64,000 bases of DNA from Methylococcales symbiont of Hymedesmia sp. n. MRB-2018 (GTDB lineage: Bacteria > Pseudomonadota > Gammaproteobacteria > Methylococcales > Methylomonadaceae), in contig QPIN01000062.1 of the NCBI GenBank assembly GCA_003666385.1, positions 62,001 through 126,000 of the forward strand. The letters run 5' to 3'. Each line of letters begins with the position of its first letter. Position 1 is the stretch's first letter. Below are positions 1 through 64,000 of the stretch, one piece after another. The notes under the pieces are model-generated. The model did not search any database. It had not been told where the DNA came from and saw only the letters and a list, made by a program, of their open reading frames with translations. The translations under genes and the position numbers were made by a program.

Positions 1-36
1 AAACGAACAAAGTAAAGAAGGAACCGAGGAATCAAA

Positions 37-2838
37 ATGAGTGATAAAACAGTTAAAGAATTAGCGGAAATGGTGAAAATTCCTTTGGATCGCTTTATAG
101 AGCAACTAAAGGAAGCTGGTGTGAACGCTTTGGAACCTGACGATCTTATTGAAGATGATGAGAGAATTAAATTATTATCTCATTTGCGTAAAAGACATGG
201 TAAAAGCGAAACGGAAGAACAAGAGGCACCTAAGAAAATAACGTTAAAGAGACGTAAAGTAACAGAGCTTAAGCAATCTACAGCACCCGGTGTAGCAACA
301 AAAACAGTGAACATTGAGGTGCGTAAAAAGAAGACGTATATCAAACGTAGTGATACAGAAAAAAGCGAAGAGCAAAAAGAAATTGAACGTGCTAAAAAAG
401 CCTTAGAAGAACAGAAGCAACAAATTGCCTCTGAGGAAGAAGATCGTAAAAAGCACGAGGAGAGTATCAGAGAAACGCAAGAAGAAATAAAACGTAAAGA
501 CGCTGTAGAAATAGAAACAGCCGAAAAGGAAGCGATTAAAGTAAAACAGGATATTGCAACAGAACTAACAAAAGAAGTTGTAACAGATCCTAAGCAAAGT
601 GATGGCAACAAAGAAAATATTTCAACGAATAAAAAAGATGACTCAGTAGAGCTAAAAGCGGTTGCTGATGAAGTGAATAATAAAGAAAAAGATATTGCAA
701 CAGCAGAACCTCAGCTTTCAGAAAAAGAACAGAAAGCAAAAAAACTAGAAACAGAAAAGAAAGCACGGTTAGAAGTATCTATAGAAAGAAATGCAGCGAA
801 AGTAAGAAAACAGGCGGAAGCTAAAAAACAGCAAACTTTGCACAAAAAAAAACAAGCAGCATCTGCTGTAGCCAATAGAAATAAAGGAACTGTTTCAGAT
901 AAGCTCGCTACTCCTGCACAAAAAAGAGGACTTGCTCCAGGGAGAGGGCAAGCTATGCCAACAGGTGCAAACAGGAAAGCAAAAAGTAAAAAAGGGAAGC
1001 AAAAAAGAATTCAATTAGCCACTGAGGTGGACGCTAAACATCAGTTTGAAAAACCAGTAGAGGCAATTGTGCATGATGTGATTATTCCTGAAACAGTGGT
1101 CGTTGCGGAATTAGCACAAAAAATGAACATTAAAGCTGGTGAAGTGATCAAGGAATTAATGAAACTAGGCGTCATGGCAACCATTAACCAAATTATTGAT
1201 CAAGAAACAGCGGTTATTTTAGTTGAAGAAATGGGGCATAACCCTGTTCTACAAAGTGATGATAATCTTGAGCAAGAAATGTTGGCTGATATTGTTGATC
1301 TGAAAGAGGCTGATGGCCGTGAAACATCACCTAGAGCACCTATTGTTACTATTATGGGGCATGTCGATCATGGTAAAACATCATTACTGGATTACATCCG
1401 TAAGACTCGTGTAGCATCGGGTGAAGCTGGAGGTATTACCCAGCATATTGGTGCTTACCAAGTTAAAACTGATCATGGCAATGTAACTTTTCTTGATACG
1501 CCTGGACATGCTGCTTTTACAGCCATGCGTGCGCGAGGTGCAGAAGTTACCGATATTGTTATTGTTGTTGTCGCTGCTGATAATGGTGTGATGCCTCAAA
1601 CTAAAGAAGCTGTTGAGCATGCAAGGGCGGCAGGTGTGCCTTTAATTGTAGCTATCAATAAAATGGATAAGCCTGGAGCTGATCCAGATAAAGTGATGCA
1701 AGAAATGTCGGCTTTGGAAGTGGTTTCTGAAGAATGGGGTGGAGATACTCAATTTCTAAGAGTGTCTGCTAAATCAGGGGAAGGCATTGATAAATTAATT
1801 GAAGCATTGATTTTACAAACTGAAATTCTGGAATTACAAGCACCTGTAGAAGGTGCCGCTTCTGGTTTTGTCATAGAATCCAGATTAGATAGAGGACGCG
1901 GTGCTGTGGCCACTATTCTGGTGCAGAAAGGTACCTTGGAGAAAGGCCAAATTGTCTTATGCGGGCATGAGTATGGTCGAATCAGAGCCATGTTTGATGA
2001 AAATGGTAAAGCAATTTCTACTGCTGGGCCGTCGGCACCCGTAGAAATTTTAGGGCTCTCTGGAACGCCTGAAGCAGGTGATGAATTTGTTTTTGCACAA
2101 AATGAAAAAGCGGCAAAAGAATTGGCCGAGCATAGAGAGGAGAGGAAACGATCATTCAAACATGCGAGACAACAAGCGTCTAAATTGGATGAAGTATTCT
2201 CCAGAATGGCAGCGGGTAATACTTCTACATTAAACCTTGTGCTTAAAACAGATGTACAGGGTAGTTTGGAAGCATTAAGAGAATCATTGATTAAATTATC
2301 GAATGATGAAGTAACCGTTAAATGTGTTTATGGTGGCGTAGGGGGTATTAATGAAGGTGACGCTAATCTTGCTTTAGCTTCGGGTGCTATTTTGATGGGT
2401 TTTAATGTAAGAGCCGATGCAACTGCGCGTAAATTAATTCAAGAAAAAGATATTGATTTACATTATTACAGCATTATTTATGAAGCGATAGATGAAGTTA
2501 AAAGAGCCATAAACGGTATGCTGGCACCAGAAATACAGGAAAAAATTGTAGGTCTTGCCGAAGTACGTGATGTCTTTAAATCTCCAAAACTGGGTGCTAT
2601 TGCAGGGTGCATGGTCATTGACGGCTTTGTTAAACGTAATTTACCGATCAGAGTGTTACGCGATAATATAGTGATTTATGAAGGTCAGTTAGAGTCGTTG
2701 CGTCGTTTTAAAGATGATGTCAATGCAGTTAAAATGGGTATGGAATGTGGTATCGGAGTGAAGAATTACAACGATATCAAAAATAGTGACCAAATCGAAG
2801 TATTCGAACGTGTTGAAGTGAAACAAGTTGTGGAATAA
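37..2838 (+). CDS. infB: Translation initiation factor IF-2
   Basis: 933 aa; G-domain motifs [30 protein letters not shown]2_N region; followed by rbfA. Confidence 0.98.
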
Positions 2839-3179
2839 TGGCTAACGAGTATGGGCGTAGTGAACGTGTCTCTTCGCAAATGCAAAAGGAATTGGCTTAT
2901 GTTTTACAACGGGGAACCCATGATCCTCGCTTAGGCTTTATAACAATCAATGAAGTGCTTGTCTCCAAAGATCTTGCTGTAGCTAAAATATATATTACTG
3001 TGTTAAATAGTGATCAGCAAAGCAAGCAGGAGAATGTTAGGGTATTGAATGAATTAGCACCTAGCATACGTCATCAAGTTGCAAAAAGAATGCGCTTAAG
3101 ACATATTTCAGAATTCAGGTTTTATTATGATGATTCCTTTGATACGGGAATGAGAATAGCCGAGCTACTTGATGAATAA
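2838..3179 (+). CDS. rbfA: Ribosome-binding factor A
   Basis: 113 aa RbfA-like (RVSSQMQKELAYVLQR...DPRLGFITINEV); overlaps the infB stop. Confidence 0.96.
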   Translation: MANEYGRSERVSSQMQKELAYVLQRGTHDPRLGFITINEVLVSKDLAVAKIYITVLNSDQQSKQENVRVLNELAPSIRHQVAKRMRLRHISEFRFYYDDSFDTGMRIAELLDE

Positions 3180-3195
3180 ATAGACGGAGTTATTG

Positions 3196-3431
3196 TTGTC
3201 GAAAAGAAAATACAGAGGTAATATCCGTGGCATTAAACTGCTGGATAAAACGATTAGACGTGTCATCCAATCAAGCTTTATAGGAAGCGAGACGAGTATT
3301 TAATGCCAATAAAGCAAACCATATAGAAAGGTTTAGACCCTATGGCAACAGCCTTATTGCCTTTATGTTTTGGTGAGGTGACTAAGGTATTAGCGATGAT
3401 GCTGGATGATAATAAACATTATCAAAACGCC
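3196..3431 (+). pseudogene. truB: truB N-terminal remnant (tRNA pseudouridine-55 synthase), frameshifted
   Basis: Reading across frames gives SKRKYRGNIRGIKLLDK, then VSSNQAL, EARRVFNANKA and ATALLPLCFGEVTKVLAMMLDDNKHYQ, matching the TruB N-terminus; no intact ORF; position between rbfA and rpsO is where truB normally lies. Confidence 0.85.
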
Positions 3432-3504
3432 AAAAAACCAATGTATCATTCAGACAACACCAATTAGCCGATTATAATGCTTACACTCTATTTGGCATAG
3501 ACCC

Positions 3505-4419
3505 ATGAAAATTTTAAAAAAATTATGTTTTTTTGTAAATATTTTGTCAGCAAAAATTATTCCTCAAAAGTCAAAAGTGTTGCTTCATATTTTTGGAAAA
3601 AAACTATCCAATAAACCTTCAAAAGAAAAACAGAGCTACTTGTTTTATTATGGTGCCTGGCAGAAAGCAGGTATTTCTCATTTAACCTCTAATTTATCAC
3701 ATTCCATAAGAGAGAGTATTGTGCTCGGCAGAACATTGGTAATAACCAAACCAGTGTTAAACCCAAAACATAATAATGTGATTGTCATAAACACTTCATG
3801 GCACAAATATTACGATATGCAAACCACTTTACAAAAAGCAGGTGGCAGTTATATAGACTATGAATATTTCATCAAAAAACAATTTGCTAAAGATGAAGTA
3901 TTATTAGCAGGTGGCAGACAAAATATCAGTAAAGCACAAAACCAGCGTTACAAAGTCATTATTAGAAAAGTTCAAGGAGTAGGTCTATTTAGAAAAGATC
4001 TGTACCCAGTGCCACCTATGACTATTGAAAAATATTATAGCAAAATTATTGTTTGTGAAGCGCAAAAGGTATTAGAGAAATTACCTCAAGATTATTGTGC
4101 TATCCATATTCGCCGTGGTGATTTCCTGCAAATATATCCCAAACTGAAACAGCAAACATCGCCACTAGGGATACTCAAGATATTAAAAAAATACAACTCT
4201 AAGAAACTCCCCGTTTTTCTAATGACTAATGAACCTGATAAAGAATTTTACAAAAATTTAGCATCCGAATTTCAAATTTATTACTATTACCATTTTGATA
4301 ATCTTTCACAACTCAGCCAACAAAAAGATAATTACCAGTTATTCTGTGTAGAAAAATTTATTTTTCAAAGAGCAGCCATCCAAATCGATAAAAAACTAAT
4401 CATGCAAGAGCCTCACTAA
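3505..4419 (+). CDS. Fucosyltransferase-like glycosyltransferase (HxRRGD motif, GT11-like)
   Basis: 304 aa intact ORF; motif CAIHIRRGDF typical of alpha-1,2/O-fucosyltransferase-like folds. Confidence 0.6.
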   Translation: MKILKKLCFFVNILSAKIIPQKSKVLLHIFGKKLSNKPSKEKQSYLFYYGAWQKAGISHLTSNLSHSIRESIVLGRTLVITKPVLNPKHNNVIVINTSWHKYYDMQTTLQKAGGSYIDYEYFIKKQFAKDEVLLAGGRQNISKAQNQRYKVIIRKVQGVGLFRKDLYPVPPMTIEKYYSKIIVCEAQKVLEKLPQDYCAIHIRRGDFLQIYPKLKQQTSPLGILKILKKYNSKKLPVFLMTNEPDKEFYKNLASEFQIYYYYHFDNLSQLSQQKDNYQLFCVEKFIFQRAAIQIDKKLIMQEPH

Positions 4420-4507
4420 ATATGTTTAAATGTGCTAAATTTATTTATATACAGATGCAAAAACCCCAGCAATAGTTAGCAATACTGTGTTGATTTTTTT
4501 ACAAAAA

Positions 4508-4685
4508 GATACTCAAGAGCAATTACAACAAATGAATATTGACGAGTTGAATGGTGCATTGCTCAATGTGGATAAACCTCTACTTCTCATGGCATGGTGA
4601 GAATGTATAGTAAACAAGCTTTTTTAGGTTTAAGTGAATTACTATTAGATGGTAGACTAGTGCGAAAAAAATATTTAATCTGGAT
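4508..4685 (+). pseudogene. truB: truB C-terminal remnant
   Basis: Translates in pieces as TQEQLQQMNIDELNGALLNVDKPL and FLGLSELLLDGRLVRKKYLI, matching the TruB C-terminal region (FxGxGEL-xxGRxxPRRLV); stops interrupt the frame. Confidence 0.75.
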
Positions 4686-4841
4686 AGAGGTCCCCTCAAG
4701 TATTCAGAGTATGAAGTCTGTGTTTAACTAATTTGTTAGTTGATACAACAAACATAGTATTCTACGCCCTATTGTGGAAGCTATGTCATCATGTAAGCCA
4801 GTGTCTTGGTTTATTAATTTAATTAATCTATAGGGATTAAA

Positions 4842-5111
4842 ATGCCATTTACAGCAGAACAGAAAAAAACAGTTGTTGAAGAATATCGTTTATCTGATAC
4901 GGATACTGGTTCACCCGAAGTGCAAGTTGCCTTATTAACGGCACACATTTCACATTTAACACCACATTTTGCAGAACATAAAAAAGATAACCACTCTCGA
5001 CGTGGTTTGTTGCGTATGGTAAATCAGCGTCGTAAATTGCTGGATTACTTGAAAAAGAAAGATGTGGCCCGTTACCGTTCATTAATTGAGCGTTTGGGAC
5101 TGCGTAAGTAA
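4842..5111 (+). CDS. rpsO: 30S ribosomal protein S15
   Basis: 89 aa; canonical S15 ([54 protein letters not shown]). Confidence 0.99.
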
Positions 5112-5115
5112 TAAG

Positions 5116-5156
5116 AAATAAGGTACTTAATTTAAGATTATGCACCTTATTTTTTG
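5116..5156 (+). terminator. Putative Rho-independent terminator after rpsO
   Basis: aaataaggt...accttatttttt stem followed by a T-run. Confidence 0.6.
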
Positions 5157-5167
5157 TTAGAATAATT

Positions 5168-5309
5168 GTAACTACTCAGCGTACTCCGTAACTGCTTAGA
5201 TTGCCCTCTCTTTTGTTCAAGAGCAAGGCGAAAGCGCGGAGTTTACAGGTGTAAATGCGCACTTTCAACGCGGCTATTGGACAAAATAGAGGGTAAACTG
5301 AGTAGTTAC
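5168..5309. repeat. MITE-like repeat family A, full-length copy
   Basis: 142 bp with terminal inverted repeats gtaactactcag/ctgagtagttac; flanked both sides by gaataatt (5160-5167 and 5310-5317); related copies at 24873, 27645, 54187 and 41707. Confidence 0.85.
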
Positions 5310-5358
5310 GAATAATTTTCAAATATGAAGACATAGGGTCTTCATATTTATAACCTTA

Positions 5359-5498
5359 GAGACCTCGGCATAACTCTGGACGGATAAAAAAAGTAATAGA
5401 ATTTTTCAGGTTTTAGTCAAAATACAAGTGTAATAGTGAGCTATTGCGCGTTATTTTGGCTGACCTTTTTTATCCGTTCAGAGTTATGCTGAGTTCTC
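5359..5498 (+). repeat. MITE-like repeat family B, copy 1
   Basis: About 140 bp with TIRs gagacctcggcataactc/gagttatgctgagttctc; near-identical to 29348-29488 and 46801-46941. Confidence 0.87.
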
Positions 5499-5520
5499 CT
5501 TAATGTTAAGGACTTAAATA

Positions 5521-7602
5521 GTGACTCCTATCAGGAAAGAATTTAAATACGGCGATCATCTTGTAACTATGGAAACAGGAGAAATTGCTCGTCAGACCAG
5601 TGGTACAGTATTAATTGATGTTGAAGGAACTTCAATATTAGTGGCTGTTGTCGGTAAAAAAGAATCAAAAGGGGGTGACTTTTTCCCTTTAACCGTAAAC
5701 TATCAAGAAAAAGCTTACGCTGCGGGTAAAATACCTGGCGGATTCTTTAAGCGTGAAGGTCGCCCGACAGAAAAAGAAACGTTAATTTGTCGCTTAATAG
5801 ACAGACCTATTCGTCCTTTATTTCCTGATGGATATACTAATGAAGTACAAATTATTGCAACCGTTATTTCATTAAACCCGGAGATTGATACACAAATCCC
5901 AGCATTGATTGGTGCTTCTGCTGCATTAGCTATATCTGGTTTACCTTTTAATGGCCCGATTGCTGCGGCTTGTGTTGGCTATAAAGATGGTGAATACCTA
6001 TTAAATCCAAATGCTACAGAGATAAAAGAGTCTCAGTTAGAATTGGTTGTTGCCGGTACAGATCAAGCTGTATTGATGGTTGAGTCAGAAGCGGATTTAT
6101 TATCTGAAGAAGTCATGCTAGATGCGGTATTGTTTGGTCACGAGCAAATGCAATGCGCAATTACGGCTATCAAAGAATTTGCTGCGGAAGTTGCAACACC
6201 TGCAATGGAATGGACTGCACCAGAAACAGATGAAACTTTGTCTGCTTTAGTTAAAGCAGAACTTGAGTCAGGTATTAAAGCCGCTTATAAAATTGCTAAA
6301 AAATTAGATAGACAAGATACTTTGTCTGATTTGAGAACAGCTTGTGTAGAAAAGTTAAACGCTGATGAACAATATGCAGAAAGCGATATCAGAGACATTA
6401 TTGAGCATCTAGAAAAAACAATTGTTCGTAACTCAATTTTAGAAGAAAAAGTACGGATTGATGGTCGTAACCTTGATACAGTAAGACCTATCAGCGTTAA
6501 AACAGGTTTATTAAAAAGAACACATGGTTCTGCGTTGTTTACTAGAGGCGAGACGCAAGCAATTGTAGTCGCAACTTTAGGCACAGAACGTGATGCACAA
6601 ATTATTGATGCACTCGCTGGCGAATATAAAGAACCATTTATGTTGCATTACAATTTCCCTCCATATTGTGTGGGTGAAACGGGTTTCGTAGGTTCTCCAA
6701 AACGTCGTGAAATAGGACATGGTCGTTTAGCTAAACGTGGTATTGCAGCGGTAGTACCTAGCTTAGAAGAATTTCCCTATGTGATTCGTATTGTTTCTGA
6801 AATCACTGAGTCAAATGGCTCAAGTTCTATGGCTTCGGTTTGTGGTAGTAGTCTTGCCTTAATGGATGCTGGTGTACCGCTTAAAGCACCCGTTGCAGGT
6901 ATTGCTATGGGCTTAATCAAAGAAGGCGATGAGTTCGCTGTACTTTCTGATATTTTAGGTGATGAAGATCATTTAGGGGATATGGATTTTAAAGTGGCTG
7001 GTTCTGAAAATGGAATCACAGCTTTACAAATGGATATCAAGATTGACGGCATTACCGCTGAAATTATGAGAGCCGCTTTGGAACAAGCTAAACAAGGTCG
7101 ATTGTTTATCTTAAGTGAAATGAACAAGTCATTATCTTCAACACGCGAAAAAATGTCAGATTTTGCTCCTCGTATTATTACTATTAAAATTGATCCTAGC
7201 AAAATTCGCGAAGTGATTGGTAAAGGTGGTGCAACTATTCGTGGTATTACTGAACAAACGGGGGCTAGCATTGATTTAACTGATGATGGTATTGTGAAAA
7301 TTGCCTCAGTTGATAGAGCGGCAGGTGAAGAAGCTAAGCGTATTGTTGAAGAAATTACCGCTGAAGTTGAAGTCGGTAAAATCTACGAAGGTAAAGTTGC
7401 CAGATTGATGGACTTTGGTGCTTTTGTAACCATATTACCTGGTAAAGATGGCTTGGTTCATATTTCTCAGATTTCAGAAGAACGTGTTGAAAAAGTCAGT
7501 GATAAATTATCTGAAGGTGACGTAGTTAAAGTCAAAGTGCTTGAAATTGATCGTCAAGGTCGCGTGAGATTGAGTATAAAAGAAGTGGGTAAAGAAGACT
7601 AA
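5521..7602 (+). CDS. pnp: Polyribonucleotide nucleotidyltransferase (PNPase)
   Basis: 693 aa; two RNase PH domains, KH ([20 protein letters not shown]) and S1 domains; GTG start. Confidence 0.98.
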
Positions 7603-7618
7603 GTTCTTTTTACCAACA

Positions 7619-7647
7619 TAAAAAAAGGCCGCAAGGCCTTTTTTTAT
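7619..7647 (+). terminator. Rho-independent terminator after pnp
   Basis: aaaaaaaaggccgcaaggccttttttta. Confidence 0.9.
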
Positions 7648-7762
7648 GTTCGAAGAAAAATGGAAGCGATTTTGTAATATCAATCGCCTCCGATTTTTCA
7701 TTACTGTGAATACTTTTGAAACGATTTTTACAAATCACCTTAGCTGAAATGAGTGGTTCAAT

Positions 7763-8419
7763 ATGTTTTCAAAACAAGTTTTTAATCAAGAGTGTAAAGC
7801 CTGTACCAGACTAGATAATTTCTTATGTGAAGTTAAACAAAAACACCCTGATTACCATGCGCGCCCTGTAGCGCCTTTTGGAGATTGCAATGCGCAACTT
7901 TTAATCGTGGGGTTAGCGCCTGGTATGCACGGGGCAAATGCAACGGGTCGGCCATTTACGGGTGATTATGCGGGACTACTTTTGTATGAAGCATTATTTG
8001 AATTTGGCTATAGTAATAAAAAATATTCTGAAGCATTAGATGATGGGCTAATATTAAAAAACTGTAGGATAACAAATGCTGTCAAATGTTTACCACCACA
8101 AAATAGGCCAACAGGAACAGAAATTAATAGCTGTAATTATTTTCTAGCTGAAGAAATAAAAATACTTCCACAGAATGCAGTGATTATGGCTTTAGGCACT
8201 ATTGCTCATCAAGCCGTATTAAAAGCCTACGGATTAAAACTAAATACCGCTAAATTTGGGCACAACAAACAACATCAATTGCCAGATGGTAGAGTACTGG
8301 TGAGTTCATATCATTGTAGTCGTTACAATGTACAAACTAAACGATTAACGAGAGAGATGTTTGCAGATGTTTTTAAAACGATAGCTAGTTTAATGAGTGG
8401 CGAGTTCAACAGCTCGTAA
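7763..8419 (+). CDS. Uracil-DNA glycosylase family protein (family 5-like)
   Basis: 218 aa; GLAPGMHGANATGRPFTGDYAG motif, N-terminal Cys cluster CKAC, late SSYHCSRYNVQT motif. Confidence 0.85.
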   Translation: MFSKQVFNQECKACTRLDNFLCEVKQKHPDYHARPVAPFGDCNAQLLIVGLAPGMHGANATGRPFTGDYAGLLLYEALFEFGYSNKKYSEALDDGLILKNCRITNAVKCLPPQNRPTGTEINSCNYFLAEEIKILPQNAVIMALGTIAHQAVLKAYGLKLNTAKFGHNKQHQLPDGRVLVSSYHCSRYNVQTKRLTREMFADVFKTIASLMSGEFNSS

Positions 8420-8493
8420 GTGAAAATTTTTGGAGAGTGTCGCAGATGACACAGTAAATTAAAAAAACAAACAGTGCAGTACAAATCGTTTGA

Positions 8494-9219
8494 TCATTGC
8501 CATTGTGTTATATCATTTATTTTTGAAAATGGTATTAGGCTGAATTCAAATTTATCTGTCGTTTTTAATACCACAGCACAGATGTCTTCATCATTTAGTT
8601 TGACATCAATGATTGACCAATCTTCTGGCTGCCCATAAGCAAGAGGAATACTTATAAAACCAGATTGCTTATTTGAGTCAACTACACATTGATTTAAACC
8701 TAGTGCAATACCGCGCCCTACGGCTTTGACAAAGGCTTCTTTCCTAACCCAAAACCAGTAAAACATATATGTTTGTTGCCCTACAGCCAAGGATGACCAA
8801 AAATTCGACTCTATTTCTGAAAAACACTTTTTGACTATGCCCGACATATTTTTTCTATCTTTGCATAATTCAATATCTATGCCTAATTCATCAATATTAC
8901 TGACCGCAATGACAAACTTATTTTCCTTGTGTGACAAATTAAAATAAATATCACAATCCTGTTTAATATATGGCTTTCCATATTCTGTATGCTCAAGAAC
9001 AAGTGTTTGAGGGTCAATTTGCAAATAGACCGCTAAAATCCTCTTCAACCTAGCTCTGGTTTTTATGAATTTTTTTTGTAATAACTGCTGTGTAAAAGTA
9101 TCTGCTTTCTCTCTTTCCTGTGTATTGAGATATGAACAATAATATTCATCGCTATAAGGTTCATCTTCCTTAGCCAATAAAATATCGCCATACCATACAT
9201 CAACAAATTTAGAAGTCAT
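8494..9219 (-). CDS. 4'-phosphopantetheinyl transferase (Sfp-type)
   Basis: 241 aa; FNLSHKEN, IDELGIDIE and WVRKEAFVKAVGRGI motifs. Confidence 0.9.
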   Translation of the reverse strand: MTSKFVDVWYGDILLAKEDEPYSDEYYCSYLNTQEREKADTFTQQLLQKKFIKTRARLKRILAVYLQIDPQTLVLEHTEYGKPYIKQDCDIYFNLSHKENKFVIAVSNIDELGIDIELCKDRKNMSGIVKKCFSEIESNFWSSLAVGQQTYMFYWFWVRKEAFVKAVGRGIALGLNQCVVDSNKQSGFISIPLAYGQPEDWSIIDVKLNDEDICAVVLKTTDKFEFSLIPFSKINDITQWQ

Positions 9220-9320
9220 GGGAATACTAGAGTAATACGTAATATTATTTAAGAGAGAATATGTTCATATTTGTATTCCAAGTACTCATTTCAGTAGTAG
9301 TACTATACTTAGGTACTTAC

Positions 9321-10991
9321 TTATCGAACCAGTGCAGTACCTTCACCCCTCGGGTCTGAAACAGCTGAATAGCTATTATCTGTTTTATTAAACTGTACCG
9401 CTTGCATATTGCCATAACGATATCGAACTTCTTTTAATTGATGTCCTAACGAAGTCAGACCGTGTACTTCGTACTCTGTTAATCCGCCCTTTTCATACTG
9501 AATTAAATCAGGAATATATTGATGATGAAATCTAGGCTCCCAAAGCCATGACTCTGGGCTATTCCCTTTGGCAAAATCCAGTATGGCTAATAACACCATA
9601 GAAATTATTCGACTACCACCCGGCGTACCTAATACGGCCACTCTATCAGCATCCTCAATAAAGGTCGGCGACATGCTAGAGAGCATTCTTTTGCCTGGTT
9701 CTATGGCATTTGCCACCCCACCAACCAAGCCATAACCATTCATTTCCCCAACTTTGCTGACAAAGTCATCCATTTCATTATTTAATAAAACCCCTGTGCC
9801 CGTAGCTATAAAACCAGAACCAAAAGGATAATTCACACTCAAGGTTGCAGCAACTCTATTACCTTTACTGTCTATAATTGAAAAATGTGTGGTGTTTTTA
9901 CCTCTACTTTTTGCTGCTACGGAAGCTGACAAATAATCACTCGGGGTTGCTTTATCCATTCTTATAGAAGCTCTTAAGCCAGCCGCATAATCTTTATTAA
10001 GTAACTGTTTGACTGGTACTTTAACAAAATCATTGTCCCCCAAATATAGGGCACGATCATGATATGCTCTACGCAGTGCCTCGCTGATAATATGCTTTCG
10101 CCTGATTACATCAAATTCATCCAGAGGGTATTTTGCTAAAATATTTAAAGCTTCGACTAACACAATACCCCCCGAAGAAGGCAATGCCGCACTGGTTATT
10201 TTTATCCCTTTATAGTCACCTCTAATCGGTTCCCTTTCCACAACCTGATAATTATCTAAATCTTGTTGCGACCAAATACCATCTGCATGACTAACACTCT
10301 CAATTAACTGCTTAGCAACTATTCCAGCATAAAAACCTTTTTTACCAAATTGAGCTATTTGTTTTAATGTATTTGCTAAATCAACTTGTCGTAAAACTGA
10401 TTTGTTATTAGGAACTTTATTGTCGTTGAGAAATATATGCGCTGCCTGAATATTTTTTTTTAATACTTCTAATCTAAAGTTTAATAGCTCTCTATGTCTT
10501 TCACCAATAATAAAGCCATTCTGTGCATAATGAATCGCAGGTTTTAATGATTGGGCGAGTGAAAGCTGACCATATTTTTCTGATAAATGCACTAAAGCAG
10601 CCGGTAAGCCGGGTATTCCAGCAGCTAATACACCATTTTTAGATAGGTCTTTAATAATATCTCCTTGTTTATCAAGAAACATATTGTGACGTGCTGCTAA
10701 AGGTGCTTTTTCTCTACCATCCAACATGGTTTCAAAACCATCACTGGCTCTATGTAATAACCAAAACCCACCACCGCCCAAACCAGAACCAGAAGGCTCA
10801 ACAACAGCTAGAGTAGCACTGATAGCCACCGCAGCATCAAAAGCATTACCCCCTTGCTGTAATATTTCAAAACCTGCTTGGGTTGCCAAAGGATGTGCGG
10901 TTGCAATGGCTGCTTTTGTTTGTTCAGAAGCAAATACATTCACATTTAACAAAAGAACTAAAACAAAATTTATTACACATTTTAAAAACAT
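9321..10991 (-). CDS. ggt: Gamma-glutamyltransferase
   Basis: 556 aa with signal peptide; TTHFSIID processing-site Thr and MSSMSPT motif. Confidence 0.93.
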   Translation of the reverse strand: MFLKCVINFVLVLLLNVNVFASEQTKAAIATAHPLATQAGFEILQQGGNAFDAAVAISATLAVVEPSGSGLGGGGFWLLHRASDGFETMLDGREKAPLAARHNMFLDKQGDIIKDLSKNGVLAAGIPGLPAALVHLSEKYGQLSLAQSLKPAIHYAQNGFIIGERHRELLNFRLEVLKKNIQAAHIFLNDNKVPNNKSVLRQVDLANTLKQIAQFGKKGFYAGIVAKQLIESVSHADGIWSQQDLDNYQVVEREPIRGDYKGIKITSAALPSSGGIVLVEALNILAKYPLDEFDVIRRKHIISEALRRAYHDRALYLGDNDFVKVPVKQLLNKDYAAGLRASIRMDKATPSDYLSASVAAKSRGKNTTHFSIIDSKGNRVAATLSVNYPFGSGFIATGTGVLLNNEMDDFVSKVGEMNGYGLVGGVANAIEPGKRMLSSMSPTFIEDADRVAVLGTPGGSRIISMVLLAILDFAKGNSPESWLWEPRFHHQYIPDLIQYEKGGLTEYEVHGLTSLGHQLKEVRYRYGNMQAVQFNKTDNSYSAVSDPRGEGTALVR

Positions 10992-11027
10992 ATCACTCTC
11001 CTCTGTATTGACGGTTGAAAGTATAAG

Positions 11028-11867
11028 TTATACAAACAACTCAACTTCATATCCCGAAAATTTTCTTATATTGACTACACCTGTACCAAACAATAGATAC
11101 TGGCCTTTAATACCTTGCAATACCCCAGAGACTTCTGGCACTTTATCAAAATTAAAAGATTTGACTTTTACTGGATAAGTTTGCACGGGGAAATTAATAT
11201 CAATCATGGTCTGGTCTGTAATATACTCAACAGAATCATCTCCAAAGCGTTGAATAACATTCTTAATCTCCACTTCACACAACTGTAACAATTCATCTCT
11301 TTTTGCTGCTAAGTCAATCGGCTCTACCAAGTTTTTCAGCATTCTTTGCCAACTGGTTTTATCACTCACATACTGAGCAATTGCGACCTCAATTAAACCC
11401 GAGATAATTCTTGATTTCACTTTTAAGATAGGTAAAGCCTGAATGGCACCCTGATCAATCCAGCGAGTAGGAATTTGCGTACCACGGGTAATACCCACTT
11501 TAACCCCCGAAGAATTGGCCAAATAGACTGTGTGGGATTGAAAACAAAATTCTTCTCCCCAAGTTGGTTGTCGACAAGTTCCTTGTTCATAATGACAGGT
11601 TTCAGGTTTCATGATACACATATCACATTGTGCTAAAGCGGTAAAACAGGGATAACAATAACCTTGGTTAAAACTTTTCTTAATCTCCCTGTCACAGTGC
11701 ACACAACGAATTTTGCCTGTATGCACCAGCTTGACCGTTTTACCCAATAATGAATTTAAAGGAACCAATTGATCAGATAAAGACAATTGATATTGCACAG
11801 GATCAGTCAATTCAACTTGCATTTTTCTTAAATTACCTAACACCTTCACGATCCCTACATGCCCCAT
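11028..11867 (-). CDS. DUF2797 family protein
   Basis: 279 aa; zinc-ribbon-like Cys clusters, GVKVGITRGTQIPTRWIDQGA motif. Confidence 0.8.
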   Translation of the reverse strand: MGHVGIVKVLGNLRKMQVELTDPVQYQLSLSDQLVPLNSLLGKTVKLVHTGKIRCVHCDREIKKSFNQGYCYPCFTALAQCDMCIMKPETCHYEQGTCRQPTWGEEFCFQSHTVYLANSSGVKVGITRGTQIPTRWIDQGAIQALPILKVKSRIISGLIEVAIAQYVSDKTSWQRMLKNLVEPIDLAAKRDELLQLCEVEIKNVIQRFGDDSVEYITDQTMIDINFPVQTYPVKVKSFNFDKVPEVSGVLQGIKGQYLLFGTGVVNIRKFSGYEVELFV

Positions 11868-11975
11868 AAAACCTACATTCTAACACTATCAAGTAGACCA
11901 AGACTTATATAAGTTGATAAAATATGATTTTTGTAGCATTATCCCACCACAATAATAATCAAAGTAGAGGTTTAA

Positions 11976-14000
11976 ATGAACATCGATCTATTTGCATCCA
12001 TCGGACCCTATTGTGGTATCGCTGGATTAATTATCGCCTATCTTATCTACCGGAAAATTCTGGCACATGATGCTGGCACCGATAAAATGAAGGACATTGC
12101 CGAGCTTATACATGACGGTGCCATGGTCTTTTTAAAAGCGGAATACCAAATTTTAACCGTCTTTGTCATTTTGGTTGCTGCTCTGATTTTTTTCATGATT
12201 AGCGATGAAACCGCTTATGCCTTTTTAGCTGGCGCAGGCTGTTCAATGTTTGCTGGCTTCTTTGGTATGAAAGCAGCCACACGAGCCAATGTGCGTACCT
12301 CAGCAGCGGCTAACCAAGAAGGCATGGGGGCAGCATTAATGGTGGCTTTTGGCGGCGGTTCGGTCATGGGGTTGGCTGTAGCGTCATTAGGTTTAACTGG
12401 TGTAGCCATTGCTTACGCATTAATTGATTCTTCAAATGCAGCCAATTACACGGTATTAAGTGGTTTTGCCATGGGTGCATCATCCATTGCTTTATTTGCC
12501 CGTATCGGTGGCGGTATCTATACCAAAGCGGCTGATGTTGGTGCTGATTTAGTGGGAAAAGTAGAAGCCAATATTCCAGAAGATGATCCACGTAACCCTG
12601 CAACTATTGCTGATAATGTCGGTGATAATGTCGGTGATACCGCTGGAATGGGTGCGGATATTTTTGAATCCTATGTCGGTTCAGTGATTGCAACCATTGC
12701 TATTGCAGCAGCAGCAACAAATTTTGTTGATCCATCCATGCAAAATAATGCATTATTGTTACCGCTTGCGCTGATTATCGTTGGTCTAGTCGCTTCTGTG
12801 ATCGGTGTGTTTTGTATGAACCTACTTAAAAACATCAACCCTGCACATGCGTTAGAAGGCGTTACTTGGATATCTGCTGCATTGTTTTTAATACTTGCTT
12901 ATTTTGTTATCCAAACATTTGCCATTCAATTTATTATTGATGGCAAAGCGACTTTTATAAACGGCCCTTTCTATGCTCTACTTGGCGGGACTATCGTGGG
13001 TATTTTTATTGGTCGCGTAACCGATTACTACACATCCAAAGCCCCCGTTGAACAAATCGCATTAGCGTCTAAATTTGGTCCTGCAACCAATATCATTGCT
13101 GGCTTGGGTATTGGTATGCGTTCAACGGTATTACCTGTATTAGGTATCTGCTGTGCAATTTTCCTTGCCTACAGTTGCGCTGGACTTTATGGCATTGGTA
13201 TTGCTGCGGTTGGTATGTTAGCTACAACGGGTGTCACTATGTCTGTTGATGCCTATGGCCCAATTGCAGATAATGCTGGCGGCATTAGTGAAATGGCAGA
13301 GTTGGGGCCAGAAACGCGAGCCATTACCGATTCACTCGATGCAATTGGAAATACTACAGCAGCCGTTGGCAAAGGTTTTGCCATTGGTTCAGCTGCATTG
13401 ACTGCTTTGGCTTTGTTCTCGGCCTATGCCGCTGCTGCACATTTAACCACTATTAACTTACTCGATCCGTTGGTGGTAATTGGTATGTTTATCGGTGGTA
13501 GTGTGCCATTTCTTGTAGCCGCTATGACTATGGATTCCGTTGGTAAGGCCGCTCAGGATATGGTTGAAGAAGTGCGTCGTCAATTCCGTGAAATCGCAGG
13601 ATTAATGGAAGGCACTACTCCTCCTGATTCAGCACGTTGTATTGAAATTTCAACTAAAGCTTCATTGCGTGAAATGGTTTTACCTGGTTTGGTCACTATC
13701 ATTGCACCTGTTTTAGTCGGTTTTTTATTGAATAAAGAAGCGTTAGGCGGTTTATTAGCAGGCTCCTTACTATCTGGTGTATTAATGGCCTTATTTATGG
13801 CCAATGCTGGTGGTGCATGGGATAACGCTAAAAAATTAATTGAAGGTGGTGCGCACGGTGGTAAAGGGACAGATGTTCATAAAGCAGCTATTTGTGGTGA
13901 TACTGTAGGTGACCCTTTTAAAGACACTTCAGGTCCTGCTTTAAATATTGTTGTTAAATTAATGGCTGTGGTTTCTTTGGTAATCGCACCATTACTATAA
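11976..14000 (+). CDS. hppA: Membrane-bound ion-translocating pyrophosphatase (K+-dependent type predicted)
   Basis: 674 aa; [49 protein letters not shown] motifs. Confidence 0.96.
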
Positions 14001-14001
14001 T

Positions 14002-14016
14002 GAGAACTCAGCATAA
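14002..14016 (+). repeat. Residual left end of repeat family B
   Basis: gagaactcagcataa matches the B terminal inverted repeat immediately after the hppA stop. Confidence 0.55.
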
Positions 14017-14285
14017 TAAAATAGGAACTTTGCTTGATTCATGTTTTCCGCCATCACGGCGTTAAAAATAGAAGAAAAACCTAATTCGTGCAAAGGTATC
14101 GAAATTTAAAAAGACTGCAATTTTATTGCTCAGTCTTTTTTATGCCTGTATTAAATGTCATCACTGAACTATCTTGAATATGCTGTACAGTCTTGACGGA
14201 TATAAACCACCCCCGACGCTCACAAGGGCGGCGACATCAACTTTCAACTGTACCAAGAATTGCGGCAGGTGCTGTACTTTGCGGC

Positions 14286-14475
14286 ATGAGAAGTTACCAA
14301 GCTATTTTCGACTGGGCTGACAGTCTCAGTCCAAAATCCAGAGAACATTTCCGCTAATACAGAAACAGAGGTAGCTGAACAAGAAAATGGGAGCCGTTCG
14401 GGATTATTTAAAGATTACAAATAACAAAACAAAGCCTTGTTTAGCATAGTGCCTAGTAGCCTAAGAACGAATTAC
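14286..14475 (+). mobile_element. Decayed IS remnant (ISAs1-like N-terminus, shared IS 3' end)
   Basis: MRSYQAIFDWADSLSPKSREHFR* transposase-like N-terminus; then ...EQENGSRSGLFKDYK* and a 3' end shared with 29200-29294. Confidence 0.6.
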
Positions 14476-14492
14476 CCCTGATGTTTAGCAGA

Positions 14493-15233
14493 TTACAATT
14501 TTCTATCTTGTCGTTTTTGCCGTAATGTTAACAAAGTAATGACAGGGCCAGAAATAGCATAACCCAATGCTAAAAAAAACAAGATAGTTTGCGCTTGCGC
14601 CATCACAAAACCAATGACCAGCATAACCATAATGGCGACAATAAAAGGTACTCTACCTTTAAAATCAATTTCTTTAAAACTGGAATAACGGAAATTACTG
14701 ACCATTAGCAAACCAGTGCTAATGGTTAAAATTAAAACTAAATATTTGATCGATTCAATGTCATAACCGTATTCCAGACTGATCCATAAACCACCTGCCA
14801 ATATAGCTGCCGCAGCTGGACTAGGTAACCCTTGAAAATAGCGTTTATCAGCCACTTCAACCTGAGTGTTAAATCGAGCCAATCTTAACGCCCCTCCGGC
14901 AGTATGAACAAAGGCAGCAAATAAACCCAATTTACCCATACTTTCAAATGCCCATAAGTACATAACCAGAGCAGGTGCCACACCAAATGATACCATGTCG
15001 GATAAACTATCGTATTGCATACCGAATTCACTCTGGGTATTAGTCATCCTGGCAACGCGTCCGTCCAAACCATCTAAAATCATGGCTACAAATATAGAGA
15101 TAGCAGCAGCTTCAAAGCGTCCATTAATGGCAGAAGTCATGGCATAAAACCCTGCAAACATGGCTCCTGTAGTAAATAGATTAGGCAATAAATAAATACC
15201 GCGATGACGAATTGAAGGTTTATTTTCGGGCAT
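14493..15233 (-). CDS. pssA: CDP-diacylglycerol--serine O-phosphatidyltransferase
   Basis: 246 aa; CDP-alcohol phosphotransferase motif DGLDGRVARMTNTQSEFGMQYDSLSD. Confidence 0.94.
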   Translation of the reverse strand: MPENKPSIRHRGIYLLPNLFTTGAMFAGFYAMTSAINGRFEAAAISIFVAMILDGLDGRVARMTNTQSEFGMQYDSLSDMVSFGVAPALVMYLWAFESMGKLGLFAAFVHTAGGALRLARFNTQVEVADKRYFQGLPSPAAAAILAGGLWISLEYGYDIESIKYLVLILTISTGLLMVSNFRYSSFKEIDFKGRVPFIVAIMVMLVIGFVMAQAQTILFFLALGYAISGPVITLLTLRQKRQDRKL

Positions 15234-15244
15234 AAACAGAACCT

Positions 15245-15351
15245 GTTCCTAGTTCCCGCACTCCGCGCGGGCATTCATGTAAAGACGCTCTGCGTCTGGT
15301 GACGCAGAGCGTCATAAACTGCATTCCCACGCAGAGCATGGGAACGAGAGG
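15245..15351. repeat. Palindromic intergenic element with perfect hairpin
   Basis: gacgctctgcgtc-tggt-gacgcagagcgtc perfect 13-bp stem at 15284-15313; outer gttccc/gggaac; related internally deleted copy near 30729-30771. Confidence 0.8.
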
Positions 15352-15359
15352 GTAGCTTT

Positions 15360-16589
15360 CTAATGATTAGTTTCTAATTTATTTCCCTTTGCTTGGCCAA
15401 TTTCTGACAAAGATTCTGTAAACCAAGGGGTATCAATATCAAAAGGTTTTCCGCCTTTAATACGAGGAAATTCAATGGCACGTAATACAAAGTTTTGGTC
15501 ATCATCATGCCCAATCACACCCGCCTCACCCCGTAATGCACATTCAACGGCTAAATCAGCACATGATTTAATCAAACGAATATCTTTTGCATTAGCTGCT
15601 GATGCACGGGCAAAATAACCTGATTTTTGAATCAAGGTTTTTTCTGCACCAATCATGTCTGCAAATTGTTCGCCAAACCATTTACCTGGATTAACCGCAT
15701 CCAATTTAACATGACCAAAGGCATCTCTAGGTACATCTTGTCCCTTCGCTTCCATTTCAGCAACAATCGTTTCTACTCCCGCACCTTCAGAAACAAAAAT
15801 ATTCACACAATCTACTTCATCCATAATTTTACGCAGACGTTTTGCTTCTGCTGCAATGTCAAAACCCATTTCTGGGATAAAAACACCATGCACTTCATAG
15901 CTATCACGGCTTAAACCTAATGAAGGCAACCATTCACAATTATCAAGAATTTTACGATATTCAACGGCTGTAGCCGCAGTTAACCAACCACAACTACGCC
16001 CCATCACCTCATGTACGATTAACATACGTGGGTTTGAGTTGTTCTCCGCTACAACATTTTTAAAGAAATGTGCGCCTTGTTCTGCCGCAGTCCAAGCACC
16101 TAATGATTGTTTAATAGGGAAAACATCATTATCAACCGTTTTAGCTAAGCCGATTACCGTTAAGCCATAATCATTTTCAGCTAGGAAAGCAGCTAAATCA
16201 GCAGCAGCCGTATTGGTATCATCCCCACCAATAGTATGAAGCACATCAACACCATCTTTAATCAGTTGATCCGCAGCAACTTTTTGAGGATCTTCACCTT
16301 CTTTTACCAGACCACGTTTAACACAATCAGCCACATTGGTTAATTTAACACGACTATTACCAATAACAGAACCGCCAAATTTTTGTAACAAGCCCGCTTT
16401 TTCACGCATTTCTGCGTCTACTTTATAGCCATCACCTAGTAACAAACCTTTATAGCCACTGCGATAGCAGATAAGTTCAATGGAAGGGTCAATTTCGTTA
16501 TAGCGTTCAATAAGACTGCCAATCGCAGAATTAAGACATGGTGCTAATCCACCTGCTGTAAGTAGTGCTACTTTTTTTGCTTTACTCAT
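15360..16589 (-). CDS. pfp: Pyrophosphate-dependent 6-phosphofructokinase
   Basis: 409 aa; GGDDTNTAAADL (PPi-type GGDD) and KTVDND motifs. Confidence 0.92.
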   Translation of the reverse strand: MSKAKKVALLTAGGLAPCLNSAIGSLIERYNEIDPSIELICYRSGYKGLLLGDGYKVDAEMREKAGLLQKFGGSVIGNSRVKLTNVADCVKRGLVKEGEDPQKVAADQLIKDGVDVLHTIGGDDTNTAAADLAAFLAENDYGLTVIGLAKTVDNDVFPIKQSLGAWTAAEQGAHFFKNVVAENNSNPRMLIVHEVMGRSCGWLTAATAVEYRKILDNCEWLPSLGLSRDSYEVHGVFIPEMGFDIAAEAKRLRKIMDEVDCVNIFVSEGAGVETIVAEMEAKGQDVPRDAFGHVKLDAVNPGKWFGEQFADMIGAEKTLIQKSGYFARASAANAKDIRLIKSCADLAVECALRGEAGVIGHDDDQNFVLRAIEFPRIKGGKPFDIDTPWFTESLSEIGQAKGNKLETNH

Positions 16590-16700
16590 AATATTATTAA
16601 AGATTTTTTATTAAATGAACATCTACGTCGAATGAATGATAGCGTAATACAATCCACAGAATGTTGACAAATATAACATTTAGCATAATCCGTTAAAACA

Positions 16701-16732
16701 AAAAAAGCCCACCATAAGATGAGCTTTTTTAT
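16701..16732 (-). terminator. Putative terminator downstream of ilvC
   Basis: aaaaaaagccc...tgagcttttttat stem-like with A/T runs. Confidence 0.5.
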
Positions 16733-16748
16733 CAAACTGACTTAAAAC

Positions 16749-17825
<1,077 letters not shown>

Positions 17826-17880
17826 TTACTTCCTATGAATCTTTTATTTTTTACATTTACACCAAGTTTCAATGAGAAAA

Positions 17881-18372
17881 CTAAAGATGTAAGCCTTTTT
17901 CACCTCTGGACATGCCCATAGGGCCTGAGCGCAGCACTTCAATAACAGACTCATCATCCAAAGCTGCAACAAAAGCATCCAGTTTATCTGACACTCCTGT
18001 CATTTCTATCACATAACTAGCACTGGTCACATCAATAATTTTACCTCGAAAAATATCAGAAAGACGCTTTACTTCTTCCCTTGTTTCATTGCTTGTTTTG
18101 ACCTTAACCATCATTAATTCACGCTCAACATGTGTTGACTCTACTAAATCAATCAACTTTACTACATCAATCAATTTATTGAGCTGCTTGGTAATCTGCT
18201 CAATAACGCGATCACTACCACCAGTAACCACCGTCATTCTTGATAGCGTCTCATCTTCAGTAGGTGCTACTGTTAACGATTCAATATTATAACCCCGCGC
18301 AGAAAACAATCCTGCTACTCGGGACAAGGCACCCGCTTCATTTTCAATCAATATAGAAATAATATGTCTCAT
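17881..18372 (-). CDS. ilvN: Acetolactate synthase small subunit
   Basis: 163 aa; ACT domain ISILIENEAGALSRVAGLFSARGYNIESLTV; adjacent to large subunit. Confidence 0.96.
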   Translation of the reverse strand: MRHIISILIENEAGALSRVAGLFSARGYNIESLTVAPTEDETLSRMTVVTGGSDRVIEQITKQLNKLIDVVKLIDLVESTHVERELMMVKVKTSNETREEVKRLSDIFRGKIIDVTSASYVIEMTGVSDKLDAFVAALDDESVIEVLRSGPMGMSRGEKGLHL

Positions 18373-20096
18373 TATGACAACTCCTTGTCAGACGGTGATC
18401 TCAATTTCATATCATGGTGTGATTTTCCCGCTTCAATCATAGGAAACACATTTTCGGTACGATCTGTTAGGAAATCCATAAAAACCAATCGCTCCTTCAT
18501 AGCAAATGCCTCTTCCAAAGCCGGCCTAACATCTGCTGGCTTTTCTATTTGCATACCGACATGCCCATAAGCTTCCGCTAATTTAACAAAATCAGGAATG
18601 GTGTCCATATAAGATTCGGAATAGCGACTTTCATAAGAAAATTCCTGCCACTGCCTTACCATACCCATGTATCTATTATTTAGATTAATGACTTTAACTG
18701 GGGTTCTATATTGCGTAGCTGTCGCTAATTCCTGAATACACATTTGAATACTGGCTTCACCTGTAATGCACGCTACATCAGAATCAGGGTGTGCTAATTT
18801 CACACCTAAAGCCGCTGGCAAACCAAACCCCATCGTTCCTAAACCCCCTGAATTAATCCAGCGACGAGGCTTGTCAAAATGATAAAACTGGGCAGCAAAC
18901 ATTTGATGCTGACCTACATCAGAAGTAATATATGCTTCACCATTCGTCACTTCATATAACTGTTCAACAACATGTTGAGGCTTGATAATATCGCTGTTTC
19001 GGTCATATTCGAGACAATGCAAATCACGCCATTTATTAACCTGACTCCACCATGCTTCCAGTGCTTTTTGGTCCATCACAATATTACTGCTTTTAATCAG
19101 TACAATCATCTCTCTCAACACTTCTGTCACCTGCCCTACAATAGGCACGTCGACCTGAATGGTTTTGGAAATTGAAGATGGATCAATATCAATATGGATA
19201 AATTTTGCATAAGGACAAAACTCTTCTAGTTTACCTGTCACTCGGTCATCAAAACGAGCGCCAATAGCAATAATGACATCACTTTCGTGCATGGACATAT
19301 TGGCTTCATAAGTCCCATGCATACCCAGCATTCCGACAAATTGTTCGTCTGTTGCAGGATACGCACCCAAGCCCATTAAGGTACTGGTTACAGGAAACTC
19401 AAGTAGTTTTGAAAATTCAATAAGTTCCGCACTGCCTTCACCTAAAACTACACCGCCTCCCGAATATATCATCGGACGCTTGGCATTTAATAAAAGGTCA
19501 ACCGCTTTCTTGATTTGCCCAGAGTGTCCTTTAATAATAGGGTTATACGAACGCATCACCACTTCTTCAGGATATACATAAGGGATTTTTATGCTTGGGT
19601 CAGTGACATCCTTTGGTACATCAACCACAACTGGTCCAGGTCTTCCTGTCGTTGCCACATAAAATGCTTTCTTCATGGTTTCAGCAAGGTCGGCTATATT
19701 TTTAACTAGAAAATTATGCTTAACACAAGGGCGTGTAATACCCACCATATCGACTTCTTGAAAGGCATCAGTACCGATCACTGGGGTACCGACCTGACCA
19801 GAAATAATCACCATTGGAATGGAGTCTAAATGCGCAGTAGCAATACCTGTCACAGCATTAGTAGCACCCGGACCCGAAGTCACCAAAACCACACCCGGCT
19901 TGCCTGTAGAACGTGCATAAGCATCAGCAGCATGTACAGCCCCCTGCTCATGCCTTACTAAAATATGTTTGACTTGTTGTTGATGAAAAATCGCATCATA
20001 AAGATGCAATACTGCCCCACCTGGATAACCAAAAAGAAATTCCACTTCCTCATCTATAAGGCTTTGGACTACGATTTCTCCGCCACTGAGTTCCAC
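18372..20096 (-). CDS. ilvB: Acetolactate synthase large subunit
   Basis: 574 aa; ThDP enzyme (FGYPGGAVLHLYDA, GATNAVTGIATA). Confidence 0.97.
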   Translation of the reverse strand: MELSGGEIVVQSLIDEEVEFLFGYPGGAVLHLYDAIFHQQQVKHILVRHEQGAVHAADAYARSTGKPGVVLVTSGPGATNAVTGIATAHLDSIPMVIISGQVGTPVIGTDAFQEVDMVGITRPCVKHNFLVKNIADLAETMKKAFYVATTGRPGPVVVDVPKDVTDPSIKIPYVYPEEVVMRSYNPIIKGHSGQIKKAVDLLLNAKRPMIYSGGGVVLGEGSAELIEFSKLLEFPVTSTLMGLGAYPATDEQFVGMLGMHGTYEANMSMHESDVIIAIGARFDDRVTGKLEEFCPYAKFIHIDIDPSSISKTIQVDVPIVGQVTEVLREMIVLIKSSNIVMDQKALEAWWSQVNKWRDLHCLEYDRNSDIIKPQHVVEQLYEVTNGEAYITSDVGQHQMFAAQFYHFDKPRRWINSGGLGTMGFGLPAALGVKLAHPDSDVACITGEASIQMCIQELATATQYRTPVKVINLNNRYMGMVRQWQEFSYESRYSESYMDTIPDFVKLAEAYGHVGMQIEKPADVRPALEEAFAMKERLVFMDFLTDRTENVFPMIEAGKSHHDMKLRSPSDKELS

Positions 20097-20639
20097 ACTA
20101 ATACCTCACAAAACACTGATACAAGGAAATAGGAAAAACGCTTCTAAATTCCTTGATTTTATATGAATAAAAACGTAACTAACCTGTATATTCATATACA
20201 CTGACTAGATACCAAAGAAAACTTGCTATTTCTAATAAGCCAACCGAGCCTATAAAACAAACAAGAACCATAAACTAACCGATAATAGTACTAGGTTAAC
20301 AAAGAAAATTATACATTTATTGAGTAGCCAAATTCACACTAAGAAGTCCAGTGTTGATTTTTAGGGTAGATTGACTATCGACCCACCCCGCCTCTTTTGC
20401 TTATCATTAAGTAGCTGTAAGGTTGTCTTGTACTTAATAGCATCGCCTTGCAGTTTGGTGATCCGCTTGCGGTAATACCCTTAGCGTTAATATTGCTATT
20501 ATTCCTGCTTTCTACGTTGTTTGTGATTGCACCAGTTTTTGAAATTCTGCAACGCTTGATGAGCAAACTTGTAACTCGCTAACAGGCAAGCACAGCAACG
20601 TATCAAGAGACCAACCTGTTCTAACTGAGCAGATATGTG

Positions 20640-20684
20640 TTTAAATTGTTTAAATTGTTTAAATTGTTTAAATTGTTTAAAAAT
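20640..20684. repeat. Short tandem repeat, 9-bp unit tttaaattg, about 4-5 copies
   Basis: tttaaattg x4 then tttaaaaat read directly. Confidence 0.9.
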
Positions 20685-20685
20685 A

Positions 20686-20711
20686 ATACCATTTTCAAGA
20701 ATAAATGGTAT
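20686..20711. repeat. REP-like 26-bp hairpin (family C)
   Basis: ataccattttcaagaataaatggtat; six related copies in the window. Confidence 0.85.
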
Positions 20712-20739
20712 AAGGCACTAAGCCAGTATTTATACTCAG

Positions 20740-21795
20740 CTAATCGCCATAGCCTTTAGGGTTTTGACTTTGCCAGCGCCAAGTATCAGCCACCATATCT
20801 TGTAAAGATTTTTCTGTACGCCAACTCAGCTCTTTTAGCGCCAGATTAGGATTAGCACAACATTCTGCAATATCTCCCATGCGTCGGGGTGCTATTTTGT
20901 AGTTGATTTTTTTCCCAGTCACTTGCTCAAATGCATTAATAATATCTAAAACGCTGTAGCCTTGTCCCGTTCCAAGATTATAGGCTTTGCAACCCCCCTT
21001 TTTAAATATTGAAGAGTTCAGAGTTTCTAATGCATTCAGGTGACCTTTTACCAAGTCAACGACATGAATATAATCTCTAACGCCAGTACCATCAGTTGTA
21101 GCGTAATCGTTGCCAAAAACAGAAAGCTGTTCTAATTTGCCCACAGCAACTTGCGATACATAAGGAATTAAATTATTAGGTATTCCATTGGGATCTTCGC
21201 CTATCAAACCACTAGCATGTGCCCCAATCGGATTAAAATAACGTAGCAATGCAATTTTCCAGGGGTTTTCGGCCCTCGACATTTTATCAGCGGTTGATAG
21301 ATCCATTAAAATATCTTCAATCATGGCCTTGGACTTGCCATACGGATTTGTAGCGCCATAGACTGGTAAATCCTCAGAATATTGAGTAATATCTGGCTCT
21401 CCATAAACGGTTGCAGAGGAGCTAAAAATCATATTTTTTACGCCTGCCTCAGCCATAACCTCGGTTAAAACAAGAGAGCCATAGACATTATTCTGATAGT
21501 ATTTTAACGGTTGCTCACAAGATTCTCCCACTGCTTTCAAACCAGCAAAATGTATCACTGCATTAAAGTCGTATGCTGAAAAAATTTTAGCTAATGCACT
21601 TTTATCACAAATATCATGTTGATAAAAAACAAGCGATTGCCCTGTTATTTTTTTTATCCGATTAAGCGACTCAGCTTTACTATTAGACAGATTATCAACA
21701 ACGACAATCTCATATCCAGCTTGTAATAATTCCACACAAGCATGGCTTCCAATATAGCCTGCTCCACCTGTTACAAGAATTTTTTTCTTATTCAT
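20740..21795 (-). CDS. galE: UDP-glucose 4-epimerase
   Basis: 351 aa; [30 protein letters not shown]. Confidence 0.96.
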
Positions 21796-21888
21796 TCTTT
21801 AATTTTATGCAAAATACATCTAAGAACCTGATCAAGGTCTACACCACCACTGTCATTTGTACTTGGGCAGTACTCAAAACTCTCATTT

Positions 21889-21914
21889 ATACCATTTTCA
21901 AGAATAAATGATAT
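21889..21914. repeat. REP-like hairpin (family C)
   Basis: ataccattttcaagaataaatgatat. Confidence 0.8.
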
Positions 21915-21976
21915 AAGCTGCTACTTTTTATGCACGTTATAATAGTCTTTTAAAAAACAATTAAAAAACACGCATC

Positions 21977-22219
21977 ATGTCTACCCCCTTATCTAGCAAT
22001 GCCGTTCTCTATGCCATCCTTGCTCTCAACAGTGAAATCGCATTACAAAAAGAATACCTAGAATCACCAGAACTATCGCCTGAAGACCAAGAAAACGAAG
22101 AAGGTATTCTTGATGACTTGGAACAAGCCTTTATGGAATTTATTGATTTATATAAAAGTTTTCTTGGTAAAGACAAAGAACTTCCTTCTATTGAAGAACT
22201 ACTAAATAGTGCACTGTAA
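21977..22219 (+). CDS. Small acidic hypothetical protein
   Basis: 80 aa ORF overlapping the start of the arsC-like gene; acidic, no recognised motif. Confidence 0.55.
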   Translation: MSTPLSSNAVLYAILALNSEIALQKEYLESPELSPEDQENEEGILDDLEQAFMEFIDLYKSFLGKDKELPSIEELLNSAL

Positions 22220-22220
22220 T

Positions 22221-22562
22221 ATGTATACTTTATATGGTATCAGCAATTGTAATACGGTAAAAAAAGCAAAGGATTGGCTGGATGATAACACTATTGACTA
22301 CCAGTTCCATGATTATCGCAAACAAGGGCTTACATCCGAACTTTTAGAATCTTTTGAAAGCACGCTGGGCTGGGAAAAATTACTTAATAAGCAAAGTACC
22401 AGCTGGCGTAAACTGGATGAACAACAAAAAGCGAATATTTCTAAACAAACCGCATTGCAATATATGTTGGATACTCCAACTCTAATCAAACGTCCGATAT
22501 TGGATATAGGCAATAAAATGATTATTGGTTTTAAAGCAGAAAATTACCAAAATGAATTATGA
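22221..22562 (+). CDS. ArsC/Spx-like (YffB-type) reductase-family protein
   Basis: MYTLYGISNCNTVKKAKDWL...; overlaps dapE start (typical yffB-dapE order); ORF track start at 22209. Confidence 0.85.
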   Translation: MYTLYGISNCNTVKKAKDWLDDNTIDYQFHDYRKQGLTSELLESFESTLGWEKLLNKQSTSWRKLDEQQKANISKQTALQYMLDTPTLIKRPILDIGNKMIIGFKAENYQNEL

Positions 22563-23689
22563 GCGATACCGTTGATTTATTAGTCGAATTAATCAAAAAA
22601 GAGTCTATAACTCCTAAAGATGCTGGTTGCCAGGATGTTTTAGCCAATCGATTAACCGCTTTAGACTTTAAAGATGAGCGTTTAAACTTTGCAGACACAC
22701 AAAACATCTGGCTAAGACGCGGTACAGAAAAACCACTACTAACCTTCCTAGGGCATACCGACGTTGTACCACCAGGCTCCTTAGATCTATGGGACTCACC
22801 ACCTTTCGATCCCAGTATCAGAAATGGCAAACTCTATGGTCGAGGTACAGCGGATATGAAAGGCGGTATTGCCTGCTTTATCACCGCTGTTGAACGATTT
22901 ATTGCTAATTATCCTGAACACAAAGGTTCTATTGCCTTAATGATCACCAGTGACGAGGAAGGTATTGCTACTAACGGTGTAGTCAAAGTCATTGAGGTAC
23001 TGGAAAACCGTCAAGAAAAAATTGACTGGTGCTTAGTAGGTGAACCTTCCAGTGATAAAACGGTAGGTGATGTTATTAGAGTCGGAAGGCGCGGTTCCTT
23101 GTGCGCCAAATTAACTATCCTCGGCATACAAGGTCATGTGGCATATCCAGAAATTGCAGAAAACCCCATCCATACTTTTGCATCAGCATTAAAAGAATTA
23201 ACCGAAGAAGTCTGGGATCAAGGCAATCAGTTTTTTCCTGCTACCAGTTTGCAAGTTTCTAACATTAATAGTGGCACGGGGGCTGAAAATATTATTCCTG
23301 GTGACCTACAAGTACAATTTAACCTACGATTTAGTACCGAATTAAATGCACAAACCATTAAACAACGCAGCATTGCAATTTTGGATAAACATGATTTCAA
23401 ATATGACTTGCAATGGCGCTTATCTGGCAACCCATTTCTAACAAAAAAAGGTCAGTTAATAGATGCAGCTCATACCGCGATTAAAAAAATCACTGGCTTT
23501 GAAACCGTTGATGATACCGGTGGTGGCACTTCTGATGGTCGCTTTATCGCCCCCACAGGTGCACAAGTTTTGGAACTAGGCCCAGTCAATAAAAGTATTC
23601 ATAAAATTAATGAGAATGTTGATATAGAAGAACTGGAAACCTTGTCTAAAATTTATGAAGCACTGTTGATTGAATTACTATCAAATTAA
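22559..23689 (+). CDS. dapE: Succinyl-diaminopimelate desuccinylase
   Basis: 376 aa; FLGHTDVVPPG, GRGTADMKGG, TSDGRFIAP motifs. Confidence 0.95.
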   Translation: MSDTVDLLVELIKKESITPKDAGCQDVLANRLTALDFKDERLNFADTQNIWLRRGTEKPLLTFLGHTDVVPPGSLDLWDSPPFDPSIRNGKLYGRGTADMKGGIACFITAVERFIANYPEHKGSIALMITSDEEGIATNGVVKVIEVLENRQEKIDWCLVGEPSSDKTVGDVIRVGRRGSLCAKLTILGIQGHVAYPEIAENPIHTFASALKELTEEVWDQGNQFFPATSLQVSNINSGTGAENIIPGDLQVQFNLRFSTELNAQTIKQRSIAILDKHDFKYDLQWRLSGNPFLTKKGQLIDAAHTAIKKITGFETVDDTGGGTSDGRFIAPTGAQVLELGPVNKSIHKINENVDIEELETLSKIYEALLIELLSN

Positions 23690-23716
23690 ATTAGCCAGAA
23701 AAAACTGACAAGACTT

Positions 23717-23733
23717 AGTTATGCTGAGTTCTC
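23717..23733 (+). repeat. Residual right end of repeat family B
   Basis: agttatgctgagttctc. Confidence 0.5.
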
Positions 23734-23814
23734 ACCCTATAAATAAAAACACAATGCACTTCATCATTTTGATTCTTGGTAGATTAATTTTCTGATAGCT
23801 TGCTACAACTCAAA

Positions 23815-24147
23815 CTATAAACAGGTCGGTGGTTTGGGCAAGCCTGCGATTTTACAAGCAAACTTTAAAGGCCCTTGAGGGAATAGTTTATGCAAATAAC
23901 GACTATTTCCTTTTTTATCTCCAAATTCATGTTTAATCGCTTTGGTAAAAACTCGTGCATTAGGCAGGTGTTTATACAATTGATAATACTGTTGGATAAA
24001 AAAGATAATTTCCCAGTGTTCGGCTGTTAAGTCAATATCATTTAATAACGCCAGCCGTTCAGCAACGGACTCATTCCAGTCATCTAGGGACATTAAAAAC
24101 CCTTGTGCTGTTGTATCTAATAAAACGCCTTTGACTATTAATTCCAC
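23815..24147 (-). CDS. DsrC/TusE family sulfur carrier (two-cysteine DsrC type)
   Basis: 110 aa; C-terminus FACKIAGLPKPPTCL with C-X10-C. Confidence 0.88.
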   Translation of the reverse strand: MELIVKGVLLDTTAQGFLMSLDDWNESVAERLALLNDIDLTAEHWEIIFFIQQYYQLYKHLPNARVFTKAIKHEFGDKKGNSRYLHKLFPQGPLKFACKIAGLPKPPTCL

Positions 24148-24449
24148 GAGCTAATCAATGTGTTAGTCTCTGTTAATTGAGCTAAAGCCAAATAATCAAT
24201 GACTTTAACACCTAGCACTAATTCCTTTTTTTCAATACCTCGTGTTTCGAGTTCTTCATTTAGAACATACAAATGAATATCGTTTTTGAGTAATTTTAAT
24301 AGCTCAGCTGATAAGATATTTTCTTTATACAATCTAAAAACTGCATTTTCCATGAAAACCACGTCATCACCAGACCCTATCCGCTGTAACACGGATGGTT
24401 CAAGAACTGATTGAAAAATTAGATGTAACATTAGCGTTAAACTTAGCAA
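24138..24449 (-). CDS. TusB/DsrH family sulfur-relay protein
   Basis: MLHLIFQSVLEPSVLQRIGSGDDVVFMENAVF...; overlaps the dsrC-like gene. Confidence 0.75.
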   Translation of the reverse strand: MLSLTLMLHLIFQSVLEPSVLQRIGSGDDVVFMENAVFRLYKENILSAELLKLLKNDIHLYVLNEELETRGIEKKELVLGVKVIDYLALAQLTETNTLISSWN

Positions 24450-24451
24450 GC

Positions 24452-24772
24452 TTATTCAATATGGGTCAGCTTAAGACCCATGATACCAATAACAATCAAA
24501 CCGATTGAAATGAGTCTGAACCCGTCTGCTGATTCTTTAAATAAAAAAATAGCTAAAATGGCTACGCCCACGGCACCCATACCTGTCCAAATAGCATAAG
24601 CAGTGCCTAAAGGCAGTGTTTTGATCGACAGCATGAGTAAATAAAAACTGCTGCCCCCTGAAATTGCTGTGACGATGCTGGGGTATAACTTTGTAAAGCC
24701 TTCATTATATTTCAGACTTAAAGCAAAAATAATTTCTGCAAACCCCGCTGTAAATAAAAACACCCATCCCAT
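24452..24772 (-). CDS. Small multidrug resistance transporter, SugE/Gdx-like
   Basis: 106 aa, 4 TM; GFAEIIFALSLKY...LPLGTAYAIWTGMGAVG...GIMGLKL. Confidence 0.85.
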   Translation of the reverse strand: MGWVFLFTAGFAEIIFALSLKYNEGFTKLYPSIVTAISGGSSFYLLMLSIKTLPLGTAYAIWTGMGAVGVAILAIFLFKESADGFRLISIGLIVIGIMGLKLTHIE

Positions 24773-24872
24773 TTATTACCCTCAAAATACAAAATAAAAC
24801 AAGCACATTAGCCTGTATAAAAACTTACAATATTCACCTATAATGATATTAATTACATTTTGTTGATGATTT

Positions 24873-24986
24873 GTAACCACTCAGCGTACTCGGTAACTGC
24901 TTAGATTGCCCTCTATTTTGTTCAAGAGTAAGGCGAAAGCACGGAGTTTACAGGTGTAAATAAGCACTTTCAACACGGCTATTGGA
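24873..24986. repeat. Repeat family A, right end truncated
   Basis: gtaaccactcagcgtactcggtaactgc...ggctattgga then joins module D. Confidence 0.8.
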
Positions 24987-25088
24987 CTGGAAAGCAGCTG
25001 AATTAGTTAATTTACCATAAGGATAGTAAAGACAGGGCATGCCCTGTCTGTCTCTATCCCAACATTTTTAGGTGAATGTTGGGTTGTG
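24987..25088. repeat. Module D (two-hairpin repeat)
   Basis: ctggaaagcagctgaattagttaattt...agacagggcatgccctgtct...cccaacattTTTAGGTGaatgttggg; second copy at 27536. Confidence 0.8.
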
Positions 25089-25180
25089 AATTTTTAAATG
25101 CCAAGCAAAAAAATGAATCTGCAATTTTACCTTATATGCAAAATATAGAACAAGAAATCAAGAAAACTTTTTGGTAATTT

Positions 25181-26542
25181 ATGCTCCCCAATAAAAACCC
25201 TTTCTCTAGCTCAAACAGGTATACAGTTTCTGAGCTCAACAGAACAAGCAAAGATTTATTATCCACCTACTTTTCAATCATTCACGTTGAAGGTGAAATA
25301 TCTAATTTAAGCACACCTTCATCGGGACATATTTACTTCTCATTAAAAGATAAAAAAGCGCAAATCCGTTGTGCCATGTTCAAATCCCAGCAACGTCGGC
25401 TGGATTTTAGACCTGACAACGGTCAACAAGTCATAGTATCGGCTCAAGTCAGTTTGTATGAAGCACGAGGAGATTATCAGCTAATTGTTGATAATATGCA
25501 GATGGATGGAGAAGGTGATTTACAAAAAGCTTTTGATCGACTCAAAACCAAACTATTCAATGAAGGCTTATTCGCCCCAGAGAAAAAACAATCATTGCCA
25601 GCAATAGCTGAACACATTGGTATTATTACTTCACCCACAGGGGCAGCTGTTCACGATATTTTGACCGTCTTAAAAAAACGTTTTGCTTACATCCCTATCA
25701 CTATCTATCCGACTTCTGTACAAGGTGAGCAGGCGAAGCATGAAATATGCAAGGCGATAGAAACCGCTAATCAACAAAAAAAAGCAAACCTTATTATTCT
25801 GGCTCGTGGTGGCGGTTCACTAGAAGACTTATCGCCCTTCAATGAAGAGTCAGTAGCTAGAGCTATTGCTAAGTCTGACATCCCTATTATTTCTGGTATT
25901 GGACATGAAGTTGATACCACCATTGCAGACTTTGTTGCTGATCTGCGTGCTGCAACACCCTCTGCTGCCGCTGAAAATGCAGTGCCTGATCAGCAAATGT
26001 GGCTGAATACATATAAATCTATAAATATTCAATTACAACAAATCATGCAACGCTGTCTTAGCCAATCCCAACAATCAACAAGCTGGTTATCAAAAAGGTT
26101 GCAACAACAACATCTAGGACAACAATTGCAAAGACATGCACAGTCATTGGATAACCAGGAATTACGATTAGTCCGAGCAATAAAGCACAAAATAAGCCAA
26201 CAAAAAATACAGCTAGAAAAACAGAACAACTTATTTCAGCGATACAATCCTGCTGATAAAAACCCTCAATATCAGCAGCAATTACTCTATTTGCAGAGTC
26301 GCTTAAATGCTACTATTAAACACAAACTTGAATCCTCGCAAAATAAATATACAACATTAATACATACCTTAAATGCGGTAAGTCCTTTAGCCACTTTAGA
26401 TAGAGGATATGCCATTGTCAGTGCAATTAATTCATCATCAATCATTACTTCCAGCCAACAGCTTTCATTGAATGACTCGATTAAAATCCGTTTAAAACAA
26501 GGCCATATCATCAGCCAAGTTAGAAAAATCAATCATGAATAA
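25181..26542 (+). CDS. xseA: Exodeoxyribonuclease VII large subunit
   Basis: 453 aa; YTVSELNRTSKDLL...VEGEISNLSTPSSGHIYFSLKD, ARGGGSLEDLSPFNEE. Confidence 0.96.
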   Translation: MLPNKNPFSSSNRYTVSELNRTSKDLLSTYFSIIHVEGEISNLSTPSSGHIYFSLKDKKAQIRCAMFKSQQRRLDFRPDNGQQVIVSAQVSLYEARGDYQLIVDNMQMDGEGDLQKAFDRLKTKLFNEGLFAPEKKQSLPAIAEHIGIITSPTGAAVHDILTVLKKRFAYIPITIYPTSVQGEQAKHEICKAIETANQQKKANLIILARGGGSLEDLSPFNEESVARAIAKSDIPIISGIGHEVDTTIADFVADLRAATPSAAAENAVPDQQMWLNTYKSINIQLQQIMQRCLSQSQQSTSWLSKRLQQQHLGQQLQRHAQSLDNQELRLVRAIKHKISQQKIQLEKQNNLFQRYNPADKNPQYQQQLLYLQSRLNATIKHKLESSQNKYTTLIHTLNAVSPLATLDRGYAIVSAINSSSIITSSQQLSLNDSIKIRLKQGHIISQVRKINHE

Positions 26543-27389
26543 AATTAGCCTATTATTTTTTACTTTTTTTCTTTCCTCTGTTTCAAGCTGGGCGAATACA
26601 CTGCCTGATTCATTGGCTGTTCCAGGGGGTATCGTTAAAATCCCTGTTGCTGAAATCAACCAAGCTGCTCCAAAGGTGTTTTTTTATGATAAGAGAGTGT
26701 TGGTGACTGCTAATGAATCTCATTGGCTTGCCATTGTTGGCATTCCTCTTTCTGCAAAAGCGGGTGAACATAAAATAACCATAAAAAGCAAAAACGGGAG
26801 TCATCAACAAATATTTAATATTGATGATAAAGACTATCCTGCACAACACATTACCATCAAGAAAAAGCGTATGGTGACTGGTTTTACAGAACAAGATCTT
26901 AAAAAAATAAATGCCGACAAAGTAGCAATGGACAAAGCTAAAAAAACCTGGACAGAACAAAACATTGATGCTGATTTTATTGCCCCTGTTGATGGCAGAC
27001 TCAGCAGCTTATTTGGTTTAAAACGTTTTTTTAATAATATTCCTAAACGACCTCATAACGGTCTTGATATTGCCACACCAACTGGAGTTCCCATACTAGC
27101 ACCAGCCTCTGGAAAAGTAATTAATACTGGCAATTATTACTTTAATGGCAATACCGTATTTTTAGATCACGGACAGGGTTTATTAACTGCTTATCTACAT
27201 CTGAATGAAATTTCAGTAAAAGCAGGACAAATAGTCAAACAGGGCGAGACATTAGGCACTGTAGGTGAAACTGGCCGCGTTACCGGCCCTCATTTACACT
27301 GGATTGTATATTTGAATAAAGTCGCTGTTGATCCTGCATTATTTATCAGCACGGATATTCCTAGACTGGATGCCAGAAATAAAAAATAA
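26535..27389 (+). CDS. M23 family metallopeptidase (LytM domain, periplasmic)
   Basis: 284 aa with signal peptide; PHNGLDIATPTGVPILAPASGKV and GPHLHWIVY. Confidence 0.93.
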   Translation: MNKISLLFFTFFLSSVSSWANTLPDSLAVPGGIVKIPVAEINQAAPKVFFYDKRVLVTANESHWLAIVGIPLSAKAGEHKITIKSKNGSHQQIFNIDDKDYPAQHITIKKKRMVTGFTEQDLKKINADKVAMDKAKKTWTEQNIDADFIAPVDGRLSSLFGLKRFFNNIPKRPHNGLDIATPTGVPILAPASGKVINTGNYYFNGNTVFLDHGQGLLTAYLHLNEISVKAGQIVKQGETLGTVGETGRVTGPHLHWIVYLNKVAVDPALFISTDIPRLDARNKK

Positions 27390-27535
27390 ACCTGAGCATT
27401 AACCTGAAAAAATCCCACAGAAGCACTTTTGATAAGAACTAAGGCTATTATCTGTAAGTAATTCTTTGTCTTTTTCGCCCAGATTTTCCACAAACTCCAT
27501 GTTCAACTGATTTTTCCAGGATTAACTGGAAAGTA

Positions 27536-27639
27536 GCTGAATTAGTTAATTTGCCATAAGGACAGTAGAGACAGGGCATGCCCTGTCTCTATCCCAACAT
27601 TTTTAGGTGAATGTTGGGTTACGAAAAAATGTAACCCAA
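27536..27639. repeat. Module D (two-hairpin repeat), copy 2
   Basis: Contains perfect 22-bp palindrome gagacagggcatgccctgtctc at 27568-27589 and cccaacatt...aatgttggg. Confidence 0.82.
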
Positions 27640-27644
27640 CCTAT

Positions 27645-27781
27645 GTAACTGCTTAGATTGCCCTCTGTTCTGTTCAAGATCAAGGCGTTCAAGAGCAAGG
27701 CGAAAGCGCGGAGTTTACAGGTGTAAATGCGCACTTTCAACGCGGCTATTGGACAAAATAGAGGGTAAACTGAGTAGTTAC
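27645..27781. repeat. Repeat family A, left end truncated, with internal duplication
   Basis: gtaactgcttagattgccctc...ctgagtagttac; duplicated ttcaaga(t/g)caaggcg; right end overlaps the narK-like stop codon. Confidence 0.82.
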
Positions 27782-29073
27782 TCCTCTTCTAACATTTCAG
27801 GTAATGGTTGTGGCCCATGTAAATCAGGATATAAGCGTTTATCAGATATCAAAATAGCGATATGCATCCAAGTTAAAGAAATAGCCACAATAGCAAATAA
27901 CAACATAAAACAACTGCTCCAAACACCAATCAGATCATTCATTAAGCCAAAACAAATCGGTAAAATAAAGCCGCCTAAACCGCCTATTAGGCCGACTAAG
28001 CCACCCACAGAACCCACATGGTCAGGATAGTAGACGGGTATGTGTTTATACACGGCGGCTTTACCTAATGACATAGAAAAACCAAGCAAAATAGTCAACA
28101 ACACAAAAGGCACTAAACCAATAGCAATGGTAAATTCTATAGGACCTTCTATACCATGCACTCTATAATCGGTAGCAGGGTAAGACAACAAAAATAAACA
28201 AACTAAGGCAGCAATAAAAGTAATATACATGACTTTTCTGGCACCTATTTTGTCAGACATGTAGCCACCTAATGCTCTAAAAACACTACCAGGTAAGGCA
28301 TAGGCAGCAGCCAACATCCCTGCTGTTTGAATTTCTAGGTCATAAACTCCCATATAATAACGGGGCAACCAAAGAGCAAGAGCAACATAACCACCAAATA
28401 CGAAAAAATAATAAGTGGCAAAACGCCAAACTCGCAAGTGTTTTAATGGTTCCAATTGCATTAGAGCGGGTTTTACTTTCTCGCCTCTTGCTTTTCTTGC
28501 CTTGGTGACAGGATCTTCTTCAGTCGTAAACCAAAATATAATAGCCATCACAAAGAGTACAACAGCATAGATTCTAGCTACATTTTCCCAACCATAAGCA
28601 ATTAATAGAAAAGGAGCTCCAAAGTTAGTGACTGCCGCACCCACATTACCCATTCCAAAAATACCTAAGACAGTGCCTTGTTTTTCACTTTCATAGCAAC
28701 GAGAAACATAGGCAATCCCTACTGCAAATGAGCCACCTGCCAGACCGACACCCAGTGCTGCGAGCAAATACATTTCATAAGTAGAAACCGTAGACAATAA
28801 CCAGACCGCAATTGAGGTGGTAATCATCAAGCAAAAATAAACAATACGCCCACCGAATTGGTCAGTCCAAATACCTAAAAATATTCGGCTTAAAGAGCCT
28901 GTTAAAATCGGCATCGCTACCAATAAACCAAATTGACTATCATTAAGCCCTAAGTTCTGCTTAATTTGAATGCCAATAATGGAGAAAATTGTCCACACTG
29001 CAAAACATACCGTAAAGGCTATGGTACTTATAGTTAAGATTTTAGTTTTCTCAGGTGAGTTTAATGAAACCAC
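27778..29073 (-). CDS. MFS nitrate/nitrite transporter (NarK-like)
   Basis: 431 aa, 12 TM; GIFGMGNVGAAVTNFGAP and GLVGLIGGLGGFILP nitrate signature-like motifs. Confidence 0.88.
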   Translation of the reverse strand: MVSLNSPEKTKILTISTIAFTVCFAVWTIFSIIGIQIKQNLGLNDSQFGLLVAMPILTGSLSRIFLGIWTDQFGGRIVYFCLMITTSIAVWLLSTVSTYEMYLLAALGVGLAGGSFAVGIAYVSRCYESEKQGTVLGIFGMGNVGAAVTNFGAPFLLIAYGWENVARIYAVVLFVMAIIFWFTTEEDPVTKARKARGEKVKPALMQLEPLKHLRVWRFATYYFFVFGGYVALALWLPRYYMGVYDLEIQTAGMLAAAYALPGSVFRALGGYMSDKIGARKVMYITFIAALVCLFLLSYPATDYRVHGIEGPIEFTIAIGLVPFVLLTILLGFSMSLGKAAVYKHIPVYYPDHVGSVGGLVGLIGGLGGFILPICFGLMNDLIGVWSSCFMLLFAIVAISLTWMHIAILISDKRLYPDLHGPQPLPEMLEEE

Positions 29074-29199
29074 AGCGTTTCCCTTTTATGTTGATGAAAA
29101 ACGAGTATTTTCTTATGTTTAGACCCTATTTACAAGCTGGAGTATAAACTTTTTAGGCCATGAATAAAGGGGTGTTGCAAAAAAAATGAGGCAATTAAA

Positions 29200-29294
29200 C
29201 CAAGAAAATGAGAGCCGTTCTGGATTATTTAAAGATTACAAATAACAAAACAAAGCCTTGTTTAGCATAGTGCCTAGCCTAAGAACGAATTACC
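29200..29294 (+). mobile_element. Decayed IS 3' end (shared with 14378-14475)
   Basis: NQENESRSGLFKDYK* transposase-like C-terminus plus identical 3' flank. Confidence 0.6.
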
Positions 29295-29347
29295 TATTCA
29301 GACTCATTCCATATTGGACAAGGCTGATTATCAAATGATATTGTATA

Positions 29348-29488
29348 GAGACCTCAGCATAACTCTGGCGATGAGAAAAAAGTGATAGAATTTTTCAGGT
29401 TTTAGTCAAAATACAAATGTAATAGTGAGCTATTGCGCGTTATTTTGGCTGACCTTTTTTATCCGTTCATGAGTTATGCTGAGGTCTC
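29348..29488 (+). repeat. MITE-like repeat family B, copy 2
   Basis: TIRs gagacctcagcataactc/gagttatgctgaggtctc; flanked by 5-bp direct repeat gtata. Confidence 0.9.
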
Positions 29489-29518
29489 GTATAACCACCC
29501 TACATTGTTTTTAGCGAT

Positions 29519-30697
29519 TTGATAAAAATGAAACGCGCTTTAATATTATCCCCATTCTTTTATCCTGAACTGATTGGATCGGGTAAATACAATACCCATT
29601 TGGTTGAAGAAATGGTTAGGCAGGGGTACGAGGTGGATGTTTGGTGTTCTCACCCTATTTACCCTTCGTGGTTGGTTACTGAATCTAAAGCTGAGATTAA
29701 TAGGGTTACTATTATTAGAGGAGGGCGCCTAAATAGGTATCCAAAAAATGTGCTTCTTCGTCGGGTCGTCCTAGAACTTTGGTATTTGTGTTTTTTTCTA
29801 AAAAACATGCTGTTTTGTAAGAAGGTATATGATGTTGTTGTACCTATATTTCCGCCCAGTGTATTTGCGCTATTATTGCCGTTATTTAAACACAGATTTT
29901 CTAAGGTGTTCGGAATTGTTCATGATCTTCAAGGTGTTTATGCTGAACGAGATTCAGGCTTTATTAAAAATATGGTTTTTAGTTTAATTTTTTTTGTTGA
30001 AAAAAGAGCCTTTAATGCATGTGATCATATCGCCTACCTTTCTGCTGGAATGCAAAAAACAGCTAATGCTTTATATTTGATTAAACAGGATAAAACCTCA
30101 GTTTTTTACCCCTTTGTAACAATTGATGCGTTTGTTGACCGTGCTAAGCTGTCTGCTTTAATAAAAGACGATGAGAAAAGTTTGGTTTACTCGGGTGCGT
30201 TAGGTGAAAAACAGAATGGTCGTGGTTTAGTTGCGCTATTTGAGGCTGTGTTAGCTCGTGATAAAAGCGTGGTTGCTCATCTGTTTTCTACGGGGGCAAT
30301 ATTTTCCTTGTTGAAAGAAGAGTTTGAATTTGAGCGTTTAGTTTTTCATGATCTTGTTGATGAAGGTGATCTACCAGAACTCCTACTTAGATCGAGGGTT
30401 CAAGTTATTCCTCAAGCCGAAGGGTCTTCTAATGGCTCGTTACCGTCTAAGCTTCCCAACTTGCTGGCATCTGGCACAGGGATTTTTTGTATTACTGATC
30501 AAGGTAGTGAGTTAATTGATATTCTTGAGCAATATGCACTTGGTGAAGTCGTGACCAGTTGGGATGTTATAAGAAACTCAAAAATACTGGTAGACATGTT
30601 GAATAAAAACACAGAAAAAGAAGTTAACAAGATTTTACTATCTAAGTTTACTAAAGAAACCCTAGTGGCTAAGATTTTGGCGGAAGGTGCAGTGTGA
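29519..30697 (+). CDS. Glycosyltransferase family 4 (WcaI-like)
   Basis: 392 aa; N-terminal ILSPFFYPELIGSGKYNTHLVEEMVRQGYEVDVWC. Confidence 0.8.
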   Translation: MIKMKRALILSPFFYPELIGSGKYNTHLVEEMVRQGYEVDVWCSHPIYPSWLVTESKAEINRVTIIRGGRLNRYPKNVLLRRVVLELWYLCFFLKNMLFCKKVYDVVVPIFPPSVFALLLPLFKHRFSKVFGIVHDLQGVYAERDSGFIKNMVFSLIFFVEKRAFNACDHIAYLSAGMQKTANALYLIKQDKTSVFYPFVTIDAFVDRAKLSALIKDDEKSLVYSGALGEKQNGRGLVALFEAVLARDKSVVAHLFSTGAIFSLLKEEFEFERLVFHDLVDEGDLPELLLRSRVQVIPQAEGSSNGSLPSKLPNLLASGTGIFCITDQGSELIDILEQYALGEVVTSWDVIRNSKILVDMLNKNTEKEVNKILLSKFTKETLVAKILAEGAV

Positions 30698-30775
30698 ATA
30701 CTTGTGTAATATTCTATCAAAAAATATCTCTCGTTTCCATGCTCTGCGTCACTGGACGCTGAACGTCCTTATGTA

Positions 30776-30801
30776 ATACCATTTTCAAAAATAAATGGTA
30801 T
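30776..30801. repeat. REP-like hairpin (family C)
   Basis: ataccattttcaaaaataaatggtat. Confidence 0.82.
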
Positions 30802-30842
30802 AAATTTCCACGGAGATCATAAACTGGTAAACAAATAGCAAG

Positions 30843-31721
30843 CTACATTAAATAATCCAAAACCAAACCCACAAAAACAACCATACCAAAATAATTGCTA
30901 TTCAAAAAAGCCTTAAAACAAAGCGACTTTTCTCTATGAAAAATTAACTTTTGTTGATATATGGATAAGCCTGAAGCTATTGCAATGCCACCATAATAAA
31001 ATAGCCCTAATTGCTGTATTAGCCCGACAATTATTAACAACACAGTAATTACTATCTGTAACACCCCCATTATCTCGCGATCTTTTTCGCCAAATAAAAT
31101 AGCAGTCGATTTAACACCTATTTTTAAATCATCTTCTTTATCGCACATGGCATACATGGTGTCATAGACTAAAGCCCATAACATAACTGCCAGATACATT
31201 ACCCAAGCAACCATTGGGATAGTATTGGTCTGTGCACTAAAAGACATGGGTACGGCAAAACCAAAGGCAATCCCCAAATAAGCTTGCGGTAATTGCGTAT
31301 AGCGTTTCATAAATGGATAACTGGCAGCCAAAAAAGCAGCGACAAACGACAACATGACAGTCATTCTATTCAACTGTAATACCAACATTAAGGCGACCAA
31401 ACATAAGACCACAAATACAATAAGTGCCTCTTTTGGACTGACCTTACCAGTAGCGATGGGTCTTTGTTTAGTACGCTCCACTTTAGAGTCAAACTCCCTG
31501 TCTGCATAATCATTTATGACACAACCCGCCGCACGCATTAATACCACGCCTGAACAAATAATAAATAGCACAAATAAATCTGGCTTACCATCACTAGCAA
31601 CCCATAATGCCCATAGTGCTGGCCATAATAAAATAAGAATGCCGATAGGTTTATCAAATCTTGCTAATAAATAATATTGTTGTAAGCGGTCAATAATGAG
31701 CGCTTTATTCACTTTCAGCAC
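30843..31721 (-). CDS. ubiA: 4-hydroxybenzoate octaprenyltransferase
   Basis: 292 aa; DKPIGILILLWPALWALW, NDYADREFDSKVERTKQRP. Confidence 0.95.
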   Translation of the reverse strand: MLKVNKALIIDRLQQYYLLARFDKPIGILILLWPALWALWVASDGKPDLFVLFIICSGVVLMRAAGCVINDYADREFDSKVERTKQRPIATGKVSPKEALIVFVVLCLVALMLVLQLNRMTVMLSFVAAFLAASYPFMKRYTQLPQAYLGIAFGFAVPMSFSAQTNTIPMVAWVMYLAVMLWALVYDTMYAMCDKEDDLKIGVKSTAILFGEKDREIMGVLQIVITVLLIIVGLIQQLGLFYYGGIAIASGLSIYQQKLIFHREKSLCFKAFLNSNYFGMVVFVGLVLDYLM

Positions 31722-33147
31722 TCCTGATAGATTCGATAATTGATGTAGTTGAGTGACCTTCTATAAAAGATAAAATATTCACTTCTCCGCCATTGGCTAA
31801 TACACTTTCATGCCCTGCTATGCTAGTAATATCACTGTAGTCACCGCCCTTGACCAGAATATCAGGTAATAACTGGTCAATTTCATCTTTAGGGGTATCA
31901 TTTTCAAAGGGCAAAACCCAATCCACACATTCTAATGCTGCCAACATTTCCATTCGGTATTGCAAATCATTCACAGGACGTTCTGACCCTTTTAATCGTT
32001 TAACAGAATCATCGCTATTCACCAATACAATCAATCGATCACCCAATTCTCTGGCTTGTTGTAAATAACGGATATGACCTGGGTGCAATATATCAAAACA
32101 ACCATTGGTTAAAACAATCTTTTCACCTTCTTGTTTCACTAATTGCATGGCATTCTGCACCTCATTTAAGCTGCCGATGCCTTTATGATGAGCGCGTTGC
32201 CCTTGCAGTGCATATTCTAGCTCTTCAGTATTGACGGTTGCTGCACCTAGTTTGCCAACCACAATACCTGCGCCCATATTGGCCAAAATAGTAGCCTCTG
32301 CCAAAGTTTTTTTTGCCGCCAAACTAGCTGCCAATACTGAAATCACTGTATCACCAGCGCCTGTCACATCAAACACTTCTCTGGCATGTGTTGGTAAATG
32401 AAGCGCTTCTTCTTGCCCCGTTAACAAGGTCATTCCTTGTTCACCCTGGGTAATCAATAGTGCTGTCACCTCTGTTTCCTTGAGTAAATTCATTCCTTTT
32501 TCAACAATTTGCTGTTGATTAGCACAACGCCCTACTACGGCTTCAAACTCGGTTAAATTAGGTGTAATCAATGTGGCCTTTTTATAAATATTAAAATCTG
32601 AACCTTTAGGATCAACCAATACTGGTTTGTTTAATTGCCTTGCTAGATGAATAAACCGCTCTACACCATTCAGCGTCCCTTTACCATAATCCGACAAAAT
32701 AATGACATTAGCTTGCATCATTTCCGCATGATATTGATGTAGTAATTGCGCATTATCAGTGCTATGAAAGCCATCTTCAAAATCCAGTCGAATCAATTGT
32801 TGATGCCTGCTCATCACTCTTAATTTGGTAATGGTCGGATGATTTTTCAACGCCTCAAATACGGTTAAAACACCTGCTTCTTTTAATAATGTTTGTAACA
32901 GTGTTGCTTGTTCATCTTGCCCTACAAACCCCATAACAGACACATTGCCACCCAGCGCTGCAATGTTTAAAGCCACATTGCCCGCACCACCTGCACGTTG
33001 CTCATCATTTTTAACATGAACCACAGGTACCGGTGCCTCAGGCGATATTCTGGATGTTGTTCCATGCCAGTAGCGATCCAGCATTAAATCGCCAATTACT
33101 AAAACGCGACCCGATGAATAATTTGGTATTTGCATAGCTTTAAACAC
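31705..33147 (-). CDS. hldE: Bifunctional heptose-7-phosphate kinase / heptose-1-phosphate adenylyltransferase
   Basis: 480 aa; PfkB kinase domain (DVTGAGDTV) plus nucleotidyltransferase (TNGCFDILHPGHIRYL). Confidence 0.96.
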   Translation of the reverse strand: MFKAMQIPNYSSGRVLVIGDLMLDRYWHGTTSRISPEAPVPVVHVKNDEQRAGGAGNVALNIAALGGNVSVMGFVGQDEQATLLQTLLKEAGVLTVFEALKNHPTITKLRVMSRHQQLIRLDFEDGFHSTDNAQLLHQYHAEMMQANVIILSDYGKGTLNGVERFIHLARQLNKPVLVDPKGSDFNIYKKATLITPNLTEFEAVVGRCANQQQIVEKGMNLLKETEVTALLITQGEQGMTLLTGQEEALHLPTHAREVFDVTGAGDTVISVLAASLAAKKTLAEATILANMGAGIVVGKLGAATVNTEELEYALQGQRAHHKGIGSLNEVQNAMQLVKQEGEKIVLTNGCFDILHPGHIRYLQQARELGDRLIVLVNSDDSVKRLKGSERPVNDLQYRMEMLAALECVDWVLPFENDTPKDEIDQLLPDILVKGGDYSDITSIAGHESVLANGGEVNILSFIEGHSTTSIIESIRSAESE

Positions 33148-33201
33148 AGTTTTCTGGACAAAATGATATTATACTCTTCTTTAAATTTGCGAGTGCCCAC
33201 C

Positions 33202-33549
33202 ATGACTGTAAAAATTTATCACAACCCACGTTGTAGCAAATCAAGGCAAACCTTGCAACTGATACAAGAACAAGGCATAGAACCTGAAATTATTGAATAT
33301 TTAAAAACACCGCCTTCAGAGCACGAATTAACAATAGTTTTAGGCTATTTAAAAATAGAACCCCGTGATTTAATGCGTAAAAAAGAAGTTGAATACAAAG
33401 AATCAGGCATGAATAATCCTGATCTTGATAAAGAAGCCTTAATCAAAGGTATGGTGGCCACTCCTAAATTGATTGAAAGACCCATTGTTATCAACGATGG
33501 AAAAGCAGCGATAGGTCGCCCACCTGAGAATGTATTGGCTATTCTTTAA
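33202..33549 (+). CDS. arsC: Arsenate reductase (ArsC, glutaredoxin type)
   Basis: MTVKIYHNPRCSKSRQTLQLIQEQGIEPEIIEYLKTPPS; ORF track start at 33130 probably too long. Confidence 0.92.
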   Translation: MTVKIYHNPRCSKSRQTLQLIQEQGIEPEIIEYLKTPPSEHELTIVLGYLKIEPRDLMRKKEVEYKESGMNNPDLDKEALIKGMVATPKLIERPIVINDGKAAIGRPPENVLAIL

Positions 33550-33554
33550 AAATC

Positions 33555-34145
33555 ATGACCAAAATCCTCATTCTTTACTACAGTCGTAACGGCACCACTG
33601 AAAAAATGGCATATCAAATTGCCCTAGGTGTTGAGTCACTGGAAGGTGTTGATGCTGTTATCAGAACGGTTCCTGAAATTTCAAGCGTTTGCGAACAAAC
33701 TGAGAATTCAATTCCAGAAAAAGGTGCGCCTTTCGCAACACTTGACGATTTAAAATCCTGTCATGGTTTAGCCTTAGGTAGCCCCACACATTTTGGTAAT
33801 ATGGCAGGTGCATTAAAACACTTTATTGATCAAACCACTGGGCTTTGGTTTTCTGCCGCATTATCAGGAAAGCCAGCAGGCGTTTTCACCTCTAGCAGTG
33901 CCATGCATAGCGGACATGAAAGCACATTATTATCAATGATGTTACCGTTAATACATCATGGTATGTTAATCATGAGTGTGCCCTGCAATGAAATCGCATT
34001 AAAAGAAACAAACACTGGCGGCACTCCCTATGGTCCGAGTCATTTATCCACTGCGCACGATTTAAGCAGCGACGAAAAAAGTATCTGTCGGGCACTCGGT
34101 CATCGTCTTGCACAAACCTCTGTTGCACTAAAAAATATATCATGA
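33555..34145 (+). CDS. wrbA: NAD(P)H:quinone oxidoreductase, WrbA-like flavoprotein
   Basis: 196 aa; YYSRNGTTEKMA, GSPTHFGNMAGALKHFIDQT. Confidence 0.93.
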   Translation: MTKILILYYSRNGTTEKMAYQIALGVESLEGVDAVIRTVPEISSVCEQTENSIPEKGAPFATLDDLKSCHGLALGSPTHFGNMAGALKHFIDQTTGLWFSAALSGKPAGVFTSSSAMHSGHESTLLSMMLPLIHHGMLIMSVPCNEIALKETNTGGTPYGPSHLSTAHDLSSDEKSICRALGHRLAQTSVALKNIS

Positions 34146-34486
34146 AAAGAATTTACTATTACTATATGGCCTTAATTGGTTTTTTTGGCTTGTTTATTCT
34201 ACTGATGGTATGGAATACCATACTTTCTCCTTCGGAAAATTTTCCTGTTGTTATAGTGCTACTCGGCACAGTATTTCCACTACTTATCCCCATGAGAGGC
34301 TTACTCAATGCCAATCTTAAAAGCTGTACGTGGATGAGTTATTTGAGTCTATTTTATTTTACTTATGGCATATCTGAAGCCTACATTTCTACCTCAGCTA
34401 CTGCATTCTATTTCGGTATATTAGAAGTATTTTTTAGTCTACTGCTCTGTGCTGGCTGTGGTTTTTTTGTTTATATTGATGAATAG
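34142..34486 (+). CDS. DUF2069 membrane protein
   Basis: 114 aa, 4 TM; sits between wrbA and hda as commonly seen. Confidence 0.78.
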   Translation: MKRIYYYYMALIGFFGLFILLMVWNTILSPSENFPVVIVLLGTVFPLLIPMRGLLNANLKSCTWMSYLSLFYFTYGISEAYISTSATAFYFGILEVFFSLLLCAGCGFFVYIDE

Positions 34487-34495
34487 CTCAACATT

Positions 34496-35185
34496 GTGTC
34501 CGAACAACTACCTTTACAATTTGAATTTCAGTCAAATCAGAACTTCAACACCTTCTATCTCGGTGATAATATTGAAACCATTACTCACCTAAAAAATCGC
34601 TTTATTAATAAAGAACAACTGATCTATCTATGGGGGAAAAAGGGAACAGGAAAAACCCATTTAATTCAGGCAAGTAGTCAACAAGCAAATAAGCAGAACA
34701 AGTCCTGCTTTTGTTTTTCTTTCAAACCACAACTGCCCACAACATCTATTTTGGATGGCTTAGAACAACTGGACTTGATCTGTTTTGATAATATTGAGAA
34801 TATTGCCGGACATGCCGAATGGGAACAGGCTTTTTTTAACTTCTTCAATTGTCATCGAGATCATAATAAGCACTTGCTGTTATCAGCGCACTGCCCCCCT
34901 AAATTCCTATCCATTCAACTGCCTGACCTAAAAACGCGCATGAATTGGGGACTGACTTTAAAACTCAATGTGTTAACAGATGAGCAACAACTCAATGCAC
35001 TTATATTTAAAGCCAATGACTTAGGCTTTAAACTCCCCCTTAATGTCGGGCAATTTCTTATCGCACATTATGCGCGTGATTTACCTTCTATCTGGCAATT
35101 ACTGGATAAAATTGAACATGCAACCTTAGCCGAAAAACGTAAAATAACAATTCCCTTTTTGAAACAAATTATGCGCAATCAATAG
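34496..35185 (+). CDS. hda: DnaA regulatory inactivator Hda
   Basis: 229 aa; DnaA-like AAA+ with LYLWGKKGTGKTHLIQA; GTG start. Confidence 0.92.
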   Translation: MSEQLPLQFEFQSNQNFNTFYLGDNIETITHLKNRFINKEQLIYLWGKKGTGKTHLIQASSQQANKQNKSCFCFSFKPQLPTTSILDGLEQLDLICFDNIENIAGHAEWEQAFFNFFNCHRDHNKHLLLSAHCPPKFLSIQLPDLKTRMNWGLTLKLNVLTDEQQLNALIFKANDLGFKLPLNVGQFLIAHYARDLPSIWQLLDKIEHATLAEKRKITIPFLKQIMRNQ

Positions 35186-35639
35186 CATCATGTAGCCAGT
35201 ATTTGATACCTCCCAGCTTAGGCAAATAGGTCACATCTATATGCAAATACCCAGGCTCATATTCTTTAAATTTCTTGGCTTGTTCTTTTTTTTCTTCTGG
35301 TACTCTGTTAATAGCAAATGCTTTCAGAGTTCGATAAACGTTGCTCCTATTCGCTTGAGGGATAGACGGTAGAACGCTATCTACCAAATCGTCTAGTTCG
35401 ATCCAGGTTAAGGTTCTCACAACCCTAATGACTTCTCTTTCCAAGTGAGTTAAAGAGCGTTTAATAGTATGTGGACGCGAGCTTTTATCTATTAAATGGT
35501 CTCTGTTTTTCCATTTTGAAACGGTCTTTTCATTTATTGCAAAGCGTTTAGATAGAGCTGCATTAGTGAGACTAGATTGTTGTATAATTTCTCTTGAATG
35601 CAGATTAGTTTTTGCATTCGTGTGATAGCCTTGGGACAT
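35169..35639 (-). mobile_element. Truncated IS481-like transposase
   Basis: 156 aa; HTH region (ALSKRFAINEKTVSKWKNR) and start of DDE domain (PGYLHIDVTYLPKLGGIKYWLHDAID); C-terminal half missing at the hda junction. Confidence 0.82.
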
Positions 35640-35990
35640 ATTAATTCCTTTGTAGTGAAAGTTTAATATGTTATCAGGGCTGTCCTTTATTATTTTTAAA
35701 TCAGGTATAACGTGGTGAAACTATACATCCACGATCAGGTATTTTACCTCGGTAATCATTTTTTCCATAGCAATAAATAACCCAGATTCCCACATAGAAC
35801 AAATAAAAACGGAGTAAGCCTTGACTGTATAATGGATTGAAACCAACCCAGCCTATCACCCAACAGGTGCAGCTAAGACTTATGAATATATTATCTTACA
35901 AACTCAAAACTACAAACGAGCAATTACCTTCGAGATCTGGATTATTGTCAGAGACTAGACATTTAGGTTGACAATTAAATCAATAATTAT

Positions 35991-37661
35991 TTATTGTTCT
36001 GTTACACCCAGCATTTCTTCAGCATGTGCCAAAGTATTTTGAGTCATATTCACCCCACCTAACATACGTGCAATTTCTTCTATTCTATTTTGTTTATTGA
36101 GGACTGTAACGGTCGATGAGGTCGTTTCAGATTGGTCTTTTTTTACATATAAATGTTGATGCGCTTGTGATGCCACTTGCGGTAAATGCGTCACACAGAG
36201 TATTTGTCGGTTATGACTTAGATTGCGTAATTTTTGCCCGACTATTTCTGCAATGCCACCGCCTATTCCCGAATCTACTTCATCAAAAATCATGGTTGCT
36301 GTAGTTTTATCTGTACTGGTACTGACTTGAATGGCTAGGCTGATACGAGATAATTCACCACCTGATGCGATTTTGGCTAAGGGTTTAGGAGGTAAACCTG
36401 GGTTAGGACTGACTAAAAACTCAATTTTATCGTTACCTACGGCTCTAGGCATTTGATCACTTTGAAAATTTACATTCACTAAGAAGTCACCTTGTGGCAT
36501 ACCTAATTCTTTGATCATGGCTGAAATCTTTTCTTCCAGTTTTTTAGCATTTTGAGTGCGATTAGCGGAAAGACGTTTACTTAGCGTTTTGTACTGGGTG
36601 AGTTTTTGTTCAACCTGAGTGGTTAATTCTTCAATACGCTCACTACTATGCGCTATGTTGCTTAACTCTGTTTCCAGTTCTATTACTAGCTGAGGAAGTT
36701 TCTCAGCAGAGGTTTGATGTTTGCGACTGATATCCTGAATAATACCAATTTGTTCTTCTAAAAATAGTAGCCGTTGAGGATCTGCTTCTTGTGTTTCCAA
36801 GTATCGGCGTAATTGTTGTGAGCCTTCTTCAATGTGAATCTGTGCTGTTGTTAATATTTCACAGATTTCAGCTAATTCGGGAGAGTATTGTGTTAATTCA
36901 GTCAATGCGCTTAAACTATAGCCGAGCATTTTATTGACGGATTGTTGATCATTTTCTGATAAAACTTGCAGTTGTTCCTGACCTTGTTTAAGAATAAGAT
37001 CTAGGTTGGACAGTTTGCCATGTTCTTCAGATAGTGCCTGATAGTCAAAATTTTCTAGATCCAGTTGTTGTAATTCTTCTAGTTGATAGCGTAGTAGCTC
37101 TTCACGTTCAAATTGATCAGCACTGACTTTTATTAAATTATTTAACTCGGTATTGGTTTGTTTCCAGGATTGGTATGTCTGATTGATTTCGGCAAGTAGA
37201 TCAGAACTTTTAGCAAAATTATCCAATAGATGGCGTTGTTGATCAGAATCTAATAAGGTGAGATGGGCATGTTGTCCATGGATTTCTACTAATAAAGTAC
37301 TGAGTTGTTTTAACGATTGTAAAGTGACAGGGCGATTATTAATATAGGCTTTTGAACCACCATCTTGATTAACAATGCGGCGAATAAAACAATTGTCATC
37401 ATCATTCAAATCATTGCTTTCTAACCATTGTTTGGCTAAGGGGGCATCCATTAAATCAAAGTTCAGATTAATTTCTGCACGAGTCGCATCAGGTCGAACA
37501 TATTCTGAGTCGGCTCTATTGCCTAGTGCCAACCCTAGTGCAGTTAATAAAATAGATTTTCCTGCGCCAGTTTCGCCTGTCAATACCGACATGCCTTTTG
37601 CCAGGTTAAGGTTTAATGACTTGACCACAGCCAAGTCAACTATGTTTAGAGTGAGTAACAT
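35991..37661 (-). CDS. recN: DNA repair protein RecN
   Basis: 556 aa; GETGAGKSILLTALGLALG, LASGGELSRISLAIQ, FDEVDSGIGG. Confidence 0.97.
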   Translation of the reverse strand: MLLTLNIVDLAVVKSLNLNLAKGMSVLTGETGAGKSILLTALGLALGNRADSEYVRPDATRAEINLNFDLMDAPLAKQWLESNDLNDDDNCFIRRIVNQDGGSKAYINNRPVTLQSLKQLSTLLVEIHGQHAHLTLLDSDQQRHLLDNFAKSSDLLAEINQTYQSWKQTNTELNNLIKVSADQFEREELLRYQLEELQQLDLENFDYQALSEEHGKLSNLDLILKQGQEQLQVLSENDQQSVNKMLGYSLSALTELTQYSPELAEICEILTTAQIHIEEGSQQLRRYLETQEADPQRLLFLEEQIGIIQDISRKHQTSAEKLPQLVIELETELSNIAHSSERIEELTTQVEQKLTQYKTLSKRLSANRTQNAKKLEEKISAMIKELGMPQGDFLVNVNFQSDQMPRAVGNDKIEFLVSPNPGLPPKPLAKIASGGELSRISLAIQVSTSTDKTTATMIFDEVDSGIGGGIAEIVGQKLRNLSHNRQILCVTHLPQVASQAHQHLYVKKDQSETTSSTVTVLNKQNRIEEIARMLGGVNMTQNTLAHAEEMLGVTEQ

Positions 37662-37687
37662 ATTTTTAGCTGAAATTTATGGGACTT

Positions 37688-38596
37688 TTAACGGTTAACA
37701 GATTGTTGCGATTGAATATGATAACCACTGCTCCAACCCAGTTTTTCTCTAAGAATATGAAAATAATCCAGGTCTTCAGGATGCAGGATTTTAATCGGAG
37801 TAGGATGTTTGCTAATGACAATTTTGTCACTGATTAATACTTCTGGTATTTCTAAATGATCACAACTGACCAGTGCATTAATTTGTTTATTTTGGCAGAA
37901 ACTGATTTCAATTTTAGAAGAGTCATCTATGACGATGGGTCTATTAGAAAGTGTATGTGGACTGATAGGCACCAAAACCAGCGCATTTAATGATGGGTGT
38001 ATGATAGGGCCACCTGCGGATAGTGAATATGCAGTAGAACCAGTAGGGGTAGATATTATCAAACCATCTGAGCGTTGAGAGTTTAAATAGATTCCATCAA
38101 TATGAGTGACAATTTCTATCATGCTAGGCGTTACCCAACGATGAATAGCGACTTCGTTCACCGCATATTCTTGTTGAATAACTTCGTCTTCACGCACAAT
38201 TTTAGTATGCAGTAAAAATCTGTTTTCTGCTATAAACATACCGTTCAAAATATTACTTAACTTTAGTTGCATTTCATCGGGCGAAATATCGACTAAAAAA
38301 CCGAGTCTTCCAAGGTTAATACCGAATAAAGGGGTGTCGGTATCAACTATAGCCCGCATGGCAGACAAAAAAGTACCGTCACCACCGACAGCAATGATTA
38401 AATCGCAGGACTGAGCTAATTGTTTTATATTGCAAGGCTTGACGAAATCAATATTGAGTAAGTGGGCACATTTTAAATCGACATGAATAGAATAATTATC
38501 CTGAGCAAGAAAATGAACTAATTTAGAAAGGGTGTCTACGATACGCGAGTCACTGTGCTTACCTATGATTCCAATAGTTTTAAATTGACTGTTCAT
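37688..38596 (-). CDS. nadK: NAD kinase
   Basis: 302 aa; VGGDGTFLSAMR, SDGLIISTPTGSTAYSLSAGGPI. Confidence 0.97.
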   Translation of the reverse strand: MNSQFKTIGIIGKHSDSRIVDTLSKLVHFLAQDNYSIHVDLKCAHLLNIDFVKPCNIKQLAQSCDLIIAVGGDGTFLSAMRAIVDTDTPLFGINLGRLGFLVDISPDEMQLKLSNILNGMFIAENRFLLHTKIVREDEVIQQEYAVNEVAIHRWVTPSMIEIVTHIDGIYLNSQRSDGLIISTPTGSTAYSLSAGGPIIHPSLNALVLVPISPHTLSNRPIVIDDSSKIEISFCQNKQINALVSCDHLEIPEVLISDKIVISKHPTPIKILHPEDLDYFHILREKLGWSSGYHIQSQQSVNR

Positions 38597-38665
38597 GCCT
38601 ATCTTTGAAAATAAATGATATTATCTGAAATACATTGTGCCATCATAATTATTCTGCAAATGCCC

Positions 38666-39082
38666 TTAAAAATGCAAAAAATTGCCTTCAAATTTTGTAA
38701 GATCAGGATTCATATAGTCCCATGGTTGAGCATCAGAGACCCAAAAGTCCATATTAGGTTGGTAAATACTAGGGTCGTCCAAAGTGGCTGCACAAACAGG
38801 GCGAATTTCGTTGTTAGCTGAGTTTCTGCCAAAAAGTGCGCTTCCACATTCAGCACAAAACCCTCTGTGCATGGTATTACCACTGGCAGAAAGAGTTGCA
38901 AATTCTTTATATTCTCCTGTGATTTTAAGTGCCTTATAGGGGACAAATAATACAGCCAAGTAGGCCGCGCCCAGTGCTTTCTGGCAGGTGCGACAATGGC
39001 AATTTCCTGCACCTATAGGATCTCTCGTTATTTGGTATTTTACCTTGCCACATAAACACCCGCCCGTTATTGGAAGTTTCAT
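38666..39082 (-). CDS. GFA/CENP-V family protein
   Basis: 138 aa; GGCLCGKVKY...CHCRTCQKALGAAY...CAECGSALF. Confidence 0.92.
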   Translation of the reverse strand: MKLPITGGCLCGKVKYQITRDPIGAGNCHCRTCQKALGAAYLAVLFVPYKALKITGEYKEFATLSASGNTMHRGFCAECGSALFGRNSANNEIRPVCAATLDDPSIYQPNMDFWVSDAQPWDYMNPDLTKFEGNFLHF

Positions 39083-39120
39083 TTTTATGTTTTCTTTATT
39101 AGAGAACTATAATTAAACTT

Positions 39121-39146
39121 ATACCATTTTCAAGAATAAATGGTAT
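39121..39146. repeat. REP-like hairpin (family C), extended palindrome
   Basis: ataccattttcaagaataaatggtat within attaaactt...aagtttaat outer arms. Confidence 0.85.
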
Positions 39147-39221
39147 AAGTTTAATTATAGAAACAGACCTTAATACAATAATTTTGAAAGTCAAGAATGA
39201 TTACTTTTATAGGTAAATGGA

Positions 39222-41510
39222 ATGAATGAAACAGTTGATTATGATGATTTTAAAGATATAGATATTAAAGCGTATGATTGGTCGGTCAGATTTATTCGAT
39301 CACTCACAAAAAAATTGAAAGTGAATATGCAGCTACATGCAGATCAACACGGTTTGCAAGGTGATATATTTTTATTTAATCATTTCTCTCGTTTTGAAAC
39401 ATTTATTCCTCAATTTTTAATACATGAAAAAACAGGGGATTACTGTTGTTCAATTGCTTCAGGTGAGTTTTTTACTAATAATAGTTTATTAGCTACTTAT
39501 CTGAATAATGTGGGTGTGATTCCTCATAATCATCAACGACTTTTTGCCAATCTTGCCCGACAGATATTTTTAGGGAGGAAAGTGATTATCTTTCCAGAAG
39601 GAGGGATGGTTAAAGACCATCGAGTATTGGATAAGCATGGAAATTACAGTATTTACTCGCGTATTACAGGTAAGAGGCGTAAGCAGCATACGGGGGCAGC
39701 TGTTTTAGCACAAGGTATTGAAGTTTTTAAAACGATTATTCGAACTGCCTATATTAAAAAAGATCATGCTCAATTAATACACTGGAAAGAAGAGTTAAAA
39801 TTAGATTCTTTAGAACAATTACTTACAGCCACTTTTAAACCTACTCTGATAGTACCTTCAAATATTACTTTTTATCCCATACGCGCGTCTGACAATTTAT
39901 TACTGAAAGGAGTTGAGTTATTTACGGATGGTTTATCTGTGAGACAAACAGAAGAACTGTTAATTGAGGGGAATATTTTATTGAAAGATACCGATATGGA
40001 TTTACGCATAGGTAAACCCATAGATTTATATGATAGTTGGAGTTGGATCAGTCGGTATTTTTTAAGCAATGCGACAACAGAAATAAAATCGCTGAATGAT
40101 ATTTTTTCTTTAAATACAAAGCCTAAAGGTATAAAACATAAACTGCTGGGTTACTGTTTTAGAAAAAATGTCAAAATTAACCGTAATCAATATATGAAAG
40201 AAATTTATGCGAATGTCACTATCAATCTTAGTCATTTAGCTTCGGTATTGATTATAGATTGTCTCAATAGAGGTCAGCAAAAAATTAGTAAAAGGCAGTT
40301 TAATACCACACTTTATATTGCTATTAAGACATTACAAAAACATTTTGGCATTAATCTACATAATAGCTTATTAAACCCCGATGAATATAGAGGGTTGGTT
40401 GGTGGGGATTGTAAACGTTTTGAACAGTTTATTCAGATGGCAGAAAAATCTGAGTTGATTATCTCTACCGATGAAGAATATCAGTTCCAAGCTAAACTAG
40501 GTGATGAATTTGACTTTGATGAGATCAGAATGGAAAACCTGATTATTGTATATGTTAATGAAGTAGAGCCGATTAAAGAAGTAAGACATGCTGTCATTAA
40601 GGCTGTTAAATCTTATGATGCGATGAATCATAAGAAGTTATCAGTATGGGCTATGGATGATGAATCGGTTTCTCTGAGATGGGATAAACAACAGTATTTA
40701 GCTGTTTTATATGATGATATTAATCAACAGGAAACGGCATCTGCCAACCCAGAATCTTTTCTCTTACAACCCGCCACAAGCAATGGCATAGGCGCATTAT
40801 TAATTCATGGTTTATTATCATCTCCTGCTGAACTCAGAGATTATGCCGAAGAGTTATTGAGTCATGGGTACACAGTACTGGTTATTCGCTTAAAAGGGCA
40901 TGGAACATCACCTTACGATCTAAGGGAGCAAGCTGCCCAAGACTGGTATGATTCTGTACTAAGAGGACTGAATATTCTTTCTGCCTATTGTAATTCTATC
41001 GTTGTTATCGGGTTTTCGACAGGAGGTGGGCTGGCTCTTAAATTGGCAGCAACAAACGATACCAGAGTATGTGCTGTTGTAGCAGTGGCCGTCCCGATTG
41101 AATTTGTTGCTAAATCGTTTTTATTTATACCTTTTTTGCATGGTACCAACCGCTTAGTCAAATGGGTTTCTTCCATAGAAGGTGTTAAACCCTTCATAGA
41201 AAACTCTCCCGAGCATCCGACGGTTAACTATAGGCATGTACCGGTTAAAAGTTTGTATGAATTAAGACGTTTGATGGATGATGTCGAAAGTCTGTTAAAT
41301 AAGGTGCAAATTCCCGTGCTTATTGTTTATGCGGATGAAGATCCAGTTGTTCATCCTGATAGTGCTCAGCTGATTGAGTCTAAGTTAGGCTCAAAAGATA
41401 AAAAGTGTATTTTTGTTCATTCTGACCGACATGGAATATTGATGGATAACATTGGAGGAACGTGGGATGTGATTAATACATTTTTGGAAAAAAAAGTACT
41501 TTTGGCTTAG
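39222..41510 (+). CDS. Fusion protein: PlsC-like acyltransferase plus alpha/beta hydrolase
   Basis: 762 aa; N-terminal NHFSRFET and FPEGGMVKDHR; C-terminal LLIHGLLSSP, GFSTGGG, DEDPVVHPDS, SDRHGIL. Confidence 0.85.
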   Translation: MNETVDYDDFKDIDIKAYDWSVRFIRSLTKKLKVNMQLHADQHGLQGDIFLFNHFSRFETFIPQFLIHEKTGDYCCSIASGEFFTNNSLLATYLNNVGVIPHNHQRLFANLARQIFLGRKVIIFPEGGMVKDHRVLDKHGNYSIYSRITGKRRKQHTGAAVLAQGIEVFKTIIRTAYIKKDHAQLIHWKEELKLDSLEQLLTATFKPTLIVPSNITFYPIRASDNLLLKGVELFTDGLSVRQTEELLIEGNILLKDTDMDLRIGKPIDLYDSWSWISRYFLSNATTEIKSLNDIFSLNTKPKGIKHKLLGYCFRKNVKINRNQYMKEIYANVTINLSHLASVLIIDCLNRGQQKISKRQFNTTLYIAIKTLQKHFGINLHNSLLNPDEYRGLVGGDCKRFEQFIQMAEKSELIISTDEEYQFQAKLGDEFDFDEIRMENLIIVYVNEVEPIKEVRHAVIKAVKSYDAMNHKKLSVWAMDDESVSLRWDKQQYLAVLYDDINQQETASANPESFLLQPATSNGIGALLIHGLLSSPAELRDYAEELLSHGYTVLVIRLKGHGTSPYDLREQAAQDWYDSVLRGLNILSAYCNSIVVIGFSTGGGLALKLAATNDTRVCAVVAVAVPIEFVAKSFLFIPFLHGTNRLVKWVSSIEGVKPFIENSPEHPTVNYRHVPVKSLYELRRLMDDVESLLNKVQIPVLIVYADEDPVVHPDSAQLIESKLGSKDKKCIFVHSDRHGILMDNIGGTWDVINTFLEKKVLLA

Positions 41511-41577
41511 TAAAGGTATTTGCTAGTTACACTCTATATAACGTGCGATAAATAAACACCCTGTGGCTTGGCACAGG

Positions 41578-41660
41578 ATTTTTATTCATCTTTAAGGCAC
41601 AACGAAGGGAGCATAGCAGACTATGTGACCTAAGTTGCAACGCCTAAGATGGATAAAAAG
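41578..41660. repeat. Long imperfect inverted-repeat element
   Basis: tttttattcatctttaaggc...gcctaagatggataaaaa with inner gcatag/ctatgt arms. Confidence 0.65.
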
Positions 41661-41706
41661 ACCCACAATACCAGTTATTTGTTGCCAGTTGCTTTAAGTG
41701 ATACGT

Positions 41707-41717
41707 TGAGTAGTTAC
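41707..41717. repeat. Residual right end of repeat family A
   Basis: tgagtagttac followed by gaataatt. Confidence 0.5.
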
Positions 41718-41779
41718 GAATAATTAAGATATTTCGGTTTTTAATTTAATTGCAAACCAGCCTGCTCTCGGATTGAGTT

Positions 41780-41805
41780 ATACCATTTTCAAGAATAAAT
41801 GCTAT
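41780..41805. repeat. REP-like hairpin (family C), degenerate
   Basis: ataccattttcaagaataaatgctat. Confidence 0.7.
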
Positions 41806-41946
41806 TAAGAAAAGCGGTATAAAAAATCAGCTTCTCTTCAAGCCAAGAGGCTATCCGAGAATAGAAAACCTACTATGGGAAAAACCATTTTGGTCATTTT
41901 TCCCGCTACGGTTCCTATTGTCTGGCAGCTTCCCCAGAAAGAAAAA

Positions 41947-44067
41947 TTAATCGTCAGGTGATGTGCTTTCTACAGTCGCTTTTACCTCAGAAGTTTGTTT
42001 TTTCTTTTGTTCAAAGTCGCTGGAATATGTTTGTGATACGGATTGTACAGTTTTTTCTGATTGGTTTGTAGTCGATATTTCAGAATTATTTTCTGTATCC
42101 TGCGATATATTTCTATTGTTTGGATTGCGATTACGTCTTCGGTTGTTAGCTCTTCTAGCATTGTTTTTAGCTTGAGGAGGAGAAGATTGTTTTTGTGCCG
42201 AATCAGTATTAGTACTATTCTCTGTCTGAGAACTAGACTTCGCATCCGTTGTTGTATTTTTTACGGTATTTCTATTGTTGTTATTTCTACGAGGACCTCT
42301 GTTTTGATTGTTATTTCGTTTTGCTCGCTCGTTATTTTTATTACGGTTATTGCGAGAGGTTCTTGCCCCAGAACTGCTTTTTTTGCTTTTGTTAGCTGTT
42401 GTTTGTTTTTCTTCAGAATTACCTACTAATTTTTGCCAGAAACGTTGGATTAGACTGGAAGATGACTTTTTATTATGAACAGGTGCAGGCACATCAGGAA
42501 GAAACTCCTTAATGACGGGTTTTTCAGTAGTATGTGTCGATTTTTGAGCGTATTCAGGAACTAAAACAGCGTCTGCTTTAATTTGTAAATGACTGGGTTT
42601 ATCGTCATCGTCATCAAGTTTTATTCTCTCAATATCGTAAGCTGGTGTTTCAAGATGTTTGCTGGGTAAAATTACAATATCAATTTTATGTTGTGTTTCA
42701 AGTTCTTGTATAGTGGATCGTTTTTCATTTAATAGAAAAGTGGCACATTCAATAGGTAAATGGGCAACCACTTTACTGGTACCTTTTTTCATAGCATCTT
42801 CTTCTAAGATGCGTAATACAGAAAGTGCAACAGATTCAATATTACGAATAGAGCCTTGTCCTTTACAACGCGGACAAGTCAATTGAGTGGCATCACCTAA
42901 TGAAGGACGCAAACGTTGTCTGGACATTTCCAGTAAGCCAAAACGAGAGATTCGGCTGGTTTGAATTCGGGCACGGTCAATTTTTAAGGCATCGCGTAAT
43001 TGGTTTTCAACTGCTTTTTGGTTTCTATTGGCCATCATGTCAATGAAGTCAATTACAAATAAACCACCCAAGTCACGGAGACGCAGTTGTCGTGCAATTT
43101 CATCGGCTGCTTCTAGGTTTGTATTTAAAGCGGTTTCTTCAATATCACTGCCTTTTGTAGCGCGTGCAGAGTTTATATCAATAGATGTTAAAGCTTCGGT
43201 GTAATCAATAACGATTGAGCCGCCAGAAGAGAGGGTAACCTCACGATTGTAAGCGGTTTCAATTTGTGATTCAATTTGATAGCGACTGAATAAAGGCACA
43301 CTGTCTTGATACAATTTTGCCTTTTGTAAAAAATGAGGCATTACTTGTTTCAAGAAGTCTTGTACCAGTTTAAAAGATGATTCTTTATCTATTAAGATTT
43401 CATCAATTTCATCTCTTAAATAGTCTCGTAATGCTCTGATAATGACATTGCTTTCCTGAAAAATAAGAAAAGGGGCTTGTTGGTCAGAACTGGAACGGTC
43501 AATCGCATCCCAAAGTTGCAATAAATAATTTAGATCCCACTGTAATTCTTCAGTATTTTTACCACAACCTGCGGTACGGACAATTAATCCCATCTGTTCT
43601 GGAATTTCCAGTGTATTCATGGCTTCACGTAATTCATTGCGAGTGTCACCTTCAATGCGTCTGGAAATACCCCCTGCTTTAGGGTTATCTGGCATTAGAA
43701 CCAGATAAGTGCCTGCCAAGCTAATATATGTCGTTAATGCTGCGCCTTTGTTACCTCGCTCTTCTTTTTCAATTTGAACGATAACTTCCTGACCTTCTTT
43801 AAACGGGGTTCTTGCGTTTGAATCTGTATTGGTTCTGTATGCATCTGAAATTTCTTTGAAGGGAAGGAAACCGTGTTTTTCAGCACCGTAGTTAATAAAG
43901 GTGGCTTCAAGACTGGGTTCTACACGAGTAATGATACCTTTGTAGATATTTGATTTTTTTTGTTCATTAGCTGGAAGTTCTATGTCAAAATCATAAAGTT
44001 TTTGACCATCTACCAAAGCAACACGCAACTCTTCGGGTTGGGTGGCGTTGATAAGCATTCTTTTCAT
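41947..44067 (-). CDS. rne: Ribonuclease E (short C-terminal scaffold)
   Basis: 706 aa; [38 protein letters not shown] zinc link, Arg/Asn-rich tail. Confidence 0.96.
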
Positions 44068-44634
44068 TGTTGTATCCTTGTATATTCTTGCTCCATCTAT
44101 AGATTTACTTGGGAATTTGATAATTCCTGAACAGACTTGCGGTAATGGTGAATATTTAAAAATTCACAAATTTAAAATATTTTTTAAATTATTGCCCGTT
44201 TAAAATTTTCCATGTCTAAGTTTTGTTGGATTCTAAAATCGCATCAGAGGTAGCAAATTTTAGGAGCTTTTCTATAATCAATCTACAAACGTAACTAGGT
44301 GAAATTAAGTTCTGTTGCTATTGCAAGGTGAATTTTTACACCTGCCATAAGTATTTTTGTTCTATAAAGGAACGGTATCGCTCATGATGGGTCGAGCGAT
44401 AAAACCCAAAATTCTGTTTTAATCGTATTCAAATGATTAATTTTGACAAAGTTAAATGTAGTCAATTTGAATGGATTCATAGGGAAGCACTCTGGTTTCC
44501 CTTAATTAATTTGGTCTTAATTGCTCTTTAGCTTAGACCGTAGTTTTTAAATTAAACCTGCCTAATATAACAATTTTTATCGTTAGTATCAATTTAAATA
44601 GTGAATAAATCATCTATGCTGTTATTATTACAGA

Positions 44635-45597
44635 ATGAAATTGGAAGCAAACAGTGATAGGCCAAAAGTTCAGTGGCTTGAAATTACTGAAGAAAATGAT
44701 GGTCAACGTATAGATAATTTCTTGATTACATTACTAAAAGGAGTACCTAAAACAAGAATTTATAGAATTATTCGTAAAGGCGAAGTCAGAGTTAATAAAG
44801 GCCGTATTAATAATAAGTATCGGCTTAAAATAGGCGATTGCGTTAGGGTTCCACCAGTTAGGGTTGCAGCTCGCAACCATGAAGTGGATCTAAAGCCCAC
44901 TTTAAAACACAGTCTTGAAAACGGCATTTTGTATGAAGATGAAGTGTTAATGGTGCTGAATAAAGCAGCAGGTTTTGCTGTTCACGGAGGGAGTGGCATT
45001 AGTTCAGGAGTGATTGAAGCATTGAGAGTATTAAGACCTGATGCTAGGTTTCTGGAATTAGCACATCGGCTAGATAAAGATACTTCAGGCTGTCTATTAG
45101 TCGCAAAAAAAAGATCGGCATTGAAAGCTTTGCATGGTCTTTTTCGAGGTGATGCTGTTAAAAAAACCTATTTAGCTTTATTGACTGGCAAATGGGAAAG
45201 AAAAAAACTGATAGTAACAGAACCTTTACTAAGAAATACAGGTAAAGGAGGGGAGCGAATTGTTAAAGTTAGTAAAGTCGGTAAGTTTTCAGAAACCCAT
45301 TTTCGGCGCATTCAAAAATACACATCGCTTACTTTGGTAGAAGCTTCGCCTAAAACAGGACGTACACACCAAATACGAGTTCATGCTGCCTGGTTAGGAC
45401 ATCCGATTGTAGGGGATAGTCGTTACGGGGATGAAGAGATAAATAAAAAATTAAGAAAAAAAGGTTTTAAGCGATTATTTCTTCATGCTCAGCAACTACA
45501 ATTTGTGCATCCAGTAACGGGTGAGACAATGTGTTTTAAAGCACCTTTAGCCGTAGAATTGCAAAAACAGCTTGAGAGTAACAATGATGGAAATTAG
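44635..45597 (+). CDS. rluC: 23S rRNA pseudouridine synthase RluC
   Basis: 320 aa; S4 domain and HRLDKDTSGCLLVAK; divergent from rne. Confidence 0.95.
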   Translation: MKLEANSDRPKVQWLEITEENDGQRIDNFLITLLKGVPKTRIYRIIRKGEVRVNKGRINNKYRLKIGDCVRVPPVRVAARNHEVDLKPTLKHSLENGILYEDEVLMVLNKAAGFAVHGGSGISSGVIEALRVLRPDARFLELAHRLDKDTSGCLLVAKKRSALKALHGLFRGDAVKKTYLALLTGKWERKKLIVTEPLLRNTGKGGERIVKVSKVGKFSETHFRRIQKYTSLTLVEASPKTGRTHQIRVHAAWLGHPIVGDSRYGDEEINKKLRKKGFKRLFLHAQQLQFVHPVTGETMCFKAPLAVELQKQLESNNDGN

Positions 45598-45602
45598 TCA
45601 CC

Positions 45603-45686
45603 TTGAAAGATAAATTTGATCTGATTATGATTGATTGGGATGGAACGCTGGACGACGCTATAAACTGGGTTGTCTATTGCTTATAA
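45603..45686 (+). pseudogene. HAD-superfamily phosphatase N-terminal remnant
   Basis: LKDKFDLIMIDWDGTLDDAINWVVYCL* = HAD motif I (DxDGTL) then early stop; located between rluC and sppA. Confidence 0.75.
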
Positions 45687-45782
45687 GAGGTAGCAAGGCA
45701 AAACAAATGTCAGAAAAAGATTTGTTTGCAGAGGTCTCACAGAATTATTAAACAGGTTTTAAGTGTAGGTATAATTAATAGC

Positions 45783-46763
45783 ATGGAACATCAGGAAAAC
45801 GAAACAGAAATGAATAGTAATAATGAAAAAAAGTCCAGTTGGGAAAGGGAAGTAATAGAAAAATTAGCTATGGCAGCTATAACAGAACAGCGTCGAGCTA
45901 GGCGATGGAACGTGTTTTTTAAAATATCAATGTTTGTCTGTCTGATTGCTGTAGGTGCAATGGCGTTCTATCCGAAATTTGAAAAAAAATTAAGTGGAAG
46001 TGACAAGGATCATACTGCAATCATAGATGTGGTTGGTGTGATAGCGGTAGGAGAAGCAGTGAATGCTGACAGCGTTATCGAAGGTTTAAGAGATGCCTTA
46101 AAAGATAAAAAAACCAAAGGTGTTATTTTAAACATTAATTCACCGGGAGGAAGTCCTGTTGAATCGGCTTATATTTTTGCTGAAATTAAAAGGCTGAAAA
46201 AGAAACATCCTGATATACCTATCCATGCTGTTGTTAGTGATATTTGTGCTTCTGGTGGCTATTATATTGCTGCTGCTGCAGATAATATTTATGTCAGTCA
46301 GGCCAGTATGATTGGCTCTATCGGTGTCATCATGAATGGCTTTGGTTTTGTTAATACAATGGAAAAGCTGGGTATTGATAGGCGACTTATTATTGCGGGC
46401 AAACATAAAGCTTTAATGGATCCTTTCTCAAACGTTAATGAAACAGAAAATAAACATATGCAAACATTAGTAAATGATGTGCATCAGCAATTTATTGATG
46501 CTATCCGTTTAGGTCGAGGTGATCGTTTAAAAGAATCAGAATATACTTTTTCTGGTTTGGTTTGGACAGGTGCTCAAGGTGTTAAAATGGGATTGGCAGA
46601 TGGTTTTGGTAGCGTTGATTCAGTGGCAAGGGATATCATAGGTGCTGAAAAGAAATTAAACTTTACCCCACAAGAAAGATTATTGGAAAGGCTGGTAGGT
46701 AAATTAGGAGCTTCATTTGGACAGGCTTTAGGGCTTACTGTAAATGGTTTTTCCATGCGTTAA
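45783..46763 (+). CDS. sppA: Signal peptide peptidase SppA (S49 family)
   Basis: NINSPGGSPVESAYIFAEI, SDICASGGYYIAAAADNIYVSQASMIGSIGV; first ATG of ORF track at 45726, alternative ATG at 45783. Confidence 0.93.
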   Translation: MEHQENETEMNSNNEKKSSWEREVIEKLAMAAITEQRRARRWNVFFKISMFVCLIAVGAMAFYPKFEKKLSGSDKDHTAIIDVVGVIAVGEAVNADSVIEGLRDALKDKKTKGVILNINSPGGSPVESAYIFAEIKRLKKKHPDIPIHAVVSDICASGGYYIAAAADNIYVSQASMIGSIGVIMNGFGFVNTMEKLGIDRRLIIAGKHKALMDPFSNVNETENKHMQTLVNDVHQQFIDAIRLGRGDRLKESEYTFSGLVWTGAQGVKMGLADGFGSVDSVARDIIGAEKKLNFTPQERLLERLVGKLGASFGQALGLTVNGFSMR

Positions 46764-46800
46764 ATTTCAGTTTGGATTCAGACTAGACTGTTAATACTAT

Positions 46801-46941
46801 GAGAACTCAACATAACTCTGGCGATGAGAAAAAAGTGATAGAATTTTTCAGGTTTTAGTCAAAATACAAGTGTAATAGTGAGCTATTGCGCGTTATTTTG
46901 GCTGACCTTTTTTATCCGTTCATGAGTTATGCTGAGTTCTC
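46801..46941 (+). repeat. MITE-like repeat family B, copy 3
   Basis: TIRs gagaactcaacataactc/gagttatgctgagttctc; flanked by 5-bp direct repeat actat. Confidence 0.9.
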
Positions 46942-46985
46942 ACTATACTTACATAATAAATTAATCGACTAATTACAGGTTTACC

Positions 46986-47243
46986 ATGCAAGTTTTTGCT
47001 AAGGTTTTAATGTTATCTCTTTTTTTAATGCGGCCAGTTTATGCCGACAAAGCCTTTATTTTGCCTGGTTTAAGTCTGGACGAGACAACAAAAAAAATAA
47101 TTGAAGAGAGCAGGAGTAAGGTGCTTGATGCGACTACAGAAGAAATAAATGGAGTCAATACTCATATTATCAAGGTCTTGACGGAAGATAGTCGGGTTCA
47201 ATATATTAGAGTTGATGTCGATTCTGGTAAAATTATCAAGTAG
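46986..47243 (+). CDS. PepSY-domain periplasmic protein
   Basis: 85 aa with signal peptide; ...GVNTHIIKVLTEDSRVQYIRVDVDSGKIIK. Confidence 0.8.
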   Translation: MQVFAKVLMLSLFLMRPVYADKAFILPGLSLDETTKKIIEESRSKVLDATTEEINGVNTHIIKVLTEDSRVQYIRVDVDSGKIIK

Positions 47244-47251
47244 GAAGAGCT

Positions 47252-47929
47252 GTGCGCATTTTGATTGTTGAGGATGAAGTCACTCTATGCCAGCAAATAC
47301 AGAATTTTTTTTCAAACAAAGGCTTTGCTGTAGATACCGCGCATACAGGAAATGATGGTTATTATCTAGCCACTGAATATCCAATAGATACTGCTATTAT
47401 TGATATTGGATTACCCGATTTTTCTGGTGTTGAGCTAATATCAAAATTAAGAAAGGAAGATATTACGGTTCCAATTTTGATTTTAACGGCGAGGAGCCGT
47501 TGGCAAGAAAAAGTTGAGGGCCTAGAAGCTGGTGCCGATGATTATTTAGCCAAGCCTTTTCATTATGAAGAGTTGTTAGCCAGAATCAATGCCTTGCTCA
47601 GACGTTCACAAGGTAAAGCACATCCAGTTTTGAGCTATGCCAACATAAAATTAGATACTTTGTCTCAAGAAGTCAATGTCGATGACGAAAAAATTGAATT
47701 AACAGCTTTTGAATATAAAGTACTAGAATATCTATTGTTTCGTAAAGGTGAGGTGGTTTCAAAATCGGTTTTGACCGAACATATTTATGACGAAGATTTT
47801 GATCGAGATAGTAATGTGATTGAGGTTTTTATCGGACGCTTACGCAAGAAACTTGACCCACAAGGCATAACAAAACCCATTGAAACCCTGAGAGGTCGTG
47901 GCTATAGGATTTCAGAACAGAATGAATAA
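47252..47929 (+). CDS. OmpR/PhoP-family response regulator
   Basis: 225 aa; MRILIVEDEVTLCQQI, LLILTARSRWQEKVEGLEAGADDYLAKPF; winged helix. Confidence 0.95.
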   Translation: MRILIVEDEVTLCQQIQNFFSNKGFAVDTAHTGNDGYYLATEYPIDTAIIDIGLPDFSGVELISKLRKEDITVPILILTARSRWQEKVEGLEAGADDYLAKPFHYEELLARINALLRRSQGKAHPVLSYANIKLDTLSQEVNVDDEKIELTAFEYKVLEYLLFRKGEVVSKSVLTEHIYDEDFDRDSNVIEVFIGRLRKKLDPQGITKPIETLRGRGYRISEQNE

Positions 47930-47962
47930 AACACTGTGCTGAGTTTATTAAATACGTAAAAA

Positions 47963-49306
47963 GTGAAAGTTCAATCCCTCAGTTTCCGCTTATTTATTTC
48001 TTCAGGCTTTGTATTAACCGCTTTTTTTGCTCTGGTTGCTTTTGTTATGGAGCAGGGCTTTAGAGAAAGCACAGAACAAGCACTGAAAGAAACATTACAA
48101 GTACATCTTTATTCACTATTAGCTGTGGCAGAAATGACCGATTCAGGCATAATGAAAATGCCTAGGTCATTACGGGAGCCGCGTTTTTCCAATCCGAGTT
48201 CTGGTTTGTATGCAGCGATTAATCAAACAGATAATACCTTGGTCTGGCGATCAGCCTCAGCTATCGGCATAGATTTATCCCCCTCATTATTATTAAAACC
48301 TGGCGAATTGATATTTGTAAAAGATAGCAATAGTCGTTTTGTGCTTCATTATTCGATCATCTGGGAAAATAAAAAAGGAATAGAGAATTCTTATGTTTTT
48401 ACCGTAGCGGAAGATGAGTCTTTTGTTATTCATCAAGTCGATGGTTTTCGATTAACCCTCCGAACATGGCTTTTTTTTATTGGCATGCTTTTAGTCTTTA
48501 TTCAATATTTTGTTTTACGCTGGAGCTTAAAACCATTAAGAATTATTGTTAATGATCTGGAAGAAATAGAAGTGGGAAATAAAACTCGACTGAATGGTTA
48601 TTATCCGTTCGAATTAAAAGGACTCGCTGATAACCTGAATGCATTAATTAGTAGTGAGCGGGCACATCTTGAGCGTTATCGAAATACCTTGTCAGATCTG
48701 GCACACAGTTTAAAAACACCATTGACAATTTTGAGAGGGTGTATAGATCTCCCCATGGTTAACAAGGAAACGGTTAATGAACAGATTACCCGAATGGATG
48801 ATATTGTTGAATATCAATTACAGAAAGCAGCAGCAAAAGGTCAAAAAAAACTAACAGGTAAAGTGGATATTGTTTTGATTGTGAACAAAATAATTTTGTC
48901 CTTAAAAAAAGTCTATGCGGACAAACAAATAGTTTTTTCTTTTTCTCATAATGAGCGTTGTTTTATCTATGCAGAACAAGGCGATGTCTATGAGATTGCG
49001 GGGAATTTATTAGATAATGCATCAAAATGGTGTGATCATCAGGTAAAAATAAGTTTAATTCAGCTTGAAAAAGATAAAAATAAAAAGTATTCATTACTGT
49101 TGAAAATTGAAGATGATGGAAAGGGAATTCCAGAGCATAAATTAGACGAGATATTACAACGTGGGGTTAGAGCGGATGAGAATATAAAAGGACATGGCAT
49201 TGGTATGGCTGTCGTTAATGAATTAACTATTTTATTGGATGGTCAATTAATAGCAGGAATTAGTGAAACGCTAGGTGGAATGAAATGGCAGGTATATTTT
49301 CCATGA
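47963..49306 (+). CDS. Sensor histidine kinase (PhoQ/QseC-like)
   Basis: 447 aa; two TM, LAHSLKTPLTILRG H-box, GNLLDNASKW N-box, GHGIGMAVV. Confidence 0.94.
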   Translation: MKVQSLSFRLFISSGFVLTAFFALVAFVMEQGFRESTEQALKETLQVHLYSLLAVAEMTDSGIMKMPRSLREPRFSNPSSGLYAAINQTDNTLVWRSASAIGIDLSPSLLLKPGELIFVKDSNSRFVLHYSIIWENKKGIENSYVFTVAEDESFVIHQVDGFRLTLRTWLFFIGMLLVFIQYFVLRWSLKPLRIIVNDLEEIEVGNKTRLNGYYPFELKGLADNLNALISSERAHLERYRNTLSDLAHSLKTPLTILRGCIDLPMVNKETVNEQITRMDDIVEYQLQKAAAKGQKKLTGKVDIVLIVNKIILSLKKVYADKQIVFSFSHNERCFIYAEQGDVYEIAGNLLDNASKWCDHQVKISLIQLEKDKNKKYSLLLKIEDDGKGIPEHKLDEILQRGVRADENIKGHGIGMAVVNELTILLDGQLIAGISETLGGMKWQVYFP

Positions 49307-49366
49307 TATAGGAAAGTTTAACCGCGAGTATTTTTATTGGGGCTATGTTGAATAGACCCTTTTTAT

Positions 49367-49813
49367 CTATACATTTAATAAAGCATGCTTTGCTTCCACA
49401 CGCTTAAAATCAGCTAAGCAACATTGACCCGAAGGATTTCTAATTTCACATGCACAGTCCTTAAGTTTTGTACGTTGAATAACAAATTCTTTAATGTAAT
49501 GAGCACGTTCAGTACCTAATGCAGAATAATATATGTCGGTGTCAATATCAAAACAAAAACATAATTTGTTTTTTTTTATTTCTTCAGATGTTTTTAGCTG
49601 TGTAGTAGGAATAGTTCGACCTGTTGTCGAAAAATACGCGACTGGACACGATGGTAAAGGACAGAAATAAGGACTGTTTAAAAGGTTTTTTTTATTTTCA
49701 GGAAAGTGTAATTGATGATAAAGCGTACGCATTTTGACGCTTTTACTGTTTGAACCACATTCAGGACAAGTTTGGCTCAGTTTTGATGAATTTTTGGAGC
49801 GGCAATCAGGCAT
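49367..49813 (-). CDS. Putative iron-sulfur cluster-binding metallochaperone (CopZ-like, zinc ribbon)
   Basis: 148 aa, Cys-rich: CPECG, CPLPSCPVAYFS, CFCF, CACEIRNPSGQCC. Confidence 0.75.
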   Translation of the reverse strand: MPDCRSKNSSKLSQTCPECGSNSKSVKMRTLYHQLHFPENKKNLLNSPYFCPLPSCPVAYFSTTGRTIPTTQLKTSEEIKKNKLCFCFDIDTDIYYSALGTERAHYIKEFVIQRTKLKDCACEIRNPSGQCCLADFKRVEAKHALLNV

Positions 49814-49831
49814 AATAATTTATCGATTATG

Positions 49832-50146
49832 TTATTGATTTTTTGCCTGTAGTTTTGCTGGATAGCCGATATTAGTAATTGTTTTTACGATTCTATCAGG
49901 ACTCGTTTTTGTCGGGTCGAAATTAATAGTTGCAGTTTTGGCATCATAATTAATAGTGACTTGCTGGAGACCATTTTTGACTTCAAGTGCCTTTTTAATA
50001 GTATATTTGCACACTGGGCAGGTCATATTTTGTATATCGAGTATGACAGTGGCATTTTTTAATGGTTTTTTAATAGCTGTTTCTGCCTGACCTATTGAGA
50101 TTGGACTCTGTGTAATTAATAGAAGAAAGATAAGTATATTTTTCAT
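49832..50146 (-). CDS. merP: MerP-like periplasmic mercury/heavy-metal binding protein
   Basis: 104 aa with signal peptide; HMA motif NMTCPVCKYTIKKAL. Confidence 0.88.
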   Translation of the reverse strand: MKNILIFLLLITQSPISIGQAETAIKKPLKNATVILDIQNMTCPVCKYTIKKALEVKNGLQQVTINYDAKTATINFDPTKTSPDRIVKTITNIGYPAKLQAKNQ

Positions 50147-50171
50147 AGTCGATTATATTATTTGTAAGTAA

Positions 50172-50537
50172 CTAAATAAAAAAGGATGCATATATAGGAA
50201 ATGTCAATAGCAGTAGAATCAATAGTGAAACTATCCAAAATAAGCTGCGTTGTCTATGTCGCATTGAAGTTGATACACAGGCTTGTTGCTTTTGACACGG
50301 GTTCTTTTTGAAATAAAGACGATGAAAGGCTAAAACCATAAAAAAGACGGTTAAGATGATAAAAAAAGGTCGCATAAAGGTCATGGAAGTCAATGTTGAC
50401 ATCCATGCTCCACTGATTCCCAGAGAGAGTAGTAATAAAGGACCAAGGCAACAAGCCGATGCGGCTATAGCAGAAAAGATAGCAAGTAAGACTGGCCAAA
50501 AAGAATGTCGGGTGAGAGTTTCTTGTTCTGATTTCAT
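50172..50537 (-). CDS. merT: MerT-like mercuric transport protein
   Basis: 121 aa; SAIAASACCLGPLLLLSLGISGAW, 3 TM. Confidence 0.88.
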   Translation of the reverse strand: MKSEQETLTRHSFWPVLLAIFSAIAASACCLGPLLLLSLGISGAWMSTLTSMTFMRPFFIILTVFFMVLAFHRLYFKKNPCQKQQACVSTSMRHRQRSLFWIVSLLILLLLTFPIYASFFI

Positions 50538-50570
50538 TACAACAGTTTGCTCAAAGATGGATTAAGCTTG

Positions 50571-50602
50571 ATTATCAACCCTGCTGTTAAGGTCAGGGTC
50601 AA
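50571..50602 (-). promoter_or_regulatory. MerR-type merT promoter/operator
   Basis: Minus strand ttgaccctgaccttaacagcagggttgataat: -35 ttgacc, dyad accctg-N10-cagggt in an elongated 19-20 bp spacer, -10 tgataat. Confidence 0.75.
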
Positions 50603-50639
50603 GTTGTAAAAGCTGTTTTTAAAGAATTTAACGGGTGGA

Positions 50640-51032
50640 CTATGTATTTTTGGACAATGCATCAAGAATGGCGCAGTGCTCTGAATATTTTGTCTGTTGG
50701 CAATGTGTAGTAAGTTGAGTCAAAAATTGACGAAGAACGATTAATTCATTAATTTTATCATCGATATTTTGACATTTTTGCTCTGCTATTTTTCTGATTT
50801 CATCACAATGCGTTGCATCAAGAGAGAGTAATTCAGCAATTTCTTTTAAAGTAAACCCCGCCTTTTGGGCGCGTTTAATAAACTGGATGGTAGTAATTGC
50901 CTCAGTAGAGTAGTGTCGAAACCCATGATTAGGCTTTTCAGGTTCTGCCAATAAACCAATGCGTTGATAATGGCGAACTGTTGCAATAGTTACTTCAGCT
51001 TGTTGGGCAAGTTTACCAATGGTCAGTTTCAT
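50640..51032 (-). CDS. merR: MerR-family transcriptional regulator (Hg-type)
   Basis: 130 aa; MKLTIGKLAQQAEVTIATVRHYQRIGLL; C-terminal cysteines HCDEI, HCQQTKYSEHC. Confidence 0.88.
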   Translation of the reverse strand: MKLTIGKLAQQAEVTIATVRHYQRIGLLAEPEKPNHGFRHYSTEAITTIQFIKRAQKAGFTLKEIAELLSLDATHCDEIRKIAEQKCQNIDDKINELIVLRQFLTQLTTHCQQTKYSEHCAILDALSKNT

Positions 51033-51153
51033 TTGTAATAAAATATTTAGTTTCTATCTGGTTGACGGGTTCTTATATCTCTAAATTGATTTTGTTATGA
51101 TCTGTTTTCCTCCCCTTTTTATAAATTTAAATCATCCGAGGTTTTTTAAATAA

Positions 51154-51930
51154 ATGGCACAAAATATACATCCAACCGCATATATTGCACCTAATGTTAG
51201 TTTAGCTGAAAATATAAATATTGGACCTTTTGCGGTAATCGAAGAACATGTGACTTTAGCTGATAATTGTCAATTAGGGGCGCATTCAGTGATTCAATCT
51301 TATGTCAAAATGGGGGCAGGTAATGTGCTACATCCACATGCTGTGTTAGGTGGTTTACCTCAAGACACGAGCTTTAAGTCAGAAACTGTCTCATGGCTTG
51401 AAATTGGTAAAAATAATGTATTTCGAGAAGGCTTTACAGCCCATAGGTCTTCTATAGAAGGGGGTGTTACATCAATCGGTTCTGATTGTTTTTTTATGCA
51501 TAATAGTCATGTTGCGCATGACTGTGTGGTTGGAAATAATACTATTTTTGCGAATAATGTTGCTATTGGAGGGCATGTTGAAGTCGGTGAAAATGTCTTT
51601 ATGGGAGGAGCCGTTGTTGTTCATCAATTTTGCCGAATCGGTTCCTACGCCATTGTACAAGGCACAACTGGGTTAAATAAAGATGTGATTCCCTTTATGT
51701 TGATAGCTGGTAGACCAGCAAAGCATTATCGTTTAAATTCTGTTGGTTTGAGACGGGCAGGTATTAAAGGTGATCGTTACAAAGTCCTTTCTGCCGCATT
51801 TAGATTACTAAAAAGTAAAGGAGACTTGAGTGAATTAGAGCAGACAGAAGAAATCAAATACTTAAATCAGTGGCTGGCGGTTAAATCTGACCGAGGATCG
51901 CATGGTTTTATAGAAGTAACCCTCGTTTGA
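51154..51930 (+). CDS. lpxA: UDP-N-acetylglucosamine acyltransferase (LpxA-like)
   Basis: 258 aa; left-handed beta-helix hexapeptides, NSHVAHDC catalytic His, AGRPAKHYRLNSVGLRR. Confidence 0.9.
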   Translation: MAQNIHPTAYIAPNVSLAENINIGPFAVIEEHVTLADNCQLGAHSVIQSYVKMGAGNVLHPHAVLGGLPQDTSFKSETVSWLEIGKNNVFREGFTAHRSSIEGGVTSIGSDCFFMHNSHVAHDCVVGNNTIFANNVAIGGHVEVGENVFMGGAVVVHQFCRIGSYAIVQGTTGLNKDVIPFMLIAGRPAKHYRLNSVGLRRAGIKGDRYKVLSAAFRLLKSKGDLSELEQTEEIKYLNQWLAVKSDRGSHGFIEVTLV

Positions 51931-52155
51931 TAACGCTGGTAACTACCCATTCCCCTTAGAGTGGTTCCCCAGCCAAAGCCATTTGAACAGCAATAAGAGG
52001 ATTAGCCTTTGCTTGCCATCGTTTGCAACTAACTTGATATACACTTCAGAATGGAAGTGCCCCGATACTTTTTGTTTTACCCTCGCCATTGTTAAATCCT
52101 GCTCATATCTATTATTGGTAAATGAAATAGGTGGGTTATTTTTCCACTTGCCTAA

Positions 52156-53064
52156 TCAAGCAAACAAACCTACAAAAGTAAAGCCAATGCCAATATAGAT
52201 AGCTGCTTCGATTGAACCAATCGCCACATTACACTGTTCACCCACTTCTTCTGCCACATTCACTTTAGGTAATAAAATATGCCTTAATACAATAGATAAT
52301 AAGGTTTGCGATATAAAAATTACAACGGCCATTAACACCCAGGCCAAAACTGAGAAAACTAATACGCCAGGATCATAGATAACAACACCAGAAGTCGCTG
52401 TTACTGCTAAAGCAAGACCTAAACGATAGCCTGAAAAACGCAGTGCCAAGGCAATATTTCCATCTTGAATTTCACCTTGTAATGTTTTTCCTATATCCTT
52501 ATGTCGCTGATTAAAAATAGCACTTCTATAAAGCGTGGCTAATAATAAAATAATTTGTGACAGTAAAAAAATAGCCACAACCACAGCCAGCCCCAAAAAA
52601 GTTGAACCATCCACCCAAGACATTGCCGCACGAATAATAATAGCCGTGGCAATTAAGTTAAAAGCATCCACCACACCCGCTGCAACATTACCCTTCATAA
52701 TTTCATCGTGGATGGATACTTGGCGTAAACCCACCTTATCAAAAATAATACGGGTTAAACTCATAAAAACCATGGCTGCTACGCCGTAACTGAGCATTAA
52801 GGTGATTTCTTCAATGTAAGTGGTTCCAGCATCGCCAGCCACCACGCCCATCATCAGCACAGCAACTGCCACAATAGCACCTGCTAAGGCTATGCCCGCA
52901 GCAAAGTTATCATGTTTTGCTAGCAACTCACTTAAAGAAATGCCGGCAATGCTTGAAGCCAGTATTCTTAATGCTGCCATAAAGCCCATAAGAATAACAA
53001 AGTCAATTGCATAATAGGTCAATGCTGCGTCACTTAGTATAATCTGTTGTGTTAAATTTTCCAT
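52156..53064 (-). CDS. DUF350 family membrane protein (YjfL-like, duplicated domain)
   Basis: 302 aa, about 8 TM, two DUF350-like halves. Confidence 0.75.
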   Translation of the reverse strand: MENLTQQIILSDAALTYYAIDFVILMGFMAALRILASSIAGISLSELLAKHDNFAAGIALAGAIVAVAVLMMGVVAGDAGTTYIEEITLMLSYGVAAMVFMSLTRIIFDKVGLRQVSIHDEIMKGNVAAGVVDAFNLIATAIIIRAAMSWVDGSTFLGLAVVVAIFLLSQIILLLATLYRSAIFNQRHKDIGKTLQGEIQDGNIALALRFSGYRLGLALAVTATSGVVIYDPGVLVFSVLAWVLMAVVIFISQTLLSIVLRHILLPKVNVAEEVGEQCNVAIGSIEAAIYIGIGFTFVGLFA

Positions 53065-53088
53065 CGCTTTAAACCTTGTGTTGTATTG

Positions 53089-54168
53089 TTATTTACCACC
53101 AAAACCACCAAAACTACGACTACGACTGCGCGAACTGCTACCAAAAAAGCTAGAACTGCGTTTAGATGCTGTATTACTGCTACTAGATGATCGTTTGCCG
53201 CCAAAAAAACTGGAACTACGTTTACTACTGGCTTTATCTGCATGTCGTCCACCACTGTTTTTATCTCTAGCATAATTTGACTGAGTTGATCTTTGTCGAT
53301 TATAACTGCTTACCCGTTGCCGCCCTTTAACCGAACCATATTGTTTTTTAGGTTTTGTGGCAGGCTTATAGCCATTATTCCGCATACTGGTATTGCGTTG
53401 CGAGGTATTCCTACGGTCATAACTACTACCATAAGAGCCTCTACCATAGTCATTATAATAAGAGTAATGTGGTCGCCTATTCCAGCGGTTATAGTAGATG
53501 GGGCTAGTATTATAATACCCTCCACCAAACATACTTCTAAAAAAAGCATACTGTCCATACCAATGCCAAAAGGATCGTCCTGAATTATCTTGCCGGTATT
53601 CACCATAACCAGGATTACCTACTAAATAGCTGCCTGGTGTAATCGCTTCACCTCGCACATTAGCTGCTTGACTATCTTTAGGAATACTAACCGTATCCAA
53701 CTGCCCGTCAGACAATTCAGCCATGGTATTGATTAAATCTATCAATGCATCATTAAAAACTATGGGATCAGCCCCTATATCAATTGACATAAGAGATTCG
53801 CTAGCTTGCTGGAATTGCTGTTTATTTTCACAGTTACGGTTAACTTTAGCTAATCGTCTTAGCAAACCCTGAAATAAAGCCCCTTTTTCTGTTGCATCCT
53901 TAGCCATTGCCTTTGCAATAGGTCTGAAATCAGGTTTTATCGCCGCTAATTTATTGGCATAAATCTCAACGATTTTGGCATTCGTTAACTCGCCAAAATA
54001 GAGTTTATCTTTTAGCGTATTTAAGTTTTTTTCAACCTGTAAATAGTTTTTCTGGACTTGTTCTGCATAGTCATTGCCACACGCACTTAATATGAGTAGC
54101 AAGAACACAACTGAGAAAGTACTCGTTTTTTCTTTATTAAAATAATGGCTAACCATAAAATAACTCAC
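53089..54168 (-). CDS. DUF1190-like lipoprotein with Ser/Arg/Phe/Gly repeat tail
   Basis: 359 aa; lipobox LLILSACGN; C-terminal SKRSSSFFGGKRSSSSSNTASKRSSSFFGSSSRSRSRSFGGFGGK; next to DUF350 gene. Confidence 0.6.
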   Translation of the reverse strand: MSYFMVSHYFNKEKTSTFSVVFLLLILSACGNDYAEQVQKNYLQVEKNLNTLKDKLYFGELTNAKIVEIYANKLAAIKPDFRPIAKAMAKDATEKGALFQGLLRRLAKVNRNCENKQQFQQASESLMSIDIGADPIVFNDALIDLINTMAELSDGQLDTVSIPKDSQAANVRGEAITPGSYLVGNPGYGEYRQDNSGRSFWHWYGQYAFFRSMFGGGYYNTSPIYYNRWNRRPHYSYYNDYGRGSYGSSYDRRNTSQRNTSMRNNGYKPATKPKKQYGSVKGRQRVSSYNRQRSTQSNYARDKNSGGRHADKASSKRSSSFFGGKRSSSSSNTASKRSSSFFGSSSRSRSRSFGGFGGK

Positions 54169-54186
54169 CTTCTATCCTATTAATTC

Positions 54187-54233
54187 GTAACTACTCAGCG
54201 TACTCCGTAACTGCTTAGATTGCCCTTTATTTT
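54187..54233. repeat. Repeat family A half-copy abutting atpF stop
   Basis: gtaactactcagcgtactccgtaactgcttagattgccctttatttt then diverges at the atpF stop codon. Confidence 0.82.
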
Positions 54234-54741
54234 ATAAATTATTCTCTAAATCTTTCAATTGTTGTTTAATAATCCGTTTATGATCATCAGTGTCTAAGAC
54301 TTTATTTGTTACTTTTTCAACACCAACAATAACTAGCTGAGCATATTTTGCGCTCATTTCCTTTTTCATATCTTCTTGTTGCTGAGAAATAGTATATTGT
54401 GCTTGTTCAAGCATTAGCTCAATATCAGATTGTCCCTTTTGGTGTGCCTTGGCAATAATTTCATCCGCTGTATTTGACGCAGTATCTATTATTTTATTAG
54501 CTTCTTTGGAAGCCACTGAGAGTCTTTGTGTCACTTCATTTTCAATGGCAAGAAGACGCTGTTCAATTTTATCTTCGTTTTCAAGACTTTTTAGAACACC
54601 CTTCTTTCTTGCTTCTAAAACTTTAAATATCGGAGGATATAAAAATTTTCTTAGAACCAGAAAAAGAATTAAAAAATTCACAATTTGAGCAAGCAATAAA
54701 ATAGGTTGTACGCCAAAATCGCTGAACATTCTTTCTAACAT
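54232..54741 (-). CDS. atpF: F0F1 ATP synthase subunit b
   Basis: 169 aa; N-terminal TM LLLAQIVNFLILFLVLRKFLYPPI then long amphipathic helix. Confidence 0.88.
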   Translation of the reverse strand: MLERMFSDFGVQPILLLAQIVNFLILFLVLRKFLYPPIFKVLEARKKGVLKSLENEDKIEQRLLAIENEVTQRLSVASKEANKIIDTASNTADEIIAKAHQKGQSDIELMLEQAQYTISQQQEDMKKEMSAKYAQLVIVGVEKVTNKVLDTDDHKRIIKQQLKDLENNL

Positions 54742-54753
54742 TGAAAATTAGAA

Positions 54754-54957
54754 TCAGATGGTTAAAGCAATAATCAAGACATATATAGCAATGGCTTCAG
54801 CAAATGCCATAGCTAAAAGCATCACCGGGATTATTTTTTCCTGCACTTCGGGGTTACGTCCTATTGCTTCCATGGCTTTCATCCCAATCATTCCAATGGC
54901 TATAGCAGGACCAAAAACACCTGCCGCAATGGCAATTGCCGCTGATAAATTTCCCAT
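54754..54957 (-). CDS. atpE: F0F1 ATP synthase subunit c
   Basis: 67 aa; two TM, KAMEAIGRNPE loop, carboxylate Glu in AMAFAEAIAIYVLIIAL. Confidence 0.94.
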   Translation of the reverse strand: MGNLSAAIAIAAGVFGPAIAIGMIGMKAMEAIGRNPEVQEKIIPVMLLAMAFAEAIAIYVLIIALTI

Positions 54958-55036
54958 CTTTTCCTCCTTACTTTGTATCTAAAACGAGTGATTTTATTGT
55001 ATGAAAATAGCAAATACATTTGTACATTAACTAGCC

Positions 55037-55834
55037 TTAATCCTCTTCCTTTTTACTCAATATAACCATAAATACCAGTGTTAACATCATAAACACAGCT
55101 GATTGAATAAACGCCACCATCACTTCCAAAAAATAAAAGGGTAATGGAATAATAAAAGGGAAAAATGATTTAGCAGTTTTTAGTAAAATCTTCCCTGCCA
55201 TAATGTTCCCAAAAAGTCGAAAGGACAAGGAAATAATTTTAGTAAATTCAGCAACTAATTCTAACAAGCCGACAAACAATGAGATACCAAACATTTTAAA
55301 AGAAAACCATTTTTTCAAATAACCAACAATACCTAAGGAACGTATGGCAAAAAAGTGGGTAATGAAAACTGAAATTAAAGCTAGTGCCAATGTCACATTC
55401 AAGTCTGAATTGATTGATCTGAATAGAGGGATAAAAACCTGATCAGCTTCACCTTCTATCGCCTTATACAAACCGATAGATGCAAAACCAGGTAACAATG
55501 CGGATAAATTAGCCACTAAAATAAATAAGACAAAGGTCATCAACCATGGAAAATAAGAATAAACATTCTTAGCTGCCATTTTTTCAATCATGTTAAAAAT
55601 ATATTCAAAAAATATTTCAAACAACGCTTGGACTTTTCCAGGAACCATTGACATCTTATTTGAAACAAAAATAGCAATAATAGAAAGGTAAAAAGTAAAT
55701 AGTAATGCAGTGATAAGAGAATTGGTAACAGGGAAAAAACCCATTTGAAAAATCACCTCTGGCGCAGAAATGGAATACTCTGAAGGTAATGCTGCTATAT
55801 TAGAATTGCTTGTTTTAGGTTCTGTCATAAGCAT
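55037..55834 (-). CDS. atpB: F0F1 ATP synthase subunit a
   Basis: 265 aa; essential Arg in LSFRLFGNIMAG. Confidence 0.94.
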   Translation of the reverse strand: MLMTEPKTSNSNIAALPSEYSISAPEVIFQMGFFPVTNSLITALLFTFYLSIIAIFVSNKMSMVPGKVQALFEIFFEYIFNMIEKMAAKNVYSYFPWLMTFVLFILVANLSALLPGFASIGLYKAIEGEADQVFIPLFRSINSDLNVTLALALISVFITHFFAIRSLGIVGYLKKWFSFKMFGISLFVGLLELVAEFTKIISLSFRLFGNIMAGKILLKTAKSFFPFIIPLPFYFLEVMVAFIQSAVFMMLTLVFMVILSKKEED

Positions 55835-55844
55835 GGCTTTAACC

Positions 55845-57545
55845 CTATCCCAAATTCCATACTATACTTTTTGAGGTTTCAGGGTCGGACTCAACCGCAC
55901 CCTTCTCTAATTGAGAAATACAGTGTAAAAATTCATCAAACAAATGCTCTTCAGGGATTAAATTAGGAATAAAACTAATTCCACTAAGCATATCCTTTGG
56001 CTGATCCTGAATTCCCGTTATTAACACAGTAATTCCCCTTTTTTTCAAAGCTATCACGGCATCTTCAAGTGCGTAGATACCTGACTGGTCAATATAAGGT
56101 ACCAGTCCCATACGAATAATAACGACAGTCACTTCAGGTAAGGAGCTTAGTATTTCGTTGAATTTAGAGGCAAAACCAAAGAAAATAGGGCCGTCAAAAT
56201 GTTTAATATAAACTTGCTCCCTAATGTGTTCAGAAATATCAGTTTCATCGCTCCATATTTCTTCACGTGCAAAGTTATCAACTGAACCTGTTGAACTGTT
56301 TTTTTCAACAATATCGCTCATTTTTTTCATAAACAAAATTGAGGCAAGTACCATACCTACAGCTACCGCTTGCAATAAATCCACAAAAACGGTCATTGAC
56401 AAGACAATGAGCATAACGATTGAATCTGTTTTAGGTACATGAACAATATGTTTAATCCCTTTATAGTCAATAATACCAATACCTACAGTAATCAAAATAC
56501 CTGCTAATACGGGTAATGGAATTAATCTGGCATAAGCTCCAGCACCGAGTAAAACAATCAATAATGCCAAACCATGGATAACACCAGAAAGTCGAGTTTT
56601 TCCACCTGAATTAATATTTACAACCGTACGCATGGTTGCGCCTGCACCAGGTATACCACCGATTAATGCTGCGCCCATATTACCCAAGCCCTGACCAATT
56701 AATTCTTTATTACTGTTATGTTGGGTTTTAGTCATATTGTCGGCAACAATTGATGTTAATAAGGAGTCAATTGTGCCTAATGCTGCCAGTGTTAATGCAG
56801 GAATAATAAGTTGCATAGGATGACTAAAATCAACATTAATCAAAGAATCTATTTTTAATGCAGGAAAACCTTCAGGGATATCACCAATAATTTTAACATC
56901 AAGACCCATAATGGTAGAAATAATGGTCAGTCCAACTAATGCAATTAATGCACTGGGTATTAATCTGGTTAATCGAGGGGAAATATAGATAGTTGCAATG
57001 GTTGCTAATGCCAAACCCGCTGAAGCTATATTTATATCATTGATGATATTAGCTAATTCTGAGAAAATCTGGGTTATTTTTTTAGGTGATGTGTGACCTA
57101 GAAAAGGGAATATCTGCAACATAATGATGATAACGCCAATACCGCTCATAAATCCCGAAACCACTGGATATGGCATATAGCGAATATATTGTCCTATTTT
57201 AAATACGCCTAGTAAAATCTGAAATATACCTGATAGCAGAAAGATACACATAATAGTACCTAATGTTGATTCAATACTACCACCATTTGTTTCTATTGCA
57301 CTCGTAATCACGACAGCAGAAACTACCGTCATAGGACCTGTTGGCCCACTGATTTGTGTAGGGGTACCTCCAAACCAAGCGGCAATCATGCCAATGGCAA
57401 TAGCACCATAAAGACCGGCAATAGCGCCCATTCCTGATTGCAAACCAAAAGCTAAAGCTAAAGGCAAAGCGACAACAGCGGCAGTTAAGCCACCAAAAAA
57501 ATCACCCCTTAAATGCGAGCTATCTATAATTTTTTTATTACTCAT
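55845..57545 (-). CDS. SulP family inorganic anion transporter with C-terminal STAS domain
   Basis: 566 aa; GGLTAAVVALPLALAFGLQSGMG, QISGPTGPMTVV; STAS VPYIDQSGIYALEDAVIALKKRGI. Confidence 0.93.
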   Translation of the reverse strand: MSNKKIIDSSHLRGDFFGGLTAAVVALPLALAFGLQSGMGAIAGLYGAIAIGMIAAWFGGTPTQISGPTGPMTVVSAVVITSAIETNGGSIESTLGTIMCIFLLSGIFQILLGVFKIGQYIRYMPYPVVSGFMSGIGVIIIMLQIFPFLGHTSPKKITQIFSELANIINDINIASAGLALATIATIYISPRLTRLIPSALIALVGLTIISTIMGLDVKIIGDIPEGFPALKIDSLINVDFSHPMQLIIPALTLAALGTIDSLLTSIVADNMTKTQHNSNKELIGQGLGNMGAALIGGIPGAGATMRTVVNINSGGKTRLSGVIHGLALLIVLLGAGAYARLIPLPVLAGILITVGIGIIDYKGIKHIVHVPKTDSIVMLIVLSMTVFVDLLQAVAVGMVLASILFMKKMSDIVEKNSSTGSVDNFAREEIWSDETDISEHIREQVYIKHFDGPIFFGFASKFNEILSSLPEVTVVIIRMGLVPYIDQSGIYALEDAVIALKKRGITVLITGIQDQPKDMLSGISFIPNLIPEEHLFDEFLHCISQLEKGAVESDPETSKSIVWNLG

Positions 57546-58354
57546 ATTCTCACTAACACTTCACCACGACCCAACTCAGACATATCACCTGCATATTTCT
57601 GAACTCTGTTAAACGCCTCAGCTTCACTAGCAAATTTAGAATTTAATTGTCTGAAAGATGCAAATAATAGGGGTAAAAATGCCAAGGTATGTGAACCACA
57701 GTCATTAAAAGTTGCTGTTAATTGTGGTTGATTCCAAAGTAACAGTGTTCCTCTGCGCATGGCATAGCCTAAATAACGGCCTGTTTGCCCCATAACAGCA
57801 ATCGTCCCAGCGACCATTCTGGAGCCGCAATAATCACCCGCATTACCTTCAATCAATAAAGTACCTCTACGCATATGATCACCTGCGCGCTGCCCAACAT
57901 TGCCTTTGACTAATACGGTACCCCCCTTCATGCCTTGTTTATTACCTGGTAAAGCTGAGGCCAGAAAATCCCCACTGTCTCCTGTTATTTCAAGATATCC
58001 ATCTTTCATTTCGCAAGCTGCATATAATCCTGCATTGCCTTTGACTTTAATCGTTCCAGATTTCATTTCCTGTGCTAAATAAGCACCCACATCACCATTA
58101 ACAGTAATAGTCCCACCATCTAATTCTTTTCCAATAAAATCCAGCTTGAAAAAACTGCCTTGAATGACTAGGTTTTTAGTGTCAGAACCTTTGATAGCAA
58201 ATAGACTATCAACACGAATCTTTCTTTTACCATTTTGTAATTCAATAGCGGCAATATCAGTAACGCTCATGCCTTCCAATTTATTACACACTAGGGGTGA
58301 CATATCAACCCGCTGGTCAAGTCGAGTCTTCATAGTTAGCGTTAATGCACTCAT
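57542..58354 (-). CDS. fhcC: Formyltransferase/hydrolase complex subunit C (FmdC-like)
   Basis: 270 aa; repeated GxxxG beta-helix motifs (GTIKVKGNAGLYAACEMKDGYLEITGDSGDFL); in fhcBADC order. Confidence 0.93.
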   Translation of the reverse strand: MSALTLTMKTRLDQRVDMSPLVCNKLEGMSVTDIAAIELQNGKRKIRVDSLFAIKGSDTKNLVIQGSFFKLDFIGKELDGGTITVNGDVGAYLAQEMKSGTIKVKGNAGLYAACEMKDGYLEITGDSGDFLASALPGNKQGMKGGTVLVKGNVGQRAGDHMRRGTLLIEGNAGDYCGSRMVAGTIAVMGQTGRYLGYAMRRGTLLLWNQPQLTATFNDCGSHTLAFLPLLFASFRQLNSKFASEAEAFNRVQKYAGDMSELGRGEVLVRI

Positions 58355-59247
58355 GCCATAATCTCCTGCAAGTGAAAGTGGAATGGACCTAATTTACCGC
58401 CATAGTTCCCTGCGCTAATTCTTTGGATCCCCTCTTCTGCACCCAGATCACACACCGCTTGAATACCGACTCTCATTGCTATATCAATATCTTCTTTAGT
58501 TAAACCATCAATGACTATTTCCATGACTGATTCACATTCTGGCGGTAATTCTGTTTTGCTCATACCTTTTAAAGTGGGGCAAAAAGCATCATTACTGGAA
58601 GCGCCTAAAGCGGGGTATTTTGAACCGACTTTAGAACCTGAGCGTACCACGCCACCTGGGAATGGCATAATCACATTAGCTAACTTGCGCATTTCTTCAA
58701 TCGCTGCTTCACAAGCAGCTAACGCTTTCGGCTGTGATTTGGCGAGTACTAAAAAGTTACCTCCACCAACGGCTTCAACACGTCCTGTGGTTGCTTCAGT
58801 TAAAAACTCACCGTCCATTACCGGTATGCGCCAATAACGCTTGCCAGCGATTTTTTTAGACACTTGAAAACCATCACCAAAATAACGCAGATTTTTGCCC
58901 AAAGGAATTTGCACCCCTTCATCAATACCTGCAAATAATGCAGAAGTAGGTGAAGTTAATACGCACTGCCCTGCTCTTGTTTCCAGTTGTTCCGCTAAAC
59001 CTTTTCCACCCATGGCAAAAATCAAAATAGATACCCCAGGGCGACCATCTGGCGTTTCTGATGGTAATAAAGTACGTTCTATACCTGCTTCACAACCACA
59101 GGCGATCACCGATGTAGCAAAACCCGTCATGGCTTGTGCTGAAATCATCGCCCATTTTTCATTTTGGGCAGTGATAATCGCTCGTGTTGCTTTCATTGCA
59201 AAAGCTTCGGCAAAAGTCGCATCAATTGTTACCCCATTGATAATCAT
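58351..59247 (-). CDS. fhcD: Formylmethanofuran--tetrahydromethanopterin formyltransferase
   Basis: 298 aa; MIINGVTIDATFAEAFAMKATRAIITA, Ftr family. Confidence 0.96.
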   Translation of the reverse strand: MIINGVTIDATFAEAFAMKATRAIITAQNEKWAMISAQAMTGFATSVIACGCEAGIERTLLPSETPDGRPGVSILIFAMGGKGLAEQLETRAGQCVLTSPTSALFAGIDEGVQIPLGKNLRYFGDGFQVSKKIAGKRYWRIPVMDGEFLTEATTGRVEAVGGGNFLVLAKSQPKALAACEAAIEEMRKLANVIMPFPGGVVRSGSKVGSKYPALGASSNDAFCPTLKGMSKTELPPECESVMEIVIDGLTKEDIDIAMRVGIQAVCDLGAEEGIQRISAGNYGGKLGPFHFHLQEIMA

Positions 59248-60908
59248 ACTTTTTCTCCCACGGTTGGATGCACCGTCAAACTACCCCGTCCATCTTCGGT
59301 TATTTCATCATCGCTAATGGTAAAGTTTCCTACTTTCATAGTCATAAAGCGGTCAAAGTATTTCTTCAAATCTTTTTCTATAGATTTATCATAATCAGGC
59401 CTGACTATATGGGTGGTTCCCCAGACGACTTTAACCACCTCACCCTCTTTAACCACTAATTCTCCATCTTTAAAAACGTAATCCGGTTTTTCAAACATTT
59501 TTTCACGGTTATCATTTTCAGTGTAAACGGCAATGTCTGCAAAATCACCTTTGCCTAATGCACCTCGATTTTCTAGGCCAATAATTTTAGCTGCACCGGC
59601 ACGCGTAAGAATAGCGATTTCCTGCATAGAATATTCACGGTCAATCGCACCCAATGTGGTCATTTTTTGTGCTTCAGGATGGATGGTTGCCAACATATCA
59701 TTGCGGAAACTTTTATCCATTAACAGTCGAATCAAATGCGGATATGAGGTAAAAGGAGCACCATTAGGATGATCTGTAGTCAAGAAAATACGCCACGGGT
59801 CTTTAACTAACAAAAATATTTCCAGTCCAATCGCCCACTGCAATGCATTAACAAAATTCTGATCTTTATATTTAAAAGGTACAAGACCACAACCCGCATC
59901 ACATTCAATATCCATACAGACCCATTTATTAGGCGATGAAATCCCGTGATTGGCATACTGACGCTGATTATCACCCGATGCAGTAATGGTTTGACCAAAC
60001 ATGATCTGACCGACATCGACCGATACGTTGTTATTTTTATTGATGGCTTCTGCAAGCTCTGCACCGCCTGAAGAAAATTTAAAGTCCCCTTCTGTGCCAT
60101 AGCTATGGAACTGAACATGGGTTAAATGCATAGGCAAGCCTTCAACACCTACAATAGAATCCAGTGTAGTTTGAATATTACCTGGCACACCTAAATTACT
60201 ACCATGAACATGCAAGGGATGTGATATGCCTAATTCCTTAATGGCTGTAGCCAGGGATTTTAGAATTTGCCGAGGGGTAACATTATAATGGGTATTATTT
60301 TCATCTAGGTCGAGCTGTCGCTGATTAAATTTAAAAGCACTGATTCCTCCAGGATTAACCACTTTAATCCCCACACATTGAGTAGCACGGAGTGTCCAAG
60401 CCACGTAATCATTAATCGCTTGTTGATCCTTATTAGCGGTCATCATCCGTAAAAAGAAATCATCACTGCCCAGCATTACATAGCCGCCTTTATCCAACAT
60501 CGGCGTATCACCCATTTCCATATGTGCTTGTCTGGCATTAATCGGTAATACAGCAGGTTCAAAGGCTGCGGTATAGCCCATTTCCGCATAACGATAGCCC
60601 GTAGTAAAAGTACTGGGCATGGCATGTCCTGTACCTGCACGTTTAATATCCGTATGTGCTACGGGATCAATACGGTGATTCTCTGGCATCAGCATTCTGG
60701 CAATATTGCCCTTACCACCGCCAATATGCGTGTGTAAATCAATGGCTCCTGCCATCACTATTTTTCCACCAATATTATATTCTTGATCAGGCTCAACATT
60801 TCTTGGCTTAGACACAATCCGTCCATCTTCAATGTAAATGTCTTTTTTCTTGCCATTGACTTTATTTGCAGGGTCATAAACGATACCGCCCGTTAGTTTT
60901 GTCAACAT
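59244..60908 (-). CDS. fhcA: Formyltransferase/hydrolase complex subunit A (amidohydrolase, FmdA/FwdA-like)
   Basis: 554 aa; AGAIDLHTHIGGGKGNIARMLMPE. Confidence 0.96.
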   Translation of the reverse strand: MLTKLTGGIVYDPANKVNGKKKDIYIEDGRIVSKPRNVEPDQEYNIGGKIVMAGAIDLHTHIGGGKGNIARMLMPENHRIDPVAHTDIKRAGTGHAMPSTFTTGYRYAEMGYTAAFEPAVLPINARQAHMEMGDTPMLDKGGYVMLGSDDFFLRMMTANKDQQAINDYVAWTLRATQCVGIKVVNPGGISAFKFNQRQLDLDENNTHYNVTPRQILKSLATAIKELGISHPLHVHGSNLGVPGNIQTTLDSIVGVEGLPMHLTHVQFHSYGTEGDFKFSSGGAELAEAINKNNNVSVDVGQIMFGQTITASGDNQRQYANHGISSPNKWVCMDIECDAGCGLVPFKYKDQNFVNALQWAIGLEIFLLVKDPWRIFLTTDHPNGAPFTSYPHLIRLLMDKSFRNDMLATIHPEAQKMTTLGAIDREYSMQEIAILTRAGAAKIIGLENRGALGKGDFADIAVYTENDNREKMFEKPDYVFKDGELVVKEGEVVKVVWGTTHIVRPDYDKSIEKDLKKYFDRFMTMKVGNFTISDDEITEDGRGSLTVHPTVGEKV

Positions 60909-60909
60909 A

Positions 60910-62178
60910 TTAGCTCACCAATCCTTGTTCAATCGCGGTTAATACTTCTGCCGTACTCGGCAAACCCGAGTCTCTGAGTTTTTTTAAACGGATAGCCACA
61001 ACATTATCCAAACGATAAGCATGTCCTGCATGATCAATCCCCGGAGTGCCTACTGGTATAAAAACCTCAGGTTCTTCTTTAAAGCGCATACCAGAACGGG
61101 CAACGACAATCGTAGGTATCTTACCCCCTGTTGGAGGTATAGCACTGGAATTAAAGGCTTGCACCCAGACAAGGGCATCCACTTCGCCGTTATCAAACAT
61201 TTGATTAATATCATAAAGAAAAGGATCATATTCGGGAATATCACTGGAAAAACGCATTCTAGCGGGATAGCCGGTTTGCCAACCACAAACTTGATTTGCT
61301 GTTTGATCACCTTCTTTACCGCCTAAAGGGAAACCTGAGCATCTAACTCCCGATGCATTAACTTCTTTAACCAATTCACAAATTGTCTGAACAGTGAGTT
61401 CTGCCTGGGAAAAATCAAGGGTAGAAGCCGACCATGTCACCACACCATAAGTTGCAGCTTTTAATTTATCGGCAATCACTTGTAGATCAGCGACTGTAAT
61501 ACCACCGACTTGTTCAGCAACAACAAGATTTTCTTTAATTAATGCTCTTAACACGGCAAGCACTTCTGGTAAATCCGCATCAGCACATTCTAAAACTTGT
61601 GCTTTGGTTTTTTTAGGGGATGTCGAGGCTTTACCCGAAGGTGCTTTACCTATATATATAACCTCTCGTGCGCTGGTATCATCCAGAAACATAGATTCTT
61701 TATTCCACAGATAACGCTGATAAAAACGAGGAGCAAAAACTTCAAGATCACAAGCAATAACCACAAATAAATCACATCTATTTTTTATCTCAGCCAAGGT
61801 GGTATTCATCCAGCCTGAATCTTGCAGAGCAAGAAAGTTACCCCGTGCTTTAGTAAAATTCATATTATCAACCACAGCACCATTGCCATCAGCTAAAGCC
61901 ATTAAAGCCCGCATACCATTAACATCTGTAGCACAACCGCCAATGACAGGTTGATTCGCATTTCTTAAAATCTCAGAAGCTCTAGTAACCGCCTGTTTAA
62001 GACTTACTTCCTTGCCATCAACTCTAGGACTGGTATCTGTAATAGCTTGCTCAAATGCAGCTGTATTTACTTCACAGCCATTTTTAGATACCTTTATTGA
62101 AACACCATTAACTTTAATAGTTAAATCGTCCGTACCCATACCACAAAAAGGACTGGGGACTTCAGTAATTTCTGTCAT
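60910..62178 (-). CDS. fhcB: Formyltransferase/hydrolase complex subunit B (FmdB/FwdB-like)
   Basis: 422 aa; molybdopterin oxidoreductase-like fold, FCGMGTDDLTIKVNG, first gene of fhcBADC. Confidence 0.93.
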   Translation of the reverse strand: MTEITEVPSPFCGMGTDDLTIKVNGVSIKVSKNGCEVNTAAFEQAITDTSPRVDGKEVSLKQAVTRASEILRNANQPVIGGCATDVNGMRALMALADGNGAVVDNMNFTKARGNFLALQDSGWMNTTLAEIKNRCDLFVVIACDLEVFAPRFYQRYLWNKESMFLDDTSAREVIYIGKAPSGKASTSPKKTKAQVLECADADLPEVLAVLRALIKENLVVAEQVGGITVADLQVIADKLKAATYGVVTWSASTLDFSQAELTVQTICELVKEVNASGVRCSGFPLGGKEGDQTANQVCGWQTGYPARMRFSSDIPEYDPFLYDINQMFDNGEVDALVWVQAFNSSAIPPTGGKIPTIVVARSGMRFKEEPEVFIPVGTPGIDHAGHAYRLDNVVAIRLKKLRDSGLPSTAEVLTAIEQGLVS

Positions 62179-62317
62179 AGTTTTGCCTTTGGAATTAATT
62201 CTTATCCTTTAGAGTAGCATTATTATGTGTTTTATTCCAAGTGCAAAAAGCTCAGTTAAAATCATTTTAAAAAACAATTAATAGAAGCAGTGGTACCACA
62301 ACTTATCTGCTAATACC

Positions 62318-62398
62318 GCGTTATTTGTAATCTTTAAATAATCCAGAACGGCTCTTATTTTCTTCTTCAACCACCTCGTTTTTTTGCAATAGCCCTGA
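62318..62398 (-). mobile_element. Decayed IS 3' end, inverted copy
   Basis: Minus strand: ...EEENKSRSGLFKDYK*, same as 14378 and 29200 remnants. Confidence 0.55.
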
Positions 62399-62419
62399 TT
62401 CTCTTTGCTTTAATGCGTC

Positions 62420-62445
62420 ATACTATTTTCAAAAATAAATGCTAT
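62420..62445. repeat. REP-like hairpin (family C), degenerate
   Basis: atactattttcaaaaataaatgctat. Confidence 0.65.
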
Positions 62446-62715
62446 AAATCACAATTTCAACGGCTTTTAAGCCCGATTGCCTTGAGCCTTTCATATCCCC
62501 ATAGACATGGCTCTTTCACAGGACTAATTAAACTACGCTATATAATTTAGGCAAAATAGGTTATTTAGCCTATTTTATCGTTGTTATTAATTTACACATT
62601 GCTGAAATATATTTAATAGTTATTTAAAAACAATGCGTTATGCCCGTGATGCCCAAACCTAGAAATTAGGCTTAAATATTGCTAGACAATCTATTTAAGT
62701 TTAAAGATTATTCTC

Positions 62716-63735
62716 ATGTTAAAAAATTTGATACCATTTTTGCTTACTGTGCTTCCATTTGCAGTATTTGCTGACCATGCATCCATTAGTTTAGCCGTGG
62801 GCTCTGCTGCTCCTATTGCCACAGAATCAGGACTAACAATGCCTCAGGGTAGTTTTTCAAGCAACATCCGCTCCGAGCTTATTCGTCTTGATGAATATTC
62901 AGATAGCAAATTACAAGCATTACGTGAAGCTGATGAAGATGCCGATTTACATAGTGTTGAATCATTATGGAGCATTTCTGCTGGTGCCGCTTATGCTATT
63001 ACCGATGATTTTACCCTTGGCTTTAGATTGCCTTTTATTATGAGAGACAATATTAGAGAGCCTGCACATGGACATGATGATAGTGATGAGCCTGATCATC
63101 ATCATGATGAACCCGCCGAAATTGAATCATTAGGTAATGTTGAAGGCATAGGTGATCTCACTGTATTTGGTCAATATCGGTTTTTTCAAAATAAAGGAAT
63201 CCATGTCTCTGCATTATTTGGTATAAAAGCACCTACTGGAAAGACCAATCGACACTCAGCTAATGGTGAAGAACTGCTTGAAACGGAGTTCCAACCTGGA
63301 TCGGGTTCTTGGGATGGGATCATGGGTTTTGCTTTGACTCAACAATTTGATGCTTTTTCTATTGCTGCCAGCACTGTCTATACTGTCACTTCTGAAGGTA
63401 CTCAAGAAACAGATCTTGGCGATATTTTTAGTTACAATGCTGCCTTATCCTACCGCTTATTTGGTAGCCAAGGATTGAGCTACCAAACACCAAAATTTGC
63501 ACTAGATACTATTTTGGAAATCAATGGTGAATGGCGTGATCAAGAACAAACGTATGGCAAAAAGGATAATAACTCTGGGGGTAATGTCATTTACATTTCA
63601 CCGGGGCTACGAATTACAGCAAGTAAATATATTAACTTGGGCGCATCTTTTGGTATCCCTATTGTGCGAGATACTAACGGTGACCAAGTTGAACCTGATT
63701 ATCGTATCATTAGTAGCATTAATGTTAATTTCTAG
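62716..63735 (+). CDS. Putative outer-membrane beta-barrel protein with His/Asp-rich loop
   Basis: 339 aa with signal peptide; alternating beta-barrel pattern, terminal Phe, loop HGHDDSDEPDHHHDEP. Confidence 0.7.
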   Translation: MLKNLIPFLLTVLPFAVFADHASISLAVGSAAPIATESGLTMPQGSFSSNIRSELIRLDEYSDSKLQALREADEDADLHSVESLWSISAGAAYAITDDFTLGFRLPFIMRDNIREPAHGHDDSDEPDHHHDEPAEIESLGNVEGIGDLTVFGQYRFFQNKGIHVSALFGIKAPTGKTNRHSANGEELLETEFQPGSGSWDGIMGFALTQQFDAFSIAASTVYTVTSEGTQETDLGDIFSYNAALSYRLFGSQGLSYQTPKFALDTILEINGEWRDQEQTYGKKDNNSGGNVIYISPGLRITASKYINLGASFGIPIVRDTNGDQVEPDYRIISSINVNF

Positions 63736-63852
63736 CTGTCTGTTAAATTAACGGTTGATAATAATGTATAAACCTAGCATTGCTGGGTCTTTTATTCGCC
63801 AGTCTAGGTTTAAAAGTCGAGATCAAGAAAAATAAGGTGCTGTTACGGATTC

Positions 63853-63977
63853 TATGGATTCCCGCGTTCGTGGAAATGACGGGCTTTGTTTTTTCGTCAT
63901 CCTCGTGTAGTTATCGTCATCCTCGCGAATGCGGGGATCTATTCCTCGTTCCCGTGGATTCCCGCGTTCACGGTAAT
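63853..63977. repeat. Palindromic GC-rich interspersed repeat
   Basis: ggattcccgcgttcgtggaaatgacggg...cgtcatcctcgcgaatgcgggg...gtggattcccgcgttcacgg. Confidence 0.75.
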
Positions 63978-64000
63978 AATTATGGGAATGGGCAACCACG

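Follow-up and report, generated by a model that had tools for sequence, protein, structure and literature searches.

An F0-only atpBEF cassette behind the fhcBADC-sulP locus of a probable sponge symbiont: a candidate accessory F0 in a genome with one F1

A methane-oxidising bacterium with one F1 and two unlike sets of F0 genes poses the question of whether different F0 modules can serve one catalytic head as exchangeable gears, or whether a headless F0 is functional. This state, which is unusual and testable, is found in the genome that contains the 64,000-nucleotide stretch of DNA analysed here (the window). The window lies on contig C22 of a genome of 2.2 Mb (63 contigs, 99% complete), and carries a run of eight minus-strand open reading frames, fhcB, fhcA, fhcD, fhcC, sulP, atpB, atpE and atpF (Table 1). 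The first-pass annotation had proposed a linked function for all eight. We find that the run consists of two layers, a fhcBADC-sulP family locus and a separate F0-only atpBEF cassette.

The coordinates and the named families of the eight genes agree with the earlier description, and the families are confirmed by profile models. All four subunits of FhcABCD are encoded, in the order B-A-D-C, with the four TIGR equivalogs above cut-off. The ATGA overlaps described at fhcA/fhcD (59244-59247), fhcD/fhcC (58351-58354) and fhcC/sulP (57542-57545) are each present in the window with a length of 4 bp, as is the gap of 10 bp between sulP and atpB. The run had also been called almost gapless, which holds for fhcB-fhcA (1 bp) and atpE-atpF (12 bp), whereas 79 bp separate atpB from atpE, with a strong AAGGAGG ribosome-binding site ahead of atpE; the run is slightly looser than described. 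Promoter and terminator signals across the eight genes did not exceed the shuffled-sequence expectation. The gene past atpF, noted before as an unrelated lipoprotein gene, is lipoprotein-like and is not an ATP synthase part; it lies on the same strand and at the same position in the sister genome.

Table 1. Features of the eight-gene run and its downstream neighbour (positions in the window).
Feature	Coordinates	Strand	Evidence
fhcB, formyltransferase/hydrolase complex subunit B	60910..62178	-	TIGR03129 329 bits
fhcA	59244..60908	-	TIGR03121 762 bits
fhcD, 4-bp overlaps with fhcA and fhcC	58351..59247	-	TIGR03119 451 bits
fhcC, 4-bp ATGA overlap with sulP	57542..58354	-	TIGR03122 273 bits
sulP, BicA-like SulP/SLC26 anion transporter with STAS domain	55845..57545	-	NF050096 BicA 476 bits, PF00916, PF01740
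atpB-alt, subunit a of accessory F0	55037..55834	-	PF00119 132 bits; alignments; PDB 9itj best
Spacer of 79 bp, AAGGAGG ribosome-binding site before atpE	54958..55036	-	sequence; mostly retained in sister genome
atpE-alt, F0 subunit c, 67 aa	54754..54957	-	PF00137 54 bits
atpF-alt, full-length F0 subunit b	54232..54741	-	PF00430 73 bits; alignments
Lipoprotein-like gene downstream of atpF, Ser/Arg-rich tail	53089..54168	-	no Pfam/NCBIfam match

Whole-genome statements in this work rest on family searches. A complete housekeeping operon, atpIBEFHAGDC with a second atpB, is located on contig C9 and is the one full atp operon of the window genome. Alpha/beta-type ATPase domains occur in this operon and once on contig C4, in a protein that reads as Rho (named by eye), and the genome contains one F1 gamma gene. 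Given a single gamma gene and a single full atp operon, we count one F1 but two sets of F0 genes in this organism, and the earlier observation that only subunits a, c and b are present in the run extends to the second set genome-wide.

A profile search with the accessory a-subunit identified the cassette in 5/237 family genomes: the window genome (G000), a sister species of the same genus (G160), G198, G952 and G992. A contig scan with two strict peptide patterns, from which an undercount is expected, added one MAG (L041) labelled Lysobacterales, so that there are six cassette sequences in all, several of them from fragmented MAGs. Since the contigs of L041 and L042 share ~80% identity along roughly 7 kb, one of these bins may be mislabelled. 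At the thresholds used, the cassette was found in none of 369 class and 399 phylum genomes. Spread by plasmids was rejected, with plasmid matches below 60% identity (best about 31%), as was spread by viruses, with no viral contig matched. Exactly one gamma gene is present in G000, G160, G198, G992 and the L041 MAG, and no hidden second F1 was found in 4/5 family carriers; G952 has three and is excluded as a one-F1 case.

The contexts of the cassette differ. Behind fhcBADC-sulP it stands in G000 and G160; in G198 and the Lysobacterales MAG it lies between a two-component system and PsiE with a lipoprotein-type alpha-carbonic anhydrase; in G952 it follows polA, and in G992, where atpB is cut by a contig end, it precedes recC/recB (the neighbours in both genomes named by eye). 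The adjacency of sulP and atpB is thus confined to the two sister species, and in G198, G952 and G992 the cassette and fhcBADC-sulP are on different contigs. The order in the window is not unique to one assembly: it is repeated in an independent MAG of a symbiont of the sponge Iophon (QPIL01000123.1), and since independent MAGs show the same arrangement, an assembly artefact is ruled out. The methanotrophic symbiont of this deep-sea sponge is apparently the source of G160; the symbiosis is described in PMC6474228, in whose passages on these genes atpABCDEFGH and fhcABCD are listed and a second F0 is not mentioned. At least one of the two sister species is a sponge symbiont, and the window bacterium probably is one too. 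In the sister genome, fhcC and sulP are spaced by 277 bp, which contain what looks like the remnant of a Uma2-type gene.

The fhcBADC-sulP layer is distributed more widely. Orthologs of SulP (E<=1e-180) are present in 27/237 family genomes and 6/29 genera. In 10 of the 26 inspected loci sulP lies behind fhcBADC in the same orientation, in one case after a small intervening gene, and these ten genomes belong to four genera. Several loci that lack the fhc linkage have sulP near a formaldehyde-activating-enzyme-like gene, and in G055 and G007 the genes of more distantly related SulPs adjoin a beta-carbonic-anhydrase-like ORF (all named by eye). The fhcC/sulP ATGA overlap is found only in the window genome, the others having a gap (277 bp at most) or a further gene at this junction; the translational coupling that had been taken as a sign of linked function therefore loses its force. 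Within the family, synteny of fhcC, sulP and atpB holds in ten genomes for the fhc-sulP part, and fails for sulP-atpB beyond the sister pair. A literature search, with most subscription papers outside its reach, returned nothing relevant on a link between fhc and SulP or on F0-only cassettes.

The two layers nevertheless occur together more often than the background would give. The SulP ortholog is present in 5/5 family carriers of the cassette versus 27/237 in the background (hypergeometric 1.4e-5), and in 3/3 carrier genera versus 6/29 (0.0055); these statistics treat genomes as independent, which they are not, and the co-occurrence is confounded in that the carriers fall in three genera that may share ancestry or exchange genes. 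In all five carriers sulP is joined to fhcBADC, whether or not it adjoins the cassette. Counted by locus, with genomes again taken as independent, cassette genomes account for 5/10 fhc-linked sulP loci versus 0/16 unlinked ones (0.004, or 0.007 when three truncated loci are left out). The association of the cassette with fhcBADC-sulP is suggestive, and the sulP-atpB adjacency alone is a weak sign of a functional link. The linked function proposed in the first-pass annotation is partly supported, by the fhc-sulP linkage in ten genomes, the BicA-like character of SulP, this co-occurrence and the alpha-carbonic anhydrase in the second context; the overlap is not conserved beyond one genome, nor the sulP-atpB adjacency beyond two.

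FhcABCD converts formyl-H4MPT to formate, an activity established for the family. The SulP protein contains both the membrane domain (PF00916) and the STAS domain (PF01740), and aligns with BicA (PDB 6ki1, E=4.7e-102) over the whole membrane domain. In this alignment it keeps all six residues reported as bicarbonate and Na+ ligands in BicA, T69, D258, T262, G300, A301 and T302 (PMC13249358). As its score against the BicA model (NF050096) is 476 bits, below the equivalog cut-off of 880, we call it BicA-like, not BicA; it differs from BicA also in the linkage of its gene to fhc and in that its transport is predicted. In Methylococcus capsulatus, the SulP of a beta-CA3-SulP operon has been proposed as a bicarbonate importer (PMC11423575), which is a likeness in a methanotroph, with the difference that the partner of SulP in the present family branch is fhcBADC and not a carbonic anhydrase. 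Judging from its residues, the protein is most probably a Na+-coupled importer of bicarbonate. Because the six ligands are conserved, and SulP-carbonic anhydrase precedents exist in methanotrophs, bicarbonate is the likelier cargo than formate, a substrate suggested earlier for which we find no supporting evidence. Through the fhc-sulP linkage, a probable bicarbonate transporter is joined to the step of methane oxidation that yields formate, which bears on the retention of CO2 by methanotrophs.

The cassette proteins are recognised as subunits a, c and b by PF00119, PF00137 and PF00430, all above cut-off. In subunit a of the window, Arg206, Lys215 and Glu237 correspond to R210, E219 and H245 of E. 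coli, and the equivalents of R210, E196, N214 and Q252 are retained. Arg206 is invariant in the six accessory a-subunits, all of which have Lys at E. coli position 219 and Glu at 245; at 219, Glu or Gly is found in the housekeeping a-subunits that were read. The c subunit has its carboxylate within AFAEAIAIY, and this Glu is invariant in five aligned c-subunits. Its loop contains GRNPE; the segment EAIGRNP is invariant, and in the longer EAIGRNPEA the window sequence has V at the final A. The Na+-binding signature is absent from the c subunit, in which GPAIAIG and EAIAIY do not supply the Gln and Ser/Thr ligands. A Na+-coupled F0 is ruled out by this motif, and protons are therefore the likely ion. 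The accessory b is ~25% identical to the housekeeping b, with which its C-terminus aligns, and varies somewhat more than the housekeeping b sequences that were sampled. In known enzymes the c loop and the b C-terminus contact F1, and the C-terminal segment of b binds delta. Conservation of loop and stalk could also reflect an inherited constraint for the assembly of F0.

In the gene tree, the accessory a-subunits fall together in a single clade with 100/99 support, separate from the sampled housekeeping and other a-subunits. The clade itself is independent of the rows for PDB 9itj and 22vl, which were retyped from printed local alignments and may contain small errors; its grouping with the 9itj a-subunit (94/89 support) depends on them. 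The tree departs from the genus labels: G952 and G198, both of genus g17, are not sisters, which suggests that the cassette moved by transfer. Among the accessory a-subunits identity has fallen to about 57-70%, with the reading frames still open. Between the window and G160, atpB has dN 0.016 and dS 0.126, with too few changes in atpE and atpF to judge; between L041 and L042, dN is 0.067 and dS 0.96 for atpB, and dN is 0.013 for atpE. These rates indicate that the cassette is under purifying selection. Judged from the tree and the substitutions, it is a distinct F0 lineage maintained by selection, in genomes mostly with one F1.

We hypothesize that the cassette encodes an accessory F0 for protons, which docks onto the only F1 of the cell and provides a second gearing, a tentative preference that we place a little short of an even chance. 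A mobile atpB-atpE-atpF cassette would have been inserted behind fhcBADC-sulP in the ancestor of the two sister species, where FhcABCD makes formate from formyl-H4MPT and the BicA-like SulP would bring in bicarbonate with Na+. The accessory a subunit, c-ring and b2 stalk may dock the housekeeping F1 via the conserved c loop and the full-length b, and the Lys at position 219 may alter the proton half-channel. The outcome would be a second, hybrid ATP synthase with a different ion-to-ATP gearing or pH range. Docking is argued from the retention of the c loop and the b stalk. Caution is called for because the identity of the two b subunits is low, so that the same contact with delta and alpha is not assured. 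Working hybrids of F1 and F0 between species are established, with the F1 of E. coli on the F0 of Propionigenium. Gearing alone leaves the association with bicarbonate genes unexplained.

An alternative that we consider rather unlikely is that the accessory a, c and b subunits form a free-running, F1-free proton conduit, which would admit protons with no ATP made and balance charge and pH for inorganic carbon handling by SulP and carbonic anhydrase in C1 metabolism. Such a conduit suits the bicarbonate and carbonic anhydrase neighbours better than docking does. The cassette adjoins sulP in two species, and alpha-carbonic anhydrase and PsiE in two others, all five family carriers have a fhc-joined sulP, and the invariant Lys at position 219 could serve as a gate; if this were true, the motor of the ATP synthase would have been reused without ATP synthesis. 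However, a cell would pay heavily for an open F0 leak, c and b retain the parts that face F1, no carbon gene was seen by the cassettes of G952 and G992, and the co-occurrence is confounded by related genera. That a stand-alone F0 serves methanotrophs as a dedicated proton-driven rotor or conduit, energising or balancing the transport of inorganic carbon through SulP and carbonic anhydrase, is, in our judgement, quite improbable.

It is also unlikely that the cassette is a leftover, a partial ATP synthase operon gained horizontally whose F1 was lost and whose F0 is redundant or interchangeable, with an accidental linkage to fhc-sulP. Its patchy distribution, its unlike contexts and the restriction of the fhc-sulP position to two species would fit such an origin, as would the grouping of the a-subunits with 9itj and not with gammaproteobacterial F0, and the traces of insertion and deletion, with a Uma2-like remnant, where fhcC meets sulP in the sister genome. 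Decay would show, however, in a-subunits of such divergence, which are still open and under purifying selection, and F1 is absent in every carrier with readable flanks. The least supported of the four readings, to which we give scant credence, is that the eight genes are one co-regulated operon and a single anion/proton flux module at the formate branch point: they share a strand, tiny gaps, no terminator above chance and an order repeated in the Iophon symbiont, but the fhcC/sulP overlap occurs in one genome and the sulP/atpB adjacency in two, three other carriers hold the layers on separate contigs, and nothing points to formate transport.

Among known systems, the N-ATPase resembles the cassette in being a second ATP synthase that has spread laterally. 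The cassette differs from it in scoring far below the cut-offs of its models (TIGR03306/03321/03322; 74 bits versus 302 for TIGR03306), in belonging to another clade than the short a-subunits of the tree, which we take to be those of N-ATPases, and in the absence of a Na+ motif. No F1, AtpQ or AtpR genes were found in the readable cassette flanks. Both an N-ATPase and a duplicate of the housekeeping operon are ruled out by the model scores and the tree. The closest solved a-subunit is that of PDB 9itj, presumably from Chloroflexus aurantiacus (4.8e-47, 164 bits versus 74 for the next), which ranks second for b and c. This entry comprises ten c chains along with four of b and two of a; in contrast to the cassette, it was deposited as an ATP synthase and not as an F0-only module, and has Glu at the E. 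coli E219 position.

In the Rhodospirillum rubrum type, F0 and F1 are encoded in split operons. The genome of Photobacterium profundum SS9 has two sets of ATPase (PMC10054830). These cases share with the present one an F0 encoded apart from F1, or more than one ATP synthase gene set, whereas the cassette adds a second F0 to a genome that already has a complete housekeeping operon, and in 4/5 family carriers no second F1 goes with it. With the F0 sector of F-type enzymes the cassette has in common the order a-c-b, the Pfam families, the essential Arg, the c carboxylate and the b-type stalk; it is set apart by the lack of F1 genes, by the Lys in place of a-Glu219 in all six members, by a c subunit of 67 aa, and by a clade separate from the F0 of its hosts.

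Downstream of the F0-only atpBEF cassette in the window, the lipoprotein-like gene is followed by one encoding a DUF350 membrane protein, and this gene order is the same in G160, the same-genus sister genome. A mercury resistance cluster also lies near the fhcBADC-sulP-atpBEF run.

The vicinity of sulP in several Methylomonadaceae contains a formaldehyde-activating-enzyme-like gene divergently paired with a radical-SAM-like gene, which is found at similar places in stretches L079, L080, L083, L084, L117 and L121. In L079, L085, L088 and L117, from genomes without an F0 cassette at that position, sulP is followed by a protein of ~595 amino acids, possibly a GspE-type ATPase. The Methylomonadaceae genome G198 has two Fhc sets near each other, the second fhcC/fhcD pair being divergent (31% and 58% identity).

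Two MAG contigs, L041 and L042, titled Lysobacterales and Methylomonas, respectively, share a common gene order and ~80% DNA identity over several kb, which suggests a mislabelled bin or transfer.

Coordinates of features in the window and in other stretches
Feature	Location	Strand	Remark
DUF350 membrane protein	window 52156-53064	-	downstream of Ser/Arg-rich lipoprotein-like gene
MerR, MerT, then MerP-like small protein	window 49832-51032	-	MerR, MerT by Pfam
Formaldehyde-activating-enzyme-like/radical-SAM-like pair	L083 5730-7219		close to sulP
~595-aa protein	L079 5068-6846; L085 9609-11399; L088 10000-11784; L117 953-2734		after sulP
Second fhcC/fhcD pair	L081 8855-9999 (G198:C25)		directly adjoining first fhcBADC-sulP locus
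Very large protein, segment	L108 41-2959		C22 contig end
CRISPR-like repeats	L109 9361-10600 (G000:C4)		repeats read as HCRTGSLE/LSCLCGSE in ORFs

Elsewhere in the window genome (G000), the very large protein is probably a repeat-rich surface protein, and the CRISPR-like repeats resemble a type I-F CRISPR array.
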